A stretch of 64,000 bases of DNA from Thermococcus barophilus MP (lineage in GTDB: Archaea > Methanobacteriota_B > Thermococci > Thermococcales > Thermococcaceae): NCBI RefSeq assembly GCF_000151105.2, contig NC_014804.1:248001-312000 (forward strand), given 5' to 3'. Numbering within the stretch: position 1 is the stretch's first letter; each line of letters starts with the position of its first letter. This document shows positions 1 through 64,000 of the stretch, one piece after another. The position numbers and the translations under genes were made by a program. Below the pieces are notes generated by a model. The model worked only from the letters and a program-made list of their open reading frames with translations, was not told the origin of the DNA and did no database searches.

Positions 1-303
1 ATACTCCCAACTGATGCCAAAATAGTTGAAGTTCCTCAGAACATAACGAGGGAACTCAAGGGTAACAGATTCACTTTAACTACACTGGTTAATGGAAATA
101 AAATCTCAATAACAGCAAATGTCTTTATCAGATATGGTGCCCATCAGGAAGATGTCCAGAAACTTCTTGCGAATATCAGCAGAGCATACATTAGATTTAC
201 ACTTCCGGAAGCTTCTCAGGGACTTAACTATAAGCAAGTAGGGGCAGCAGTTGGTGCACTTGTGCTCATAGGGGCAGCAGTATTCTTGATTAGGCGGAGA
301 TGA
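1..303 (+). CDS. C-terminal part of a membrane-anchored surface protein (5' end outside window)
   Basis: The reading frame is open from the first base and ends with TGA at 301-303, giving about 100 residues of an incomplete protein. The last ~25 residues form one hydrophobic segment rich in Gly/Ala/Val/Leu followed by RRR at the very end, which is a typical C-terminal membrane anchor with a cytoplasmic positive tail. The part before it is polar with beta-strand-like alternation and one N-I-T glycosylation sequon, so it probably lies outside the cell. The family cannot be decided from this fragment. Confidence 0.75.
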   Translation: MLPTDAKIVEVPQNITRELKGNRFTLTTLVNGNKISITANVFIRYGAHQEDVQKLLANISRAYIRFTLPEASQGLNYKQVGAAVGALVLIGAAVFLIRRR

Positions 304-381
304 CAATCTTTTCTTTTTTAATGTTTTTATTAACGCTACCATTATATATCTCTGTTACAAATTTCTTTTCAGGTGATAGAA

Positions 382-1026
382 ATGACGAAGAAGCTTTACT
401 ATGAGGATGCATATCTAAAAGAAGCAAAAGCAAAAGTTGTTGAAATAAAAGATAATGCACTGCTTTTGGATCAGACCATTTTCTATCCAACAGGTGGAGG
501 ACAGCCGCATGACAGGGGAACAATAAATGGTGTTCATGTTTTGGATGTTTACAAAGACGAGGAAGGTAATGTCTGGCATGTTGTAGAAGAGCCAGAGAAA
601 TTCAGGATAGGAGATGAGGTTGAGCTTAAGATAGACTGGGATTATCGCTACAAGCTCATGCGTATCCACACCGCGATGCATCTCTTGGATCATGTGTTGA
701 ATGAAGTTCTCGGCAAAGACAAATGGCAACTTTATGGCAGTGGAATGAGTGTGGAAAAGGGGAGATACGATATTCTTTACCCAGAAAACGTTAACAAGTA
801 CAAAGAGCAGATTATTGAGCGTTTCAACAAGTATGTGGACGAAGGGGGGGAAGTCAAAATCTGGTGGGAGGGAGAGAAAAGGCTCACACAAATCAGGGAC
901 TTTGAAGTTCTCCCATGCGGTGGAACCCATGTAAAGGATATCAGGGAGATTGGGCATATTAAAAAGCTGAAGCGCTCAAGCATAGGGAAAGGCAAGCAGA
1001 GGCTGGAGATATGGCTTGAAGATTGA
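382..1026 (+). CDS. alaX: AlaX-type alanyl-tRNA editing protein
   Basis: Trans-editing hydrolase that removes wrongly attached serine (or glycine) from tRNA-Ala, a free-standing relative of the AlaRS editing domain. Visible motifs are the glycine-rich YPTGGGQ (residues 36-42), the zinc ligands HTAMH (H96, H100) and CGGTH (C179, H183). The length of 214 aa fits the medium AlaX-M class. I chose ATG 382 because GGTGAT lies at 372-377 in front of it; a GTG at 373 would overlap that site. It stands alone, followed by T-rich sequence. The family call is firm; the subclass is by length only. Confidence 0.93.
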   Translation: MTKKLYYEDAYLKEAKAKVVEIKDNALLLDQTIFYPTGGGQPHDRGTINGVHVLDVYKDEEGNVWHVVEEPEKFRIGDEVELKIDWDYRYKLMRIHTAMHLLDHVLNEVLGKDKWQLYGSGMSVEKGRYDILYPENVNKYKEQIIERFNKYVDEGGEVKIWWEGEKRLTQIRDFEVLPCGGTHVKDIREIGHIKKLKRSSIGKGKQRLEIWLED

Positions 1027-1128
1027 GCTTTTTTACCTTTCTTTTTAAAAGTTGCCCTTTCCGATATAAGAGTGAATTGACACAATATGTTTAAAAAGTT
1101 CAGATTGTATTGGATACTGGGTGAACTT

Positions 1129-1359
1129 ATGAGTGAGGTCATACTCCATTTGCCAGCGTGGATTGATGAAAGGGAGGCAAGAATAGCGTTGGCAGTTGAG
1201 CTCTATCGAGAAGGAAAAATAACCCTTAAACAGGCGGCTGAAATAGCGAATCTCTGTGTAGAAGACTTTATGAAAGAGCTTAGTAAGAGAAAAGTAAGTA
1301 TATTAAACTGGAATGAAAAAGAGCTTGAGGAAGAGATTGAGAATGCCGATAATTTCTGA
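1129..1359 (+). CDS. UPF0175 family protein, probable antitoxin
   Basis: A 76-residue protein with the UPF0175 pattern: an N-terminal strand, then helices containing 'GKITLKQAAEIA' (a helix-turn-helix-like segment) and a charged C-terminus. It overlaps the following DUF3368 gene by 17 nt, the usual layout of this type of toxin-antitoxin pair. ATG 1129 was chosen because GGGTGA lies just upstream; a longer frame to 1087 has no ribosome binding site. Known for the family: UPF0175 proteins commonly pair with DUF3368 PIN-like proteins. The antitoxin role is inferred from that pairing. Confidence 0.82.
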   Translation: MSEVILHLPAWIDEREARIALAVELYREGKITLKQAAEIANLCVEDFMKELSKRKVSILNWNEKELEEEIENADNF

Positions 1360-1807
1360 TACGTCTCCTCTTATTCTTCTCAAGAAGACTGGTGGCATTT
1401 ATCTGCTTGAAGAACTCTTCAATGAAGTTGTAATTCCTCTTCAGGTTCAAAAGGAACTTTATGTTAGAGAAGAACATTATTTCAGTAGAATTAAGTTCTT
1501 AAAAGTGCAAAATCCAAAAAAGGAGCTTTTTAAAATATTGTTACTAACTCTTGATGAGGGAGAGGCTGGAGCAATAGCTCTGGCTATTGAGCATGGCTTA
1601 CCTCTCCTCATTGATGACCTAAAGGGTAGAAAAACTGCAAAGCAACTTGGATTAAAATACATAGGGACATTGGGAATTCTCAAAATTGCAAAGAACAGAA
1701 AAATAATAAGTGAGGTAAGACCGTTTATTGAAAAACTCCTGAGAAGCGGATATTACATTAGTCCTAAGCTTGTAGAGAAGTTCCTCCGGGAAATGGAAGA
1801 ATTTTAA
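1343..1807 (+). CDS. DUF3368 PIN-like nuclease, probable toxin
   Basis: A 154-residue protein starting MPIISDTSPLI, where the D-T-S near the N-terminus is the first acidic motif of the PIN fold. A second acidic motif is 'DEGEAGAIALA' and a third is 'LLIDDLKGR', matching the DUF3368 layout. It is predicted to be an Mg-dependent RNase that cuts RNA when the UPF0175 partner is lost. It starts inside the end of that partner gene (17-nt overlap), so translation is coupled. Family confidence is high; the toxin function is inferred from family and pairing. Confidence 0.85.
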   Translation: MPIISDTSPLILLKKTGGIYLLEELFNEVVIPLQVQKELYVREEHYFSRIKFLKVQNPKKELFKILLLTLDEGEAGAIALAIEHGLPLLIDDLKGRKTAKQLGLKYIGTLGILKIAKNRKIISEVRPFIEKLLRSGYYISPKLVEKFLREMEEF

Positions 1808-2086
1808 CTAAATTCCCAATTTTTCCTTTACTTCCTCTATTGTTGCTCCTTTAATCAGCAAATCTTTTTCCCTTGAGGTCTCTCCTCTGAGTATAACAAC
1901 CTCTTTTCCAAGGAGTTTTGAGAGGAACTTTGTTAATTCTTTATTAGCTTTTCCGCCAACAGGGGGAGCGCTAACTTTCACCTTAATCCTTCCTTTCCAC
2001 TTGTCAACTCCCTCAATGCTGTTCCTTTTTGTATTTGGCTGGACATGGACGAGGAGAATAACACCGTCTTTTATCTGCTTTATCAT
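1808..2086 (-). CDS. DUF167 / UPF0235 (YggU-like) family protein
   Basis: A small 92-aa protein with the family signature around 'VHVQPNTKRNSIEG' and 'SAPPVGGKANKEL', which are the most conserved parts of UPF0235. The biochemical role of the family is not established. Its start overlaps the stop of the upstream DUF402 gene by 4 nt, so both are one transcript. It converges on the DUF3368 gene, with the two stop codons adjacent. Confidence 0.9.
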   Translation of the reverse strand: MIKQIKDGVILLVHVQPNTKRNSIEGVDKWKGRIKVKVSAPPVGGKANKELTKFLSKLLGKEVVILRGETSREKDLLIKGATIEEVKEKLGI

Positions 2087-2637
2087 TCTCTTCCCTCCAG
2101 ATCATATTTCCATACAATTTTTGGAGGAAACCTCTTTTCTTTTACAGCCATAATTATTTCATCTGCAACTTTGTAGGCGAAATCAAAGGCATCTTTGTCG
2201 ATTAGGCCATAATTGAGAGCCATTTCAAGCTCATCCTCATCTAACAAGAAAGCTTCGCCGTTTGGGAAGATGAATATGTCTAAAAACAGATCAAGCATCT
2301 CTAAAGTGTCTCCATATCTCTCTGTGTAAGCCAAAACGTCTACATAGAGTCCTTTGAAGTTTCCCTCTCTATCATAAACTTTCAAAACATCGTAATTTTT
2401 ACCGATAAAGGCGAAGTAAATCATTGTGTAGTCGTTTTCAATGACCTTGACTCCATTTACATAAAGAGGTGCGAGCATTCCATGGAATTTGGACTTGGCA
2501 ACGATGATATCCCCTAAGTCTGCTATGAGTTCATCGTATCTCTCAAGAACCCTGTTTGGAATGCGCTTATAGATGAGGTGAACTTTTTTGTTCATGATAG
2601 TTTTATTAACAATTTTAGGTTTAAAAACCTCAGCCAT
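2083..2637 (-). CDS. DUF402 domain protein
   Basis: A 184-aa protein with the DUF402 beta-barrel fold, visible as 'KNYDVLKVYDREGNFKGLYVDV' type strands followed by the acidic 'LDLFLDIFIFPNGEAFLLDEDEL', which carries the family's metal-binding acidic residues. Archaeal DUF402 proteins relate to the C-terminal part of FAU-1-type RNA-binding RNases and to nucleoside phosphatases, so an RNA- or nucleotide-related role is likely but unproven. ATG at 2637 is taken; two more codons upstream only give a TTG. It forms a two-gene unit with the DUF167 gene. Confidence 0.8.
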   Translation of the reverse strand: MAEVFKPKIVNKTIMNKKVHLIYKRIPNRVLERYDELIADLGDIIVAKSKFHGMLAPLYVNGVKVIENDYTMIYFAFIGKNYDVLKVYDREGNFKGLYVDVLAYTERYGDTLEMLDLFLDIFIFPNGEAFLLDEDELEMALNYGLIDKDAFDFAYKVADEIIMAVKEKRFPPKIVWKYDLEGRE

Positions 2638-2688
2638 GCACAAAACTATTAATGTCCTTGAAGCTTAATAAAAGCATGGCGAGTAAAG

Positions 2689-2790
2689 ATGGATGCAGGA
2701 TTAATTTACCTCTCTGGCTTCTTGAGTGGTGTTGTTCTTTTCACTGTGGCAAGAATAATTTGGAGAAAAGTCAAGAAGAGCCAAAGATAA
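2689..2790 (+). CDS. possible 33-aa single-pass membrane protein
   Basis: ATG 2689 to TAA 2788-2790 encodes 33 residues: a short N-terminus, one hydrophobic helix of about 20 residues starting 'GLIYLSGFLSGVVLF', then a basic tail with many K/R. This positive-inside pattern is what a real small membrane protein looks like, and it fills the gap between the DUF402 gene and glyS. Its last 20 bases overlap the 3' end of glyS on the other strand. The ribosome binding site is weak (GGCGAG further upstream), so this remains a candidate. Confidence 0.45.
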   Translation: MDAGLIYLSGFLSGVVLFTVARIIWRKVKKSQR

Positions 2791-4483
2791 GCTCCTTCAG
2801 CTTCTCTGGTAATTCATCAATCTTGACCCTAATTTGCTCCCTCGTATCTCTGTCTCTGATTGTTACGGTGTTGTCTTCAGGTGTTTGGTTGTCAATGGTC
2901 ACACAGTATGGAGTTCCAATTTCGTCGTATCTTGCGTATCTTCTTCCTATTGTGTCCTTTTCATCGTAAACTGCTATGAACCCCGCTTTCTGGAGTGTCC
3001 TAAAGACATTGTAGGCTATCGTTGTTAGTGGCTCCTTTGCAACTAACGGCAGAACGGCAACCTCTATTGGGGCCATGTCCTTCTTTATCTTGAGGTAAAT
3101 TCTTCCGTCCTCATCAATTGTTAGTGAGTTCTCAAGGAGTAGATAGAAAGGTCTATCAATACCAAAACTCGGCTCTAAGACGTGAGGAACAATTTTTTCC
3201 CCGGTTATTTTTTCTTCAACTTCCTTGATTATGAAATCCTCTTTTTCAAGCTCGTAACCCTCAATGCTGACTTTACCTTCCTCTTCAAGTTCTTCAACAA
3301 GCTTTCTAAGTTCTTCCTCGCTCATCTCTTTGAGCTTCTCGTTTATTCTTTTTGCATCTTTCTTAAGCTTTGGACCAACTCTCTTCATATTTAGACTAAC
3401 TTTGAGCCTTTTCACGGTCTTGGGCTCATCGTAGTGAATCATAACCGTCAAATCGGCACCACTCATCTTCATGTGTCTGCTCAAGTCGTAATCCCCTCTG
3501 TATGCGATACCAACACACTCAATCCATCCAAATCTTTCGCTGTAAATCTCAACATCCCATGTATCCTTTGAGTAGTGTGCCCTCTCTTCTGGAAGCTGTT
3601 GCCTGAATCTTATCGCCTTTTCTGGAATTCCTATGTCAAGGAGAATTCTCTTCACCATAGCCATGTAATAGGCAAAGAATGTGTTCATGACATATCCTTT
3701 TTTAACAGCTTCCTCAAGAGTTACCTCAATCATCCCCAAGTTCTTGAGCTGGTGTTCGATAGGATAAAGCCTTACAACTTCGTCTTTGACCTCATCGAAG
3801 TGCGGATGCTCGGTCTCTTTTGGATTGAAAAATATCTCCACTTCAGCTTGGGTGAATTCTCTAAGCCTGATCATTCCCTGCCTCGGTGAAATTTCATTTC
3901 TATAAGCCTTTCCAATCTGGAACACACCAAATGGGAGCTTGTTTCTCGCAAAGGCATTAAGCCTCTTGAAGTTCACGAAAATACCCTGAGCTGTTTCTGG
4001 TCTTAGATACCCTTTCTTGTCCTTGTAAGGACCGATGTATGTTTCAAACATCAGATTGAAGTACCAAACATCGCCCAGCTCTCCACCACACTGGGGACAC
4101 TTTATGCCGTTTTCCTTTATTATCTTCGTGAGCTCTTCGGCACTCAAGCCTTCAACATCAATGTCCAAGCTCTCCTCGATGAGATGGTCTGCCCTGTATC
4201 TTGTGTGGCACTGGGTACACTCAACTAAGGGATCAACAAACTTCTCAACATGACCTGAAGCTATGAAGACTTCCTCAGGAGTTATGTCTGGAGTTTCAAG
4301 CTCAAAAAACCCCTCTCTTTGAAAGGCTTCTCTGATTTTACGCTCAATCTTTCTCTTTATTGTCGCTCCAAGAGGACCGTAATCGTAGAAACCTCTCGCC
4401 CCACCATAAATCTCGAAGCTTCCCCATGCAAAGCCTCTTCTCCTCATCAAATCCGAAAGGATTTCATACTTGTCTATCTTCAT
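2771..4483 (-). CDS. glyS: glycyl-tRNA synthetase (alpha2 type)
   Basis: Class II aminoacyl-tRNA synthetase of 570 aa charging tRNA-Gly. Class II motifs are visible: 'GFYDYGPLGATIKRKI' near residue 30, 'FRNEISPRQGMIRLREFTQAEVE'-type motif 2 near residue 200, and 'PHVLEPSFGIDRPFYLLLE' motif 3 near residue 440. A CxxC...CxxC zinc-like insertion (CTQC and CPQC) lies near residues 90-135. The C-terminal ~100 residues form the anticodon-binding domain. ATG 4483 follows a purine-rich AGGTGG site. It is monocistronic, and its length is normal for archaeal GlyRS. Confidence 0.97.
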   Translation of the reverse strand: MKIDKYEILSDLMRRRGFAWGSFEIYGGARGFYDYGPLGATIKRKIERKIREAFQREGFFELETPDITPEEVFIASGHVEKFVDPLVECTQCHTRYRADHLIEESLDIDVEGLSAEELTKIIKENGIKCPQCGGELGDVWYFNLMFETYIGPYKDKKGYLRPETAQGIFVNFKRLNAFARNKLPFGVFQIGKAYRNEISPRQGMIRLREFTQAEVEIFFNPKETEHPHFDEVKDEVVRLYPIEHQLKNLGMIEVTLEEAVKKGYVMNTFFAYYMAMVKRILLDIGIPEKAIRFRQQLPEERAHYSKDTWDVEIYSERFGWIECVGIAYRGDYDLSRHMKMSGADLTVMIHYDEPKTVKRLKVSLNMKRVGPKLKKDAKRINEKLKEMSEEELRKLVEELEEEGKVSIEGYELEKEDFIIKEVEEKITGEKIVPHVLEPSFGIDRPFYLLLENSLTIDEDGRIYLKIKKDMAPIEVAVLPLVAKEPLTTIAYNVFRTLQKAGFIAVYDEKDTIGRRYARYDEIGTPYCVTIDNQTPEDNTVTIRDRDTREQIRVKIDELPEKLKELIFGSS

Positions 4484-4665
4484 CCTCTAACCACCTTAAG
4501 GTTTTGACACTTCAAAATCCTAAAAACTTTGTGGAGTATCTTTTGACATTCTACCAAAGTTGATGTCCAACAACTCATCCCAGGGCTGTTATACGAAAGA
4601 GTTATAAACCAATTTTCCCGTTATGAATGTGAGCTTCAGCTTTGATTATTTAGGAGGGAAGAGAA

Positions 4666-4896
4666 ATGGCGGAAAGACCACTTGATGTTATACACAGGTC
4701 ACTGGACAAAGATGTGCTGGTTATACTTAAGAAGGGATTTGAGTTTAGAGGCAAGCTTATCGGTTATGACATTCACCTGAATGTTGTCCTTGCAGATGCT
4801 CAGCTTATTGAGGGCGGCGAGGTAACAAAGAAGTATGGTAAGATAGTGATTAGAGGAGACAATGTGTTGGCTATTTCACCAGTAGAAACTGAGTGA
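4666..4896 (+). CDS. LSm (Sm-like archaeal) RNA-binding protein
   Basis: A 76-aa Sm-fold protein. The Sm1 motif includes 'GFEFRGKLIGYDIHLNVVL' with the D-x-H-x-N RNA-contact residues, and Sm2 is 'GKIVIRGDNVLAI' (R-G-D/N loop). Sm-like archaeal proteins form heptameric rings that bind U-rich RNA. AGGAGGGA precedes ATG 4666. It is followed after 11 nt by the L37e gene; the LSm-L37e pairing is widely conserved in Archaea and Eukarya-like gene orders. Confidence 0.96.
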   Translation: MAERPLDVIHRSLDKDVLVILKKGFEFRGKLIGYDIHLNVVLADAQLIEGGEVTKKYGKIVIRGDNVLAISPVETE

Positions 4897-4907
4897 GGTG
4901 ATTCTCT

Positions 4908-5096
4908 GTGGGAAGCGGAACAGCACCCCATGGAAAAAGGAACCGCACACCAACTCATATAAAGTGCAGAAGATGTGGAAGAAAAGCTTACAACGTTAGA
5001 AAAAGATACTGTGCTGCTTGTGGATTTGGGAGAAGCAGAAGATTAAGGAAGTACAGCTGGTCAAAGAAGTGGAAAAAAGCTAAGAACGTCCACTAA
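4908..5096 (+). CDS. rpl37e: 50S ribosomal protein L37e
   Basis: A 62-aa basic ribosomal protein of the large subunit. It has the zinc-ribbon CRRCG (residues ~22-26) and CAACGFG (residues ~37-43), with typical arginine/lysine-rich ends. It starts at GTG 4908, preceded by GAGGTGAT at the end of the LSm gene, so the two are co-transcribed and probably translationally linked. Length and composition are normal for the family. Confidence 0.96.
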
Positions 5097-5121
5097 TTTC
5101 TTTTTTATTTTGCTTTTTCTG
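5097..5121 (+). terminator. T-rich terminator after the LSm-L37e operon
   Basis: Directly after the L37e stop there are runs of T (TTTC, then TTTTTTATTTT, then CTTTTTCT). Transcription termination in Thermococcales commonly occurs at such oligo-T stretches without a hairpin. Confidence 0.5.
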
Positions 5122-5170
5122 ATTAGTGGTTTGGGATAATTCTATAAACCTTTGTTTTAAATTCTAAAGT

Positions 5171-6175
5171 ATGAGCGCAAAAAATGACATTTTGAAATAT
5201 TTAAAATCAAAAGGACACGATGGAGCTCTTCAGAGTGAGCTGTACAATTTAGGTTATTCTCGTTCGACAATTGCTGAGGCGCTTGAGGCTCTTGAAAAGG
5301 AGAAGCTTATCGTGAAAAAGAATATCGGAAAAAAAGCATACAGAATATGGGCTATTGATGAGGCACCTTTCCCCATTAAAAATACTCTTAGACTTGGAAT
5401 TTTAAGGGCTGTTGAGTATCCCCATGCTCTTTTGACAGCTTACGATTTGAGAGAAAAGTACAATGTTAGGGTTTTGGTTTACAACTCAGCCCTTGAGCTT
5501 ACGAATGCCCTTGCAATAGGAAAGGTCGATTTAGCGTGTTCGCCATTAATCACTCAACTCCTTTATTCACTATTAATGAAAAGCATTAAAATTGTTTCTG
5601 GCTGTGGATTTGCTGGCAGTGGACTTGTTGTGAGAGGAGAGCTCGAAGAAGGAAAAACCATTGCGTCCTCTGAGCTTTCTACAATGGAAACCATGTTAAA
5701 ATTGTTCCTTGAAAAAGGGGGATTGAAGAATATAAAGGTGACATATTTTAAAAATCCGGAGAATGCCGTGAGGTCTTTTCTTAGTGGGGAAATAGATGGG
5801 ATAAGCATCTGGGAGCCCTATCTAAGTCTGCTTAAAAAGAAGGGCTTTGATGTCTATCACTACTCTAATTATTTTGGAAAATACCCCTGCTGTGCCTTGG
5901 GGGTTAACTTGAGCTTTTTGGACGTTAATAAGGATATTTTTAAAGAATTTTTTGAAAGATTTAAGTACAATACTGAAAACTTGGAGAAACGAAAAGAGGA
6001 GGCTATACGTCTAATGGTTGAGGTTATGGGCTTTGAGGAAAAACTTGTGAGGGAAAGCTTTGGGGGGTTTGTCTATGATTACAGACTCACAAAAAAGCAA
6101 GTTGAAGAAATGCTAAATCGATTTGGTCTCAAAGTGTTCAATCTTGAAAAGCTCTTCTTATCGCAAGATTTTTAA
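5171..6175 (+). CDS. cytoplasmic regulator: N-terminal helix-turn-helix fused to a solute-binding-like domain
   Basis: A 334-aa protein. Residues 1-65 form a winged helix (YNLGYSRSTIAEALEALEKEKLI is the recognition part). From about residue 75 the rest looks like a periplasmic-binding-protein (NMT1/TauA-like type 2) fold, with phrases such as 'LRLGILRAVEYPHALLTAY', 'LAIGKVDLACSP' and 'FLSGEIDGISIWEPYL'. There is no signal peptide or membrane segment, so the binding domain must sense a ligand inside the cell. This suggests a ligand-dependent transcription regulator. The ligand is unknown; NMT1-like domains often bind pyrimidines or sulfonates. It is monocistronic, followed by a MATE gene. Confidence 0.75.
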   Translation: MSAKNDILKYLKSKGHDGALQSELYNLGYSRSTIAEALEALEKEKLIVKKNIGKKAYRIWAIDEAPFPIKNTLRLGILRAVEYPHALLTAYDLREKYNVRVLVYNSALELTNALAIGKVDLACSPLITQLLYSLLMKSIKIVSGCGFAGSGLVVRGELEEGKTIASSELSTMETMLKLFLEKGGLKNIKVTYFKNPENAVRSFLSGEIDGISIWEPYLSLLKKKGFDVYHYSNYFGKYPCCALGVNLSFLDVNKDIFKEFFERFKYNTENLEKRKEEAIRLMVEVMGFEEKLVRESFGGFVYDYRLTKKQVEEMLNRFGLKVFNLEKLFLSQDF

Positions 6176-6221
6176 CTTCTATTTCTCTTTTATCGCTTAG
6201 ACATTCATCTAAGTGATTACT

Positions 6222-7586
6222 ATGGACGGCGAATTAAGAAAAAGATTGTGGGAGCTTGCATGGCCGGCGATATTAGCAAACATATCTCAAACCCTTGTTA
6301 ACTTAGTTGACATGATAATGGTCGGGCAGCTGGGTGCTCTTGCAATCGCAAGCGTTGGTTTGGGAGCACAGCTTTCATGGTTCATGATGCCTATAATGTT
6401 TGCAATCTCAACAGGTGTTTTGGCTTTAGTTGCGCGTTTTGTGGGTGCTAAAGAGTATGATATGGCTAATTTGACCTTGGAACAGGGAATTTACCTTGCC
6501 TTTCTGGTGGGGATACCAGTTATGGCATTTGGATTTTTGTTCGGAGATGATGCACTTAGAATAATGGGAGCCAGTGAAGATGTAATAAAACTTGGCTATG
6601 ATTACATAAGGATGTATTTCCTATTTTATCCCATCAATTTCATGGGTTTTGCGGCATTTTCAGCTTTGAGAGGAGCTGGTGATACAAAGACACCAATGAA
6701 GCTGAGCATCTTAATGAACGTTCTCAATGTTGTTTTGAATTATCTCTTAATTTTCGGAAAATTTGGCTTTCCAAGGTTGGAAGTTAAGGGTGCTGCATTA
6801 GCCTCTGGACTTTCAATTGCAACGGCTTTTGTTGTCGGAATGTTCCTATTCTTAAGTGACAGGCTTGTTCTGAAGCTTAAGCTCAGCTTTAGATTTGATA
6901 TTTCACTGGTTAAAAGAATACTCAGAATTGGAATTCCAGCAACAATTGAGAGGATTATCTTCAGCGTTTACAACTTCATCTATATAAGCATCGTTACAAG
7001 ATTTGGAACAGTAGCTTTGGCTGCTCATCAAGTTGGCTTGAGGGTAGAGAGCATAGCTTATATGCCAGCTTTTGGCTTTAATGTTGCCACATCAGCTTTG
7101 GTTGGACAGAGCTTGGGTGAGGGGAATCCAGAAAAAGCTGAGAAGGTTGTGTATGAGTCATTGAAAATGGTAACGGCTTTCATGAGCGTCATGGCTGTGA
7201 TTTTGATTGCTTTTCCAAAATACCTCGTTATGCCATTTATAACAAAAAGTGATCCCAATTATTGGCAAGTTATCCATTTGGCTGCAATCTATCTCATGAT
7301 TGTGGGTATAAGCGAAATCCCATTGGGCTGGCTCTTTGTTCTCAGTGGAGCTTTGAGAGGTGCAGGAGATACGAAGAGTCCAATGTATATAACGGCTGTT
7401 AGCAAATTACTCTTTAGGATTCTTCCGGCTTATCTTCTGGGATTTGGCTTTGCAATTGGTTCATTCCGCTTTGAAGGGCTTGGGGTTATTGCTGCTTGGA
7501 TTGCAATGAGCCTTGAGACATTTGCAACCGCTGGCTTTTTCTGGTGGGTATTTAGAAGGGGGAAGTGGAAGTACATAAAAGTATGA
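6222..7586 (+). CDS. MATE family multidrug/toxin efflux transporter
   Basis: A 454-aa integral membrane protein with about 12 transmembrane helices in two homologous halves. MATE signatures are visible in each half: 'NLVDMIMVGQLGALAIASVGL' near the N-terminus and the twin 'ALRGAGDTKTPM' / 'ALRGAGDTKSPM' motifs at the ends of the halves. It exports organic cations in exchange for Na+ or H+. ATG 6222 is preceded by AGTGAT. It stands alone between the HTH/solute-binding regulator and a VapBC pair; the regulator could control it, but nothing in the sequence proves this. Confidence 0.94.
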   Translation: MDGELRKRLWELAWPAILANISQTLVNLVDMIMVGQLGALAIASVGLGAQLSWFMMPIMFAISTGVLALVARFVGAKEYDMANLTLEQGIYLAFLVGIPVMAFGFLFGDDALRIMGASEDVIKLGYDYIRMYFLFYPINFMGFAAFSALRGAGDTKTPMKLSILMNVLNVVLNYLLIFGKFGFPRLEVKGAALASGLSIATAFVVGMFLFLSDRLVLKLKLSFRFDISLVKRILRIGIPATIERIIFSVYNFIYISIVTRFGTVALAAHQVGLRVESIAYMPAFGFNVATSALVGQSLGEGNPEKAEKVVYESLKMVTAFMSVMAVILIAFPKYLVMPFITKSDPNYWQVIHLAAIYLMIVGISEIPLGWLFVLSGALRGAGDTKSPMYITAVSKLLFRILPAYLLGFGFAIGSFRFEGLGVIAAWIAMSLETFATAGFFWWVFRRGKWKYIKV

Positions 7587-7632
7587 CACAATGTTTATAA
7601 GCATGTATGACGCCTATATAAACGGTGATGTT

Positions 7633-7857
7633 ATGGCTGTTGTCAGCATTCGTATTCCTGATGAGCTTAAAGCGAAAATGAAGGAGGTTAATATAAACTG
7701 GAGCGAAGAGATACGGAGGTTTATTGAAATGAAAATACGGGAGCAGGAAAAAAGAAAGTTGCTTGATGAGATTGATGCTTTTCTCGAAAAGGAAGTTCCT
7801 CTCATGAAAAAGGGACAAGCAGTGAAGCTTGTGAGGGATGCTCGTGATAGTAATTGA
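7633..7857 (+). CDS. vapB: VapB-type antitoxin
   Basis: A 74-aa protein with an N-terminal ribbon-helix-helix-like DNA-binding part ('AVVSIRIPDELKAKM', then 'WSEEIRRFIEMKI') and a charged C-terminal toxin-binding tail. ATG 7633 has GGTGATG upstream. The end overlaps the VapC start by 20 nt, the standard layout for the pair. It should neutralise the toxin and repress its own promoter. Confidence 0.88.
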   Translation: MAVVSIRIPDELKAKMKEVNINWSEEIRRFIEMKIREQEKRKLLDEIDAFLEKEVPLMKKGQAVKLVRDARDSN

Positions 7858-8245
7858 CACCTCGTCTTTAGTCAAATATCTCCTTCGCGAAGAGGGCTGG
7901 CGTGACGTCTCGAAGTTCCTTCGTCAGAATCAGCTGGTTTCTTTAGAAATGGCATTAATCGAAGGGGCAAATGCAATTTGGAAGCGTTGTGTTCTCTACC
8001 AAGATATCCCTCTCAAAACGGCAGAGAAATTGCTTGGTTATCTTCACTCAACTAAAGGCATAATAATCTATGAGGACCCAATTGAATACTTGCCTAAGGC
8101 GGAAGAAATTGCTCTTGAGAATAATGTTACTGTTTATGATTCTCTTTACATTGCTCAGGCTCTCAAATATGGAAAGTTAGCAACCAGCGATGAAAAACAG
8201 GGAAAAGTTGCAGAAAAGCTTGGTATTGTGGTGTTCTACCTTTAG
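7838..8245 (+). CDS. vapC: VapC-type PIN domain RNase toxin
   Basis: A 135-aa PIN-domain protein: 'VIDTSSLVKYLL' carries the first catalytic Asp, 'EMALIEGANAIWK' a conserved Glu, and 'NVTVYDSLYIAQALK...LATSDEK' the C-terminal Asp residues. It cleaves RNA (tRNA or rRNA in studied cases). The ATG at 7838 lies within the antitoxin gene; a GTG two codons on is an alternative. The 3' end overlaps the convergent ferritin-VIT gene by 4 nt. Confidence 0.9.
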   Translation: MLVIVIDTSSLVKYLLREEGWRDVSKFLRQNQLVSLEMALIEGANAIWKRCVLYQDIPLKTAEKLLGYLHSTKGIIIYEDPIEYLPKAEEIALENNVTVYDSLYIAQALKYGKLATSDEKQGKVAEKLGIVVFYL

Positions 8246-9336
8246 AGTGTTGAAACGTGGAATAGGGCTTCCATCAAGTGACCAAAGAGGTAGCTAACAA
8301 ACGCTGCTCCCAATCCAGTAGTGACCATCTCTGTAACTTTCTTCTTTATTGAGATTCCTGAGAGCACCGATATAAAAGTCGCAACTACTGCCAGCGCTGT
8401 TCCCGCTAACAATACGGAGAATGGCAGTGCAACCAGTGATGATGATGCAAAGAAATAAGGCGTAACTGGGAACGCTACGCCAAGCAAGTAAAAGCATCCA
8501 GTATAAAGGGCTGCTCTTATCTCGTTTTCATCCTCTTCTTGGATAAGTAACTTAATTATTGCATCGTGGTTTGAGGATAATTTTTCAGCGACCTCTTTTG
8601 CAACATTTTCAGGCATACCGCTCTCAAGGAGCTTGTCTAAAAGTTCATCTTTTGCTCTATCTGGAGAAACTCTGAACAGGACTTCCATTCTCTGTCTGAT
8701 GCTCTCATTTACCTGCCTCTGAGAGCGAACAGATATGAAAGTTCCAATCGCCATTGATAGTGCTCCAGCAACTCCAACTATGAGACCGCTAATTCCGACG
8801 AGCTTTGGATTGTAAACGTAAACTGCTGACAATCCAGTAACTGCCCCGAGGATCTCGACTAATCCATCGTTCATGCCGAGAACTAAATCTCGGATATTTT
8901 CGACATGGAGTCTTTTTTTGCTCTCGTAAAAGAACTTCTCGTGTTCAAGCTCATCCAAGATGACATCACTTAATTCTCTCCTCTCTTCATCATTGAGCTT
9001 CTCTTGATATGTCGTGAGGAATTTGAAGTACTTTTGGATTGCGCTGTTTTCTCCCATCTCAAGGAGTGAAGCAACAGCTCCAGGCCCTAAAATTTTCCTT
9101 AAAAGCCTTATGCTGTAAAGGCTCAGCTTGCTGATTTTTATCCTGGGGGTTCTGACATTTCTCCTTGTCAAGAAATCGTGCCAGAACTTTGCATGCTTTG
9201 CTTCAATGTTTGAAAGCCTCAGAAATTCCTTCTTTAAACTCTCGTCTTTTTCAGTTTTAGCAAGCTGAGCATAAAGAATTGAATCGGAGTATTCATCCTC
9301 ATAAAACTGAAGTGCCGACTTTATCATCTCGTCCAT
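8242..9336 (-). CDS. ferritin-like/VIT1 fusion iron (manganese) transporter
   Basis: A 364-aa fusion. Residues 1-140 are a four-helix ferritin-like domain with diiron ligands in 'EDEYSDSILYAQLA', 'NIEAKHAKFW' and 'LDELEHEKFF' (two ExxH motifs). Residues 145-364 are a VIT1/CCC1 transporter domain beginning 'LVLGMNDGLVEILGAVTGL', with about five membrane helices and a cytoplasmic charged insert between helices 2 and 3. Homologues of this architecture (MbfA/VIT-like) export Fe2+ or Mn2+ and use the ferritin part as iron sensor or oxidase. This one is physically far from the 43-60 kb ferritin group. The metal is inferred. Confidence 0.9.
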   Translation of the reverse strand: MDEMIKSALQFYEDEYSDSILYAQLAKTEKDESLKKEFLRLSNIEAKHAKFWHDFLTRRNVRTPRIKISKLSLYSIRLLRKILGPGAVASLLEMGENSAIQKYFKFLTTYQEKLNDEERRELSDVILDELEHEKFFYESKKRLHVENIRDLVLGMNDGLVEILGAVTGLSAVYVYNPKLVGISGLIVGVAGALSMAIGTFISVRSQRQVNESIRQRMEVLFRVSPDRAKDELLDKLLESGMPENVAKEVAEKLSSNHDAIIKLLIQEEDENEIRAALYTGCFYLLGVAFPVTPYFFASSSLVALPFSVLLAGTALAVVATFISVLSGISIKKKVTEMVTTGLGAAFVSYLFGHLMEALFHVSTL

Positions 9337-9377
9337 CTTCCATCCCCTAAAAAGCTGAACAAAAGAGTTAATTAAAG

Positions 9378-10517
9378 TTACTGTAATGACTTTAAAGTCT
9401 CAAGCACTTTTTCAAAAGGAGCATCTGTCTTTAGAGCGGTTGGTGAGAAGTGAGTTCTCGTTGCTTTGTAGCCCTCTTCTTTAAGAATTTCAATGATTTT
9501 GGAAACTTTTCTTGCTTCAAGGTTGTTTCTCCTTGCTAATGCATGGGTATCATAGAAAAATGGAACATCAAGCTCCTCTTTGATGATTCCTAAAAACTTC
9601 AGCACTTTCTTTTTCTCTGCAATCTCCTCTCTCTCTGCTAGCTTATGAATCTCTTCAACAATTTCTTGATTCTTGAGCTCCCCAAGCCACAAAGGTCCAT
9701 AAGCTTTAGCTTTGCTTGGCAGAAAGCTCCTCTCAATCTCGAATTTTCCATTCTTTTCATTAAAATACAGATACCCGAGCTTTTCTAAAGTCTCATCCCC
9801 TTTCTTCGCTCCATCTTTGAACCTTAAGAATGCCCTGAAGTAGTGGTCTTTGTAGTACGCAAAAAGAACTTCAAAGCCCATGTCATACTTTGCAACATAT
9901 CTTGCAACGGTTCCTATTAAAATCCTCAGCCCCGCTTCATGGCAGAGCTCGCCTCTTATTGGCACTGCGTTGTATTTTCTTAGACATGCCTTTGGATGAG
10001 CTCCGCAGAGGGGAGCGGTATCTGTTGCGGTTATGGCTAAAACTCCTTTCCGCTTTACACTTCTCAAAGCAGAGTCTAAAAACTCCATTGGTGAGCCGAA
10101 TGGATCAAGATCAATGAAGTCAAAGTATCTAAACTGGTCATTCATCAATCTGTTGGCATCTAAGTTTGTTGCGACTAAAACCTTGCTTCCTTTTAAAAAT
10201 GCTCTCTTCTCATGTATCTCAATTTTACCAGGGAAGTTGAGTGCCAGATTTTTGATTATCAGCTCAAAGGCATCTGGATTTATGTCATTCATCCAAACTT
10301 CAGCTGCTGGAGTCTCTAAGGCATACCTGATCCCCCTAATCCCTGTAGCACTTAGAGCATCTAAAACTTTCTTTGGTTTAACAACCTTGAGGAGAAGGAC
10401 GCTTAAATCCCTATTCAGAGCCATTACAGGGTTGTAAAAGACTGGAGCATCATAAATACGCTCAGCTTTTGGGACAAGAACCCTTGCTTTTCCTTCACTT
10501 ATTTCTATTAGCTCCAT
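9378..10517 (-). CDS. trm1: tRNA (guanine(26)-N(2))-dimethyltransferase
   Basis: A 379-aa class I SAM-dependent methyltransferase making m2G/m2,2G at position 26 of tRNA. The N-terminal half holds the Rossmann methyltransferase with '[18 protein letters not shown]' (SAM motif I), '[19 protein letters not shown]' (catalytic D-P-F-G) and '[13 protein letters not shown]'. The C-terminal half is the Trm1-specific domain. ATG 10517 is preceded by GGTGGT. Length matches P. horikoshii-type Trm1. Confidence 0.96.
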
Positions 10518-10565
10518 GGTACCACCAATCTATTTACAAAAAGCTTAGGCTAAGAAGAAAAGAAA

Positions 10566-10823
10566 TCAGAGAATTTGGACGTAATCACCAAGAGCTTGTC
10601 CGGGTAAGCCTTTTTCGAACCTTACCTTAACCTCGCCCCTAACTCCATGTGGCTTGACAATTTTGCCGGCAATTATTTTTCCGCTCGGGCTCTTCCAAAT
10701 GACTTTCTTTCCTATGAGCTTTGCTGCCTCTTCTCTGCTCTCAATTCCGAGAGGCTTGATAATCATGTGGTGGTTGTGCTGATTCTCCTTACTCCTCATG
10801 TAGCTTAACACTATCCCCTTCAT
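10566..10823 (-). CDS. rpl35ae: 50S ribosomal protein L35Ae
   Basis: An 85-aa large-subunit protein, recognised by '[26 protein letters not shown]' style N-terminus (given here in part only by its features: basic, His-rich) and '[17 protein letters not shown]'-like '[17 protein letters not shown]' near residue 60. ATG 10823 is chosen because GGTGAG lies just upstream and overlaps the only longer GTG alternative. Divergent from prolidase. Confidence 0.95.
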
Positions 10824-10924
10824 CGCCCTCACCGTTAATGCCTATTGAAGAGAGCTTTTAAATTTATTGATGATTGATGGAAAGGGTTTTATTCTCTCTT
10901 AGCTATTCAGCTTTGGTGGTGATC

Positions 10925-11974
10925 ATGAAAATGGAAAGAATAAAGAAGCTTCAAAAGTTTATAAACGAGAACTCAATTGATGCAGCGCTTATCTCTAAAC
11001 GTGAAAACTTGTTCTACTTTTCTGGAGCTTCTCCGTTAGCTGGGGGGTATTTGGTTGTTACTCCCGATGAGGCTATAATTTATGTTCCCGAACTTGAATA
11101 TGAAGCAACAAAGGAAGAGACCGAACTACCCGTTGAAAAGTTCAAGAGACTGCCAGAACTTTATGAAAAGCTCAAACCTTACAGTATTTTGGGAATTGAA
11201 GGTTCAACAAGCTTTTCCTTCATGAATGCACTTAAAGAAAAAGCTGAGATAAAGGAGTTCAGGAACGTTGATGATGTTATAAAGGACCTTAGAATTGTAA
11301 AAACCAAAGAAGAAATCGAGATAATCAAAAGCGCGTGTGAATTAGCTGACATGGCTGTTATGGCAGCTATTGAAGAAATCAGCGAGGGGAAGAGAGAAAG
11401 GGAAATAGCAGCGAAGGTTGAGTATGTTATGAAGATGAACGGTGCTGAAAAGCCAGCCTTTGATACAATCATCGCCAGCGGTCACAGGGCAGCTCTCCCT
11501 CATGGGGTTGCAAGCGATAAGAGAATTGAGAGAGGAGATTTGGTTGTCATAGATTTAGGGGCACTTTACAGGCACTACAACTCTGACATCACCAGAACCA
11601 TAGTTGTTGGAAAGCCCAATGAGAAGCAGAAAGAGATTTATGAGGTAGTTCTTGAGGCTCAAAAGACAGCTGTTGAAAAAGCTAAGCCAGGAATGACTGC
11701 GAAGGAACTCGACAGCATAGCAAGGAACATCATAGCGGAATACGGCTATGGGGATTACTTTATCCACAGCCTTGGTCACGGAGTTGGCTTGGAAATTCAT
11801 GAGCCTCCGAGGATAAGTCAGTACGATGAGAGTGTTCTCAAGGAAGGAATGGTTGTAACAATTGAACCGGGAATTTACATTCCAAAGCTTGGTGGCGTCA
11901 GAATTGAGGATACAGTTGTTATAACGAAGGATGGGGCAGAGAGGCTCACAAAGATGGAGAGAGAGCTAATTTAA
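10925..11974 (+). CDS. pepQ: Xaa-Pro dipeptidase (prolidase)
   Basis: A 349-aa M24 metallopeptidase cleaving X-Pro dipeptides in the cytoplasm, important for peptide-fermenting Thermococcales. The creatinase-like N-domain is followed by the pita-bread domain with metal ligands in 'VVIDLGALYRHYNSDITRT' (two Asp), 'HSLGHGVGLEIHE' (His), 'VVTIEPGIY' (Glu) and 'GGVRIEDTVV' (Glu). ATG 10925 has GGTGGTGAT in front and gives nearly the same length as the P. furiosus enzyme as I remember it (348 aa). Its stop overlaps the convergent vapC by 4 nt. Confidence 0.96.
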   Translation: MKMERIKKLQKFINENSIDAALISKRENLFYFSGASPLAGGYLVVTPDEAIIYVPELEYEATKEETELPVEKFKRLPELYEKLKPYSILGIEGSTSFSFMNALKEKAEIKEFRNVDDVIKDLRIVKTKEEIEIIKSACELADMAVMAAIEEISEGKREREIAAKVEYVMKMNGAEKPAFDTIIASGHRAALPHGVASDKRIERGDLVVIDLGALYRHYNSDITRTIVVGKPNEKQKEIYEVVLEAQKTAVEKAKPGMTAKELDSIARNIIAEYGYGDYFIHSLGHGVGLEIHEPPRISQYDESVLKEGMVVTIEPGIYIPKLGGVRIEDTVVITKDGAERLTKMERELI

Positions 11975-12345
11975 TCCCTTTTTATTATCCTAACTTTTAA
12001 GCCATATTCAGTGAACAGTTCAAAGTCCTTATCACAGGTAATAAGCATTTTATCGTGAGCTATTGCATTGGCAGCTATCAATAAATCTTTAGCGGGCGGT
12101 AGATTGCCTTTTTTCTTTAAGTCTCTGTAGATTTCTCCGGCAATCTTTGCACTTTTTTCGTCAAAGTGCAGTTTTGGTAACTTTTCAATCATAAGCTCTT
12201 CCTTTTCCTTCAGAGTTCCACAGTAAAGCTCAAAAACCGTGATTGCAGAGAGACCGTAAACCCATTCAGAAGGTAAAGACTTGACGACTTTTGAATTTCC
12301 TTTAAAAACCTCAATTATCACACTTGTATCAAGGATTGCATCCAT
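11971..12345 (-). CDS. vapC: VapC-type PIN domain RNase toxin
   Basis: A 124-aa PIN-domain protein: '[16 protein letters not shown]' gives the first Asp, '[10 protein letters not shown]' the conserved Glu, '[13 protein letters not shown]' and 'LITCDKDFE' the C-terminal acidic residues. It is predicted to be an endoribonuclease toxin. It overlaps its VapB partner by 28 nt, so the pair is translationally coupled. Confidence 0.92.
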
Positions 12346-12539
12346 TTTTGTGCCTCCTTTAATTCCTTCTCAAGCTTTTCGGCCTCTTCCTTACTTCTTG
12401 TTCCAAATCCTATTAGCAGGATGTTGAGATTTCCTTCTTTCTTTATAAGTTCTCTGATAACTTCTGAGAAGCTCTTTTTTCCCTTAATCCTCACAAGCTC
12501 CCAATAAACATCATCTGATATGGTTATTGTTTTTCCCAT
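12318..12539 (-). CDS. vapB: VapB-type (DUF217-like) antitoxin
   Basis: A 73-aa protein starting [15 protein letters not shown], with the DUF217-type DNA-binding N-terminus and '[10 protein letters not shown]' helix, then a charged helical tail that would wrap the toxin. ATG 12539 has GGTGATTAAA in front. A perfect 14-bp palindrome (12551-12564) lies directly upstream and could be its own operator. Confidence 0.88.
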
Positions 12540-12550
12540 TTTAATCACCT

Positions 12551-12564
12551 GTGCATGCATGCAC
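12551..12564. promoter_or_regulatory. perfect 14-bp palindrome upstream of vapBC, candidate operator
   Basis: GTGCATGCATGCAC is its own reverse complement. It sits 12 bp before the vapB start on the minus strand, and 60-odd bp before pelA on the other side; TATA-like TATTTAAAAC at about 12588-12597 is shared in the divergent gap. VapB proteins usually bind palindromes over their own start region, so this is a natural autorepression site. Binding is inferred. Confidence 0.55.
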
Positions 12565-12627
12565 GAATACATGTACTATCGAGATATTTAAAACCTTTCC
12601 TCCCGAGAACATAGGGGAGGTGAGAGA

Positions 12628-13698
12628 ATGAAAATACTTGACCAGAATCCCAAGGAGGGCAAAATTAAAGTTAAAGCCGAAACTCTCGATGACCTCTGGC
12701 ATCTCTATCACATCATTGAGGAAGGAGATGTAGTTTATGCAAAGACCCTCAGAAAGCAGAGTCAGAGAAGTGATTCCCTTAGACCAGAAAAGGTTCAGGC
12801 GATTCCAGTGTTTTTGGGTATTAGGGCTGAAAAAATCAACTTCCACAAGTTTGCAAATGCGTTGAGGATTACTGGTCCGATAGTGTATGCCTCAAGAGAG
12901 GAAGTTCCCCTTGGTAAGTATCACACAATAGCAGTTGAAGAGAACAGCATTATTACAATTCAAAAGCCCAAATGGAAGGCTCACCACTTGGAAAGATTAA
13001 AGCAAGCTGTTGAAGCTTCTCAGAGAGCAAGAATTATGATTGTTGTTGTGGATGATGGTGAGGCCGATATTGCTCTCGTGAGAGAATACGGCGTTGATAT
13101 AATTGCCAACATAAGACACAACCTTGGGGGGAAGAGATACGGCACAAATAGGGAAGCTGAGGAAATGAAGTTCTTCCACGATTTAGCAAAGACAATTGCT
13201 GAAATTATGGAGAGAGAAAAGGTGGATAAAGCTATTGTCGCTGGTCCCGGCTTTGTGAAGGAGAACTTTTACAGGTTCCTCCAGGAGAATTATCCCGATT
13301 TGGCAAAGCGTGTTGTAATTGAGGACACGAGTGTTACAGGGAGAACCGGGATTTATGAGGTCATTAGGAGAGGAACCGTTGACAAAGTTTACCATGAAAA
13401 CAGAGTCGCAAAGGAAATTCAGCTCGTGGAGAAGGTCATAGAGGAGATTGCAAAGAATGGATTGGTGGCTTATGGTATAAAAGAGGTCGAAGAAGCAGCG
13501 AATTATGGAGCAATTGAGACTTTGCTCGTTTTGGATGAGCTTTTGAAGGGAGAGATGAGAGAAAAGATTGAGCAGCTCATGGAGTTCGTCAGGCAGATGA
13601 GGGGGGAGATAGTAATTGTCAGCTCGGAACATGAGGGAGGTGAAAAGCTGAAAGCTTTGGGAGGAATTGCCGCACTGCTGAGGTATAAGGTTAAGTGA
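12628..13698 (+). CDS. pelA: aPelota, mRNA surveillance / ribosome rescue protein
   Basis: A 356-aa homologue of Pelota/Dom34, a paralogue of release factor aRF1 that works with aEF1A/ABCE1 to split stalled ribosomes. The N-terminal Sm-like domain contains 'DDLWHLYHIIEEGDVVYAKTLRK', the central domain the eRF1_2 fold, and the C-terminal domain 'GAIETLLVLDEL' of eRF1_3. GGGGAGGTGA precedes ATG 12628. Monocistronic. Confidence 0.96.
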   Translation: MKILDQNPKEGKIKVKAETLDDLWHLYHIIEEGDVVYAKTLRKQSQRSDSLRPEKVQAIPVFLGIRAEKINFHKFANALRITGPIVYASREEVPLGKYHTIAVEENSIITIQKPKWKAHHLERLKQAVEASQRARIMIVVVDDGEADIALVREYGVDIIANIRHNLGGKRYGTNREAEEMKFFHDLAKTIAEIMEREKVDKAIVAGPGFVKENFYRFLQENYPDLAKRVVIEDTSVTGRTGIYEVIRRGTVDKVYHENRVAKEIQLVEKVIEEIAKNGLVAYGIKEVEEAANYGAIETLLVLDELLKGEMREKIEQLMEFVRQMRGEIVIVSSEHEGGEKLKALGGIAALLRYKVK

Positions 13699-14685
13699 TT
13701 AGTAAATCTCGGCATAGGCATCGCTTTCAAATCTTGGGAACTCCTCCTCTTCGCTGTTCTTCACTAAAACCCTGTCTTTTTCTTCTGTAAACTCACCAAT
13801 GATGAAAGCTTTAATTCCATTCTTGGATAGCTCCTCAATTATTCTTGAGGAATTCCTTCTGGGAGAAATTATCACCAGCGTTCCGGTTGATGAGACAGTT
13901 AGAGGATTCACATCAAAAGCTTCAAGAACTTTTTTGACGAGAGGAGGGATGTAAATTTTGTCATAATAAACCCTAAAACCAACATTTGAATTGTCGGCAA
14001 TTTCATGAAGGGCTGTTAAGCCTCCCTCAGTTGCATCATGCATACCTCTCACGAGCTTTCTCACAGCGAGGGCATCAGGGACGACGGTTTCAAGCTTGTA
14101 CATTTCTCTGAGCTTGTCTATTTCGGCTGGAGTTAAAAATTTTTTAAGCTCCTCTTTCTTGAAGTAAGCCGCTCCAACGGCAAACTCTATCCCAATGCCC
14201 TTCGTTATTATTATATCGTCTCCGGGTTTTGCTAACGGTAGTCTCAGGTCTTCTTTCTTCACCAATCCAAGTGCCGTTGTGGTGGCAGTTGTTTCTTTAA
14301 TCGTGGTGTAAACTCCTGTATGTCCCCCGATTACAGCTGTTCCGTATTCTCTACACTCTTCATTGAGTTCCCCCATTATTTGAGCGAGCTCTTCTTTAGT
14401 GGAACCTGGGGATAACAATAGGTCAATAACCAGCCATCTCGGCTTAGCACCAAAAACTGCAACATCGCTTGCTGCGAAATGATACGTGAAGAATCCAAAA
14501 TGCTCCATTGGAACGCCTAAAACTGGATCAGTTGCTATGACGAGATAGTTTTCATTGCTATACTCAAGAACTGCAGCATCAAAGCCTTCTCTCGGACCGA
14601 TAAAAACTTTCGGATCCTTAATATTAAGGTTATCCAGGATAATTTCATTTAGAACCTCACTTCTTATTTTTCCAAGCGGCAGCAT
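13699..14685 (-). CDS. AIR synthase-related (PurM/HypE-like) protein
   Basis: A 328-aa protein of the PurM/HypE/SelD/ThiL ATP-binding superfamily: 'GFDAAVLEYSNENYLVIATDPVLG' resembles the metal-ATP acidic site, and 'GMHDATEGGLTALHEIA' plus 'GGHTG' are the typical glycine motifs. It lacks the C-terminal Cys of HypE, so it is not a hydrogenase maturation HypE. The start at 14685 is supported by AGGAGG directly upstream; it overlaps the end of the PP-loop gene by 29 nt. The substrate is unknown. The pairing with a PP-loop ATPase suggests both activate a substrate with ATP in one pathway. Confidence 0.82.
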   Translation of the reverse strand: MLPLGKIRSEVLNEIILDNLNIKDPKVFIGPREGFDAAVLEYSNENYLVIATDPVLGVPMEHFGFFTYHFAASDVAVFGAKPRWLVIDLLLSPGSTKEELAQIMGELNEECREYGTAVIGGHTGVYTTIKETTATTTALGLVKKEDLRLPLAKPGDDIIITKGIGIEFAVGAAYFKKEELKKFLTPAEIDKLREMYKLETVVPDALAVRKLVRGMHDATEGGLTALHEIADNSNVGFRVYYDKIYIPPLVKKVLEAFDVNPLTVSSTGTLVIISPRRNSSRIIEELSKNGIKAFIIGEFTEEKDRVLVKNSEEEEFPRFESDAYAEIY

Positions 14686-15466
14686 TTTTGAACCTCCTAA
14701 TGATTTCATCTGCTTCTCTTAGGATTTTTTCATTACATCCATGACACATCAGTTTTAAACTTGGCACTCTCACGCTCATCCGGACTTTATATTTTCTCGC
14801 AAGCTTGCTTATCTCGTAGTTTACCTCATAAGCCAAATTGAAATACTCCTGCTTAATGATTTCAAATTTGTCAATATACTGCAAAGGACATCCCTCTCTC
14901 CACTGCCTTCTTCTTCCATATTCATACATCCTGTAAGGTTTTATACCCGCTTCTTTTGCAAGCTTTTCAACTTCTTCAGCAGTGTACTTAATCAGAGGTC
15001 TGAATACTGGAATCCCGATCCTTGGTATCTCACTCAACCTTATGTCTCCTTTCCACTGATCGAGCAGGGCTCCAATTATCTTATCATTTGCATTGTCACC
15101 TTTTGCTAAAACTTTAAAGCCGTTAATTTTTGCAAACCAATAGGCATTTCTCATCATGACTTTTTTGCAGTGAATACATATTGGGCCCTTCTTTCCAATT
15201 GAATTCTTAAGAAGTCCTTCTGTTATATCAATAAGATAATGCTCGACTCTAAGTTTTTCAGTAAACCTCATTCCCCACAGCAGTGTTTCCCTCCAGCTCC
15301 ATTTGTGGAAGAAGGTTATGGCAGAAACATCTAAACCAGCTTTTTTCATAATATATAGGGCTAAACTGCTGTCTTTTCCTCCAGAAAACATGAGGAGTAT
15401 TTTCTTTTTATGAAGCCCAGTGTTTTCTGCAAACTGTTTTGTCTCCTTTATAATTTCTGCGAGCAT
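14657..15466 (-). CDS. PP-loop ATP pyrophosphatase (N-type; tRNA thiolation-like)
   Basis: A 269-aa protein with the PP-loop SGGKDSS at residues 29-35, which adenylates a substrate using ATP. Conserved cysteines appear in pairs: CIHC (around residue 98), GCPLQY (around 192) and CHGC (around 244), suggesting zinc or an Fe-S cluster and possible sulfur transfer as in TtcA/TtuA-type tRNA thiolases. It differs from TtuA in lacking two full zinc fingers, so the exact substrate is open. It shares an operon with the AIR-synthase-like gene. Confidence 0.78.
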   Translation of the reverse strand: MLAEIIKETKQFAENTGLHKKKILLMFSGGKDSSLALYIMKKAGLDVSAITFFHKWSWRETLLWGMRFTEKLRVEHYLIDITEGLLKNSIGKKGPICIHCKKVMMRNAYWFAKINGFKVLAKGDNANDKIIGALLDQWKGDIRLSEIPRIGIPVFRPLIKYTAEEVEKLAKEAGIKPYRMYEYGRRRQWREGCPLQYIDKFEIIKQEYFNLAYEVNYEISKLARKYKVRMSVRVPSLKLMCHGCNEKILREADEIIRRFKNAAAWKNKK

Positions 15467-15502
15467 GATGAAAATAAAAATAAAAAGTTTAAAAATTTAA
15501 TT

Positions 15503-15880
15503 TCACGAGCTCATCTTTCTTACTTGATTCTCTGCAATGTCTCCCACAATTGGGAATTTATAGTACTCCCCTTGGTATGCTTTAACTATTCCAAGTATCC
15601 ACAGGATAAGGCCAATTAAACCCAAAAGCATGCCTAAAATTGCTCCCAAAAATGGTATAAACATGAGGATTCTCTGAATTATGAATATTCCTAAGAATGT
15701 GATCGTTGACTGCATGGCATGGAATCTGACAAAATCACTTTCTTTCTCCAAGAGAAGGAAAATTATACCTGTCAGGAATCCAAGGACATAAGCCAGTGCC
15801 GCTTCAATGTTTTCTTCAAGTCCTAAAGACGTTTTGCTTTTTTCTACTTCTCCACTTCCATATTCCTCCACTCTCAACAC
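15503..15880 (-). CDS. DUF4870/UPF0132-like small membrane protein
   Basis: A 125-aa protein with a polar N-terminus and three predicted membrane helices: 'AALAYVLGFLTGIIFLLLE', 'STITFLGIFIIQRILMFIPFLG' and 'LGMLLGLIGLILWILGI'. The 'VRFHAMQS' segment between helix 1 and 2 is the family's hallmark. Function unknown. It lies alone between the PP-loop gene and feoAB. Confidence 0.85.
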   Translation of the reverse strand: MLRVEEYGSGEVEKSKTSLGLEENIEAALAYVLGFLTGIIFLLLEKESDFVRFHAMQSTITFLGIFIIQRILMFIPFLGAILGMLLGLIGLILWILGIVKAYQGEYYKFPIVGDIAENQVRKMSS

Positions 15881-16117
15881 CTCACATAGCAGTATATCAA
15901 CTTATTTTTAACTTTCTTGGTTAAATACTTTTCTAAAACTGTTGAAAATGATTTCATGATAGTTGATACTTTTGCATAAATTGCTTTATAATTTTCAAAA
16001 AATATTCGAACCTTATTGAATTGGAAAGCATCTTGCTTTGTTTTAAATCTCGAACCCAATGTTTTGTTAGGCTCACCAAAACTTTTTAAGGTCTCCTATA
16101 TACCAAATTATGATTGA

Positions 16118-16133
16118 ATTAGGTTGTCCTAAT
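16118..16133. promoter_or_regulatory. DtxR/IdeR-type iron operator in front of feoAB
   Basis: The dyad ATTAGG-TTGT-CCTAAT has perfect 6-bp arms and matches the TTAGG-N4-CCTAA form of archaeal and bacterial DtxR-family (iron repressor) boxes. A TATA element (TATATA, 16097-16102) lies 20 bp upstream, so a bound repressor would cover the transcription start. The operator ends just before the GGTGAT and ATG 16144 of feoA. The remaining gap 15881-16096 contains no gene I can support; it holds a TTTATAAT sequence and one ATATTCGAACC copy (16002-16012). Confidence 0.75.
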
Positions 16134-16143
16134 GGTGATGATC

Positions 16144-16377
16144 ATGTATGTGCATTTAACTCAGATGAAAGAAGGGGAGGAGGGAGTCGTTGTTGACATC
16201 CATGGGGGTATTGGGGCGAGACAGAAGTTAATCGGAATGGGAATTACTCCCGGAACCAGAATTCGTGTGCTCAAATCTTCGCCCCCCGGACCAATAATCA
16301 TAGCTGTCGGTTCTTCACGAATAGCCATTGGCAGGGGAATAGCGGATAAAATAATCGTCCGGAGGGAACTTCAATGA
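16144..16377 (+). CDS. feoA: ferrous iron transport protein A
   Basis: A 77-aa SH3-fold protein: 'GEEGVVVDIHGG', 'QKLIGMGITPGTRIRVLKSSPPGPIIIAVGSSRIAIGR' elements are the FeoA/DtxR-C-terminal-like signature. It activates or stabilises FeoB. ATG 16144 is chosen because GGTGAT (16134-16139) precedes it; the earlier ATG 16132 would sit in the operator. It overlaps feoB by 4 nt. Confidence 0.94.
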   Translation: MYVHLTQMKEGEEGVVVDIHGGIGARQKLIGMGITPGTRIRVLKSSPPGPIIIAVGSSRIAIGRGIADKIIVRRELQ

Positions 16378-18371
16378 AAAAAGTTATTGCCCTCGCTGGT
16401 AATCCAAACGTTGGTAAAACCACACTATTCAATGCCTTAACAGGACTGAGACAGCATGTTGGCAACTGGCCTGGGGTTACAGTAGAGAAAAAGGAGGGAA
16501 TAATGAAGTATAAAGGTAGAGAGTTTTTGGTTGTTGATCTCCCTGGAACGTACTCATTGACGGCTCATTCTGTTGATGAACTCATAGCGAGAAATTTTAT
16601 TCTTGAAGGAAATGCCGATGTTATAGTCGATGTTGTAGATTCCTCATGTCTTATGAGAAATTTATTTTTGACCATGGAAATTCTTGAAATGGGGGTTAAA
16701 AACGTTGTAATCGCACTTAATAAGATTGATTTGGCTGAGAAAAAAGGTATCAAGTTTGATTTTAAAAAAATGGAAAAAGTTCTTGGTATCCCTGTAGTTC
16801 CAACAAATGCAAAGGATGGAACTGGAATTGAGGAGCTTAAGAAAAAAATAGTGGCTGTAGCTGATGGTAAAATTACCGTTAATCCTGTTGTTCCTGTTTA
16901 TGATGATATCATCGAGAGAGAAATTTCCCATATAAGTGAGATACTAAAAGAAACAGCTTTAGCTGAAAGATACAACCTTAGATGGTTGGCTATAAAACTT
17001 TTGACGAGAGATGAAGAGGTCATAAAACTGGTTCTTTCACATCTTGGACATGAAAAGATGGATGAAATTCTGCACCATATAGGAGAGCTGGAGGGGCATT
17101 ATAAAAAATCTCTTGATATTATTATTGCTAATCAGAAATATGAGTTCATCGATAACTTAATCCATCAGTTTGTTACTCACTTTGCTGAGCAAAAAGAAAT
17201 GTTAACCGACCAGCTTGACAGAATTCTGACGCACCCGGTTTATGGCATGATATCCCTTCTTGCAATCTTTTATCTTCTCTTTAAGTTTGTCTTTACAGTT
17301 GGAACACCACTTCAGGAAAGCTTGGACTCATTTTTTGGAGTATTGGGAGATAACATTGGGAGATATATAGTTAATGACACTCTAAGAGGCTTGATTGTTG
17401 ATGGGATAATTGGTGGTGTTGGCTCAGTTTTGAGCTTCTTTCCTCTGGTGTTCCTGCTCTTTGTTGCAATGTCCCTCCTTGAAGATTCCGGGTACATGGC
17501 AAGAGCGGCTGTTGTCATGGAGAGAATAATGAGGAAGTTTAATTTGCCAGGGAAGAGCTTTATCCCAATGATTTTGGCATTTGGATGTAATGTGCCTGCA
17601 GTTATGGCAACTCGGGCATTAGATGATGAGAGAGATAGAATTCTAACAATGATCATAAACCCTCTTGTGCCGTGCAGTGCAAGAATGGTGGTTATAACTT
17701 TCCTTGCTGGAGTCTTCTTTGAGAGGCATAAAGCCTTGGTTGCCATCAGCATTTATGCTATTTCTCTTGGATTAGCATTGATTTCAGCCCTTATACTGAG
17801 TAGATTCGTAATTAAGGGGGAAGAAAGCCCATTCATAATTGAGCTTCCTGACTATCTAATCCCCTCATGGAAGAGTGTGGTGATTCACTCGTGGGAGAGA
17901 AGTAAGGAATTTTTGAAAAAGGCAGGAACTGTGATTCTTGCTGGGGCAGTTGCAATATGGTATCTGAGCAATTATCCACAGCCTGTTGGTACTGGTTTAA
18001 GCTATGCCGAAATCATTGGGCGGGCATTAGAACCCGTGACCAAACTAATGGGTCTTGACTGGAAGGCTGCTGTAAGCTTAATTTTTGGGATAATAGCAAA
18101 AGAAAATGTTATCGCTACATATGGTGTTATATATGGAATTGGGGGGAATGAAGAAGCATTGGGGGTCTTAATGAGGCAAGCAATGACACCACTGCAGGCG
18201 TTTGTTTTATCTCTTGTAACAACCCTTTACCTTCCCTGCATCGCTACAATTGCTGCAATAAGAGCTGAAGGGGGGACGAAGTGGGCTTTAGTTGCTTCGC
18301 TCTACAATCTTATATTAGCAACCGTGATTGGGATTCTTGTGTATCATCTGGGATTATTTATCATGGGGTGA
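16374..18371 (+). CDS. feoB: ferrous iron transport protein B (GTPase permease)
   Basis: A 665-aa Fe2+ uptake permease. The cytosolic N-terminal G domain has GNPNVGKT (residues 9-16, G1), DLPGTYSL (G3) and NKID (G4); a helical GDI-like spacer follows; the membrane part from about residue 280 has 8-10 helices, including the paired Gate motifs around 'AFGCNVPAVMATRAL' and 'VPCSARMVVI'. Translation is coupled to feoA. Iron-dependent repression is likely through the operator at 16118-16133. Confidence 0.97.
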   Translation: MKKVIALAGNPNVGKTTLFNALTGLRQHVGNWPGVTVEKKEGIMKYKGREFLVVDLPGTYSLTAHSVDELIARNFILEGNADVIVDVVDSSCLMRNLFLTMEILEMGVKNVVIALNKIDLAEKKGIKFDFKKMEKVLGIPVVPTNAKDGTGIEELKKKIVAVADGKITVNPVVPVYDDIIEREISHISEILKETALAERYNLRWLAIKLLTRDEEVIKLVLSHLGHEKMDEILHHIGELEGHYKKSLDIIIANQKYEFIDNLIHQFVTHFAEQKEMLTDQLDRILTHPVYGMISLLAIFYLLFKFVFTVGTPLQESLDSFFGVLGDNIGRYIVNDTLRGLIVDGIIGGVGSVLSFFPLVFLLFVAMSLLEDSGYMARAAVVMERIMRKFNLPGKSFIPMILAFGCNVPAVMATRALDDERDRILTMIINPLVPCSARMVVITFLAGVFFERHKALVAISIYAISLGLALISALILSRFVIKGEESPFIIELPDYLIPSWKSVVIHSWERSKEFLKKAGTVILAGAVAIWYLSNYPQPVGTGLSYAEIIGRALEPVTKLMGLDWKAAVSLIFGIIAKENVIATYGVIYGIGGNEEALGVLMRQAMTPLQAFVLSLVTTLYLPCIATIAAIRAEGGTKWALVASLYNLILATVIGILVYHLGLFIMG

Positions 18372-18377
18372 AAGATT

Positions 18378-18650
18378 GTGGTAAACATTGAAGAGGTTCT
18401 TGAGCTTATCAAAGGTGGGTATACAAATCCCAAAGAAATAGCAAGGGTTATGGGTATAAATGTTGAAGAAGTTAGCGGGATAATAAAAATACTGGAAAGC
18501 TTAGGATATATCGAAAAAGTTGAGTTTGGAAGTTCTGTCTGTAGTAGGTGTCCAATGAAGAAGATATGCTCTGGGTCATGCATTCACTTTAAGGGACAGA
18601 TTTACCAGATATCCGAGAAAAATTCATCCAATTCTTCAAAAACACCTTAA
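18378..18650 (+). CDS. FeoC-like winged-helix protein with a cysteine cluster
   Basis: A 90-aa protein directly after feoB (6 nt gap). Residues 1-55 form a winged helix ('TNPKEIARVMGINVEEVSGIIKILESLGYI'); then four cysteines in the pattern C-x2-C-x5-C-x3-C ('SSVCSRCPMKKICSGSC') could hold an Fe-S cluster. This matches the layout of FeoC proteins, which regulate FeoB in response to oxygen or Fe-S state. GTG start with GGGGTGA upstream. Assignment rests on architecture and position. Confidence 0.75.
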   Translation: MVNIEEVLELIKGGYTNPKEIARVMGINVEEVSGIIKILESLGYIEKVEFGSSVCSRCPMKKICSGSCIHFKGQIYQISEKNSSNSSKTP

Positions 18651-18698
18651 GCAGCAAAATATATAAGCGTTCGATCTTAATTATTATCGGTGGTGTTA

Positions 18699-19940
18699 AT
18701 GAAAGCTGTTATTCTTGCTGGAGGATTTGGAACAAGACTGAGGCCAATTTCATCAACAAGACCAAAGCCAATGGTTCCCGTTCTTGGAAAACCTAATCTT
18801 CAGTATCTCTTAGAAAACTTGGAAAAGATAAAGGAGATTGACGAAATAATCCTGTCGGTTCACTATATGAGGGGAGAGATCAGGGAGTTTATAGAAGAGA
18901 AGATGAGTGATTATCCCAAAGACATAAGGTTCGTGAATGATCCGATGCCTCTTGAAACAGGAGGAGCATTAAAGAATGTTGAAGAGTATGTCAGTGATGA
19001 GTTCTTAGTAATTTATGGGGATGTCTTCACGAACTTCAACTTTGCAGAACTCATTGAATCTCATAAGAAAAACGATGGTCTTATAACAGTAGCTTTAACC
19101 AAGGTCTATGACCCAGAAAAATACGGTGTTGTAATAACTGATGAAGAAGGAAAAGTTGTGGAATTTGAAGAAAAACCAAAGAGACCAAAAACTAACTTAG
19201 TTGATGCTGGAATCTATGTGGTTGATAAGGAAATTCTGAAGGAGATACCGCGGGGAAAGGAAGTTTACTTTGAGAGGGAAATCCTTCCAAAATTTGTCAG
19301 TCAAGGCTTAGTTTATGGTCATAAAATGCCAAAGGAAAACTACTGGGTTGACCTCGGATCTCCGGAGGATTTGTTCTATGCGCATCAAATAGCTCTTGAC
19401 GAAATTGCGAGGGAAGATGGATACTTTACGATAAAAGAGGACGCAGAAGTTCCGGAGGACGTTGAGATTCAAGGGCCTGTATATATTGACAGTGGAGCAA
19501 AAGTAGGACATGGGGTGAAGATCAAAGCATACACATACATTGGACCAAACACAATAATTGAGGATAAAGCTTACTTAAAGAGATCAATCCTTATCGGGAG
19601 CGACATAATAAAAGAGAAGAGCGAAATTAAGGACTCAATTCTTGGAGAAGGAGTAGTAATAGGGAAGAATGTCATCCTCAAAGAGGGTGCAGTTGTTGGG
19701 GATTATGCAAAGGTTTACGACAATTTGGTTATTTATGGAGCGAAGATCCTCCCCTGGAAGAAAGTTGAAGAGTACGAAGCATACATCAGGATAAAACTCG
19801 ATCCAACGAAAGTGAGACCAGAGCTCACCCCAGACAGGTGTCCTCTCGGTCTGCCGGAGTGTATATACAAGAAGTTCAGAGCAATAGCTGGAGAAAAGCC
19901 ACCATGTGATGAATGTATTGAAAACCAGTGGCTGTTCTGA
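18699..19940 (+). CDS. NDP-sugar pyrophosphorylase (mannose-1-phosphate guanylyltransferase-like)
   Basis: A 413-aa nucleotidyltransferase. The N-terminal signature 'LAGGFGTRLRP' (residues 7-17) and 'RPKPMVP' bind NTP; 'DVFTNF' and 'VDAGIYV' are further active-site motifs. From about residue 245 there is a left-handed beta-helix of hexapeptide repeats. A C-terminal extension has four to five Cys ('RCPLGLPECIYKK', 'PPCDECIEN'), possibly a metal site and not usual in bacterial GlmU/GMP proteins. It activates a sugar for glycan or compatible-solute synthesis; whether GDP-mannose or UDP/dTDP-glucose cannot be told from sequence alone. Confidence 0.88.
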   Translation: MKAVILAGGFGTRLRPISSTRPKPMVPVLGKPNLQYLLENLEKIKEIDEIILSVHYMRGEIREFIEEKMSDYPKDIRFVNDPMPLETGGALKNVEEYVSDEFLVIYGDVFTNFNFAELIESHKKNDGLITVALTKVYDPEKYGVVITDEEGKVVEFEEKPKRPKTNLVDAGIYVVDKEILKEIPRGKEVYFEREILPKFVSQGLVYGHKMPKENYWVDLGSPEDLFYAHQIALDEIAREDGYFTIKEDAEVPEDVEIQGPVYIDSGAKVGHGVKIKAYTYIGPNTIIEDKAYLKRSILIGSDIIKEKSEIKDSILGEGVVIGKNVILKEGAVVGDYAKVYDNLVIYGAKILPWKKVEEYEAYIRIKLDPTKVRPELTPDRCPLGLPECIYKKFRAIAGEKPPCDECIENQWLF

Positions 19941-19960
19941 GTATTCCATGTTTTCTATTT

Positions 19961-20767
19961 TTAATATCTCATTCTGGGATTATACTCGAGGATTATCTCG
20001 CCATTTTTAAATACCCTAATTACTCCACTTTCCGAGAGTGTTATTGCTGTTGCTTTTGTTTTCTTTGAGATAGCTGCGGCTGCAAGATGCCTGCTCCCCA
20101 GACCCGGAGGTAAGTGGACATCAAGCTTTTTTGGGTCAACATCAAGATATCTGCCTGCTGCCACAATCCTTCCAGTGTTGCTGATTATAAATGCCCCGTC
20201 AAGGGTTGCAAATTCTTTTATAACACCCTTAATGTTTTTATCCAGCACATTCAGCTTATGCCCCCTGAAGGGGTTTGGGACTATCTGATGTGAATATTTT
20301 AGAACATTTTTTGTGTCTCCGACCACAAATATTGTTCCAACAGGATATCCTTCCTTTCCCTCTAAGCTTAATTCTACTGCTATTTCAAGTAGCCTTTGAA
20401 GCACGGTTTGGGCTTCCTCAAAGAAACCCTTTGTAGTTGCTATGTTTCTTTTCACAGTTCTTATCCCGAGCGTATTTGGAGTGATGTAGAGGAATGTTTC
20501 TCCATTGGATATGATGTTGTTCTCAACAAGAAATGCGGAAATGAGATTTACCACGTTCTTTATCCCTAAAGATAGCGGTAGGGGAATCTTTTTAACCCTT
20601 TCATCGGAGATGTCAAAGTCCTTGCCAACAAGTATAATTGGGACTTCAACTTCAGGTATTTCCCCTTCAAATGAGGGGGTTATCAGTACCAGTGCTTTGG
20701 CATCAATTTCTTTAATTATCTCTAAGGCTTTATTGAGAAGAATTTTGGTGTATCCATTCTTCTTCAT
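19961..20767 (-). CDS. dacZ: diadenylate cyclase (DacZ), c-di-AMP synthase
   Basis: A 268-aa protein whose C-terminal half is a DisA_N/DAC domain making c-di-AMP from two ATP: the catalytic DGA motif is at residues 190-192 and G-S-R-H at 224-227. The N-terminal half is a PK-like alpha/beta domain typical of archaeal DacZ. c-di-AMP controls osmotic and potassium homeostasis in the archaea studied. ATG 20767 with GGTGT upstream; divergent from ubiX. Confidence 0.92.
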   Translation of the reverse strand: MKKNGYTKILLNKALEIIKEIDAKALVLITPSFEGEIPEVEVPIILVGKDFDISDERVKKIPLPLSLGIKNVVNLISAFLVENNIISNGETFLYITPNTLGIRTVKRNIATTKGFFEEAQTVLQRLLEIAVELSLEGKEGYPVGTIFVVGDTKNVLKYSHQIVPNPFRGHKLNVLDKNIKGVIKEFATLDGAFIISNTGRIVAAGRYLDVDPKKLDVHLPPGLGSRHLAAAAISKKTKATAITLSESGVIRVFKNGEIILEYNPRMRY

Positions 20768-20926
20768 TTTTACACCGTCCTATAGTATTACTGTTTGATA
20801 TTTATAAATGTTGTTCGTTAAATCCTGATTTTAATAATGAAAAACGTTTAATACTTTGGATAACCTACAAATTAAGGGGTGTTAATAGTTAAAAATCATA
20901 AAAATGCGGTCTTCAGTGGTGGGAGT

Positions 20927-21460
20927 ATGAGGATTGTGGTGGGAATAACGGGAGCAAGTGGCGTAATTTACGGGCTCCGGCTTGTGGAAGTTTTGAGAAA
21001 ACTGGGGCATGATGTTATTACAGTTGCGTCAGAAACAGGGCTGGCGGTAATTCGTCATGAGGTTGGTATCAATTTTGAGCCGGATTATAGGGAAGACGAG
21101 CTGTTTGCACCAATTGCCTCCGGTTCATACAGATTTGATGCAGTTGTAATTGCTCCATGTTCTATGAAGACCCTAAGTGCTGTGGCAAATGGTTATGCTG
21201 ACAATTTGATAACGAGAGTTGCTGATGTTGCATTGAAAGAGAGGAGAAAGCTGATCCTGCTTGTTAGGGAAACTCCATTGAACTTGATCCATATTCAAAA
21301 TATGTTGAAAGTTACACAAGCTGGTGCCATAGTTATGCCAGCATCTCCAGGATTTTACCATAATCCTAAAAAATTAGACGATATGATAAACTTTATAATT
21401 GGTAAAATCTTAGACATTTTAGGTATCCCCTATGATTTATACAAGAGGTGGGGTGAATAA
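20927..21460 (+). CDS. ubiX: UbiX-family flavin prenyltransferase
   Basis: A 178-aa flavoprotein: '[18 protein letters not shown]' binds FMN phosphate, '[47 protein letters not shown]' contains the conserved R-E-T-P. It makes prenylated FMN, the cofactor of UbiD-type decarboxylases. ATG 20927 has GGTGGGAG upstream; the longer frame is not supported. It is followed 2 nt later by an Lrp-type gene, so they are probably co-transcribed. Confidence 0.95.
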
Positions 21461-21462
21461 AA

Positions 21463-21945
21463 GTGTTACAGTTAGATGATCTGGATAGGGCAATATTGAA
21501 ACTGCTTAAAGAGGATGCCAGGTTGACTATCTCTGAAATCAGTGAAAAGCTAAACAAGCCAGAATCCACTATACACTTCAGAATCAAGAAGCTTCAGGAA
21601 AGGGGCATAATAGGAAGATATACAATTATCCTTGGAGAAACTCTTAGGCCCAAACATATTGCCTTCCTGATTTTAAGGGTTGAAAAACCTGTCATTGAGG
21701 ATTTCCTTGAAAGATATCTTGAATACATAACAAAGACCCTTGCAATGCTACCAAATGTTCTCATGGTCGCTAAAAGCGAAGAAGACAAAATAATTGCCTT
21801 GGTTGGAGATGAGACTCAAGAAAAGCTCGAGAAGTTCATAGAAGACAATATAAAAACCATACCGACTCTGAAGGAGGTACTGGTGTTCCCAGTTAGAACG
21901 TTCAAGAAAGGTGGGGAAATTATTGGATTCCTTGCGGGGATTTGA
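21463..21945 (+). CDS. Lrp/AsnC family transcriptional regulator
   Basis: A 160-aa regulator with an N-terminal HTH ('DLDRAILKLLKEDARLTISEISEKLNKPESTIHFRIKKLQ' region) and a C-terminal RAM-like alpha/beta domain for effector binding and oligomerisation. GTG start. It lies in a tight row ubiX-lrp-CYTH with 2 and 0 nt gaps, so it may regulate this unit. Effector unknown. Confidence 0.92.
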   Translation: MLQLDDLDRAILKLLKEDARLTISEISEKLNKPESTIHFRIKKLQERGIIGRYTIILGETLRPKHIAFLILRVEKPVIEDFLERYLEYITKTLAMLPNVLMVAKSEEDKIIALVGDETQEKLEKFIEDNIKTIPTLKEVLVFPVRTFKKGGEIIGFLAGI

Positions 21946-22467
21946 ATGGAAATTGAGGTAAAATTTAGGGTTAATTTCGAGAACATCAGAAGAAAAATCG
22001 AGGATTTGGGGGCTAAATTTGTAGGAGAAGAGATCCAAGAGGATTTATATTTCGCCCTCCCATCAAAACAGCTTTTGAGGATTAGGAAAATCGTTAATCT
22101 GGACGAGGTCATCCTTGGATATAAGCAGATTAAAGATGAAAGGAACGAAGAATTTGACGAAATTGAAGTTAAAGTTGGAGATTTTGAAAAGATGAGAGTT
22201 ATTTTAAAGCGTTTGGGATTTACAGAAGATGTTTGGGTTAGGAAGCATAGATTCGTGTACAAGCTTGGAGATATTACCTTTGAGCTTAATAAGGTTGAGG
22301 GGCTGGGGGATTTCTTAGATATTGAGGTTATAGCCGAGGATGTCCAAGAGGCAAAAAGGAGAATTTGGGAAGTTGCACACATGCTGGGGCTGAGAGAAGA
22401 AGACGTAGAACCAAGATTATACCAGGAAATGCTTAAAGAACCTCTCAAACATGTACGGAAAGAGTAA
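21946..22467 (+). CDS. CYTH domain protein (class IV adenylate cyclase / triphosphatase-like)
   Basis: A 173-aa CYTH tunnel-fold protein. The hallmark ExExK is at the N-terminus (MEIEVKFR) and the opposite end has 'FLDIEVIAED' and a final 'E-x-R-LYQEML'. CYTH enzymes hydrolyse triphosphates (tripolyphosphate, ThTP) or make cAMP; archaeal members are mostly triphosphatases. The ATG directly follows the stop of the Lrp gene. Confidence 0.88.
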   Translation: MEIEVKFRVNFENIRRKIEDLGAKFVGEEIQEDLYFALPSKQLLRIRKIVNLDEVILGYKQIKDERNEEFDEIEVKVGDFEKMRVILKRLGFTEDVWVRKHRFVYKLGDITFELNKVEGLGDFLDIEVIAEDVQEAKRRIWEVAHMLGLREEDVEPRLYQEMLKEPLKHVRKE

Positions 22468-22508
22468 AATATCCCACTATTTCATTATATTCTATATGGT
22501 GAGAAGAT

Positions 22509-22943
22509 ATGTGGATTAAGAAGGGTCAAGGCTCCCTTGAGTATCTCTTTATTGTTGCTTTAGTGATCATCATTGTTGCTATTGGAGTTATGTACCTTAA
22601 AGGGGCTGCCAAAGAGGTTCCTTATTATAATGAAATAACCTTAGATCCGGGGCTCTTTAACAACATAACTGCCGATTATGGAGATATAAAAGTTGAGGCC
22701 TATTTAATAAATAACGGTGATGGAACGTATAAAGTTGAGTACAAAGTCTGGGCAATAAAAGTCCCTATAAGAAAAGCCCAGTTGGCACTAATATGCATGA
22801 ATAAACCGCCTAATGTGGCGGGGTATAAGGTAATAACGCATGAAGGTCTACTTACGCCAGTAAATTATTGGGCTAATTATTGGACTCCAATTCCGGAGGA
22901 ATATTTTCCTTGTGAGATAAGATTCTATATTTGGAAAGAGTAA
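22509..22943 (+). CDS. class III signal peptide (type IV pilin-like) protein
   Basis: A 144-aa protein with 'KKGQGSLEYLFIVALVIIIVAI' type start: basic n-region, QGSLEY motif and a 20-residue hydrophobic helix, the class III (DUF361) signal recognised by the archaeal prepilin peptidase, cleaving before Q. The rest is a beta-rich extracellular domain with N-x-T sequons and a Cys pair. It is followed by a secreted GH114 protein after 11 nt, so both may act at the cell surface. Confidence 0.88.
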   Translation: MWIKKGQGSLEYLFIVALVIIIVAIGVMYLKGAAKEVPYYNEITLDPGLFNNITADYGDIKVEAYLINNGDGTYKVEYKVWAIKVPIRKAQLALICMNKPPNVAGYKVITHEGLLTPVNYWANYWTPIPEEYFPCEIRFYIWKE

Positions 22944-22954
22944 AGTGATTTCAA

Positions 22955-23896
22955 ATGAAAAGATACTTAACTTTCATGACTTTTGCTTTTATTTCTCTTC
23001 AAACCCTTGTTTATGCAAGCTTTGCGGTTTATTATGGCGATGTATCCCCCACCAATATAGATGAACTCTCAAAGTTCAACCTTCTTATTCTTTCTCCTTT
23101 GGTGGAAGAAAACTATATCAAAGAGCTGAAATCCAAAAACATAATCGTTGTGGGTTATTTAAGCCTAGCAACTATTGGCGGCTGGGAGCCTTGGGCTGGG
23201 GAGGTTCCTGATAGTGTGATAATAGGACATTGGGAGACATGGAATGAGAGAGAAACTGATTTCTCTTCTCCACAGTGGAGGGACATAGTTCTCAATAAAG
23301 CTGTTCCGTATATCCTCTCAAAAGGTTTTGATGGTGTCTTTTTGGACAATCTGGACTACGTTGATAAATATCCCGAAAAGAGAGAAGCAATGGTCGAACT
23401 CATTAAAGCAATTCGTGAAAAATATCCCGATATAGTTATTGTAGCAAACAGAGGCTTTTCAATAGCTGAAGAAATTACCCCGTATGTTGATTACATCCTC
23501 TTTGAGGATTTTATAACATATTACGATTTCAATGGCAATAAATACAAGATTTATCAAGATGCTGATCTGCAGTGGGTTCTTGCTCAGGCGGAAATGCTGA
23601 AGAAGCTGAAGGCTAAAGTTTTGGCTTTAAGTTATGCAGATTTAGATAATGAGAAGCAGGTAGAGGAATTTTCCAAAATCGTTTGCAAATATGCAGGTGA
23701 ATATGGCTTTGAGGTTTATATGGCTGATATAACCCTTCAAAGAATTGGACTTAACCCATGTGAGAACTTCACAAAAAGCCAAGTTCCTTCAAGCGAAGCA
23801 AAAATTGGGGAAGAAAATAAAAACATCTGCGGATCGGGAGCAATTTTGCTGGTGATATTCCTTCCGCGCTCACTTAGAGAACTCATCTTGCGGTAG
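22955..23896 (+). CDS. GH114-like (endo-alpha-1,4-polygalactosaminidase family) secreted protein with degenerate CGP-CTERM tail
   Basis: A 313-aa protein. Residues 1-21 are a signal peptide; residues 22-270 are a TIM-barrel of the GH114/TM1410 type, with 'VVGYLSLATIGGWEPW', 'GFDGVFLDNLDYVDKYP' (acidic catalytic region) and 'LFEDFITYYD'. The C-terminus reads 'CGSGAILLVIFLP' followed by a charged tail, which resembles the Thermococcales CGP-CTERM anchor with Ser for Pro. It would be held at the membrane after export. Substrate unknown. The last 14 bases overlap the convergent ychF-like gene. Confidence 0.85.
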   Translation: MKRYLTFMTFAFISLQTLVYASFAVYYGDVSPTNIDELSKFNLLILSPLVEENYIKELKSKNIIVVGYLSLATIGGWEPWAGEVPDSVIIGHWETWNERETDFSSPQWRDIVLNKAVPYILSKGFDGVFLDNLDYVDKYPEKREAMVELIKAIREKYPDIVIVANRGFSIAEEITPYVDYILFEDFITYYDFNGNKYKIYQDADLQWVLAQAEMLKKLKAKVLALSYADLDNEKQVEEFSKIVCKYAGEYGFEVYMADITLQRIGLNPCENFTKSQVPSSEAKIGEENKNICGSGAILLVIFLPRSLRELILR

Positions 23897-25076
23897 CCAC
23901 GATTTTTATAATATCGTTGAATTGAAGTTCATAATCTTCACCAACTCTTCTGCGCGTTCTTGCATTTACTGCATAGAGGAACGTCCTGCCCAAATCGGTG
24001 TGCACTTTGAACGCTAAATCTCTCGGTGTTGAACCTTTTTTCATTAAGAACACATGAGGCAAAACGTTTCCAAAGCTATCCGTAAGTTTATGCTCATCCT
24101 CAACGGGATAAACTGGAATCAACTGCAGTAATTCAAAAACAGCTTTATTGATGACCTCCTGAACTCCCGTTGAGCCAAATCTATCAAGAACTTTTTCTTT
24201 GATGAGTTCCAGTGCTCTCTGCTGCTTTGGGCTGAGAGGTTTTAAAATTTTAAAATCACTTTGACCTGGAAGATAATCTATATAGCCTGCTTTTGCCGCC
24301 TTTCTGAGAGTTAACTCCGCAGCAGCTGAAGTTGGCACGACAATGTAGTTTCTTTTCTTCCCCTCTTCAATAAGCCTCTTTATCTGCTCATCGCTTGCCA
24401 TGTCTGCTTTGTTTGCGGCTATTATTATTGGCTTATTTATCCTTCTAAGCTCGCTGACAAAGTTATACAAATCTTCATCGCTCCATTTCGTTGGGTCGTT
24501 GCTTAAGTTTGTTTTGTGCAAAGCTTCGAGGATGTCCTCCTCACTGACTCCAATTCCAGTTAGCTGATCTGCAATGGCTCTTGCGAGATTTAGATGTTGA
24601 AGTTTAACCCTTTTAGCAAATTTTTCCCAGTTCTTCTTTAGAATTCCATATATCCAGTAGTTTATCTCCTTCTCCAAAAACTCAATATCTTTAACTGGGT
24701 CGTGATAATCTGTGGGCTGTCCTTCAGCATCGGTCTTTCCGCTTGCATCAACTATGTGAATCAGTGCTGATGCCATTCTTAAGTCGTCCAAAAATTTGTT
24801 CCCCAGACCCCTACCTTCATGTGCACCGGGTACAAGTCCAGCTACATCAATCATTTTTATTGGAATTAAAGCAAGTCCATCTCTGTATTCGTAGTTCTGC
24901 GGATTTGGAGCACAGCCAAGCTCTTTGCATGGATGCTCTGCTATAACATAGCTAACTCCAACATTTGCTTCAATAGTTGTGAAGGGATAATTGGCTATTT
25001 GAACGTCAACTAAAGTTGCCGCAGAGAAAAAGGTTGATTTCCCGACATTTGGCTTTCCTACAACACCGATTTCCAT
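23883..25076 (-). CDS. YchF/OLA1-family translation-associated ATPase/GTPase
   Basis: A 397-aa Obg-like P-loop protein: GKPNVGKST (residues 6-14, G1), DVAGLVPGAHEGRGLGNKFLDDLR (G3 and switch), NKAD (G4), then a coiled-coil insert and C-terminal TGS domain ('VFLMKKGSTPRDLAFKVHTDLG'). YchF-type proteins associate with ribosomes. The archaeal form with the Cys-containing insert 'CKELGCAPNPQ' is normal. ATG 25076. Monocistronic. Confidence 0.94.
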   Translation of the reverse strand: MEIGVVGKPNVGKSTFFSAATLVDVQIANYPFTTIEANVGVSYVIAEHPCKELGCAPNPQNYEYRDGLALIPIKMIDVAGLVPGAHEGRGLGNKFLDDLRMASALIHIVDASGKTDAEGQPTDYHDPVKDIEFLEKEINYWIYGILKKNWEKFAKRVKLQHLNLARAIADQLTGIGVSEEDILEALHKTNLSNDPTKWSDEDLYNFVSELRRINKPIIIAANKADMASDEQIKRLIEEGKKRNYIVVPTSAAAELTLRKAAKAGYIDYLPGQSDFKILKPLSPKQQRALELIKEKVLDRFGSTGVQEVINKAVFELLQLIPVYPVEDEHKLTDSFGNVLPHVFLMKKGSTPRDLAFKVHTDLGRTFLYAVNARTRRRVGEDYELQFNDIIKIVATAR

Positions 25077-25125
25077 TTTTCATCACCACTCACTCTAAGC
25101 TGATTTTGTCTTATAAAGTTGAGGA

Positions 25126-26178
25126 TTAAAAGAGGAGGAATTTCCCTTTCTCCATTATCCTCTCTCCGTCAACTTCAACCGTTGGATTGAGAATGAGACA
25201 ATCAAAGTGATTCAACGCTGGAGCATCATTATCGTAGTTTGCCCCAATTGCTATATGGATTGTATTTCTGAGCTTCTCATCTTCAAGCAGCTTTCCACTC
25301 ATCTTTGCTCTCGGATTTAACCCTATACCAAGTTCTCCTAAGTGCCACGCATTTTTAGCAAGCTCCTCCTTTCCCATTTTAAGCGCTCTCTTCTCCGCTT
25401 CCTTTATAGCCTCTTCAAGCTTTTTAGCTTCCTCTTTACCTTCAATCTTTTGCACAAAACCTTCTTTGACATGCACTTTTACAGTATTCTTAGGAAGTAC
25501 GCTTTCTCCCCCTAATCCCAGAGTTCCATCAAAAACTATCACTCCCTCACTTTTTCCAACTGCCGGAGAAATGAATACCTCTCCAGCGGGCAAGTTGCCG
25601 CCTTTTCCAGGTTTTCTAAAATCACCATCGTCTTTGAATGCCTTTCTTCCTTTAATGTTTATCCACAAATCTGTTCCTTTTTCAGTTGCTACATGCACTT
25701 CTTTCCCTTTATCAAGAATTTCAGCTAAGACTCGTGCCTCATACCTAAGCCTCTCATAATCAATTGGAACAGCTCTCAGATACATGTCTACAGTGATTCC
25801 AGGACTCCAGAAGGAGCGTATTCTTCTATCTCCCCAGAGAAGCTTTTCAAAAATGTGGGTATATTTTTGGTTGTCCCTGCCTACATATCCGATATTTAGT
25901 CCGAACGCATCTTTACCTAACTTTTTCTCGGTTATTGAGATCACTATGTCCGGTTCACTTTTTATAGCTTCAATTACACTTCTTTCTGCAAATTCGAGTG
26001 AGGTCTTTGGCTCTTGGATAATGATGGTAGGCTTGGCATGAAATTCTTTAGCAGCACTGAAAAGGCTCAGTGAGATTTCCAAGACTTCTCCAGGGTTAGT
26101 TATTATCAGGACTTCCTCACCTTTCTGAACATCAATAACTTCATGCATGGCTATCTTTGAGACATCTTTTAGCTTCAT
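25126..26178 (-). CDS. M29-like (thermophilic aminopeptidase) metallopeptidase
   Basis: A 350-aa protein related to leucyl aminopeptidases of family M29: 'LPAGEVFISP' (Glu ligand), 'LGELGIGLNPRAK' (Glu), 'NTIHIAIGANY' (His) and 'NHFDCLI' (His, Asp) are placed like the dinuclear metal ligands of AmpS/AmpT. ATG 26178 is preceded by AGGTGG. It would release N-terminal amino acids in the cytoplasm. Substrate range unknown. Confidence 0.87.
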   Translation of the reverse strand: MKLKDVSKIAMHEVIDVQKGEEVLIITNPGEVLEISLSLFSAAKEFHAKPTIIIQEPKTSLEFAERSVIEAIKSEPDIVISITEKKLGKDAFGLNIGYVGRDNQKYTHIFEKLLWGDRRIRSFWSPGITVDMYLRAVPIDYERLRYEARVLAEILDKGKEVHVATEKGTDLWINIKGRKAFKDDGDFRKPGKGGNLPAGEVFISPAVGKSEGVIVFDGTLGLGGESVLPKNTVKVHVKEGFVQKIEGKEEAKKLEEAIKEAEKRALKMGKEELAKNAWHLGELGIGLNPRAKMSGKLLEDEKLRNTIHIAIGANYDNDAPALNHFDCLILNPTVEVDGERIMEKGKFLLF

Positions 26179-26295
26179 AGAACCACCTAAGCGAGATTTG
26201 TTTTTAGTTCTAAATAACAATTATGGAAAAGCATAATTACCTTGAGTTCCTAATTTTCTGGTGGCACCTTTGCTGAGTATCAGTAGGTGTTAAAA

Positions 26296-27264
26296 ATGGA
26301 GAATCCACAGATTACGCTCTTTGCATATTCAAAGAATAAATTCACGGAAAAGAGGCTTGAAAGTCTCGAAGAAGTCTTTAATTACAAGGATTACCCTGTG
26401 GTGTGGGTAAACATTGATGGTATTGCTTATCTGGACGAATTAAAGAACATCTTTGGTTTTTATGACACCTCAATAAGGTTGATCCTTCGTTCAAAAAGCA
26501 GACCAAAAGTTGAAATTTTCGGAGATTATCTGTTTATCCTCATCTATCAGGTCTATGAGTCCTCTGGGGGGTTGAAAAGAGAGAAAACCGCAATATTTCT
26601 GAAGGATAACTACGTGATAACTCTGCAGGAAGTAAAAGGTGATGTTTTTAACTCCATTAGGGAAAGCATTAGAAAAGGAGAGGGTCTTGTTAGGGAGAAA
26701 AAAGCCGATTATTTGATTTTCCTCCTCCTCGATGCAGTGATTAACAACTATATCCCAATTTTGGATAAGATAAATGCAAAAATGGAGGCAATAGAAGATA
26801 AAATACTCCGCAACAGCGACAGAGAAATGCTCAGGAAAATTCACACAATACGCAGAAGAATCCTCTTTATGAGGCGTGCTATTTTTCCTCTGCTTGAGGT
26901 CTTTAGGGAGCTACAGCTTGAAGGTACAAGGTTCTTTGAAGAAGACACAAAGCCGTATCTTAGAGAGCTTAATGCCCACGTTCTGGAAGTTCTTGACCTA
27001 ATAGAAAGCCAGCGTGAGATGGCGAATGGTCTCATAGATATTTACTATTCTACAATCTCGATGAGGATAAATGAGATCATGAGGGTACTAACGGTAATTT
27101 CTACAATTTTCATACCTCTAACCTTCATAACTGGACTATACGGCATGAACTTCAGGTATATGCCGGAGCTGGGTTGGCGTTATGGATACCCTGCAGTTCT
27201 GCTGGTTATGTTGATGATATCACTTAGCATGCTCTATTATTTCAAAAGAAAAGGGTGGCTTTAG
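26296..27264 (+). CDS. corA: CorA-family Mg2+/Co2+ transporter
   Basis: A 322-aa protein with a large cytosolic alpha/beta and long-helix domain and two C-terminal membrane helices. The signature GMN sits at the end of TM1 ('[23 protein letters not shown]'), which forms the selectivity filter of the pentameric channel. ATG 26296 with AGGTG upstream. The 3' end overlaps the convergent aspartate racemase gene by 4 nt. Confidence 0.95.
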
Positions 27265-27953
27265 AGATTTAGAGCAAGCTTCACCGCTTTTTCAGCTATA
27301 ACATCCATCGGGTCAATTAGTGGAACTTCCAAATCCTCGGGTTTCAGTGCAACACTCACCTCAGTGCAGCCAGCTATGATGCCTTCACTTTCCTTTTCAA
27401 GCTTTTTAGCTATCTCCAGCAGGAGTTCCCTTCCAAACTCGAACTTGTTAGCTTTGATTCCCTCGTAGATGCCTCTCATGACATTCTCCTGCTCTTCCTT
27501 ATTTGGTATTATCACTTTTATCCCCTTCTTTTCCAAGGCTCTCTGATAGATTCCGCTAACCACTGTTCCTGTCGTTGCCAGCAGTCCAACTCGTTTAATC
27601 CCCAGTTGCTTAACATATTCCGCAGTTTCTTCAATCATGTTGATTAGCGGGATGTTTATTGCTCTCTGAATCTCATCGGCGAAGAAGTGTGCTGTGTTGC
27701 AGGGCATTATTATAAAATCTGCTCCCCAGCTTTCAAGCTTTTTTGCACTGTCAATGAGCTCTGGTAGGGGATTTTCACCTTTACCAAGAATGTAAGCTGT
27801 CCTATCGGGAATTTTTGGATTGTTGTAGATTATAATTCTTGGATGATCCTGATCTCTTTTTGCTGGGGTTTTCAGAACTATTCTTTTAAATAGCTCAACA
27901 GTTGCCATAGGACCCATACCGCCAAGGATGCCTATTATTTTTTCCTTTCCCAT
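27261..27953 (-). CDS. aspartate racemase family protein
   Basis: A 230-aa PLP-independent racemase: '[15 protein letters not shown]' at the N-terminus, the first catalytic Cys in '[11 protein letters not shown]' (about residue 83) and the second in '[13 protein letters not shown]' (about residue 195). It interconverts L- and D-aspartate (or glutamate) by two-base cysteine catalysis, as known for Pyrococcus homologues. It lies 5 nt after the cobalamin adenosyltransferase gene, in the same operon. Confidence 0.93.
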
Positions 27954-27958
27954 TTTAA

Positions 27959-28483
27959 TCACTCAGCTTTTGCATATCTGAGTTTGCCCTCTTTCCACTC
28001 AATATAGCGCGCCATAATAAACAGTAAATCGCTTAAGCGGTTAAGGTATTTTAGGGCATCTTCCCCAAATCCATATTCCAAAAGAAGCCTTGCAACTTTT
28101 CTCTCTGCTCTTCTTACAATAGCCCTGCATACGTCAAGTTTTGCGCTCGCTATTGTTGAGCCGGGGATTACAAAGGCTTTTAGCTGAACTTCGTTCTCGA
28201 ATTTTTTAATCAAGCTTTCCATCCATTCTACTTCTTTTTCTCCAATCTTCTTATATTTACCTTTGCTTGCTATCTCTGCCATGAGAGAATATAAATCAAT
28301 CTGAACTTTCTCTACAATGCCTCTAAGCTCCTCATCCTTAATGTGGTGCTTTGCTTCTCCAAGAAAAGAACTTGCTTCATCAATTGTCCCGTTAGCTTCA
28401 ATGATTGGGGAGAACTTTGCCAGTCTTTCTCCGGTAAAGATTCCAGTAGTCCCTTTATCACCAGTTCTTGTTGTAATTGGCAT
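27959..28483 (-). CDS. PduO-type ATP:cob(I)alamin adenosyltransferase
   Basis: A 174-aa trimeric enzyme that transfers adenosyl from ATP to cob(I)alamin. Signature N-terminal '[16 protein letters not shown]' binds ATP; '[16 protein letters not shown]' and '[19 protein letters not shown]' are the other conserved blocks. It makes coenzyme B12 for enzymes such as methylmalonyl-CoA mutase or ribonucleotide reductase elsewhere in the genome. First gene of a two-gene unit. Confidence 0.95.
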
Positions 28484-28634
28484 ATGATCACCAAGTCCAG
28501 TTAAAGCTTGATCTTTTTATTCCTTTTGTTGCTTTTTTGTTGTCTAATGCAGCTATATATACACTGCTGGTGATACAAAAACATTGGGAAAAGTTATTTA
28601 TACTTAGGAGCGTTTTTAAAATTTTGGTGATGCT

Positions 28635-30698
28635 ATGAAGAGGTGGAGTCTGTTTTTGATTATTGTAATGATTTTTAGCATAGTTCCAGTAAGTACAATA
28701 GGCTTTGTGAATGCAGCGACATATGTTCCAATACCAGAAATACAGGGGTACAGCAGCAGCTCGCCTTATACCGGGCAGACAGTAATTACAACTGGTGTAG
28801 TAACAGCAGTTGCGTCGAAAGGATTTTTTATGCAAAATGGAACAGGTCCGTGGACTGGAATTTATGTTTATACTGGCTCAGCACCTTCAGTTCAGGTAGG
28901 AGATTTAGTGGAAGTTAGAGGGTATGTCAAGGAATACTATGGATTAACTGAAATTTCGGTTAATCCCAAATATGGAGATTACGTTAAGGTACTTGGCACG
29001 GCACCGGTGCCAGAGCCGGTTACCCTTCCATCAGGAAATGTTTCACAGGAGAAATGGGAAAGCGTCTTGGTAAAGGTCGTTGGTGTTACGGTAGTTGATC
29101 CAGACTTGGGTTATGGTGAGTGGCTTGTTGACGATGGAAGCGGCCCAGTTAGGATAGACGATTTAATTTATAGATACACCCCCGAATATGGGCAGAAGTT
29201 TGACTATATAATTGGTCCAGTTTATTATTCCTATGGTAACTTTAAGATTGAGCCAAGAGGGCCAGAGGATCTAAAGGAGTACATTCCAGAGATAAAAATT
29301 GCTGAGCTCAATGTAGATAGATCCCTTGTTAAGGGTGTTCCAGCACCAATTAGCGTTCTTATAAAGAATGACGGTATATTCAGTGAAAATGTAACATTAC
29401 TTATCTATGCAAATGATGAAATTCTGTTAAATACGAGCCTAATTTTGGATCCGGGGATGAACTATTCCACAACCACTACATGGACTCCATCATCCACTGG
29501 GGATGCAGTAATAAGAGCCGAAATTGTTGGATATGATGAAAAATATGTCCCTGTTACTGTATATGAGAATCCACAGACTGTAGCGTTCACCATTGTAACA
29601 TACTACCACTACCGTTATGAAAAGTATTGGACAATCCTTTCTCCGCTTTATGAGCAGTTTGATGCATTGATGACCGAGCTCCAGAAGTATAATGTTGACT
29701 TAGGCCCTCTTCAAGATGAGATAGAAAAAATTGAAAGCAACATGCAGCAGATAAATGAAGAATACTCAAAGTATGAAAGTCTCAAGATATATACAAGGAA
29801 TGGTTATTATCTTCCACTTATGCCACACATAAGAAAAGCGGCGCTGTTAAGTAGGGAAACAATTTCAATGATTAACGACGTGCTTCCACTCCTGAACTCA
29901 ACTCTCGAACAAATTAAAGCAATGATTCAACAGCAGCAGAATGCAACTGGTGGAAATGAAACGACAGTGCAGAATGTTACTGTGACAGTTCCAAAGCTTG
30001 TTAAGGTTCTCATAGACTCGGGACACAACCAGTACTATAATGACGAAAAAATGAGCAGTTTGATAAACAAAATTGAAGAAGAGCTTGGCTGGAAAGTTGA
30101 AATCAACCGTGGAACACTAACAAGCGAAAAGCTCCAAGGGTACAACATTCTCATTATAACAAACCCAAGGACTGACATAACTGATGAGGAGGCACAGGCA
30201 ATTAAAGAATTCGTTAAGAACGGGGGAGGGCTGCTGATACTTGGAGACTGGTACAAATACGTGAACACAAAGAGCTTGAACAAAGTTGTTGAAGAATTTG
30301 GGATCAGATTCAATAAGGATGAGCTCATGGATAATGACCGCAACACCGGAAGGCCGTACTTCCCACTTGTTGGTGAATTCAACTTTGAGCACCCAGCAAC
30401 TAAATTCCTCAACGAGACATCAGAACTCTATTACAACGGTGACACGCTTGATGTCTCTGGAGATGTGGTCTGGCTCATCAGAGGCTATGACAGCTCATAT
30501 GCCGTTGATCAGACAGGAAAGGTTACAAAGGAAAAAGGATCAAAGCCGATAGTTGCAGCGGCAGTTGAAGTTGGAGAGGGCAGAATTGTAGCTTATGGCT
30601 CAAGCAAGGCAATAAGTGATGACTACTACGGCAGATATATTACAACAAACTGGCCGTTCATTAAGGGAGTCCTTCTCTGGCTTGCAGGGGAGATTTGA
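28635..30698 (+). CDS. large secreted multidomain protein (OB-fold, CARDB-like, coiled coil, GATase-like C-terminal domain)
   Basis: A 687-aa protein with a signal peptide (residues 1-28, cleavage after VNA). Residues 30-200 hold OB-fold-like repeats similar to YhcR-type secreted nucleic-acid-binding domains ('GVVTAVASKGFFMQNG', 'VGDLVEVRGYVKEYYG'). Residues ~220-310 are an Ig-like CARDB segment, ~320-440 a helical coiled-coil region, and ~450-687 a DUF4350/GATase-like fold ('VLIDSGHNQYYN', 'FVKNGGGLLILGDWY', 'VAYGSSKAISDDY'). No C-terminal anchor is seen, so it is probably released or S-layer bound. No catalytic nuclease motif is visible. Function unknown. Confidence 0.8.
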   Translation: MKRWSLFLIIVMIFSIVPVSTIGFVNAATYVPIPEIQGYSSSSPYTGQTVITTGVVTAVASKGFFMQNGTGPWTGIYVYTGSAPSVQVGDLVEVRGYVKEYYGLTEISVNPKYGDYVKVLGTAPVPEPVTLPSGNVSQEKWESVLVKVVGVTVVDPDLGYGEWLVDDGSGPVRIDDLIYRYTPEYGQKFDYIIGPVYYSYGNFKIEPRGPEDLKEYIPEIKIAELNVDRSLVKGVPAPISVLIKNDGIFSENVTLLIYANDEILLNTSLILDPGMNYSTTTTWTPSSTGDAVIRAEIVGYDEKYVPVTVYENPQTVAFTIVTYYHYRYEKYWTILSPLYEQFDALMTELQKYNVDLGPLQDEIEKIESNMQQINEEYSKYESLKIYTRNGYYLPLMPHIRKAALLSRETISMINDVLPLLNSTLEQIKAMIQQQQNATGGNETTVQNVTVTVPKLVKVLIDSGHNQYYNDEKMSSLINKIEEELGWKVEINRGTLTSEKLQGYNILIITNPRTDITDEEAQAIKEFVKNGGGLLILGDWYKYVNTKSLNKVVEEFGIRFNKDELMDNDRNTGRPYFPLVGEFNFEHPATKFLNETSELYYNGDTLDVSGDVVWLIRGYDSSYAVDQTGKVTKEKGSKPIVAAAVEVGEGRIVAYGSSKAISDDYYGRYITTNWPFIKGVLLWLAGEI

Positions 30699-30802
30699 TT
30701 CTTTTACTTTTATTTTTGTTTTTCATTTCAACATTCATCGAAGCGAAATGATTTTATACTTAAGGATTGTACTTTTCTATGCATGGATGAGAGGTGAAGG
30801 CT

Positions 30803-32221
30803 ATGCATGAACTTGTTGAGTTTGCTGTTGAAAAAGCTTTGGAGCTTGGAGCAGAATATGCAGAGGCAAGGTTTGAGGAGCATAGTGGGGTAAATATCGT
30901 TATGAAGAACGGCAATCCAGAAGGAGTAGGTATAAGAGCCGACAGGGGAATTGGAGTCAGGGTTCTTGTAAATGGGGGAATGGGATTTGCATCAACAAAT
31001 GTTCTGAGAAAAGAAAGTGTAAACGAAGCTGTTAAGAAAGCCGTTAAGCTTGCAAAGGCTGCTTCAAAAGTTAGAAACATACCAATAAAGTTCAGCGAAG
31101 AGAGGTTTCATGAGGTTTACTATGAAGTAAGAATGAAGAAGGACTTCAGGGACTATTCCGGGGAGGAAAAGATGGAGTACCTAAGGCTCATTGAGGAGGA
31201 AGTCCTGAACAGTGGGATCAAAGTCCCAATGAGATTCTTGAGCTACCAAGACTGGATTGCCCACAAGTATTTCGTCAACAATGAAGGGGCAAAAGTTGAG
31301 AGTGTCATTCCAAGGGTTTCAATAACATACAATTTGGTTGTTTTTGAGGAGGGCCAAGTTGAGCAGGCTCCATTCGTTCAGACTGCTTTCACAGGCGGTC
31401 TTGAGCTTATTGAGAGAGCAGAACCATGGAAGAAAGCATTAAATGATGTTAAAGCCTTGCAAAGGCTAATAAAAGAAGGAAAGAAGCCACCAGAAGGGAA
31501 GGTTGATGTTGTTATAAGCCCAGAAGTTGCAGGAATAGCTGTTCATGAGAGCGTTGGACATCCATATGAAGCGGATAGGATTTTTGGGAGGGAAGCAGCA
31601 CAAGCTGGAGAAAGCTTTGTTAAGCCAGATATGTTAGGAGAGAGAATTGGAAGCGAGGCAGTAACTGTTATTGAAGACCCAACGATACCAAACAGCTGGG
31701 GTTTCTACTTGTATGATGATGAAGGCATCAAAGCCCGTCCGAGATACTTAATCAAAGATGGAATCATTACTGAGTTCTTAATGAACAGGGAATATGCTTA
31801 TTACTTAGATACTAATTCTAATGCTGCAGCAAGGGCGATAAACTACGACAGAGAGCCCATAGTGAGAATGGCTAACACCTACTTGGCTCCGGGCGATTAT
31901 TCCTTTGAGGAGCTGATTGAAGATGTAAAGCTTGGTGTTTACATGGTCTCTTTTAACGAATGGAACATTGACGACAGGAGGTACCAGCAGAGATATATTG
32001 GCAGAGAAGCTTACCTGATTGAAAATGGTGAGATAAAGCATCCAGTAAGGAGACCTATTCTTGAGATTACAACAAAAGGTCTGTGGAGCAGTGTTGACGC
32101 GGTAGGAAAAGAGGTTGAATTCTATCCTGGAACATGCGGAAAAGGTGAACCTGGTCAAGGAGTTCCAGTATGGATGGGAGGAGCAAGCGCAAGACTTAGG
32201 GACGTTGTATTGAGGAGGTGA
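30803..32221 (+). CDS. tldD: TldD family metalloprotease
   Basis: A 472-aa protein with the TldD zinc motif HExxxH ('AVHESVGHPYEAD', about residue 253) and a distal Cys ('EFYPGTCGKGEPGQG') that acts as third ligand. TldD/TldE heterodimers degrade unfolded peptides or process modified peptides. ATG 30803 has GAGGTGA upstream. It is followed after 4 nt by the TldE/PmbA partner. Confidence 0.94.
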   Translation: MHELVEFAVEKALELGAEYAEARFEEHSGVNIVMKNGNPEGVGIRADRGIGVRVLVNGGMGFASTNVLRKESVNEAVKKAVKLAKAASKVRNIPIKFSEERFHEVYYEVRMKKDFRDYSGEEKMEYLRLIEEEVLNSGIKVPMRFLSYQDWIAHKYFVNNEGAKVESVIPRVSITYNLVVFEEGQVEQAPFVQTAFTGGLELIERAEPWKKALNDVKALQRLIKEGKKPPEGKVDVVISPEVAGIAVHESVGHPYEADRIFGREAAQAGESFVKPDMLGERIGSEAVTVIEDPTIPNSWGFYLYDDEGIKARPRYLIKDGIITEFLMNREYAYYLDTNSNAAARAINYDREPIVRMANTYLAPGDYSFEELIEDVKLGVYMVSFNEWNIDDRRYQQRYIGREAYLIENGEIKHPVRRPILEITTKGLWSSVDAVGKEVEFYPGTCGKGEPGQGVPVWMGGASARLRDVVLRR

Positions 32222-32225
32222 GAGG

Positions 32226-33551
32226 ATGTTTGATGTTAATGAGCTCATTTTAAAGAAGGCCAAAGAGATTGGCTTTGGAGACGTTGTTGTTCTATCATAT
32301 GAGACACAGAGAAGACAGGTCAGATTTGCAAACAACGAGATAACGGTAGCAAAAAACTGGCACTATCAGAAATCTGCAATTTTCGCTGAATATGAAAAGA
32401 GGCTTGTCTCAACAGAGCTCACATCCCTTGATGAAAAAACAATCGAAAAGACATTAAAAATGCTCTTCAAGACGGCAAAGGCGATGGAGCCGAAGAAGGA
32501 CTATTACGGCATAGCAGAAGGTCCATTTGAATATAAGGACATTCCAGAGACTTTTGACAAAAAGATTGTCGAACTTGATGAGCCGAATGAATACGTTGAG
32601 ATTGCCATAAACTCAGCATTGGAAGAAGGTGCTGAGAGGGTTGCTGGAGTTCTCTATACGGATTACAATAAGCTCTACTTAACGACGAGCAACAATGTTG
32701 AGGCTTTTGACGAGGGGACGGGCATAGAAATCAGTGTTAGGGCTTTCGTTGATGAGCTATCAAGCGGACATGGAACGAACTCAGTTAGAGTTTTGAAAAA
32801 GTTCGACCCAGAAAGAGCTGGAAGAAAGGCTGGAGAGATAGCGAAGCTTGCCGTTAATCCGGAAGAGGGGGAGGCTGGCAAGTACGACGTCATTTTTGAC
32901 CCCTTAGCCTTTGCAAATCTGCTTTCATACATGAGCTTCATGACATCAGCTTTTGCTGTTGAAGCAGGATTCAGCTTTTTAGTTGGCAAGCTTGGACAAA
33001 AGGTTGCGAGTGAGGACATCGTTTTGAAGGATGTAGGAAACATGCCAAACGCTTATGGAACGAGGAAGTTTGATGACGAGGGTGTTCCAACTCAAGAAAC
33101 AACGATAATCGAAAACGGGGTTTTAAAGACCTATCTCCTCAACACAAGCCTTGCGAGAAAATACAACACTAAAACAACAGCTAACGCAGGTCTAACAATG
33201 CCAAGAGCTTGGAACATCTACCTTGAGGCTGGGGACTACTCAAAAGAAGAGCTCTTCAGCGAGATCAGGAGGGGAATTTACATAACAAACGTTTGGTACA
33301 CTCGCTTCCAGAACTATGTTGCCGGTGATTTCTCGACGATTCCAAGGGATGGAGCGTTCTTAATTGAAAATGGTGAGATCGTTAAGCCGATAAGGAACAT
33401 CCGCGTAAGCGACAACTTCCAGCGCATCTTGGGGAGCATAGCTGCCTTAGGAAAAGAACTCTACCATATCCACTGGTGGGAAGTTAGAACGCCGGTATTC
33501 ACTCCTTATGTTCTGGTTAAAGATGTTGGCATAACGAAGGCTACAAAGTGA
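32226..33551 (+). CDS. TldE/PmbA family protein, partner of TldD
   Basis: A 441-aa homologue of TldD that lacks the HExxxH motif, as expected for TldE/PmbA. Conserved 'YDVIFDPLAFANLL' and 'FDDEGVPTQETTIIENGVLKTYLLNTSLARK' blocks are visible. It forms the enzyme's second subunit. AGGAGGTGAGAGG precedes the ATG, and the operon is tldD-tldE only; no ribosomal-peptide precursor is visible nearby. Confidence 0.93.
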   Translation: MFDVNELILKKAKEIGFGDVVVLSYETQRRQVRFANNEITVAKNWHYQKSAIFAEYEKRLVSTELTSLDEKTIEKTLKMLFKTAKAMEPKKDYYGIAEGPFEYKDIPETFDKKIVELDEPNEYVEIAINSALEEGAERVAGVLYTDYNKLYLTTSNNVEAFDEGTGIEISVRAFVDELSSGHGTNSVRVLKKFDPERAGRKAGEIAKLAVNPEEGEAGKYDVIFDPLAFANLLSYMSFMTSAFAVEAGFSFLVGKLGQKVASEDIVLKDVGNMPNAYGTRKFDDEGVPTQETTIIENGVLKTYLLNTSLARKYNTKTTANAGLTMPRAWNIYLEAGDYSKEELFSEIRRGIYITNVWYTRFQNYVAGDFSTIPRDGAFLIENGEIVKPIRNIRVSDNFQRILGSIAALGKELYHIHWWEVRTPVFTPYVLVKDVGITKATK

Positions 33552-33566
33552 TCTCTTTTCTTTTCC

Positions 33567-34139
33567 TTAAATTATCCCTTTAGCATAAAGCTCATGATAA
33601 GCTTTCAGCAATGCGCCCCTAACCCTCTTTGGCCCATATCTCTTCACTGCAGCTTTTAATCCTTCCTCATGGACTTTTTTCACAATCAAATCAACATCTG
33701 GAGAAATTTTCAGGTTGTTTTCGACATAAAGCTTGGCTATCTCATAGGGGTCTCTGTAATTCAAGCCCTTGAGCCATTTTAGGGGTACTCCCTCTTTGAA
33801 CTGTTTTATAACTTCGAACTCGATGATCGTGATTTCATCATCTCCGTAAAGCTCTCCGTAAATTTTGTTTAAGACCCTTAAAAGCTCTCTAACGTCTTTA
33901 AAACCATCCCTCTTTGCATCCTCGTTGGTGAGCTCTTTGACCTTCTTTTTTGTGATACCTTTTATCTTAGCTTTAGCTATTGCCGTATCGCTTGGGGTTA
34001 TAACTATGTAAACTTCACTCCCAGGTTTTGCTTCATATTTTCCATATCTAATCGTTGTAACTTTCTTCCCCCTCAAAATGCGCTCTTTGTATGCATTATC
34101 TATCAGCATGAACTTTCTTATTTGAATCGTCTTTGCCAC
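33567..34139 (-). CDS. ASCH domain (PUA-like) protein
   Basis: A 190-aa protein with an N-terminal ASCH fold: '[19 protein letters not shown]' contains the conserved K-x-T-x-R basic strand. ASCH domains are thought to bind RNA or act as nucleoside-related enzymes or coactivators. GTG 34139 is supported by GAGGTG upstream; it overlaps the HAD gene by 44 nt, so an internal ATG (34109) is possible. Confidence 0.82.
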
Positions 34140-34824
34140 TGTTCAGCACCTCTATTATTTTCAGAACATCAAGCAGATCGGTGATTTCATGGTCTGCGTA
34201 TTCTCTGTATTCCTCTTCTCTGTTTGCATACTTTCCATAGCGGAACCAGACTGTATGCATGCCCACGCTTTTTGCTCCATAGATGTCTGAATAAAGCCTG
34301 TCTCCAACCATTACAGCTTCTTGAGCTTTAACCCCAAATATTCTAAGTGCTTTCTGGAAAATCTTTGGATGCGGCTTCTTAACTCCTTCAAAGTCGGATA
34401 TAACAACATGCTCAAAGAAATCGTCTAAATCCAAGCGCAGAATTTTTTCCCACTGCTTTATTGGGTCTCCGTCTGTTATTATGCCGAGCCTCAAACCCAT
34501 TTCCCGAAGCTTAAGGAGAGTTTTCCTTACATGTCTCACCTCTCTTAGATAAGCAAATTTTGTGTTGTGGTAAGCAATTACCCCAGCAGCAACCCACTTT
34601 GGATTGTACCTCAAGTCTAAACGTCTGAGAAGGTAGTCAAAGTGCCTTGGGAAGTTGCTTCCATACTCATTAATGAGTTCTAAAAGCTCATTATACGCAG
34701 TATCAAAATCAACTGGCATGCCATGTCGGATCATGTTTTCTATTGCATTTTTCCTTGCCATTTCAGCAAGTCTTGTAGTATCAGCTATCGTATCATCTAA
34801 ATCAAAGAATACAACCTTAATCAT
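34096..34824 (-). CDS. HAD-superfamily phosphatase
   Basis: A 242-aa HAD hydrolase: motif I '[13 protein letters not shown]' (catalytic Asp pair), motif II 'GIITDG', motif III Lys in 'VKKPHPKIF' and motif IV '[10 protein letters not shown]'. A helical C1 cap lies between motifs I and II. Substrate not predictable with certainty; homologues in Thermococcales are described as small phosphate-ester phosphatases. ATG 34824 has GGAGGGG upstream, so the protein starts right at the strand leading to motif I. Confidence 0.92.
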
Positions 34825-34858
34825 ACCCCTCCCCGTTTCGTTTTTGACAACGATATAT

Positions 34859-35254
34859 TTAACCTTTCCCAATGTCCAGATACAGTCTCTTTTGCTGTGC
34901 TTCTTTTCTCTTCAATTCTTGGAAGTATTCGTCTTCACGAATAAGCTCTTCAAGCAGATCTTCAAGCTTCCATGTGAGTGAAGTTGGCGTCGTGGTTGCA
35001 AAGATTATCTTTCCGAGGTTTAAGGACTTTATTCTGGCTAAAACTTCTCTAATTTGGGGATTTTTAAGATCGTGCATTAAAATGAACTTTTTAAGATGCC
35101 AGTCACACGAGCCTTCAAGCTCTTCCGCTTTCTCCACTATGCTCTGCACACTCCAGTCCCTGCAGTACTGGGGAATTTCATAGACTTTCAGCTCACTAAG
35201 CATTTCTCTGATTTTCTTAACTTCATTCTTGTCAAATCCAATCAAAAATATCAT
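34859..35254 (-). CDS. DUF3783-like protein
   Basis: A 131-aa protein whose first ~85 residues have an alpha/beta fold ('[15 protein letters not shown]', '[33 protein letters not shown]') and whose end is helical and charged. It matches the DUF3783 pattern, of unknown function. It overlaps the sirtuin stop by 4 nt, so it is co-transcribed with it. Confidence 0.72.
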
Positions 35255-36006
35255 CCTCTCAGCTCCTCAACTTTTTTCAAAAGCTCATCCATAACCTCCC
35301 CAGCTTTTCCCCTTATGAAGATGTCAGCTATCGGAGTAATTCCGCTTTGGCTTGGATTTATTTCAATCACATAACCGCCATTATCTTTGACTATATAGGG
35401 TATGTATGCCGCTGGAAATACCTGTCCGCTCGTGCCTACAACTAAACACACATCGGCTCTCCTCGCTAAGCTGAATGCTTTACTCAAAGCACTCTCAGGC
35501 AAAGCCTCTCCGAACCAAACGACATCTGGTCTTAAAAGAGAGCCGCACTTTGGACATTTGGGTAAATCTTCATCTTCAAGGAACTTTTCAAGTCTTCCGC
35601 TTTCTTTGAGATTCTCTCTGTAATCACAACGTATGCACTTGACCCTAAAGATGTTACCATGCAACTCGATGATGTTTTTGTTCCCAGCTTCTCTGTGCAG
35701 ATCATCAACATTCTGGGTTATCACGGCTTTGAGAATCCCCATTCTCTCAAGTTCAGCCAGAACTAAGTGGGCTTTGTTTGGTTTAGCTTTTGATATAATC
35801 TTCATCCTCCATCTGTAAAACTCCCACACAAGCTTTGGATTTCTGGCAAAAGCTTCAGGTGTGGCGAGTTCTTCCGGGCGGTGCCGTTTCCACAGTCCGT
35901 TCCTCCCTCTAAACGTAGGGATTCCGCTCTCAGCACTTATTCCCGCCCCAGTGAAAGCTATTAAAAACCTTGAACGTGCAATTATTTTTGCAGCCTCCTC
36001 TATCAT
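35251..36006 (-). CDS. NAD-dependent protein deacylase (Sir2 family)
   Basis: A 251-aa sirtuin: '[17 protein letters not shown]' binds NAD, 'TQNVDDLH' and 'ELHGN' (catalytic His) follow, and a zinc ribbon has CIRC and CPKC. It removes acyl groups from lysine, e.g. on chromatin protein Alba in other archaea. ATG 36006 is preferred: GGGGAACGGG lies upstream and a TATA-like TTTTAAAG (about 36037-36044) is at the right distance; a longer frame reaches 36069. Confidence 0.93.
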
Positions 36007-36142
36007 CCCGTTCCCCAATATTTTTCGTATTTTTGGCTTTAAAATCTTAACATACGTAATGTCCATCATCAGGGTTGTCTAAAGCAACCTTTAAATTACA
36101 TGGCGGTGAAATATTTCATGCATAAACCTTTGGGGTGATACT

Positions 36143-37420
36143 ATGAGCTATACAGAATATAAGGATAAGGTTCTGGAGTTTGTTGAGATGCACGAAAAGT
36201 GGAGGGCATCAACGATTAATTTGATTGCAAGCGAAAACGTAACTTCTCCAAGTGTCACAAGGGCTGTGGCGAGTGGTTTCATGCATAAATACGCCGAAGG
36301 CTGGCCGAGGCAGAGATATTATCAGGGATGTAAGTACGTTGATGAAGTTGAGCTCATTGGTGTTGACCTCTTCTGCAAGCTCTTCAAGAGTGATTTTGCA
36401 GATCTGAGACCGATTTCGGGTACAAACGCAAACCAAGCCGCATTCTTTGGCCTCACACAGCCTGGAGACAACGTTATAGTCCTTCACACTTCCCACGGTG
36501 GGCACATAAGCCACATGCCCTTTGGTGCAGCTGGTATGAGGGGTCTCAACGTTTTCACATGGCCATTTGATAATGAAAGCTTTAACATTGACGTTGACAA
36601 AGCAGCTCAGCTCATCAGAGAGAAGGAGCCAAAGCTTGTAGTCTTCGGCGGGTCACTGTTCCCGTTCCCACACCCAGTCAAAGAGCTCGCTCCAGTAGCT
36701 AAAGAGGTCGGGGCTTATGTTATGTACGATGCTGCCCACGTTCTCGGATTGATTGCTGGAGGAGAATTCCAGGACCCGCTTAGAGAAGGTGCTGATATAA
36801 TAACCTCCTCAACCCACAAGACATTCCCAGGCCCACAGGGCGGCGTGATCCTCTACAAGAACTTTGGTGAGGATGTTGCAAAGCTCCAGTGGGCGATCTT
36901 CCCAGGTGTTCTCAGCAACCACCACCTCCACCACATGGCCGGAAAAGTCATCACAGCGGCGGAGATGCTTGAGTATGGTGAAGCTTACGCAAAGCAGATT
37001 GTAAAGAACGCAAAAGCTTTAGCTGAGGCTTTGGCCGAAGAAGGATTCAACGTCATCGGTGAAGACCAAGGCTACACCAAGAGCCACCAGGTTATAGTTG
37101 ATGTTAGCGATCTTCACGAGGCAGCTGGCGGATGGGCGGCGCCGCTCTTAGAGGAAGCAGGGATAATCCTCAACAAGAACCTCTTACCGTGGGATCCGCT
37201 TGAAAAGGTCAACACGCCGAGTGGTCTCAGGATAGGTGTCCAGGAGATGACAAGAGTTGGAATGATGGAAGACGACATGAAGGAGATTGCAAGGTTCATG
37301 AGGCGTGTACTGATTGACAAAGAGGATCCAAAGAAGGTCGAGAAGGAAGTATTCGAGTTCAGAAAGCAGTTCCAGAAGGTCTACTACTCCTTCGACTATG
37401 GTTTGCCAATGAAGGAGTGA
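36143..37420 (+). CDS. glyA: serine hydroxymethyltransferase
   Basis: A 425-aa PLP enzyme interconverting serine and glycine with a pterin C1 carrier. Visible blocks: 'NLIASENVTSPSVTRAVASG', 'DLRPISGTNANQAAFF', 'AAHVLGLI' and the PLP lysine in 'ITSSTHKTFPGPQGG' (about residue 227). GGGGTGATACT precedes the ATG. Codon use here is richer in C-ending codons, as in highly expressed genes. Confidence 0.96.
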   Translation: MSYTEYKDKVLEFVEMHEKWRASTINLIASENVTSPSVTRAVASGFMHKYAEGWPRQRYYQGCKYVDEVELIGVDLFCKLFKSDFADLRPISGTNANQAAFFGLTQPGDNVIVLHTSHGGHISHMPFGAAGMRGLNVFTWPFDNESFNIDVDKAAQLIREKEPKLVVFGGSLFPFPHPVKELAPVAKEVGAYVMYDAAHVLGLIAGGEFQDPLREGADIITSSTHKTFPGPQGGVILYKNFGEDVAKLQWAIFPGVLSNHHLHHMAGKVITAAEMLEYGEAYAKQIVKNAKALAEALAEEGFNVIGEDQGYTKSHQVIVDVSDLHEAAGGWAAPLLEEAGIILNKNLLPWDPLEKVNTPSGLRIGVQEMTRVGMMEDDMKEIARFMRRVLIDKEDPKKVEKEVFEFRKQFQKVYYSFDYGLPMKE

Positions 37421-37440
37421 TTTTTCTCTTCTTCTCTTTT
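37421..37440 (+). terminator. T-rich terminator after glyA
   Basis: A pyrimidine run TTTTTCTCTTCTTCTCTTTT follows the stop codon at once, the usual termination signal type in this group. Confidence 0.5.
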
Positions 37441-37511
37441 AGTTCCAATTTGGATTGAAGCTGTCGAGAGGTTTATATTGTGTGGCATCATAACTTTGTA
37501 ATGGGTAAATC

Positions 37512-38314
37512 ATGAAAACAATTATTTATACCGTATTTCTGTCCCTTATGGTTGCATTTGCTTATCTAACTATTTCACCCGATGATACGCAGGAATATGG
37601 TCAAAAAATGCTCCCCTGTGAGATTCCTTCAGAGCCTTTATCCCCTTCCTATAACCATTCCTTCTTCTGTTGTCCTGGAAAGGTAGGCTACTGGATAAGT
37701 GCGAGCTACAAACCTCCAGGAGAAATCATTGGATTTCGGGCTCAGAATGTCCCCTTAGGCTACAATGAAACAGTGGTCTTTGTTGTCTACAAGAAAACTA
37801 AGGATGGCTGGAAAGTTATCTACACTGAAAATGACTGGCATGCTGAATTTATCCTCCCACCTGAACAGAACGTTACCTATGCTCTATCTGTGTATGTTTT
37901 TGACAAGGACTGCAACTTGATTGACAGCTTATACTCCACAGTTTTTGTTCCAATTCAAGATTTTAATGCTGAGATGTACCTTGACAAGGAGGTTTACAAA
38001 CTGGAGAAACCGCAAAGCTGGTAGTTAAAAATACAGGCAAAACTCCGATACTGTTAGGAAATCCATATGTGATTTATAGGCTTAAGAATGGAAATTGGGA
38101 AAAAGTGAAACTGGGGATATTCTTCACCTTAGAGGGTTATGAGATTATGCCAGGAGAATCTTGGACTCAGGAAATTAGGCTGGTGTATTTTGATGAGAGC
38201 ACTTGGAACTCATATCCTTTACCTCCTGGAAGATATAAAATAATAAAGGAAGCACTCGGGATAGGAGTTGAAGGAAAACTAACCCTTGAGGTGGAGTTTG
38301 AGATTAGAGAATAG
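37512..38314 (+). pseudogene. secreted Ig-like domain protein broken by a -1 frameshift
   Basis: The first frame (37512-38024) has a signal peptide and a cysteine-containing domain, ending prematurely after 'KEVYKLEKPQSW'. From about 37998 the next frame continues as 'GETAKLVVKNTGKTPILLG' and on to the stop at 38312-38314 with coherent Ig-like beta sequence ('MPGESWTQEIRLVYFDEST', 'PLPPGRYKIIK'). Adding one base around 38005 (CTGGAGAAA to CTGGGAGAAA) would give one continuous protein of about 267 aa. So this is a one-base deletion, either a genuine pseudogene or a sequencing error. The domain resembles Big_14-type bacterial Ig-like domains. Confidence 0.8.
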
Positions 38315-38451
38315 TCCTGTATATCCTGGTTCTATTAACTTCAATGTCGAAGTTTTTACTCATCATCAGTGTTCCATAAGATTATTTCAAGTTGGCAAAA
38401 CTTTTTATCCTCTTTTACCATACCTAACCCTCGGCTGAAGGGGTGAGAAAA

Positions 38452-38781
38452 ATGGTGAAGTTCTGCCCAAAGTGTGGAAGCATAATGCTCCCTGATAGAA
38501 AGAGAGAAGTCTTTGTTTGCAGGAAGTGCGGCTATGAAGAGCCTCTAAACCCAGAGGCTGCTAAGGCTTACCGTCTAACCCAGAAAGTTGAGCATAAGGT
38601 TGAAGATATACCGATTATTGAACAAGATCTTGCAACACTGCCGAAGGTGAAAATAACCTGTCCAAAGTGCGGAAATGACGAAGCCTACTGGTGGGAGCTG
38701 CAGACAAGGGCTGGGGATGAGCCCTCAACTATATTCTACAGATGCACAAAGTGTGGCTATACATGGAGGAGCTATGAGTGA
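38452..38781 (+). CDS. tfs: transcription factor S (TFIIS-like RNA cleavage factor)
   Basis: A 109-aa protein with two zinc ribbons: N-terminal 'FCPKCGS...CRKCGY' and C-terminal 'CPKCGNDEAYWWELQTRAGDEPSTIFYRCTKCG' region holding the acidic R-x-G-D-E-P hairpin equivalent of the TFIIS catalytic D-E. It rescues backtracked RNA polymerase. ATG 38452 has GGGGTGA in front. First gene of the tfs-57aa-pcn-gins15 group. Confidence 0.96.
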   Translation: MVKFCPKCGSIMLPDRKREVFVCRKCGYEEPLNPEAAKAYRLTQKVEHKVEDIPIIEQDLATLPKVKITCPKCGNDEAYWWELQTRAGDEPSTIFYRCTKCGYTWRSYE

Positions 38782-38954
38782 TGAGCATGAAAGAGGAAGT
38801 TGAAGTCTTAAGAAGGCTCGCAGAAAAGGCTTTAAAGGAGTTGGATGAAGCATATAAAAGGATACCTGATGTGAACAATGGAAAAACTTATCTACTTCGT
38901 GGAAAAGAAAGGGTTAGATTGATGCTCAAAATTCTCAACGATATGGAGGTGTGA
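38781..38954 (+). CDS. 57-aa helical protein of unknown function in the tfs-pcn operon
   Basis: ATG 38781 overlaps the last base of tfs, and TGA 38952-38954 lies 2 nt before the PCNA start, so the frame fills the gap exactly. The protein is highly charged and almost entirely helical (E/K/R/L-rich: 'KEEVEVLRRLAEKALKEL', 'KERVRLMLKILNDME'). No domain is recognised. Tight spacing and absence of stop codons support a real gene that is easily missed because of its size. Confidence 0.72.
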   Translation: MSMKEEVEVLRRLAEKALKELDEAYKRIPDVNNGKTYLLRGKERVRLMLKILNDMEV

Positions 38955-38956
38955 AG

Positions 38957-39709
38957 ATGCCGTTTGAGATTGTTTTTGATGGGGCAAAGGATTTTGCAAC
39001 TTTGATAGCAACAGCAAGCAATTTGATTGATGAAGCAGCCTTCAAGGTTACTGAAGATGGTATAAGCATGAGGGCAATGGATCCAAGCAGAGTCGTTCTT
39101 ATTGACCTCAACCTGCCGGCTGGAATTTTCTCAAAATATGAGGTTGATGGAGAAGAAACAATCGGCGTTAATATGGACCACTTCAAGAAAATCCTCAAAA
39201 GAGGAAAGAGCAAGGACATTCTTATCCTTAAAAAAGGTGAGGAGAACTTCCTTGAGGTAACCCTTCAGGGAACAGCAACAAGGACATTCAGACTGCCGCT
39301 CATCGAGGTGGAAGAGCTTGAGCTTGAACTCCCAGAGCTGCCCTTCACAGCAAAAGCAGTTGTTCTGGGGGAGGTTCTCAAGGAAGCTGTTAAGGACGCT
39401 TCGCTCGTCAGCGACAGTCTGAAGTTCATCGCAAGAGAGAATGAATTCATAATGAAGGCTGAAGGAGAGACTAATGAGGTTGAGATAAAGCTCACACTTG
39501 AAGACGAAGGCTTGCTTGACCTTGAAGTTCAGGAGGAAACAAAGAGCGCCTATGGAATCAGCTATCTTGCTGATATGGTCAAGGGAATTGGTAAGGCAGA
39601 TGAAGTCATCATTCAGTTTGGAAACGACATGCCCCTTCAGATGGACTATCCAGTAAGAGATGAAGGAAAGCTGACCTTCCTCCTTGCACCAAGAGTTGAA
39701 GAGGAGTGA
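38957..39709 (+). CDS. pcn: DNA polymerase sliding clamp PCNA
   Basis: A 250-aa clamp protein: 'MPFEIVFDGAKDFATLI' start, 'KVTEDGISMRAMDPSRVVLIDLNLP' with the family signature, interdomain connector around residue 120, and a C-terminal 'DYPVRDEGKLTFLLAPRVEEE' end. It forms a trimeric ring that tethers PolB, PolD, ligase and Fen1. GGAGGTG precedes ATG 38957. Confidence 0.97.
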   Translation: MPFEIVFDGAKDFATLIATASNLIDEAAFKVTEDGISMRAMDPSRVVLIDLNLPAGIFSKYEVDGEETIGVNMDHFKKILKRGKSKDILILKKGEENFLEVTLQGTATRTFRLPLIEVEELELELPELPFTAKAVVLGEVLKEAVKDASLVSDSLKFIARENEFIMKAEGETNEVEIKLTLEDEGLLDLEVQEETKSAYGISYLADMVKGIGKADEVIIQFGNDMPLQMDYPVRDEGKLTFLLAPRVEEE

Positions 39710-39740
39710 TTTTCTTATTCTTTTTTTGTAGGTGATTCCT

Positions 39741-40313
39741 TTGGACATAGTGAAACTCAGGGAGCTCCTTGAAAGAGAGCTTTCATCAAATGATCTCTCT
39801 CCCCTTGATGAGGAATTCTACAGGGAGTTTGATAGCTTAGTTCGGGCGTTAAAGCTCAGAGCAGAGAGTTCAAAGGAAAGGGGAGAAACCGTTGAAGAGA
39901 GGCTTTATCTGGCTGAACTTAATATTGCAGAGCATTTAATGAAGGAAATAATCAAAATAAGGCTTCACAAGATAGTAGATTTGGCTTTTGAGGGAAGACC
40001 TCAAAGTTTGGTAAGTGAAGAAAAGAAGATATTTGCAATTCTTATGGCGTTTATAAACCGCGAACCTCTGCCTCTCTCAGAGGATGTGGAATTTAAAGAA
40101 ACCCTTGAAGAGAAGAGCGGGATTGAAGTACCTGTTGGCAAACGTGCTATCTGGGAAGCTTATCTAATCAAAGTCGATATCCCCAGAGTTCTTGATGAAA
40201 AGCTCAGGGAGTATGGACCATTCAAGGCTGGTGACCTTGTAACACTCCCAAAGAGCATTGGAAAAATCCTTGTGGAGAGAGACGCTGCGAAGCTTATAGA
40301 CATAAACCCGTGA
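39741..40313 (+). CDS. gins15: GINS complex subunit Gins15
   Basis: A 190-aa helical protein with the GINS A domain first ('EERLYLAELNIAEHLMKEIIKIRLHKIVDLAF' includes the conserved helix) and a small C-terminal B domain ('KRAIWEAYLIKVDIPRVLDEKLREYGPFKAGDLVTLPKSIGKILVERDAAKLI'), the Sld5/Psf1 order. GINS joins MCM and GAN/RecJ at the fork. Start: TTG 39741 is placed ideally behind GGTGAT (39731-39736); GTG 39732 within that site is the alternative. The pcn-gins15 order is known in Pyrococcus. Confidence 0.9.
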   Translation: MDIVKLRELLERELSSNDLSPLDEEFYREFDSLVRALKLRAESSKERGETVEERLYLAELNIAEHLMKEIIKIRLHKIVDLAFEGRPQSLVSEEKKIFAILMAFINREPLPLSEDVEFKETLEEKSGIEVPVGKRAIWEAYLIKVDIPRVLDEKLREYGPFKAGDLVTLPKSIGKILVERDAAKLIDINP

Positions 40314-40319
40314 TGGAAA

Positions 40320-42227
40320 ATGTTTTCCGTGTGCATGAGAGATTGCTATGATACCTGCTCGATCATAAGTGAAATTAGGAGGGGTAAACTTTTTGTTAGG
40401 GGAAATCCCAAACATCCGATAACTCAAGGCTTTTTATGCCCCAAAGGAGCTTTGCTGCCAAAGTGGTTCTACGGTGAAGAGCGATTAAGAGTTCCTCTTA
40501 TAAGAGAAGGCAAAAGAGGGGCAGGAAAATTCAGAGAAGCAACTTGGAGTGAAGCCATAAGCTTAGTTGCGGATAAGATTAAAGAAACAATAGAGAAATA
40601 TGGAAGCGAAAGCATATTGGTTTACAACTATGCTGGTGATAGAGGCATTGTTAACTTCTACTTTCCAATGAGGCTCTTCCACTATTTGAATGCAAGCTTT
40701 TTGGACTACGGAATATGTGATAGGGCTGGACAGGAAGCTTTGAAAGATGTCTATGGAACAGCTGTGGGCTTAGACCCAGAAGAGCTGAAAAATCAAAAGC
40801 TAATTGTTTATTGGGGAATAAATGCTTTTTGGACGAATCTTCACGGTTTCATGCTTGCCAAAAAGTATGGCTTGGAGATTTGGGCAGTTGATGTTTTAAA
40901 GACGGAGACTGCAAAAAGAAGCAACAAATTCTTCCAAATAAAGCCCAACACAGATGTTCTCTTTGCTTTGGGAATTGCGAGAATCATAATCGAGAATGAG
41001 CTGTATGATGTGGACTTTATTAGAAAGAATGTTTATGGATTTGATGAATTCAAGAATTATGTAAAAAAGATTGACCTGGACTTTGTCAGCAGGGAAACTG
41101 GGGTTGAGAAAGAGCAGATTGAAGAGTTTGCTTTTGAATACGCAGAAAAAAGAGGGGTTATTCATATAGGCTACGGCTTCCAGCGTTCTTTGGCTGGGGG
41201 AGAAGCAGTTAGGACAATTTCTCTTTTGCCAGCTTTAGTTGGTCATGAGTTTGGCTTCATCTATGATATGAAAACCATTGACAAGAGTTATGCTGAAGGT
41301 GCTTTTCTGAGAACCAAGCCCGTAAAAAGGATTCCACAGATGAAGCTGGCGGAATATATTGAAATGGGGGAAATCAAGTTTCTCTACGTCTACAACTCAA
41401 ACCCTTTGGCTTCTCTCCCAAATCAGAATCGCCTAAGGAAGGCATTAAAAGAGAGTGACATCTTTGTTGTTGTTCATGACATCTTTTTAACGGATACAGC
41501 TCTTTTTGCGGATGTTGTTCTGCCAGCAAACACATTTTTCGAGCGCTTGGATATAGCGGATTCCTACTATCACCGCTATGTCGCACTAAATGAGCCGGTT
41601 ACAAGGCTTTATGGGAAGAGCAACAGGGAAGTGACTGTAATGCTGGCAAAAGCCCTTGGGATTGATAATCCCTATCTTTACGAAACTGAGGAGGCTATTA
41701 TTAGAAAAATCCTTCAGCAAAATGATTTAAGCTGGGAAGAGCTTAGAAAGAAAGGATTTCTAAAAGTACCTGAAAAGCCAAGAAAATATTACACCCCAAG
41801 CGGAAAGATTGAGTTCTACTCTCAAAGAGCAGTTAAGAGAGGGCTTTCGCCATTCCCACAATACACGCCACTCAAAAGAGATTACCCTTTGCAGCTTCTC
41901 AGCCCAACATACAGAATGACAATAACAAGTCAGTACCATAACACCTATGGAATTATAGACCCCTACTTGTACATGAATCCTAAAGATGCCGAGGAGAGAG
42001 GAATTAAAAATGGTGACTTGGTGGAGGTTTACAACGAATATGGAAGAATAAAAACCGCAGTAAAATTAACTGAAGATGTTCCTAAAGGAGTTGTTGTCCT
42101 ATACAAAGCCTTTTGGATCTCAAAGCTTGGATGGAACGTCAATGTACTCACTGCTGACAGCACTGTTGAAAAATATGGAAATGCATCGGCGTATCATTCA
42201 ACTTGGGTAGATGTAAGGAAAATTTAA
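40320..42227 (+). CDS. molybdopterin (tungsten)-dependent oxidoreductase, DMSO reductase family
   Basis: A 635-aa catalytic subunit. The N-terminal [4Fe-4S] motif is C5-x3-C9-x3-C13 with a fourth Cys in 'GFLCPKGALLPKW' (about residue 41). Next come bis-MGD binding blocks ('ILVYNYAGDRGIVN', 'LIVYWGINAFWTNLHG', 'VLPANTFFE') and a C-terminal Molydop_binding domain. The Mo/W ligand region reads 'DYGICDRAG', so Cys is a candidate ligand. There is no electron-transfer or membrane partner gene next to it, and the ATG follows gins15 by only 6 nt. Substrate unknown. Confidence 0.85.
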   Translation: MFSVCMRDCYDTCSIISEIRRGKLFVRGNPKHPITQGFLCPKGALLPKWFYGEERLRVPLIREGKRGAGKFREATWSEAISLVADKIKETIEKYGSESILVYNYAGDRGIVNFYFPMRLFHYLNASFLDYGICDRAGQEALKDVYGTAVGLDPEELKNQKLIVYWGINAFWTNLHGFMLAKKYGLEIWAVDVLKTETAKRSNKFFQIKPNTDVLFALGIARIIIENELYDVDFIRKNVYGFDEFKNYVKKIDLDFVSRETGVEKEQIEEFAFEYAEKRGVIHIGYGFQRSLAGGEAVRTISLLPALVGHEFGFIYDMKTIDKSYAEGAFLRTKPVKRIPQMKLAEYIEMGEIKFLYVYNSNPLASLPNQNRLRKALKESDIFVVVHDIFLTDTALFADVVLPANTFFERLDIADSYYHRYVALNEPVTRLYGKSNREVTVMLAKALGIDNPYLYETEEAIIRKILQQNDLSWEELRKKGFLKVPEKPRKYYTPSGKIEFYSQRAVKRGLSPFPQYTPLKRDYPLQLLSPTYRMTITSQYHNTYGIIDPYLYMNPKDAEERGIKNGDLVEVYNEYGRIKTAVKLTEDVPKGVVVLYKAFWISKLGWNVNVLTADSTVEKYGNASAYHSTWVDVRKI

Positions 42228-42360
42228 GCAATACAGGTCCTCGCCTTTAACTCTTCTGCTGGAATTTCAGCTTGATAGTTTTAGTTTTCGTTCAGGATCT
42301 CAACTCTTTAAGATTGCTTTGGATATTAAACATGCTAATAATGTTAGGTAAACCAAAAAA

Positions 42361-42375
42361 TTTATATATTCGAAC
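42361..42375 (+). promoter_or_regulatory. peroxiredoxin promoter: TATA box with adjoining TTCGAAC
   Basis: TTTATATATT (42361-42370) is a strong TATA element and overlaps TTCGAAC (42369-42375). The same TTCGAA lies just 3' of TATA in front of the rubrerythrin gene and of the 59-aa HTH gene. The rest of the 42228-42415 gap has no gene I can support. Confidence 0.5.
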
Positions 42376-42415
42376 CATTTAGGTTATGATGAAAAAACAA
42401 ACAAGGGTGATTGAA

Positions 42416-43066
42416 ATGGTTGTGATAGGGGAAAAGTTTCCGGAAGTTGAAGTTAAGACCACCCATGGGGTAATTAAACTTCCAGACTACTTTGCGGAAA
42501 AGGGCAAGTGGTTCATATTATTTAGCCACCCAGCCGACTTTACACCAGTGTGTACAACCGAATTCTACGCAATGCAGAAAAGACTTGATGAATTTAAAAA
42601 GCTTGGTGTTGAGCCCATTGGACTCAGCGTTGACCAAGTTTTCAGCCACATCAAGTGGATGGAGTGGATAAAGGAAAACCTTGGCGTTGAGATTGAGTTC
42701 CCGGTTATTGCAGATGACCGCGGTGAGCTCGCTGACAAGCTTGGCATGATACCAAGCGGTGCAACAATTACAGCAAGGGCAGTCTTCATCGTTGATGACA
42801 AGGGAATCATAAGGGCAATTGTCTACTATCCAGCCGAAGTTGGAAGGGACTGGGATGAGATACTCAGATTAGTTAAGGCACTCAAGATAAGCACAGAGAA
42901 AGGCGTAGCACTTCCACACAAGTGGCCAAACAACGAACTTATCGGCGATAAGGTAATCATCCCACCGGCATCAACAATTGAAGAAAAGAAGCAGAGAGAA
43001 GAAGCAAAGGCTAAGGGAGAAATCGAGTGTTACGACTGGTGGTTCTGCTACAAGAAGCTTGATTGA
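42416..43066 (+). CDS. peroxiredoxin (AhpC/Prx6-type thioredoxin peroxidase)
   Basis: A 216-aa peroxidase reducing H2O2 and organic peroxides. Peroxidatic Cys is in '[16 protein letters not shown]' (about residue 46), with the downstream Arg in '[16 protein letters not shown]'. Two more cysteines near the C-terminus ('[16 protein letters not shown]') give the resolving site as in the homologous Aeropyrum/Pyrococcus enzymes. ATG 42416 has GGGTGATT upstream and gives the same length as the P. horikoshii protein as I remember it. The C-ending codons suggest high expression. Confidence 0.96.
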
Positions 43067-43092
43067 TTTTTCTCTGACTTTTCTCTTCTCTT
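43067..43092 (+). terminator. T-rich terminator after peroxiredoxin
   Basis: The stop codon is followed by TTTTTCTCTGACTTTTCTCT-type sequence, an oligo-pyrimidine termination signal. Confidence 0.45.
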
Positions 43093-43128
43093 AACCTTGG
43101 GATAATTTTGAAATAAAACTAAAGATGA

Positions 43129-43653
43129 TCAGAAATTGAAGTTTATATCCTTCATAAGCTGGTCGTAGAATTCTTCCTTGTAAATCTCCGGATAGCGTGT
43201 TATGTACTCGTACTGTTTTTTGAGGATATTATAATGGTTTTTCTCCATATCAGCAAGCATTTCAAGAAGAAGCTTGGTTTTTTCGGTGGCAGCATATCTG
43301 GCAAGCTCCTTGTAGAGTTTTTCACTAACAAGCTCAGCCTGCATAGCAATTTCGTAAACCTCAGTGATCTCTGTATCCTGTTTTTGAATGGCATCGCCCA
43401 TTTTTTCTGCAATGACTTTAAACTCGTCTATAATTTCAATATCGATTTTTTTGGGTTCTGTTTCTTCACTTCCTAATTTTTCTCTGATTTTTTCAACTAT
43501 TCTGCGATGCTTGTCCTCTTCATTGGCTAAGAACATGAGTTCGTCCTTTATGAGGTCACTTTTAACTAAGGAAGCGAGTTTTTCATACATCTCCTTGGTT
43601 CTTATTTCGGAGTTAACAGCTATCTCAAAAACCTCCTTGTCTGTGATTTTCAT
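43129..43653 (-). CDS. ferritin-like (erythrin type) diiron protein
   Basis: A 174-aa four-helix-bundle protein with two repeats of E-x6-Y followed by ExxH: 'SEIRTKEMYEKLA' / 'ANEEDKHRRIVEK' and 'AELVSEKLYKELA' / 'DMEKNHYNILKKQ'. This is the rubrerythrin core without the rubredoxin domain. Such proteins act as peroxidases or in iron handling. ATG 43653 has GGTGAT upstream. It lies between peroxiredoxin and the 2-oxoacid oxidoreductase, as the first of eight ferritin-like genes in this region. Confidence 0.85.
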   Translation of the reverse strand: MKITDKEVFEIAVNSEIRTKEMYEKLASLVKSDLIKDELMFLANEEDKHRRIVEKIREKLGSEETEPKKIDIEIIDEFKVIAEKMGDAIQKQDTEITEVYEIAMQAELVSEKLYKELARYAATEKTKLLLEMLADMEKNHYNILKKQYEYITRYPEIYKEEFYDQLMKDINFNF

Positions 43654-43843
43654 AGCTATCACCACATTCAATTTTATTGTTTGATGTTATTAATGTTTCT
43701 ACTTTAAACTATTAAGGATTTCAGCAGTTTACCTCTGGAAATTATCCAAGAAGTTACTTACCATTGTGCAGTTTTTGGATTCTCTATATATTTGCTAAGT
43801 TAGAACAGTCCAGCAACGTTTTCAAAAATTGATAAAATAAAAC

Positions 43844-43851
43844 TATATATA
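43844..43851 (+). promoter_or_regulatory. TATA box of the 2-oxoacid:ferredoxin oxidoreductase operon
   Basis: TATATATA preceded by A-rich sequence lies 57 bp before ATG 43908; transcription would start near 43875 and leave a leader of about 30 nt. The rest of the 43654-43907 gap shows no gene. Confidence 0.5.
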
Positions 43852-43907
43852 CCCCATAGAGAAAACTTAACTATACGAAAATCAAACTTATTTGAGAGGG
43901 ATTTAGT

Positions 43908-45620
43908 ATGCCGAAGTTTATAAAGGATGTTTCTATTGTTTTGGGTGGTGCAGCTGGACAGGGGATACAGACTGTTGAAGAAACCCTTACCAGAGTTCTA
44001 AAGCTCTCTGGTTACAACGTTTATGCAAACAAAGAGTACATGTCCCGAGTAAGGGGAGGGGTGAACACCACGGAGATAAGGGTTTCATCAGAAAAAGTTA
44101 GGGCATTTGTCAGAAGAATAGATATCTTAATACCTTTTAAGCGTGGGGTTTTGCCATGGGTTGAAAAGAGAATATCAAAGAATACGGTTGTCCTTGGTGA
44201 AAAAGAAAACGTTGAAGAGGAATTCTTAGAAAATGTAACCTTTATTGAGGTTCCATTGAGCAAAATATCTAAGGAGGTTGGAGGCTCTCTTTATCTAAAC
44301 ACTGTTGCTGCGGGTGTAATAGCGGGCCTTTTCCACGCTGACATCAAAGTTTTGGAGGAATATCTAAGAAAAAGATTTGGAGGCAAAGGGGAGGAAGTTG
44401 TTGAGAAGAATATTGAAGCAGCCATAAGAGGATACAATCTGGGCAGAAAGCTGTGTGAGGAGAAAAAAGTGGAAATTGAAGTGTCCAAAGATGAGAGCGT
44501 CAAAGATGATATTCTTCTCAGCGGAAGTGAGGCAGTTGCTTTAGGAGCTTTAGCTGGGGGAATGAACTTTCTCAGCTTCTACCCAATGTCACCCTCAACT
44601 GGAGTAGCTGTTTTCTTAGCGCAGCATGCAGAGGATTTTGAAATAATTGTTGAGCAGGTTGAAGATGAGATTTCTGCTATAAATATGGCTTTGGGTGCAT
44701 GGTTTGCTGGAGCAAGGGCTATGGTAACAACATCTGGTGGTGGCTTTGCTTTAATGACGGAGGCAATAAGCTTAGCAGGCATGGCCGAGAACCCCGTAGT
44801 TGTTCATCTTGCCCAAAGACCCGGCCCTGCCACTGGTCTGCCAACAAGAACAATGCAGGGCGACCTCAATCTGGCTTTGCATGCAGGTCACGGTGAATTT
44901 CCAAGAATCATCTTAGCACCGGGTACCATTGAGGAGGCATTCTACCTCACGGCAGAAGCGTTCAACTTAGCCGATAAATATCAAGTTCCCGTTATAATAA
45001 TGACCGATGAGTATCTTGTGGACACTTACTACAACATCCCCGACATCGAATTTGACAGAATTAAAGTGGAAAAGTATGTGGTGGAGGCAGAAGAAGACTA
45101 CAAAAGGTACAAGCTTACAGAGGATGGTATTTCTCCAAGGGCTATTCCAGGATATGGAAAGGGTGTAGTAGTTGCCAATGGAAATGAGCACGATGAGTAT
45201 GGAGATATAACTGAGGATGAAGAACTTTCAAGGATAATGCAGGAGAAGAGAGCCATAAGAAAGCTTGAAACCATTAAGAAAAGCGCAAAACTTCCAAAAC
45301 TTATCGGGGATGAAAACGCCAGATATCTTGTAATAGGCTGGGGATCAACATTCCATGTAATAAGGGAAGCACTTGAGCAGCTTAATATAGATGATATTGC
45401 GTTTCTGCACTTCTCATGGGTGTATCCTCTCAGAGAGGATATCAGGGAAATGTTTGATGGAAAAGTGATTATTGACATTGAAGGTAATGTAACGGGTCAG
45501 TTTGCCCAGCTCCTGAAGAGAGAGCTCGGTGTTGAGGTTGATTATAAGATCCTTAAGTATGATGGAAGACCCTTTTCTGTTGAAGAAATCTGCGATGCCC
45601 TTAAGGGGGTGTTAAAATGA
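43908..45620 (+). CDS. 2-oxoacid:ferredoxin oxidoreductase, fused gamma-alpha subunit
   Basis: A 570-aa protein. Residues 1-185 are the gamma domain ('LGGAAGQGIQTVEETLTRVL', 'EYMSRVRGGVNTTEIR'); residues 195-570 the alpha (pyrimidine-binding and transketolase-like) domains, with 'FYPMSPSTG' in the place of the YPITPS motif and 'RPGPATGLPTRTMQGDL'. Enzymes of this fused type oxidise 2-oxoacids to acyl-CoA and reduce ferredoxin. It overlaps the beta-subunit start by 4 nt. The exact 2-oxoacid is unknown. Confidence 0.93.
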   Translation: MPKFIKDVSIVLGGAAGQGIQTVEETLTRVLKLSGYNVYANKEYMSRVRGGVNTTEIRVSSEKVRAFVRRIDILIPFKRGVLPWVEKRISKNTVVLGEKENVEEEFLENVTFIEVPLSKISKEVGGSLYLNTVAAGVIAGLFHADIKVLEEYLRKRFGGKGEEVVEKNIEAAIRGYNLGRKLCEEKKVEIEVSKDESVKDDILLSGSEAVALGALAGGMNFLSFYPMSPSTGVAVFLAQHAEDFEIIVEQVEDEISAINMALGAWFAGARAMVTTSGGGFALMTEAISLAGMAENPVVVHLAQRPGPATGLPTRTMQGDLNLALHAGHGEFPRIILAPGTIEEAFYLTAEAFNLADKYQVPVIIMTDEYLVDTYYNIPDIEFDRIKVEKYVVEAEEDYKRYKLTEDGISPRAIPGYGKGVVVANGNEHDEYGDITEDEELSRIMQEKRAIRKLETIKKSAKLPKLIGDENARYLVIGWGSTFHVIREALEQLNIDDIAFLHFSWVYPLREDIREMFDGKVIIDIEGNVTGQFAQLLKRELGVEVDYKILKYDGRPFSVEEICDALKGVLK

Positions 45621-46492
45621 ATTTAGACCCAAAAATTTTTGAGCCTAAAAGACCGGGGAGTCAAGATGTTGCGTGGTGTCCCGGGTGTGGAAACTTTGGA
45701 ATTAGGAATATCCTGAAGAGAGCTTTTGTTGAGCTTGGGCTAAATCCCTGGGAGGTTGTTATCATCAGTGGTATAGGGCAGGCAGCCAAGATGCCTCACT
45801 ACATCAATGTTCATGGCTACCATACCCTCCATGGAAGGGCAATCCCAATCGCAACTGCAGTTAAGGCATCAAACCCCGAGCTTACGGTCATAGCTGAAGG
45901 CGGAGATGGAGATATGTATGCTGAAGGCGGGAACCACTTGATTCATGCAATAAGAAGAAACCCAAACATAACTGTCCTCATACACGACAACCAGATTTAT
46001 GGTTTGACAAAGGGGCAGGCATCCCCAACTACAATGCTCGGAATGAAAACCCCGACACAGCCCTGGGGTGTTTTTGAAGAACCCTTCAACCCAATTGCCC
46101 TCGCTGTGGCGCTCAATGCTTCGTTTGTTGCAAGAACGTTCATGGGGTACTTCAAGGAAAGCGTGGAAATTATAAAGGAGGCAATTCAGCATAAAGGTCT
46201 TGCCATAGTTGATATACTCCATCCATGTGTGAGCTTCAATAAATTAAACACCTACACTTGGTACAGAGAGCATACATACTGGATGAAAGATCATGATCCG
46301 TATGATAGAGAGGAGGCTTTTAAGCGGGCAGTTGAAAAAGATCTCTTACCTCTGGGCATCTTTTATATAAATGAAAGACCAACGTTTGAGGAAATGTCCC
46401 CTGCATATAAAAGGGATAAAACCCCGCTGTGGAAGAGGGTTCCGAAGGTTGAAGAAATAAAAAGAATTTTGGATTTAAAGAGGAGGTTTTGA
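45617..46492 (+). CDS. 2-oxoacid:ferredoxin oxidoreductase beta subunit
   Basis: A 291-aa TPP-binding subunit: 'DVAWCPGCGNFGI' supplies cluster cysteines, 'GDGDMYAEGGNHLIHAIRRNPNITVLIHDNQIYGLTKGQASPT' is the TPP/Mg motif (GDG...N), and a further Cys is in 'DILHPCVSFN'. No separate delta (ferredoxin) subunit is present, as in the two-subunit enzymes of other archaea. Its end carries the ribosome binding site GAGGAGGT (46480-46487) for what was probably the original peroxiredoxin start. Confidence 0.93.
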   Translation: MNLDPKIFEPKRPGSQDVAWCPGCGNFGIRNILKRAFVELGLNPWEVVIISGIGQAAKMPHYINVHGYHTLHGRAIPIATAVKASNPELTVIAEGGDGDMYAEGGNHLIHAIRRNPNITVLIHDNQIYGLTKGQASPTTMLGMKTPTQPWGVFEEPFNPIALAVALNASFVARTFMGYFKESVEIIKEAIQHKGLAIVDILHPCVSFNKLNTYTWYREHTYWMKDHDPYDREEAFKRAVEKDLLPLGIFYINERPTFEEMSPAYKRDKTPLWKRVPKVEEIKRILDLKRRF

Positions 46493-46496
46493 AATG

Positions 46497-46840
46497 CTGA
46501 CCTCCTCCTTGCCGGTTCACGGCGGGGAGGTTTGCGGGTTCATAGCCTACTCCCGTTGCCGGTTTCAGCTCAGCCCGCAGGCCCGGTCTCAGGCCCATTA
46601 CCCCTACCGCAGAGCGGATCGGGGTTATCGTCTCCCAAACTCTAACTGCCCAAGAGGGCAGTTTTCGAAGGACGCCTGCCGGCGTCCGTTTCAGGGGCAC
46701 GGTGAAAGCCCTCCAAGAGGGCTGTCCTGACAAGGACTCTTTCAGAGTCCATTACCACTCCAAAACTTAAAAGGCTTTCGGTGATTTGAATGGCAGACTC
46801 AAGAATATTACACCCCCGCCCTGAAGGGCGAGACTTTCGG
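46497..46840. mobile_element. 344-bp GC-rich hairpin element inserted at the start of a peroxiredoxin gene (IS200/IS605-derived MITE-like or structured RNA module)
   Basis: G+C here is far above the surroundings (39/60 in 46501-46560 and 40/60 in 46561-46620). It contains at least six short hairpins: 46504-46530 (11 bp with two G-T pairs), 46644-46663 (8-bp arms AACTGCCC/GGGCAGTT), 46670-46687 (GGACGCC/GGCGTCC), 46707-46723 (AGCCCTC/GAGGGCT), 46734-46750 (GGACTCT/AGAGTCC) and 46817-46830 (CGCCCT/AGGGCG). The last one resembles the GC-rich hairpin often seen at IS200/IS605 (TnpB) right ends. No convincing protein is encoded; terminal inverted repeats are absent, as in IS200/IS605. It contains GGTGAT and the ATG now used by the next gene. 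Exact borders may be off by a few bases. Confidence 0.6.
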
Positions 46841-47293
46841 AAGGTAAAAGTTGGTGACACTGCTCCAGATTTTAGTTTAAAGGATCAAAATGGAGAAGAA
46901 TTTAAGCTATCAGACTATAGGGGAAAGAAAGTTCTGCTTTCCTTTCACCCCCTTGCATGGACGAGCATCTGTGCTCAGCAGATGAAAGACTTAGAGAGAA
47001 ATTACAGGCGTTTTGAAGAGCTAAATGTGGTCCCAGTAGGAATAAGTGTTGATTCAGTTCCATGTAAGAAAGCATGGGCTGATCACTTGGGACTAAGAAA
47101 ACTGAGGATTTTATCGGACTTCTGGCCTCATGGGAAAGTTGCTAAGCTTTACGGAGTCTTTAGAGAGAGCAATGGCTTTTCTGAGAGAGCAAATATAATA
47201 GTGGACGAAGAGGGGAAGGTAGTGTTCGTCAAGGTATACCCTATCAGGGAGTTGCCTGACATTGAGGAGATATTAAAGTTCCTTGAGAAATGA
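46790..47293 (+). CDS. peroxiredoxin (Bcp/AhpC-like) with a replaced N-terminus
   Basis: A 167-aa thioredoxin-fold peroxidase; the family core starts at 'VKVGDTAPDFSLKDQNGEEF' and has the peroxidatic Cys in 'FHPLAWTSICAQQM' and a second Cys in 'SVPCKKAW'. The first 17 residues (M-A-D-S-R-I-L-H-P-R-P-E-G-R-D-F-R) are encoded by the end of the 344-bp element and are not expected for the family. Joining the ATG at 46494-46496 (with GAGGAGGT upstream) to AAG at 46841 would recreate a normal start M-K-V-K-V-G-D. The present start ATG 46790 has GGTGAT at 46780-46785, so the gene is probably still expressed. Confidence 0.88.
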   Translation: MADSRILHPRPEGRDFRKVKVGDTAPDFSLKDQNGEEFKLSDYRGKKVLLSFHPLAWTSICAQQMKDLERNYRRFEELNVVPVGISVDSVPCKKAWADHLGLRKLRILSDFWPHGKVAKLYGVFRESNGFSERANIIVDEEGKVVFVKVYPIRELPDIEEILKFLEK

Positions 47294-47338
47294 TATTTTT
47301 AAATGCAAGATCTTGAATGAAAAATGAGGTGACGGGGA

Positions 47339-48571
47339 ATGCCAAAGGTCTGGATTGAAAAGATTCTTGATAAACCCGAGCTTTATCTGCTTAGAGTTGA
47401 CGACAACCAAATAAAATACTTTGAAGCAACCTGGGAAATTCCTGAGGGGATAACATACAATGCCTATCTTTTGAAGCTTGAAAATGCTGTTGTGCTGTTT
47501 GATGCCTGGAAGAAGGACTATACAAAAGAATTTATTGAGGCGCTTTCAAAACTTGTTGATCCCAAGGAGATAACGCATATAGTAGTTCACCACACTGAGC
47601 CTGATCACAGCGGTGCTCTTTCTGAAGTGCTTAGGCTCAATTGCTATAGGGCTCAGATTATAGGAACAAGCTTTGCAAAAAGACTTCTTGAGGCTTTCTA
47701 TGGGTCAAAAGCTGTTGAGAACTTTTACACAATTAAAGATGGCGAAGAAATGAAAATAGGTGGAAAAACCTTCCGCTTTATCACAGTTCCATGGCTTCAT
47801 TGGCCCGACACAATGATAACTTACATAGTTGAGGAAGGTTTAATGTTCAGCTGTGATGCTGGCGGTGGGTATTCTATTCCAAAGACCATAGATGACAGTG
47901 ATGAGGAAGTTGTTCAAGAGTACCTACCTTATGTCACCAAGTACATAGTCACCGTCATAGGTCATTATCACAAGTACATAGTTCAGAATATTGAAAAGCT
48001 CAAAAAGCTTGGCATAATCGAAAAAACAAAAATGATTCTGCCAGGTCATGGCTTGATCTGGCGGAAGAATCCAAAGAGGATTTTTGAGCATTATGAAGCA
48101 GTTGGAGCTGGAGTTCCAAAGAGAGGCAAAGTACTTGTGATATATGACTCAATGTATGGCTTTGTTGAAAAAGCTATTGAGATAGCCTTAGATGAACTGA
48201 AAAAACATGGTTACATCCCAGTTGTATATCGGTTCACTGATAAAGAAGCTCCAGCAGTTAGTGATATCCTTGGTGAGGTTCCAGACAGCGAGGCACTTAT
48301 AATTGGGGCATCAACATATGAAGCGAACATCCATCCACGGGTTAGGTATGTCCTCTACGAAATAGTTGATAAGGCAAACTATGAGAAACCTGTGTTAATC
48401 CTTGGTGCCTACGGCTGGGCTGGAGTTGCTGGAAGGGAAATCGAGACCATGATAATGAGGAGCAAATTTGACCATGTTGACACAATCGAAGCCAGAGGAA
48501 ACGCCACTGAGGAAGACGAAGAGAGGATAAGGGAGAGCGTCAGGAAGCTCATCCAGAAGCTCGGGAAATGA
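47339..48571 (+). CDS. A-type flavodiiron protein (FprA-like oxygen reductase)
   Basis: A 410-aa protein: an N-terminal metallo-beta-lactamase-like domain with diiron ligands in 'HHTEPDHSGAL' (H-x-E-x-D-H), 'SCDAGGGYS', 'VIGHYHKYI' and 'LPGHGLIW', and a C-terminal flavodoxin domain from about residue 255 ('VLVIYDSMYGFVEKAIE', 'GAYGWAGVAG'). It reduces O2 to water with electrons from rubredoxin. It sits in the stress region next to NROR and rubredoxin, its likely electron donors. Confidence 0.96.
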   Translation: MPKVWIEKILDKPELYLLRVDDNQIKYFEATWEIPEGITYNAYLLKLENAVVLFDAWKKDYTKEFIEALSKLVDPKEITHIVVHHTEPDHSGALSEVLRLNCYRAQIIGTSFAKRLLEAFYGSKAVENFYTIKDGEEMKIGGKTFRFITVPWLHWPDTMITYIVEEGLMFSCDAGGGYSIPKTIDDSDEEVVQEYLPYVTKYIVTVIGHYHKYIVQNIEKLKKLGIIEKTKMILPGHGLIWRKNPKRIFEHYEAVGAGVPKRGKVLVIYDSMYGFVEKAIEIALDELKKHGYIPVVYRFTDKEAPAVSDILGEVPDSEALIIGASTYEANIHPRVRYVLYEIVDKANYEKPVLILGAYGWAGVAGREIETMIMRSKFDHVDTIEARGNATEEDEERIRESVRKLIQKLGK

Positions 48572-48712
48572 TTTTATCTTCAACTTTTAAATTTCTTGGA
48601 TCCCATGTCTAAGGTTCCCCACTACTCGCTTTTGGATTAAAGCTTTATTTGGTATCATTGCTTGGATACCCTTAAATAGAAGCTAAGTGAAGATATTAGT
48701 GAGATGATACCG

Positions 48713-49255
48713 ATGGAAGAGGAGATTGTTAAGAAGTTGGAAAAACTGTCTGAAAGGGAAATTTTGGGATACGCGATTGCATCTGAGGAGGACGCAATAC
48801 AGTTCTACCTTAAGCTTTCCGAAGGAAGAGGGGAGCTAATAGCTGAATTCTTTAAAGATCTCGCAAAGGCTGAGCAAGCACATAAAACACTCCTTCTAAA
48901 CCTGCATGAGAACCTTTTCGGAAGCAGAGAGTATACAGTTCCGGAAGATGTCCCATTTGCGGAAAGCACAGTCAATATTGTAACTCTGGGAAACCTTGTG
49001 GAGGCTCTAAAGACTGCCCTTATGAACGAGAAGACCGCTGAAAGGGTTTATACCCTTTTAGCCAAAAAACTTCCCGAGCATAGGATTCTTTTTGATTTCT
49101 TGGCTGCACAGGAGAGGGCTCATTATAGGGCTATTGAAGCTCATGAGGAGTATCTTGAGGGATTAATGAGGGGAAAACCTGAATACGTTGAAGCACCTCC
49201 CCATGTGATATTCAATCAAGTTGAGATATACTACAAACCCAGAACCCAGCCATGA
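48713..49255 (+). CDS. ferritin-like diiron protein linked to NROR
   Basis: A 180-aa four-helix-bundle protein: 'ASEEDAIQFYLKLSE' / 'LAKAEQAHKTLLLN' and 'MNEKTAERVYTLLAKK' / 'LAAQERAHYRAIEAH' give the two E-x6-Y and ExxH sets. The C-terminal tail after residue 155 is extra and contains no rubredoxin cysteines. Start ATG 48713 with GAGATGAT upstream (ATG 48704 is the alternative). It is 9 nt upstream of the NROR gene, so it probably receives electrons through NROR and rubredoxin. Confidence 0.83.
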   Translation: MEEEIVKKLEKLSEREILGYAIASEEDAIQFYLKLSEGRGELIAEFFKDLAKAEQAHKTLLLNLHENLFGSREYTVPEDVPFAESTVNIVTLGNLVEALKTALMNEKTAERVYTLLAKKLPEHRILFDFLAAQERAHYRAIEAHEEYLEGLMRGKPEYVEAPPHVIFNQVEIYYKPRTQP

Positions 49256-49264
49256 GGGACTTTT

Positions 49265-50362
49265 ATGAAACTTTTAATAGTCGGAAACGGCATTGCCGGA
49301 GTCACGCTGGCAAAAGAGCTGTCTAATGACTTCGATATTACAATAATCGACAGAGAAAACATACCATATTACAGCAAGCCCATGCTGAGTCATTACATAG
49401 CTGGTTTTGTTGATGAAAAGTCGCTCTTTCCCTATTCTTTTGACTGGTATGAAAAGAAGAGCATAGAGCTGAAGCTGGGAGCTGACGCCAAGGTGATAGA
49501 CAGGGCAAGGAAAAGGGTGATGACCTCAGAGGGAGAACTTGACTATGACATTCTTGTTCTTGCAACGGGAGCAAGGGCAAGGGAGCCCATGGTAGAAGGC
49601 AGGGAGCACTTAAATGTATTGAGAACACTTGAAGATGCAAGGGCAATAAAAGAGATCCTTGAGCGAGAAGGAGATGCAGTAATTCTGGGGGGAGGATTTA
49701 TAGCACTTGAGCTTGCTGGAAATCTTGCGAAAGCAGGTTATGATGTAAAGCTCATTCACAGGAGGAATACCCTCCTTGGTCTCGATGAAGAGCTGAGCAG
49801 AATATTGAAAAAAAGGCTTGAAGATGTGGGGGTTGAGTTTTATCTCAACACGAATTTGGTAAAGGCTGACGAGCGTGGAATCCTTACAGATAGAGGATAC
49901 GTAGAAGGGAAGCTCAAAGTGTGTGCTTTTGGTATAATACCAAATAGAGAAATTGCAGTGAGGAGTGGAATACACGCTGGAAGGGGTATTCTGATAGATG
50001 ATAGATTCAGAACATCCGCAAAAGACATCTATGCAATAGGGGACTGTGCAGAGTACAACGGCATAATTTGCGGAACTGCCAGAGCTTCCATGGAACATGC
50101 AAAGGTTCTGGCAAACCTGCTTCGTGGAAGAGATGACAAGTATGACTTTGAATTTCGTTCCTCAATTTTCAAGCTTGCCGGCTTTTCCGTGGCAATCATT
50201 GGTAAGATTGGTGGTTATGGCAGATGGATAGATGAAAACATCAAACTCTTCATTGATCATCGAGAGAAAATCATTGGGGCAGTAGTTCTTGACGACTTAA
50301 GATCCGCTACGAAGCTTGAGAAACTCATCAAGAGTGGGGCAGAGTATAATGACCTCCTGTGA
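49265..50362 (+). CDS. NAD(P)H:rubredoxin oxidoreductase (NROR)
   Basis: A 365-aa FAD enzyme: '[19 protein letters not shown]' (FAD dinucleotide fold), '[29 protein letters not shown]' (NAD(P)H fold) and '[11 protein letters not shown]' (second FAD motif). It has no redox-active disulfide, as in P. furiosus NROR of nearly the same length. It passes electrons from NAD(P)H to rubredoxin, feeding superoxide reductase, rubrerythrin and the flavodiiron protein, which are all in this window. Confidence 0.94.
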
Positions 50363-50394
50363 AGGTTATAGCAACTTAATAGGTTGAGAAAGCC

Positions 50395-50414
50395 TTTTAT
50401 ATTTCACATTCGAA
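50395..50414 (+). promoter_or_regulatory. rubrerythrin promoter: TATA box and TTCGAA
   Basis: TTTTATATTT (50395-50404) is a TATA element; TTCGAA follows at 50409-50414, the same arrangement as at the peroxiredoxin promoter. Confidence 0.45.
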
Positions 50415-50448
50415 AAATATACTGAAACAATTCGATGGGGGGAATGAC

Positions 50449-50964
50449 ATGGTTGTGAAAAGGGAAATGACAAAGAAGTTTTTGAGCGAAGCCTATGCGG
50501 GTGAAAGCCAGGCACACATGAGGTACATGATTTTTGCGGAGGTTGCCGAAAAAGAGGGATTCCCAAACATCGCAAAGCTTTTTAGAGCCATTGCATTTGC
50601 CGAACTGGTTCATGCAAGGAACCATCTTAAAGCCCTTGGAGGAGTGAAAGACACCGTGGAGAACCTGCAAGTGGCAATAGATGGGGAAACTTTCGAAGTT
50701 GAGGAAATGTACCCAGCATACAAAGCTGTCGCGGAATTACAAGGAGAGAACGAAGCTGTTAGGAGCACCACATATGCCTTAGAGGCGGAGAAAATACATG
50801 CTGAGCTATACAGAAAAGCCAAGGAGCTTGCAAAAGAGAAGAAAGATATAGAGATTAAGAAGGTTTACATATGCCCTGTCTGTGGTTATACGGCGGTTGA
50901 TGAAGCCCCGGAGAAGTGTCCTGTCTGCGGTGTTCCAAAAGAGAAGTTTGTTGTCTTCGAATGA
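50449..50964 (+). CDS. rbr: rubrerythrin
   Basis: A 171-aa peroxidase with an N-terminal diiron bundle ('AYAGESQAHMRYMIFAEVAE', 'IAFAELVHARNH', 'EEMYPAYKAVAELQGE', 'YALEAEKIHAELY') and a C-terminal rubredoxin domain (CPVCGY and CPVCGV). It reduces H2O2 with electrons from rubredoxin. The sequence is very close to P. furiosus rubrerythrin as I remember it. First gene of the rbr - rubredoxin - sor group. Confidence 0.97.
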   Translation: MVVKREMTKKFLSEAYAGESQAHMRYMIFAEVAEKEGFPNIAKLFRAIAFAELVHARNHLKALGGVKDTVENLQVAIDGETFEVEEMYPAYKAVAELQGENEAVRSTTYALEAEKIHAELYRKAKELAKEKKDIEIKKVYICPVCGYTAVDEAPEKCPVCGVPKEKFVVFE

Positions 50965-50979
50965 ATCTTTCTTTTTTCC

Positions 50980-51012
50980 AACTTTATAAGTTTGAAACGC
51001 AAACTTTATAAG
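50980..51012 (+). promoter_or_regulatory. tandem TATA boxes with inverted repeat before rubredoxin
   Basis: AACTTTATAAG occurs twice, at 50980-50990 and 51002-51012. Between them is the dyad AGTTTG-AAACG-CAAACT (50989-51005), which includes GTTTGAAAC, a match to the GTT-N3-AAC core of the Thermococcales redox regulator SurR. The second TATA box is 35 bp before ATG 51047. Confidence 0.5.
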
Positions 51013-51046
51013 GCTGCCCTAAGAATATTAGAGTGAGGTATGTATT

Positions 51047-51208
51047 ATGGCAAAGTGGAAGTGTTTAGTCTGTGGATACATATATGATGAAGAGGAAGGA
51101 GATCCAGATGCCGGTATAGCCCCGGGAACAAAATTTGAAGAGCTCCCAGATGACTGGGTTTGTCCCCTCTGCGGAGCCGGAAAAGACATGTTTGAGAAAA
51201 TAGAATGA
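51047..51208 (+). CDS. rubredoxin
   Basis: A 53-aa one-iron electron carrier: [11 protein letters not shown] with C-x2-C at residues 6-9 and '[15 protein letters not shown]' with the second C-x2-C. It is the shared electron donor for superoxide reductase, rubrerythrin and flavodiiron protein. GAGTGAGGT precedes the ATG. The stop is followed at once by GAGGTGAT for sor, so the two genes are one unit. Confidence 0.97.
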
Positions 51209-51218
51209 GGTGATGGAG

Positions 51219-51566
51219 ATGCTGAGCAAAACTATAGCCTCTGGAGACTGGAAGGGAGAAAAACATGTTCCGGTTATAGAGTACAAGAAGGATGGAGATT
51301 TGCTTGAGATTGAGGTTAGCGTTGGAAAGGAAATTCCTCATCCCAATACACCGGAGCACCACATAGCTTGGATTGAGCTCTACTTCCACCCCGAGGGGGA
51401 GAAGTTCCCAGTTATGGTTGGTAGAGTAGCCTTTACAAACCATGGGGATCCCCTAACAGAGCCAAAGGCAAAGTTCTACATTAGAACGAGCAAGAAGGGC
51501 AAGCTCTATGCTTTGAGCTACTGCAACATTCACGGACTCTGGGAAAACAGTGTTGACGTTGAGTGA
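51219..51566 (+). CDS. sorA: superoxide reductase (neelaredoxin type)
   Basis: A 115-aa one-iron enzyme reducing superoxide to H2O2 without making O2. Iron ligands lie in 'GEKHVPVIEY' (Glu, Lys and His), 'HPNTPEHHIAWIEL' (His residues) and 'ALSYCNIHGLWEN' (Cys and His). It lacks the desulforedoxin domain. ATG 51219 is chosen since the GAGGTGAT just upstream fits and the N-terminus then matches P. furiosus SOR. It is somewhat shorter than that protein (124 aa) because a central loop is missing. Confidence 0.96.
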   Translation: MLSKTIASGDWKGEKHVPVIEYKKDGDLLEIEVSVGKEIPHPNTPEHHIAWIELYFHPEGEKFPVMVGRVAFTNHGDPLTEPKAKFYIRTSKKGKLYALSYCNIHGLWENSVDVE

Positions 51567-51590
51567 TTTTTCTCTCTTTTATCCATTTTT
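51567..51590 (+). terminator. T-rich terminator after sorA
   Basis: TTTTTCTCTCTTTTATCCATTTTT-like pyrimidine sequence directly follows the stop codon of the superoxide reductase gene. Confidence 0.5.
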
Positions 51591-51642
51591 GTCCAGGCAA
51601 TGTTTTTTAATTCATTGGCTAACTACAAACTGGTGAAGAGCA

Positions 51643-51996
51643 ATGAAAATTTACAGTCCAGACAGGGAGTATCCTCCAGAATATCGTGAGGTTCTTGAGG
51701 AGCTTAAGAAAATCATTGATCCTGTAACTGGTGGAGACATACTTGATTCTGGTGTCGTTGCTGGCTTAGAGGTTACCAAAGATACCTTGAAGATATGGCT
51801 CAGGTTTGAAAGCCACGCTGAGTACAACATCATAGGGGAGTCCCCAATAGCGTACTCAAAGATAATCGGTGACATAATGGAGCGTTTTGCACTTGTTAAA
51901 TTTGATAATGTTTATGTTTACGATCTGGGAAACAAAATAGTAGGGAAATTTGAAAATAAAGGCAGATATAAGCCAGAGGATCTAAGAGAGGGCTAA
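51643..51996 (+). CDS. MIP18/DUF59-family Fe-S cluster assembly protein
   Basis: A 117-aa protein with the DUF59 fold: 'EVLEELKKIIDPVTGGDILDSGVVAGLEVTKDTLKIWLRF' shows the conserved D-P-x-T/E and D-x-G-V blocks. DUF59 proteins help deliver Fe-S clusters. GGTGAAGAG precedes the ATG. It is followed 3 nt later by a second DUF59 gene and then by a ferritin-like gene, so iron-sulfur and iron handling are linked in one operon. Confidence 0.86.
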   Translation: MKIYSPDREYPPEYREVLEELKKIIDPVTGGDILDSGVVAGLEVTKDTLKIWLRFESHAEYNIIGESPIAYSKIIGDIMERFALVKFDNVYVYDLGNKIVGKFENKGRYKPEDLREG

Positions 51997-51999
51997 GTA

Positions 52000-52347
52000 A
52001 TGCGGCTGTTTGGCTTTTTAAAGCGAAAGGATACAAGAGATGTGAAGAGAAAGGAGCTACCCGAGGATGTTAAGCGCGTTGTTGAAATACTAAAGAGAGT
52101 CAGGGACCCGGAAACGGATCTAAATATAGTTGATGAGGGTCTTGTTTATGGAGTTACGATTGAAGGCAAAAAAGCCCAGATTTTTCTCTTCATGGCTCGA
52201 TCAACTCCAGAGTGTCATTTCTGTCAGATGATGGCAATAAACGTGCAGAGAAGAATTCTCAGGGATATAATCAATGTGTTAAAACAGGAAGGCTTTAATA
52301 AGGTGGAAGTATACAATGAAATTGGACTGCTGCTTGAGGAGGGGTAA
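52000..52347 (+). CDS. MIP18/DUF59-family Fe-S cluster assembly protein (second copy, with CxxC)
   Basis: A 115-aa protein: 'ILKRVRDPETDLNIVDEGLVYGVTIEGKKAQIFLFM' is the DUF59 core (D-P-E-T, D-x-G-L-V), followed by 'PECHFCQMM', a CxxC that the first copy lacks. The first 25 residues are basic. It may hold or deliver an Fe-S cluster. Middle gene of DUF59-DUF59-ferritin-like. Confidence 0.87.
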   Translation: MRLFGFLKRKDTRDVKRKELPEDVKRVVEILKRVRDPETDLNIVDEGLVYGVTIEGKKAQIFLFMARSTPECHFCQMMAINVQRRILRDIINVLKQEGFNKVEVYNEIGLLLEEG

Positions 52348-52350
52348 TTT

Positions 52351-52875
52351 ATGAGTTTGCAGGAGTTTGAAGAAAGATATCCTTTTGAAAAAATTAAGAA
52401 CTTTTCTCTTAAGGAGCTGCTGGAGATGGCTATAACTTCTGAAATTGGAGCAAGAGAGTTCTATGAAAGTCTTGCCAGCAATATTGAAATTAAACCCTTA
52501 AAGGAGAAAATAAGCTGGCTTGCGGAAGAAGAAAGAAAGCATGAAGAGCTTCTTAGAAGGATACATTCCGAAATGTTTTCTGGAGAGGAGATTAAAACTC
52601 CAAAAGAACACATAGGACCTGAGCTGAAGCCAGTTGCAAAGAAACTCCAAGATGTGAAGGATATAATAGATCTCATCAGGTGGGCTATGAAAGCTGAGGA
52701 AATGGCGGCTCAATTCTATGAGGAGCTTGAAAAGCTTGTTGAGGGTGAAGAGAAGAAAAAACTGATGAGATATTTAAGTGACATGGAGAAGAGCCATTAC
52801 TATGCACTAAGAGCTGAATACGAGCTCCTCTTAGACTGGTCCATGTACAGCCAGATGATGCATATTGGTCCATGA
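52351..52875 (+). CDS. ferritin-like (erythrin type) diiron protein
   Basis: A 174-aa protein with two diiron repeats: 'SEIGAREFYESLASN' / 'LAEEERKHEELLRR' and 'KAEEMAAQFYEELEK' / 'SDMEKSHYYALRAEYEL'. GAGGAGGGG precedes the ATG. It follows two DUF59 genes within 3 nt, so it probably works with them in protecting or repairing iron centres. Confidence 0.85.
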   Translation: MSLQEFEERYPFEKIKNFSLKELLEMAITSEIGAREFYESLASNIEIKPLKEKISWLAEEERKHEELLRRIHSEMFSGEEIKTPKEHIGPELKPVAKKLQDVKDIIDLIRWAMKAEEMAAQFYEELEKLVEGEEKKKLMRYLSDMEKSHYYALRAEYELLLDWSMYSQMMHIGP

Positions 52876-52922
52876 TAAAAAGAATTAAAAGCAGAAAACA
52901 GCAAGAAAAAGGAATGAAGAGG

Positions 52923-53225
52923 TCACAGTTCGACCTTTATGCCGGTCTCTTCCTCAACTTCCTCGAAGCCTTCTTTCATGTACTTCACGAGCTCCTCATC
53001 AACTTCAAGGAGCGCCGCCAGGAACTCCCCAACGTGCTCCTTCTCCTCGTTGGCAACGTCGTAGAAGATGTGCTTTATCCTCTCGTCCTCTATGAGCTCC
53101 GCCAGCTGTTCGTAGAAGCTTATCGCATCTAACTCAGCCTCGATGGCCCAGCGCAAAGCTTGGGCTATTTCCCTCTTTGAGAGGGGCTTCTCTCTTCCCA
53201 GGAGATAGGGCTTTTCAGCGAGCAT
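52923..53225 (-). CDS. stand-alone EncFtn-like (encapsulated ferritin type) protein
   Basis: A 100-aa two-helix ferritin: metal-binding 'AIEAELDAISFYEQLAEL' and 'NEEKEHVGEFLAALL' (ExxH), then 'EGFEEVEEETG'. This is the pattern of EncFtn and of the N-terminal domain that in P. furiosus is fused to the encapsulin shell. Here the gene stops right after that domain and no shell gene follows. GGTGAT precedes ATG 53225. G+C is clearly higher than in the left neighbour. As EncFtn proteins need a ring of dimers, it may work alone or join a shell encoded elsewhere. Confidence 0.82.
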   Translation of the reverse strand: MLAEKPYLLGREKPLSKREIAQALRWAIEAELDAISFYEQLAELIEDERIKHIFYDVANEEKEHVGEFLAALLEVDEELVKYMKEGFEEVEEETGIKVEL

Positions 53226-53267
53226 GGTATCACCACAAGATAATACGTCCGGAGGTTAATAACCCTT

Positions 53268-53819
53268 TCACCTCAGGAACTTCGAGACGAAGGGGCTCTC
53301 CCCGGGTTTTGTTCTCCTGAAGTGGCCGCTCGGCTTGCCGGTGAGGAGTTCCTCAAACCATGCCTCGTGCTCGATCTCCTCATGGAGTATTGCCAGAGCC
53401 AGGTCGTACGTCCTCGGGTCTTTCCCAAAGGTGTACTTGCATATCTCGGTGTACACTCCAACGGCACAGCGCTCTGCCTCAAGGAGGACCTTAAGGATGT
53501 TCTCAACGGTCGGCTCCTCGGGGAGGTAAGCGTCGCGGCACCAGGCCATCTTGGAGAAGTCAACGATGTCCCTCGGGAGCTCACCGCCAAGCTCGTATAT
53601 CCTCGGGACTAAAGCTTCAAAGTGGTTCCTGTCCTCAAGGCGTGCATCTTCGATTATCTCCTTTATCGTCTCGCCTTCCATGCCAGCAGCATGGTTCCTC
53701 AAGACGGTATAGTAGTAATAGGTCGTAAACTCCGCGGCTGCAGCCTTCAGCAGCATATCCAAAAGTTTTTCCACGTCTATTCCAGCTTTTTCAACAAGTC
53801 TTCGGTTGTGTTCAGACAC
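53268..53819 (-). CDS. Dps-like thioferritin (DPSL)
   Basis: A 183-aa Dps-like protein that forms a 12-mer cage and uses H2O2 to oxidise iron. Diiron ligands are seen around E30, E62/H66 ('EDRNHFEAL') and '[14 protein letters not shown]'. Cysteines at 94 and 118 fit the conserved thiol pair of DPSL/thioferritins. The sequence is very close to P. furiosus DPSL as I remember it. G+C is high (38/60 in 53281-53340). GGTGA precedes ATG 53819. It is probably co-transcribed with the EncFtn-like gene 42 nt downstream and divergent from the Fur-family regulator. Confidence 0.94.
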
Positions 53820-53879
53820 ATGTTTTCACCGAAAACTGTTGGAATTTCTACTTAATAAATCTTTCTATCTCGAAATTGA

Positions 53880-53891
53880 TTCTAATTAGAA
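53880..53891. promoter_or_regulatory. TTCTAATTAGAA palindrome in the fur/DPSL divergent promoter
   Basis: A perfect 12-bp palindrome lies between the DPSL gene (start 53819) and the Fur-family gene (start 53924). It directly touches a TATA element on the plus strand (ACTTATAAAC, about 53894-53903), whose distance to ATG 53924 suggests a leaderless message. An operator for the neighbouring Fur/PerR-like protein is the simplest reading. Confidence 0.55.
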
Positions 53892-53923
53892 AAACTTATA
53901 AACTTCACAGCATAATCTGAACC

Positions 53924-54301
53924 ATGTGGAAGAAAAATGCCCTTAAAAGGCTCAAAGAAAAAGGTTACAAGCTCACACCTCAGAGGCTCAAATTGGTGGA
54001 GATACTCGATAGGATCGGGAGCGAACACCCGTCTCTTAAAGAGGTTCTCGATGAAATCAGGGAGGAATTTCCGACCGTGAGCTTCTCAACTCTGTACTCC
54101 AACGTCCTTACTTTGAAAGAGCTCGGCCTGCTCGAACTCTTTTCTCTGGATGGAGAGACGAGGGTTGAGCTCAACACTGAACCCCATATCAACCTGATAA
54201 GTGGTGGTAAAGTCATTGACTTCAACGACCCCGAGATAATTGAAAGAATAAGGGAGAAAACGGGCAGAAAAGTTAAGCTCGTCAACGTTATCCTTGATTA
54301 A
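53924..54301 (+). CDS. Fur/PerR-family metalloregulator, short form
   Basis: A 125-aa protein: winged helix 'GYKLTPQRLKLVEILD...HPSLKEVLDEI...FPTVSFSTLYSNVLTLKELGLLELF' followed by a short dimer domain ('RVELNTEPHINLI'). The CxxC structural zinc sites and most His ligands of typical Fur are missing, so metal or peroxide sensing must differ. Divergent from DPSL, which it probably controls. It overlaps the convergent ferritin-like gene by 4 nt. P. furiosus has a similar gene next to its DPSL, as I recall. Confidence 0.85.
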   Translation: MWKKNALKRLKEKGYKLTPQRLKLVEILDRIGSEHPSLKEVLDEIREEFPTVSFSTLYSNVLTLKELGLLELFSLDGETRVELNTEPHINLISGGKVIDFNDPEIIERIREKTGRKVKLVNVILD

Positions 54302-54780
54302 TCCACCTCAAGGCTGAAGTCCTGGTAGTCCATCCAGATCCCGGTCTTCATCACCGAGTCGTATTGAGCTTTGAGCAGTTCATAGTGTGCCTCTTCTATT
54401 TTTGCCAATCTGCGGAAAAGTTCTCTTACCTTCTTATCCTCAGCTTCTTCAGCTGCTTTTTCATAAAATTCCCAAGTTGCCTTCTCCTGTTGCATTCCAA
54501 GCTCAACTGCTTTAATCTCACTCAATGTTCCTTCATACTTTGGAGTCAGCTCTTCTACAATTTCCCTTATGGCAGCTGGTATTTCTCCTGTTTCTGCAAC
54601 CTTCCGGATCAGATTCTCCTCAAATATGTCCCAATGCTCTGCCTCTTCCCTTGCCAGAAAAAGGAACATGTTCTTAGCTTTTTCATTTTTTGCTTTTGTT
54701 GCCATTTGGATGTAAAATCTGAGCTCTGCCTTTTCAATTTCCAGTGCAGATGCCAGTGCCTGCAACTCATTAATTTTCAT
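54298..54780 (-). CDS. ferritin-like (erythrin type) diiron protein
   Basis: A 160-aa protein: 'EIEKAELRFYIQMATKA' / 'AREEAEHWDIFEENL' and 'QQEKATWEFYEKAAEEA' / 'AKIEEAHYELLKAQYDS' give both diiron half-sites. GGTGGTGTT precedes ATG 54780. It is convergent with the Fur-family gene. A rubrerythrin-like peroxidase without rubredoxin domain; substrate not proven. Confidence 0.85.
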   Translation of the reverse strand: MKINELQALASALEIEKAELRFYIQMATKAKNEKAKNMFLFLAREEAEHWDIFEENLIRKVAETGEIPAAIREIVEELTPKYEGTLSEIKAVELGMQQEKATWEFYEKAAEEAEDKKVRELFRRLAKIEEAHYELLKAQYDSVMKTGIWMDYQDFSLEVD

Positions 54781-54834
54781 AACACCACCAAAATTTATTA
54801 GGGTCTTGGGCTATTAATTGTTTTGGTGAAGAAA

Positions 54835-55365
54835 ATGGAGATTGTAAAGGTTCAAAATCCTGTGGAACTTAAGGACAAGCTTTTGGAGTTCGTCTTTAGG
54901 GTTTATAGGGGAACAAATGGTGCCTATCCGGCACTTGAGTGGGTGGAAAAAAAGCCGAGTCAAGATGATTTTAAAGGTTTTAAGAAGGTTTATGAACCTT
55001 TTCTTGAATTCAGGCTTGAAAAAGAGTTTGATGAGCTTTACATTCTCAAGGAAGGGGAAAAGATAGTCGGCACAGTTGCACTTGTATACAATCTTAAAGG
55101 CAAAGATGTGTGGTGGGTACCTGAGGATATAAAAAGCGAAGAAACAGGCTTGATAGAGTTCTTCATGGTCGATCCGGAATATAGGGGCAAGGGATACGGA
55201 TCAAAGCTTTTAGAGTTCGCTGTTGAGAGGCTGAAGGAGCTTGGAAAAGATGTTTATATAATTACATTCCCGCACTTGGAAGCATATTCTTACTATCTCA
55301 GGAAGGGCTTTGTTAAGGTTATGGACTACAAGGAGTTCGTGGTTTTAAAATTGCCCACCTCCTGA
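54835..55365 (+). CDS. GNAT family N-acetyltransferase
   Basis: A 176-aa protein: 'LIEFFMVDPEYRGKGYGSKLLEFAVERLKELG' contains the acetyl-CoA-binding R/Q-x-x-G-x-G motif. Substrate unknown. ATG 54835 has GGTGA upstream. The 190-bp gap that follows (55366-55555) has only the KaiC-gene promoter. Confidence 0.88.
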   Translation: MEIVKVQNPVELKDKLLEFVFRVYRGTNGAYPALEWVEKKPSQDDFKGFKKVYEPFLEFRLEKEFDELYILKEGEKIVGTVALVYNLKGKDVWWVPEDIKSEETGLIEFFMVDPEYRGKGYGSKLLEFAVERLKELGKDVYIITFPHLEAYSYYLRKGFVKVMDYKEFVVLKLPTS

Positions 55366-55507
55366 AGTTTAAGAACTGTTTTGTTGTTTTCACTTTTATG
55401 GCATGTTGTGGACTATATATCCAGCAAAAATGCCTTATTTCTCCCGTAATTCCTTTGAAAGTATCCCCAACTGTAAAGAATAATTTTTCATTCTATGCCG
55501 CATAAAG

Positions 55508-55517
55508 TTTATATAAG
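55508..55517 (+). promoter_or_regulatory. TATA box of the KaiC-like operon
   Basis: TTTATATAAG lies 39-48 bp before ATG 55556, with a ribosome binding site AGGAGGGA between them. No other promoter-like sequence is seen before lysO, which supports one transcript for the four genes. Confidence 0.5.
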
Positions 55518-55555
55518 TCAAAAAGGAAAAACGGATGTAGATAGGAGGGAATAAC

Positions 55556-56251
55556 ATGACTCGCATCTCTACTGGAGTGAAAGGTCTTGATAAAATGCTT
55601 AATGGTGGGCTTATACCTGGAAGGGCTTATCTTGTTAAAGGCGGTCCCGGGAGTGGAAAGACAACTCTCTGTATTCACTTCCTCATGGAGGGAGTTAAGA
55701 GGGGAGAGAAAGTACTTTATATAACCCTTGAAGAGCCGATTGACATTTTGAAAGAGGATATGAGAGAGATGGGCTTTGATGTTGACAATCCCCTCTTTGT
55801 AGGCATCGATGCCACCCCTGTGAAGGAGAAGAGGAGCTTCTTCGAGGGAATGCACTATGAGGAATTTGCAAAAGGCTTTAATGAGCTTATAAGAGCCATA
55901 AAAGAGAGGCTTGAAGGGGAGGAATTCACGAGGGTTGTTATTGATCCCATCACGATGATTAAGCTGACGATGAAGGATGAGCTTGAGTATAGAAGGACTT
56001 TTCTTGGGTTTTTAAAGGAGATTGCCAAGTACAACGTAACCCTGCTGATAACCTCTGAGATCTATGAAATGGGGATTGAGGACTATCTTGTCAGTGGTGT
56101 CATAGAGCTGAGAACATTTGAAGTCGGAGGAAAAACTGTCAGGGGCATTAAGGTGGTTAAGTTCAGGGGAAGCGACTTTGATGAAACCATAAGACCCTAC
56201 AAGATAACCGGCAACGGGATTGAGGTGTACAGCGAAGAGACGATCATGTGA
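55556..56251 (+). CDS. KaiC-like RecA-superfamily ATPase
   Basis: A 231-aa single-domain KaiC/RadA-like protein: 'STGVKGLDKMLNGGLIPGRAYLVKGGPGSGKTTL' with Walker A at residues 29-37, 'VLYITLEEP' (catalytic Glu pair) and Walker B 'RVVIDPITM'. The C-terminus has 'VRGIKVVKFRGSDFDE', typical of archaeal KaiC. Such proteins are proposed as signalling hubs in archaea. It heads an operon with a degenerate KaiC-like protein and two membrane proteins. Confidence 0.9.
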   Translation: MTRISTGVKGLDKMLNGGLIPGRAYLVKGGPGSGKTTLCIHFLMEGVKRGEKVLYITLEEPIDILKEDMREMGFDVDNPLFVGIDATPVKEKRSFFEGMHYEEFAKGFNELIRAIKERLEGEEFTRVVIDPITMIKLTMKDELEYRRTFLGFLKEIAKYNVTLLITSEIYEMGIEDYLVSGVIELRTFEVGGKTVRGIKVVKFRGSDFDETIRPYKITGNGIEVYSEETIM

Positions 56252-56262
56252 GAGTGGTTTGA

Positions 56263-56865
56263 ATGAAGTTTGGCATCCCCAAGCTTGATGAACTACTTGG
56301 GGAAATTCCTGAGGGAAGTGTTGTGCTTATCGAGACACTCGGAAATCTTGGGGAGGAGATAGTGGTAGAAGCGCTCAAAGAAAACAGTGACAAAAGCATT
56401 GCATTTGTAACAAAGAGGCTTAAAGAAGAGTTTGAGAAGATCCCCGAGCTCAAAAATATGAAATACATAGTGTTTGGAGAGGACTTTGCCCCTCAAGAGC
56501 TCTTCAAGATAACCTATAAGCTGAGGCAGATTTTGAGCGGCTACCTCGTTGGACTTTTCTTCCTCCAGCCTTTGCTTGTTTTCCATCCGCAGGAAACGGT
56601 CTATAAGTTCTTTTCTGAGGTGTCATCAATAACCCACGACAACAAGCTTGTGCTCATTGCAATACTTGACAAGAGGCTTGTAGATGAAAGAACCCTTGCA
56701 ATGTTTGAAAATGTGTCAACCCATGTGATTGAAATTGCTGAAGAGCTTGAAAAGTTTAGGGTCATAAGGGGGATACGCGTTAAAAAATCGCCTAAGGGAT
56801 CTTCGGGGTTTTATGAGCTGATAATTAAGGATGGAAAGATCACCATAGGTGAGCCTCTTGGATGA
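56263..56865 (+). CDS. degenerate KaiC-like protein without P-loop
   Basis: A 200-aa protein whose start 'FGIPKLDELLGEIPEGSVVLIETLGNLGEEI' aligns by eye to the KaiC start, but the Walker A position reads E-T-L-G-N-L-G-E-E (about residues 24-32) with no GxGKT. The middle has 'DNKLVLIAILDKRLVDERTL' where Walker B would lie, and the end 'RVIRGIRVKKSPKGSSGFYELII' matches the KaiC C-terminal strand. It is probably a non-catalytic partner of the ATPase 11 nt upstream. It overlaps the next gene by 17 nt. Confidence 0.78.
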   Translation: MKFGIPKLDELLGEIPEGSVVLIETLGNLGEEIVVEALKENSDKSIAFVTKRLKEEFEKIPELKNMKYIVFGEDFAPQELFKITYKLRQILSGYLVGLFFLQPLLVFHPQETVYKFFSEVSSITHDNKLVLIAILDKRLVDERTLAMFENVSTHVIEIAEELEKFRVIRGIRVKKSPKGSSGFYELIIKDGKITIGEPLG

Positions 56866-57475
56866 GTATCTCCTAATTAGGGGTTTGGTAAGCCTAATAT
56901 TGATACTCAGCGTTTTCTACACTGGAATGGTATTCAAGATGCTTGGGCAGTATATGGAAAAAGGTAAACGGGTTGTTTTTGTCCAGATGATCGGTTCCCT
57001 TCTTGTTGTTTTGGCATCCGTTGTTATGGGTCTTGCTGGAAATTCTCTAAAAAGCGTGTTTGCTATTTTTGCAGGTATTATAGGAGCATTTTTGATAATT
57101 CATCCGCTGTTTAGGTACAGGCTTATAAAGTTCTCTAAGATAAACGTGACACAGGTTGTGCTGGTGCTTCTTTCAAGTGCCTTCGGACACTTTATGGGAC
57201 TTCACGGCATAGCAGTTCTCAAGACGACTGGCATTCTCTCTCTCCTTTTGCTGGTTCAGTCTTTGAGGTCAATAAAACTTGCTGATCCATTGTTGAAAAT
57301 CCTGCTTGATGTATCTCTGTGGCTTCTTGTTGTATATGCATGGCTGTACCATCTGGCTATTAGATACATTGGTTCATGCAACTACTACCTGATATATCTC
57401 ATATACTTCACAGCACTCCTCCTGTGGTTCTTCTCGGCGGTTATTACCTATGAACATCTCAGGAGGTGGCTGTAG
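56849..57475 (+). CDS. membrane protein with about seven transmembrane helices (KaiC operon)
   Basis: A 208-aa hydrophobic protein; by eye the segments starting 'LVSLILILSVFYTGM', 'VFVQMIGSLLVVLASVV', 'VFAIFAGIIGAFLII', 'VTQVVLVLLSSAFG', 'TGILSLLLLVQSL', 'LLDVSLWLLVVYAWLY' and 'YLIYFTALLLWFFSA' are helices. It ends with basic residues. Starts possible at GTG 56849 or TTG 56858 (the latter well placed behind AGGTGAG). No family recognised. It could be the sensor or anchor for the KaiC-like proteins. Confidence 0.75.
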   Translation: MSLLDEYLLIRGLVSLILILSVFYTGMVFKMLGQYMEKGKRVVFVQMIGSLLVVLASVVMGLAGNSLKSVFAIFAGIIGAFLIIHPLFRYRLIKFSKINVTQVVLVLLSSAFGHFMGLHGIAVLKTTGILSLLLLVQSLRSIKLADPLLKILLDVSLWLLVVYAWLYHLAIRYIGSCNYYLIYLIYFTALLLWFFSAVITYEHLRRWL

Positions 57476-58029
57476 TGATCTGCCCCATAATAAGGGAGGT
57501 TGTTGAGATAGTGATTGGATTCTCCGTTATTTCCCTATATTTCTCCAAAAGGTTCCCTTTAATGTACAAATCTCACCTCGCGCTCGCTATAGGGGCGTTC
57601 TTCCTATCAGAGCCTATTCTGGATTATCTTTTTGGCATGGACTCAACGATTCTTGAGTTTATCGGTGCATTGCTCCTCCTCTGGGTTGTGGAGAGGTTCA
57701 TCGCAGTAAATAAAAACTCACGGATTAGTTTTTACACCCTGATAATTGGAGGCTTTGCTGGTGTGCTCGGGTTTGCGCTGAATAAAAATCTGGCTTATTT
57801 CCATATCGGCACGCTAACGGCTTTTGCCTTTATCTCCCTGAGGATGGGAAAAGCGGTTGAAGTTGTCAGATGGGAGCACAGGGATGTATTCCTAATCTCA
57901 TCCATTTTCCTCTTTGCTGGGGCGATAGCATTTGCTTCAGCTCTTTTTATGTTGAGCCTTTTCCTATACTACGGGGGCATCTTCATATTCATGCTTGCTG
58001 TGATGGAGATAATGCATGGGATAATGTAA
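57475..58029 (+). CDS. second multi-pass membrane protein of the KaiC operon
   Basis: A 184-aa protein with six to seven helices ('VVEIVIGFSVISLYF', 'LALAIGAFFLSEPI', 'IGALLLLWVVERF', 'LIIGGFAGVLGFA', 'IGTLTAFAFISLR', then a long hydrophobic end). GTG 57475 uses the AGGAGGTGG at the end of the previous gene and shares one base with its stop, so translation is coupled. No family recognised. Size and layout similar to the preceding protein suggest a pair. Confidence 0.75.
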   Translation: MICPIIREVVEIVIGFSVISLYFSKRFPLMYKSHLALAIGAFFLSEPILDYLFGMDSTILEFIGALLLLWVVERFIAVNKNSRISFYTLIIGGFAGVLGFALNKNLAYFHIGTLTAFAFISLRMGKAVEVVRWEHRDVFLISSIFLFAGAIAFASALFMLSLFLYYGGIFIFMLAVMEIMHGIM

Positions 58030-58045
58030 TTTGAAACGTTAAGTT
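58029..58045 (+). promoter_or_regulatory. SurR-like sequence upstream of lysO
   Basis: ATT-TGA-AAC-GTTAA-GTT differs in one base from the GTT-N3-AAC-N5-GTT extended site described for the Pyrococcus redox regulator SurR. It starts at the stop of the second membrane protein and is 28 bp before ATG 58074. A possible internal promoter region. Confidence 0.35.
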
Positions 58046-58073
58046 TATTATCTCAAAGGCGCAATGAGAGCTC

Positions 58074-58319
58074 ATGAACATATTCATCCCTTTAATAGCT
58101 GGTATCGTGTTTGGGTACATATTCAGGGAGAGAATTAAAATAAACCTTGACAAGCCTATGAGCATAGCCTTACTGCTGCTGATTTTCTTTATGGGGGTTG
58201 AGGCTGGGAGAGTCAAAATAAATGCCGCTGAGCTGTTTGCAACATCAGTGACATTTGCCGTGCTGACGATCTTGGGAAGCTTGCTGTTTGCAGTGCTCTT
58301 AGGGGGCAGGCTGAGATGA
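58074..58319 (+). CDS. LysO-like transporter, N-terminal part encoded separately
   Basis: An 81-aa protein with about three membrane helices, 'IPLIAGIVFGYIFRE', 'MSIALLLLIFFMGVEAG' and 'FAVLTILGSLLFAVLLGG'. It corresponds to the first part of the LysO (YbjE, DUF340) lysine exporter, which is one protein of about 300 aa in E. coli. It overlaps the gene for the second part by 4 nt. Splitting of LysO into two genes is known in archaea and bacteria, so this is probably not a broken gene. Confidence 0.82.
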   Translation: MNIFIPLIAGIVFGYIFRERIKINLDKPMSIALLLLIFFMGVEAGRVKINAAELFATSVTFAVLTILGSLLFAVLLGGRLR

Positions 58320-58897
58320 GCTTTCTGTACTTGGTTCTCGTTGCACTGTCTGCCGGCATTTTGGTTGGTAAGTACACGGGCTTTCAGTTCGGCAACTCCT
58401 ATGAGATCATGCTGTACGCTTTGATCTTCATCATAGGGGTCGATCTTGGGAAGAGCAGAGGGCTTAAGGAGATCAGAGAGCTTGGAAAGATTGCATTGAT
58501 CCTGCCCCTTGCCACTGTAGTCGGCTCTCTGCTGGGAGGACTTCTGGCATCGTTTCTGCTCAATGTCCCTGTGAAATGGGCATTAGCGATTTCAGCGGGC
58601 TTTGGGTGGTATTCGTTGACTGGTCCTCTGCTGGCACAATATTCCCCTGTCTATGGTGTAGTTGGCTTCCTGGCAAACCTTACGAGAGAGATTTTGACCA
58701 TCCTCTTCTACCCAGTCGCCATTAGGAAGATCCCAAAGGAGCTTGCGGTTTCAATGGGGGGTGCAACAACCATGGACTCTACACTGCCAGTTATAGTTAA
58801 ATTCGGGGGGAGTGAAATTACGGTGATAGCTTTTGTCCACGGCTTCATCCTGACAGCGATAGCTCCATTTTTAATTCCCCTTATACTTCAGCTTTGA
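58316..58897 (+). CDS. lysO: LysO-like transporter, C-terminal part
   Basis: A 193-aa membrane protein with LysO hallmarks 'ISAGFGWYSLTGPLLAQY' and 'AVSMGGATTMDSTLPVIVKFGG'. The start ATG overlaps the end of the N-terminal part. Together the two form a probable lysine (or related amino acid) exporter. The final Gln-Leu end is short. The link with the KaiC operon upstream is by position only. Confidence 0.88.
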   Translation: MSFLYLVLVALSAGILVGKYTGFQFGNSYEIMLYALIFIIGVDLGKSRGLKEIRELGKIALILPLATVVGSLLGGLLASFLLNVPVKWALAISAGFGWYSLTGPLLAQYSPVYGVVGFLANLTREILTILFYPVAIRKIPKELAVSMGGATTMDSTLPVIVKFGGSEITVIAFVHGFILTAIAPFLIPLILQL

Positions 58898-58906
58898 ACC
58901 ATTAAA

Positions 58907-58921
58907 TTTATAAGTTCGAAC
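58907..58921 (+). promoter_or_regulatory. promoter of the 59-aa HTH gene: TATA and GTTCGAAC palindrome
   Basis: TTTATAAG (58907-58914) overlaps the 8-bp palindrome GTTCGAAC (58914-58921). An AGTTC half-copy follows at 58926-58930. The arrangement resembles the peroxiredoxin and rubrerythrin promoters. Confidence 0.45.
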
Positions 58922-58957
58922 ATATTAGTTCTATTTGCAAACTATGGGGGGATTGAA

Positions 58958-59137
58958 ATGAGCAATGAGGAAGTTGTTTTGGAGGTCATGAAAAAAGCCG
59001 GAAAGCCGCTCAAAAGCGCCGAAATTGCTGAGATGACTGGCATACCGAAGAAAGAAGTTGATAAGATAATCAAAAAGCTCAAAAAGGAAGGAAAGATAGT
59101 ATCTCCAAAGCGCTGCTATTATGCTCCAGCTGAGTGA
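58958..59137 (+). CDS. 59-aa winged-helix DNA-binding protein
   Basis: A small HTH protein: 'VLEVMKKAGKPLKSAEIAEMTGIPKKEVDKIIKKLKKEGKIVSP' spans the whole wing-helix core, ending 'RCYYAPAE'. GGGGGGAT precedes ATG 58958. Proteins of this size are common in Sulfolobus and Thermococcales as small regulators. Its 3' end touches the convergent ferritin-like gene. Candidate regulator that could read the GTTCGAAC motif in its own promoter (inference). Confidence 0.8.
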   Translation: MSNEEVVLEVMKKAGKPLKSAEIAEMTGIPKKEVDKIIKKLKKEGKIVSPKRCYYAPAE

Positions 59138-59698
59138 TCACGCTCTCTTTTTATCTTTCATGAGCTCTTTAATGAGCTCCTGGAAGTCCTGTTCTGCTTT
59201 CGCCTTCTCGTAAGTTTCATATTCCTGCTTTAAGAATTCGTAATGATCATGCTCATCCTTTGCAAGTTCAATAAAGAGACCCTTATACTCTGGGTTTGGT
59301 ATGTGCTTCGACACGTACAGATAAACCTCTTCAGCAAGTCTCTCAGACTTCATCGCAACTTCCAGAATGTCGAGATAATCTCTAAGCGTCTTGATCTTAA
59401 ATTCCCTGTCCTTAAAAACATTGGTCCAGCTTTCAAAGGGGACATCAGAAGGTTCCTCATTTGGATATAAGGTGTTAAAAATTTCTGTGACTTTCTTATC
59501 GTGGGAAATTTCCACCTCCATAAACTGCCTGAACTTCTCCTTAAGATATCTGCTTGGGACGTTCTCATAAAGAAAAGTGTACAAGTCGGTTGCATCTTTT
59601 TCTCCTTTGATAATGTAACTTAGAATATCCTTAAGTGGCATTTTTGAGACTTCTCTCAGAACTTCCTTAACCTTCTCTTCAATCTCAGCCTTCTTCAT
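59138..59698 (-). CDS. ferritin-like (erythrin type) diiron protein
   Basis: A 186-aa protein with diiron sets 'KGEKDATDLYTFLYEN' / 'FMEVEISHDKKVTEIF' and 'KSERLAEEVYLYVSKH' / 'LAKDEHDHYEFLKQEYE'. The start at 59698 is well supported by GGAGGT 4 nt upstream; the frame is open further to 59740. It lies between the small HTH gene and another ferritin-like gene. Confidence 0.84.
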   Translation of the reverse strand: MKKAEIEEKVKEVLREVSKMPLKDILSYIIKGEKDATDLYTFLYENVPSRYLKEKFRQFMEVEISHDKKVTEIFNTLYPNEEPSDVPFESWTNVFKDREFKIKTLRDYLDILEVAMKSERLAEEVYLYVSKHIPNPEYKGLFIELAKDEHDHYEFLKQEYETYEKAKAEQDFQELIKELMKDKKRA

Positions 59699-59814
59699 GT
59701 AAACCTCCAAAGGGCTCTCCATCTTCATACACCGATACATGTAGCTCTTTTCACTTAAAAAACATTTCCTTTCACTTTTTGCAGAATTTTCAAAAACAAA
59801 GAGAATTTGAACGT

Positions 59815-60378
59815 TCAGTTTCCATATTTCTGGGCGAGCTTCTTCAGCAGCTTTTCATGCTGCTTTTCATTGTTTTCTGTGCTCTCCATGAGCGTCTTTA
59901 AGATTGGGTGAGTCACTTTCTCCTTGAGCTTGCCATATAAAGTCGCCATTTCCTCTTGGAGCCTCAGGTATTCCTTTATGATGTCCCTTATTTCGTTCAG
60001 CTTTTCTTCGGGAATCACAGCAGTTTCTGGGAATTCTTTGAAGTACTCCTCAAGGATTTCTTCTGGAGGAATTCTTGCACCTAACGTTCCGAAGTCGAGG
60101 GGCATAGCTATCATCGGCACCCCAGGTATTAGAACGGTGTTGTCCGCTATTTCCTCCCCTTCAAATTCTTCGATCAGCTTTAGAGCATCTTCGTAAGATT
60201 TCTTCACAGCCTCCAGCATGTTTTTGTGGAGTATTGTGTCTATGGTGATTCTGAGGAGAAGATTTTTTATATCAGCATATTCTGGCTCCTTCAGCTTTTT
60301 TAGGCTTTTTCGGTATTCTTTTTCAGCCTTCTCCTCGAGCTTTCTTGTTTTTTCAACTATTCCTATGAGTCCCTCCAT
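59815..60378 (-). CDS. degenerate ferritin-like helical protein
   Basis: A 187-aa all-helical protein. The second half keeps 'LQEEMATLYGKLKEKV' and 'TENNEKQHEKLLKKL' (E-x6-Y-like and ExxH), whereas the first half has 'KAEKEYRKSL' and 'TIDTILHKNML' with D-x-x-x-H in place of ExxH. A Pro/Gly-rich loop 'LIPGVPMIAMPLDFGTLGARIPPE' sits in the middle, as if it were an insertion between the two hairpins. It is possibly a derived erythrin with one half-site. GGTGGGAGGA precedes ATG 60378. Confidence 0.6.
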   Translation of the reverse strand: MEGLIGIVEKTRKLEEKAEKEYRKSLKKLKEPEYADIKNLLLRITIDTILHKNMLEAVKKSYEDALKLIEEFEGEEIADNTVLIPGVPMIAMPLDFGTLGARIPPEEILEEYFKEFPETAVIPEEKLNEIRDIIKEYLRLQEEMATLYGKLKEKVTHPILKTLMESTENNEKQHEKLLKKLAQKYGN

Positions 60379-60461
60379 TTCCTCCCACCTCCAAGAGTTT
60401 TTAGTAACATAATGTATTTAAAATTTTCTGAAAGCAAAAATATTTTAAAGGGTTCAAGCCT

Positions 60462-60540
60462 ATGGAGGCATGCAGGATAATACTTCACGGCTCGGGGGTG
60501 TCCGAGAAAGAACCCACCGGGCCTCTGCGAGGGGGTGGAA
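60462..60540 (+). ncRNA. GC-rich structured leader of L44e (candidate regulatory RNA)
   Basis: A TATA-like TATTTTAAAG (60441-60450) predicts transcription from about 60470-60480, giving a leader of about 65 nt, long for this group. It has two hairpins: CTCGG/CCGAG (60491-60506) and a two-part stem CCACC/GGTGG plus CCTC/GAGG (60514-60538). The second stem includes the ribosome binding site GGGGGTGG of L44e. The frame is also open here, but the composition is unlike coding sequence and the L44e family starts at 60543. Confidence 0.5.
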
Positions 60541-60542
60541 AA

Positions 60543-60827
60543 ATGAAGTATCCAAAGCAGATAAGGACTTACTGTCCGTTCTGTAAGAAGCACACCATTC
60601 ACAAGGTCGAGAAAGTAAAGAAGAGACCAAGGAGTGAGCTCAGTGCAGGTCAGAGAAGATTCAGGAGAATACTCAAGGGTTACAAGGGCTTTCCAAGACC
60701 AAAGCCAGAGGGCAGGGAAAAGCCAGTTAAAAAGCTTGACTTAAGGTTTAGATGCACTGTCTGTGGAAAGGCTCACACGAGAGGACAGGGCTTCAGGGTA
60801 AAGAAGTTTGAGCTTGTGGAGGTGTGA
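60543..60827 (+). CDS. rpl44e: 50S ribosomal protein L44e (eL42)
   Basis: A 94-aa zinc protein: '[21 protein letters not shown]' with CPFC (residues 11-14) and '[14 protein letters not shown]' with CTVC (about residues 71-74), and the '[20 protein letters not shown]' loop near the tRNA E site. The start is set at ATG 60543 by family length; an upstream in-frame extension to 60462 is not believed. It overlaps the region of the S27e ribosome binding site. Confidence 0.96.
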
Positions 60828-60829
60828 AA

Positions 60830-61027
60830 ATGGCACTTCCAAAGGGATTAATCCCAATGCCGAGATCAAGATTCCTTAGGGTTAAATGCATTGACTGCGG
60901 CAACGAGCAGATTGTCTTCAGCAATCCGGCGACAAAAGTGAGATGCCTTGTGTGTGGAGCAACGCTTGTTGAGCCAACGGGCGGTAAGGGAATTATAAAA
61001 GCCAAGATATTAGAGGTTCTTGAGTGA
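60830..61027 (+). CDS. rps27e: 30S ribosomal protein S27e
   Basis: A 65-aa zinc-ribbon ribosomal protein: '[27 protein letters not shown]' and 'CLVCGATL' hold the C4 zinc site. ATG 60830 is preceded by GGAGGTG. It follows L44e by 2 nt, the conserved L44e-S27e-aIF2alpha-Nop10 order of Euryarchaeota. Confidence 0.96.
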
Positions 61028-61114
61028 GCCTTTCTTTTCCTCTTTTCTCCGAAACATTAAAAACCTCTTTTGCCAACAATCAAGGGGTAAAAACAATTTT
61101 AGGAGATGGTGGAA

Positions 61115-61942
61115 ATGCCAAGGAGAGCAAGAGAATTTCCTGAAGAGGGGGAGTTTGTAATTGCAACCGTTAAGAGCATCCATCCTTACGGAGCATTCCT
61201 CACGCTTGACGAGTATCCCGGAAAGGAGGGTTTTATGCATATAAGTGAAGTTGCATCAACTTGGGTGAAGAACATAAGGGACTACCTAAAAGAGGGGCAG
61301 AAGGTTGTTGCGAAGGTTATAAGGGTTGATCCGAGAAAAGGGCATATTGACCTCAGTCTAAAACGTGTAACCCAGCAGCAGAGAAAAGCTAAAATTCAAG
61401 AGTTTAAGAGAGCACAAAAAGCCGAAAACCTCTTAAAAATGGCGGCTGAAAAGATCGGCAAAGACTTTGAAACTGCATGGAGAGAAGTTTGGGTGCCGCT
61501 TGAAGAGGAGTATGGAGAAGTTTATGCGGCTTTTGAAGATGCAGCTCAAAATGGGATTGAAGTGCTTAAAGACCTTGTCCCCGAGGAGTGGCTTCCAGTT
61601 CTTGAGGAGATAATCAAGAGCTATGTTGAAATCCCGACTGTTACAATTGATGCTGAATTTGAAATCACAGTTCCAAAGCCGAACGGCATTGAAATAATTA
61701 AGGAAGCATTGATAAGGGCAAGGGATAGGGCAAACAAAGAAAAGGACATTGAGGTCAAGTTCACATACCAGGGTGCGCCAAGATATAGAATTGACATCAC
61801 TGCCCCTGATTATTACAAAGCCGAGGAAGTTCTTGAGGATATAGCGGAGGAGATACTGAGAGTTATCAAAAAGGCTGGTGGAGAGGCAACACTGATCAGG
61901 AAGGAGAAGAGGATTAAGAAAATTAAGAGGAGAGGCAAATGA
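61115..61942 (+). CDS. eif2a: translation initiation factor aIF2 alpha subunit
   Basis: A 275-aa protein with an N-terminal S1 domain ('GEFVIATVKSIHPYGAFLTLDEYPGKEGFMHISEVA'), a helical middle domain and a C-terminal alpha/beta domain ('PTVTIDAEFEITVPKPNGIEIIKEAL'). It is part of the aIF2 heterotrimer that brings Met-tRNAi to the ribosome. ATG 61115 fits the family length. Overlaps nop10 by 4 nt. Confidence 0.97.
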   Translation: MPRRAREFPEEGEFVIATVKSIHPYGAFLTLDEYPGKEGFMHISEVASTWVKNIRDYLKEGQKVVAKVIRVDPRKGHIDLSLKRVTQQQRKAKIQEFKRAQKAENLLKMAAEKIGKDFETAWREVWVPLEEEYGEVYAAFEDAAQNGIEVLKDLVPEEWLPVLEEIIKSYVEIPTVTIDAEFEITVPKPNGIEIIKEALIRARDRANKEKDIEVKFTYQGAPRYRIDITAPDYYKAEEVLEDIAEEILRVIKKAGGEATLIRKEKRIKKIKRRGK

Positions 61943-62121
61943 GGTTCCGCATAAGGAAATGTCCTAAATGCGGGAGGTATACCCTAAAAGAGACATGTCC
62001 AGCATGTGGTGAAAAGACTAAAGTGGCACATCCTCCGAGGTTTTCACCTGAGGATCCGTATGGGGAGTACAGGAGAAAGCTCAAGAGGGAGCTTTTAGGT
62101 ATTGGGAGGCGCTCAGAATGA
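61939..62121 (+). CDS. nop10: H/ACA RNP component Nop10
   Basis: A 60-aa protein of the pseudouridylation H/ACA complex (with Cbf5, Gar1, L7Ae): zinc ribbon 'RKCPKCGRYTLKETCPACG' and 'HPPRFSPEDPYGEYRR', the Cbf5-binding part. It is joined by 4-nt overlaps to both neighbours. Confidence 0.96.
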   Translation: MRFRIRKCPKCGRYTLKETCPACGEKTKVAHPPRFSPEDPYGEYRRKLKRELLGIGRRSE

Positions 62122-62912
62122 AAGAAACCGTTGTAGTTGTGTATGAAAAACCCGAAATCTACGATCCAATCTTTATTGAAGGTCTGCCCGGAATAGGACT
62201 GGTCGGAAAACTTGCAGCTGAGCATCTAATTCAGGAGCTCAATGCTAAAAAGTTTGCCGAGCTTTATTCACCCCACTTCATGCATCAGGTATTAATCAAG
62301 AAAGATTCAACCGTTGATCTTATGAAAAACGAGTTCTACTACTGGAAGAGCCCAGATGAAGAGCACAGAGATTTAATAATAATCACAGGAGACACTCAGG
62401 TTCCTCCAACAGACAGCTATGGTCACTTTGAAGTGGTCGGCAAGATGCTTGACTTTGTTGAGCAGTTTGGCACAAGGGAGATAATAACAATGGGCGGCTA
62501 TCAAGTCCCAGAGCTTCAGGGTGAGCCTAAGGTTTTGGCATCATTCACTGATTTAGAGACGAAGGAGAGATATAAGCAGATTCTTGGTGACATGGTGGTA
62601 TTCAGAGAAGATGAAGGGGGAGCAATTGTCGGAGCGGCTGGACTTCTGCTTGGGATAGGGAAGCTTAGGGGAATGAGAGGGGCATGCTTCCTTGGCGAGA
62701 GTCTTGGATACATAGTCGATGCTAAAGCAGCTAAGTCAGTGTTGACAGTTGTAGCAAAGGTTCTTAACCTCGAAATTGATATGACCGCACTTGAGGAGAG
62801 GGCAAAAGAAACTGAAGAGATTCTTAGAAAAGTACAGGAAATGCAGAGGGCAATGTTTGAACAACAGCTGCCTCAGCCAAGTCATGAGGAGGAAGACAGG
62901 GGGTATCTCTGA
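62118..62912 (+). CDS. PAC2-family proteasome assembly chaperone-like protein
   Basis: A 264-aa protein: 'FIEGLPGIGLVGKLAAEHLIQEL', 'DLIIITGDTQVPPTDSYGHFEV' and 'GAIVGAAGLLLGIGKLRGMRGACFLGESLGY' are the PAC2 family blocks; the C-terminal ~40 residues are a coiled-coil. Homologues (PbaA/PbaB) in archaea help assemble proteasomes or act as chaperones. Last gene of the ribosomal cluster. Confidence 0.92.
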   Translation: MKETVVVVYEKPEIYDPIFIEGLPGIGLVGKLAAEHLIQELNAKKFAELYSPHFMHQVLIKKDSTVDLMKNEFYYWKSPDEEHRDLIIITGDTQVPPTDSYGHFEVVGKMLDFVEQFGTREIITMGGYQVPELQGEPKVLASFTDLETKERYKQILGDMVVFREDEGGAIVGAAGLLLGIGKLRGMRGACFLGESLGYIVDAKAAKSVLTVVAKVLNLEIDMTALEERAKETEEILRKVQEMQRAMFEQQLPQPSHEEEDRGYL

Positions 62913-62939
62913 CTCTTATTCTCCTTTTTTGGTGGTTTT

Positions 62940-64000
62940 ATGCACGTAGATGCTGATTTGCACATACACTCCCGGTACTCAAAAGCAGTCTCAAAATTGA
63001 TGGTTTTTCCAGTTCTTGCTGAGTATGCCAAACTTAAAGGACTTAACGTTGTTGGCACGGGGGATATTCTGAATCATAGATGGGAAGAGGAGCTTTTAAA
63101 ACATGCAGAAAAAGTTGATGAAGGTACATATGAGATTAAAGGTGTTAGATTTCTCCTCACCGCCGAAGTTGAAGACAGCAGAAGGGTTCACCATGTCTTA
63201 ATTTTCCCAAGCATTGATGCGGTTAGGGAGATGCGAGAGTGTTTGAGGAAGCATTCTAAAGACATAGACAGTGAGGGCAGACCTCACCTGAACTTAAGGG
63301 GAGCAGAAATAGCGGATCTGGCTAATGAATTCGATGTTCTGATTGGCCCGGCGCATGCATTCACCCCGTGGACAGCTTTGTATAAGGAATATGACAGCCT
63401 AAAAGAATGTTATGAAAATGCTGAGGTACATTTCCTTGAGCTCGGGCTTTCAGCTGATTCACAAATGGCAGACATGATAAAAGCCCACCATAGGCTAACC
63501 TATCTATCAAATTCAGATGCTCACTCTCCCCAGCCCCACCGCTTGGGAAGGGAGTTTAACCGTTTTGAGGTTAAAGATGCAACTTTTGAAGAAATTAGGA
63601 AGGCGATTCTAAAAAGAGGCGGAAGAAAAATAATTCTCAATGCGGGCTTAGATCCAAGATTGGGTAAGTATCACTTAACTGCCTGTTCCAAATGTTATGC
63701 AAAATATAAACTTGAGGATGCCAAAAGGCTAAACTGGAAATGCGAGCGCTGTGGAGGAGCTATAAAAAAGGGCGTGAGGGATAGGATTTTAGAGCTTGCT
63801 GATACAAGGGGGAGACCAAAAGATAGGCCTCCCTACCTTCATCTTGCCCCTTTAGCAGAGATAATCTCAATGGTGACTGGGAAGGGTATTGAAACTAAGA
63901 GCGTAAAGGCAGTTTGGGAAAGGCTTTTGAGGGAATTTGGCAGTGAGATTAAGGTTTTAGTTGATGTTCCAATTGAAAGTATAGCACAGCTTATTGGCGA
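62940..64000 (+). CDS. EndoQ-like PHP-domain DNA endonuclease (3' end outside window)
   Basis: ATG 62940 (GGTGGT upstream) opens 353 residues that run off the window. The N-terminus 'MHVDADLHIHSRYSKAVS' is the first PHP metal motif, 'TGDILNHRW', 'TAEVEDSRRVHHVLIF', 'GPAHAFTPWTALY' and 'YLSNSDAHSPQPHRLGREF' are the others; a zinc ribbon with 'CSKCYAKYKLEDAKRLNWKCERCG' follows. This matches EndoQ (TIGR00375) of Thermococcales, which cuts DNA at deaminated bases such as uracil and hypoxanthine. The start was recognised by the motif at the N-terminus. Confidence 0.9.
   Translation, partial: MHVDADLHIHSRYSKAVSKLMVFPVLAEYAKLKGLNVVGTGDILNHRWEEELLKHAEKVDEGTYEIKGVRFLLTAEVEDSRRVHHVLIFPSIDAVREMRECLRKHSKDIDSEGRPHLNLRGAEIADLANEFDVLIGPAHAFTPWTALYKEYDSLKECYENAEVHFLELGLSADSQMADMIKAHHRLTYLSNSDAHSPQPHRLGREFNRFEVKDATFEEIRKAILKRGGRKIILNAGLDPRLGKYHLTACSKCYAKYKLEDAKRLNWKCERCGGAIKKGVRDRILELADTRGRPKDRPPYLHLAPLAEIISMVTGKGIETKSVKAVWERLLREFGSEIKVLVDVPIESIAQLIG

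Follow-up and report, generated by a model that had tools for sequence, protein, structure and literature searches.

KaiC-type ATPases acting together with inactivated KaiC homologues (iKaiC) have been proposed as signalling hubs of archaea (Makarova, Galperin and Koonin, 2017, mBio e01959-17, as cited in PMC5847659 and PMC6393860), and the DUF835 domain is listed among the iKaiC domains (PMC5847659). The hub role of the KaiC-type ATPases is still a computational proposal. Thermococci, moreover, encode very few two-component systems (PMC5847659). Other described relatives are circadian KaiC and ArlH (FlaH) of the archaellum, a KaiC-fold protein found at the membrane with other ATPases.

Here we describe a four-gene locus that we propose to be a variant of the already published KaiC/iKaiC hub concept. 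Like the hubs, it brings an active KaiC together with an inactivated homologue; as far as the hubs are portrayed in the citing papers, it differs from them in the fixed pairing of the two KaiC-like proteins (KA and KB), in two dedicated membrane proteins with seven transmembrane helices each (7-TM; MA and MB), and in its location near superoxide reductase (SOR). The papers found on SOR and KaiC in the open literature, where DUF835 turns up in one paper, do not describe this locus, and the 2017 hub paper may list the gene set. We put the chance that the four genes encode a membrane-anchored module by which the Thermococcaceae sense oxidative stress or redox state, with putative contacts, disulfide, signal and output, at roughly one half. 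As a probable oxidative-stress sensor or switch, such a module could serve archaea in place of two-component systems. With its active KaiC, the dead but conserved homologue, two membrane proteins of unassigned family and oxidative stress as a concrete candidate for the signal, the locus offers a compact and genetically tractable test of the hub proposal.

The window, by which we mean the whole stretch of DNA that was analysed (64,000 nucleotides), belongs to a 2.06 Mb genome of the Thermococcaceae. The positions of the four genes and of their surroundings are collected in Table 1. KA and KB are separated by 11 nucleotides, KB and MA overlap by 17 and MA and MB by 10, and with such spacing translation of the four genes is probably coupled. 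The TATA element TTTATATA is kept in four to five congeneric loci, in which the surrounding upstream DNA has largely diverged. The sequence-only reading had described four tightly coupled genes behind one TATA box, and its coordinates, frames and packing are all correct; the TATA box, moreover, is conserved among congeners. A sigma-70 style promoter scan was discarded as not meaningful in an archaeal host. From the SOR genes to the operon start there is no SurR-type GTTnnnAAC motif except inside other genes; this motif is about as frequent in the window as expected by chance, and its closest copy lies downstream of the operon, at 58235. Directly 3' of the module in this genus is LysO, a lysine exporter, present in the window as two adjacent open reading frames of 81 and 193 residues (58074-58897).

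Table 1. Genes of the module, its predicted promoter and the upstream redox island, in window coordinates.
Feature	Position	Strand	Description	Basis
NROR	49265-50362	+	island gene upstream of module	
Rubrerythrin	50449-50964	+	island gene upstream of module	
Rubredoxin	51047-51208	+	island gene upstream of module	
Superoxide reductase (SOR)	51210-51566	+	island gene upstream of module	
Two DUF59 proteins	51643-52347	+	island genes upstream of module	
Rubrerythrin-like	52351-52875	+	island gene upstream of module	
TATA box with preceding AAAG (BRE-like)	~55508-55515	+	single predicted operon promoter	sequence, congener conservation
KA	55556-56251	+	single-domain KaiC-family ATPase, 231 aa	PF06745, KaiC structures, position upstream of KB
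KB	56263-56865	+	P-loop-less, KaiC-derived protein, 200 aa, DUF835-related	homologue alignment, hhalign
MA	56849-57475	+	7-TM membrane protein, 208 aa	AlphaFold, positive-inside charge, Cys177
MB	57466-58029	+	7-TM membrane protein, 187 aa	AlphaFold, Cys6, profile matches

KA is a member of the KaiC ATPase family (PF06745, 166.9 bits with a cut-off of 26.6) and aligns over its whole domain with solved KaiC structures (E 3e-39). Walker A (GGPGSGKTT), the EE pair (YITLEEP) and Walker B (VVIDP) are all intact, which together with the family score bears out the earlier description of KA as a KaiC-like ATPase with full Walker motifs. The nucleotide motifs and the KFRGS motif are conserved in an alignment of 29 KA homologues. 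KA and circadian KaiC are homologous over 225 residues and have the Walker motifs and the K-x-R motif in common. Unlike circadian KaiC, however, KA has one domain only, and the alignment has a gap in KA where the second KaiC domain carries its Ser/Thr autophosphorylation residues (IST), so that a clock-type phosphorylation cycle is unlikely. Most genomes of one large genus also have solitary relatives of KA, at 52-61% identity.

Judged by its sequence, KB is an inactivated KaiC, a KaiC-derived domain that has lost its nucleotide-binding residues, with individual homology statistics that are modest. Its start motif, MKxGIPKLDxLLG, is kept with respect to STGVKGLDKMLNGG of KA, and its end motif, RGIRVKKSP, corresponds to RGIKVVKFRGS, but it lacks a P-loop and an EE pair, as well as the Walker B Asp and the Arg of KFRGS, a pattern shared by all 34 homologues. 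The P-loop position reads ETLGNLGEE, as had been claimed for this second KaiC-like protein. GKT/S is absent from all 34 aligned KB homologues, and the loss is therefore ancestral and maintained, rather than the result of recent decay. KB scores 17.9 bits with DUF835 (PF05763), below the gathering threshold of 33.1, and is thus related to this family without being filed as a member; DUF835 is matched by 22 of 24 KB homologues at E ≤ 0.1 (best 3.6e-7). Profile alignment with hhalign relates KB to the DUF835 domain with P 4.7e-5, and places it collinear with KA over 171 columns with P 0.024, a statistic that for KA alone is weak.

We searched 94 genomes of Thermococcaceae and 21 others of the phylum (115 in total) for the gene set. 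KB was aligned from 34 loci in the Thermococcaceae, and the 21 other genomes gave no full-length match to it. In 33 of the 34 loci the gene immediately before KB is KA, a count that takes in KA genes that are broken or truncated (L081, L084, L092) or run off the contig (L079). MA, always followed by an MB-type protein, comes after KB in 24 loci, and KA and KB stand alone in 10. The MB profile finds 24 matches in 23 genomes, all of them in loci with KB and MA, while MA-family proteins are present in 61 of the 115 genomes and in many also occur without KaiC. A profile search with a closer subset of KB sequences returned seven loci, all from Thermococcus sp. or metagenome-assembled genomes of Thermococci. 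The conservation of gene order across the Thermococcaceae excludes a chance arrangement.

One genome of the same genus (G088) keeps a remnant of the module upstream of LysO, as in congeners (L093:139-1069), in which the KA gene is interrupted, the middle of KB is deleted, and both membrane-protein genes are missing. With the caution due to a draft that is 75% complete, the module looks as if it was lost as a unit from the orthologous place. This co-loss, the adjacency of KA and KB, and the restriction of MB to KB-MA loci support the reading as a sensing module. Separate occurrence of the four genes in relatives had been named as grounds against the proposal, and it is found in part, in the lone KA-KB pairs and in MA without KaiC, but the matches of the MB profile are always with KB and MA (24/24). 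Since MA occurs without KA, KB and MB, and KA-KB without MA and MB, physical coupling of the components is not obligatory.

Two loci depart from the usual arrangement. At L069:1-4908, the single exception to the adjacency of KA and KB, a copper-type P-ATPase, a thioredoxin-like protein, KB, an MA-type protein and an MB-like protein (c41) follow in a row without KA, possibly a metal or redox version of the module. At L084:6347-8319 (genome G028), KA is in pieces and KB is joined in frame to MA (408 aa). We rejected this join as proof of contact, because it arises through a change of frame and KA is broken in the same locus; it probably comes from frameshifts, whether through decay or through a sequencing error, rather than from a functional fusion.

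The redox genes of Table 1 are part of a larger island in the window, which on both sides of the module also holds a peroxiredoxin, a flavodiiron-type protein, a Fur/PerR-type regulator and several ferritin-like proteins, with some of the gene names resting on sequence motifs alone. At least six ferritin-like or rubrerythrin-like genes surround the module at 52351-60378, on both strands. A tblastn search found SOR no more than 5.3 kb from KB in 13 of the 24 loci with MA, in eight of them as the gene immediately before KA, and any island gene (SOR, rubrerythrin and others) near the module in 15, all these loci being related by descent, so that the counts are not independent trials. Nine of the 24 loci have no redox neighbour; two of the nine are on contigs shorter than 5 kb. 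SOR is near none of the 10 KA-KB loci that are devoid of MA, six of which (L086, L088-L092) are near a Pyr_redox flavoenzyme of the CoA-disulfide-reductase/NADH-oxidase type.

MA copies that occur solo adjoin SOR in 20 of 23 loci, usually in the order NROR, rubrerythrin, SOR, MA, DUF59, DUF59, rubrerythrin-like. At L071, L073 and L083 the KaiC block has SOR on one side and a solo-type MA copy on the other. Proximity of the module to SOR in 13 of 24 loci and the position of solo MA beside SOR support redox sensing. The location in a redox-stress region, noted before from the sequence, thus rests on firmer ground than the sequence alone could provide, with 15 of 24 loci and the separate association of solo MA behind it. 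The place next to SOR also provides a first functional context for the MA membrane family, which about half of the searched Thermococcaceae genomes encode. Independently of the module, an MA-family 7-TM protein is a regular part of the Thermococcus SOR cluster, between SOR and the DUF59 pair and without KaiC (L165-L182, L095-L097).

MA and MB were modelled with AlphaFold from alignments of 26 and 22 homologues, respectively. The models have seven helices each (pLDDT 85.4 for MA and 88.2 for MB), and the Lys/Arg counts indicate an outside N terminus for 26/26 MA and 22/22 MB sequences, a pattern of N-out and C-in. No match to any Pfam, NCBIfam or PDB sequence profile was obtained for MA or MB, and family scans of the 26 and 22 homologues gave matches of single members only, at E > 0.02. 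The fold search returned nothing at E ≤ 0.001 for either protein (best E 0.47 and 0.76, TM-score at most 0.45). The lists are headed by 7-TM rhodopsins, receptors and alkaline ceramidase, none of them significant. Rhodopsins and GPCR-type receptors share with MA and MB the seven helices and the outside N terminus, but with matches at E 0.47 and above we rejected homology to them. Of the earlier view of MA and MB as twin proteins of about 200 residues with six to seven helices, matching no known family, the multi-pass nature and the absence of a family stand; the predicted count is seven in each, and profile comparison gives no support for an origin of the two by duplication. Nor are they, as far as the Pfam, NCBIfam and PDB-sequence scans reach, unrelated known transporters, an outcome that would have spoken against the sensor proposal.

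An effector rather than a sensor would be expected if MA, with MB, were a membrane enzyme, a transporter or an electron-transfer part of superoxide reduction that KA-KB regulates or remodels through ATP hydrolysis. The solo MA genes, whose neighbours are SOR, rubredoxin, NROR and rubrerythrin and include no KaiC, fit this explanation, and the top fold match of MB, although not significant, is alkaline ceramidase. However, the His ligands of di-haem membrane cytochromes are not conserved (the best His column is occupied in 6/26 MA and 10/22 MB), MA and MB have few conserved polar residues of the sort found in active sites, no fold match falls below E 0.4, and the family scans are without a multi-member match. 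We consider this alternative rather unlikely, though worth keeping in mind.

It is a doubtful proposition that KA-KB is a general signalling pair whose position in the redox region reflects shared ancestry without shared function. Close relatives do share the position by descent, and the nine MA-bearing loci without redox genes lie elsewhere, beside unrelated genes. However, the module takes two different placements, either directly after SOR or about 3-5 kb further on, and solo MA has a link to SOR of its own; together these make a coincidence unlikely. Very improbable is a third explanation, in which MA and MB are assembled into a membrane machine by KA-KB, in the way that ArlH acts with the archaellum motor. 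In its favour is a weak similarity of KB, which has no P-loop, to ArlH; but the score is far below the threshold (20.3 bits with a cut-off of 215), and no secretion ATPase, pilin, prepilin peptidase, ArlJ-like or other archaellum or pilus gene was identified among the conserved neighbours.

A possible means of sensing is suggested by the cysteines of the two membrane proteins. Cys6, the only Cys of MB, immediately precedes helix 1 and is predicted to lie outside; it is present in 21 of 22 MB homologues and is usually their only Cys. Cys177 of MA lies in the predicted extracytoplasmic loop between helices 6 and 7, and is found in 21 of 22 KaiC-linked MA proteins versus 0 of 31 other rows of the MA family (solo, extra-copy and c41-paired). 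The MB-type partner c41 (L069, L071, L073) also has no N-terminal Cys, and L085, which lies inside the KaiC-linked clade, has lost both cysteines. Co-occurrence, joint loss and location on the same predicted side support Cys-based sensing. In the tree of MA, the KaiC-linked proteins form one clade (100/99) and the Cys state needs two changes. With only two changes, the covariation is statistically weak; we rejected it as statistical proof and treat it as a lead.

We hypothesize that a redox-related signal is sensed by a heteromeric 7-TM unit composed of MA and MB, plausibly via the single conserved extracytoplasmic Cys in each of them, by disulfide formation or by binding of a ligand or metal. 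KB, with its KaiC fold and lost ATP binding, would be the cytoplasmic adaptor on this unit and would engage KA, and the output would be the nucleotide-dependent oligomeric state of KA. The reading as a sensing module draws on the observed gene set, motifs, co-conservation, predicted topology, redox neighbourhood and Cys pattern; the nine MA-bearing loci without a redox neighbour and the weak Cys covariation count against it. Of the membrane-linked sensor module that was first suggested, the dead partner, the membrane proteins and the redox link are conserved, but the set is not indivisible, and the sensor role is still conjectural. A more specific version, in which Cys oxidation on MA and MB, by way of a disulfide or a shared metal site, acts through the dead KaiC on the active KaiC to control the SOR response, is improbable as a complete transmembrane redox receptor.

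Proteins with transmembrane (TM) helices and a DUF835 domain offer the closest parallel to the proposed arrangement. The same genome encodes eight true DUF835 proteins, seven of which have three or six to seven TM helices in the same chain. Like the module, the TM-DUF835 proteins of the Thermococcaceae couple a dead KaiC-like domain to a multi-pass membrane part; they do so in one chain, whereas in the module the parts are split between KB and MA/MB. As the counterpart, in one polypeptide, of KB together with a membrane sensor they support the sensor reading, and given the broad distribution of the 7TM-DUF835 type (93/94 genomes), KB with MA/MB looks like such a protein divided into separate chains, with an active KaiC as an addition. 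Aligned by hhalign to the TM part of 7TM-DUF835 proteins, MA gives P 0.092 and MB P 0.022, the latter over helices 2-3 only; this is suggestive for those two helices of MB but not significant. The 7TM-DUF835 proteins themselves, single chains of about 365 residues present in several copies per genome (L103-L105, L108-L137), look like a major uncharacterised receptor family of archaea.
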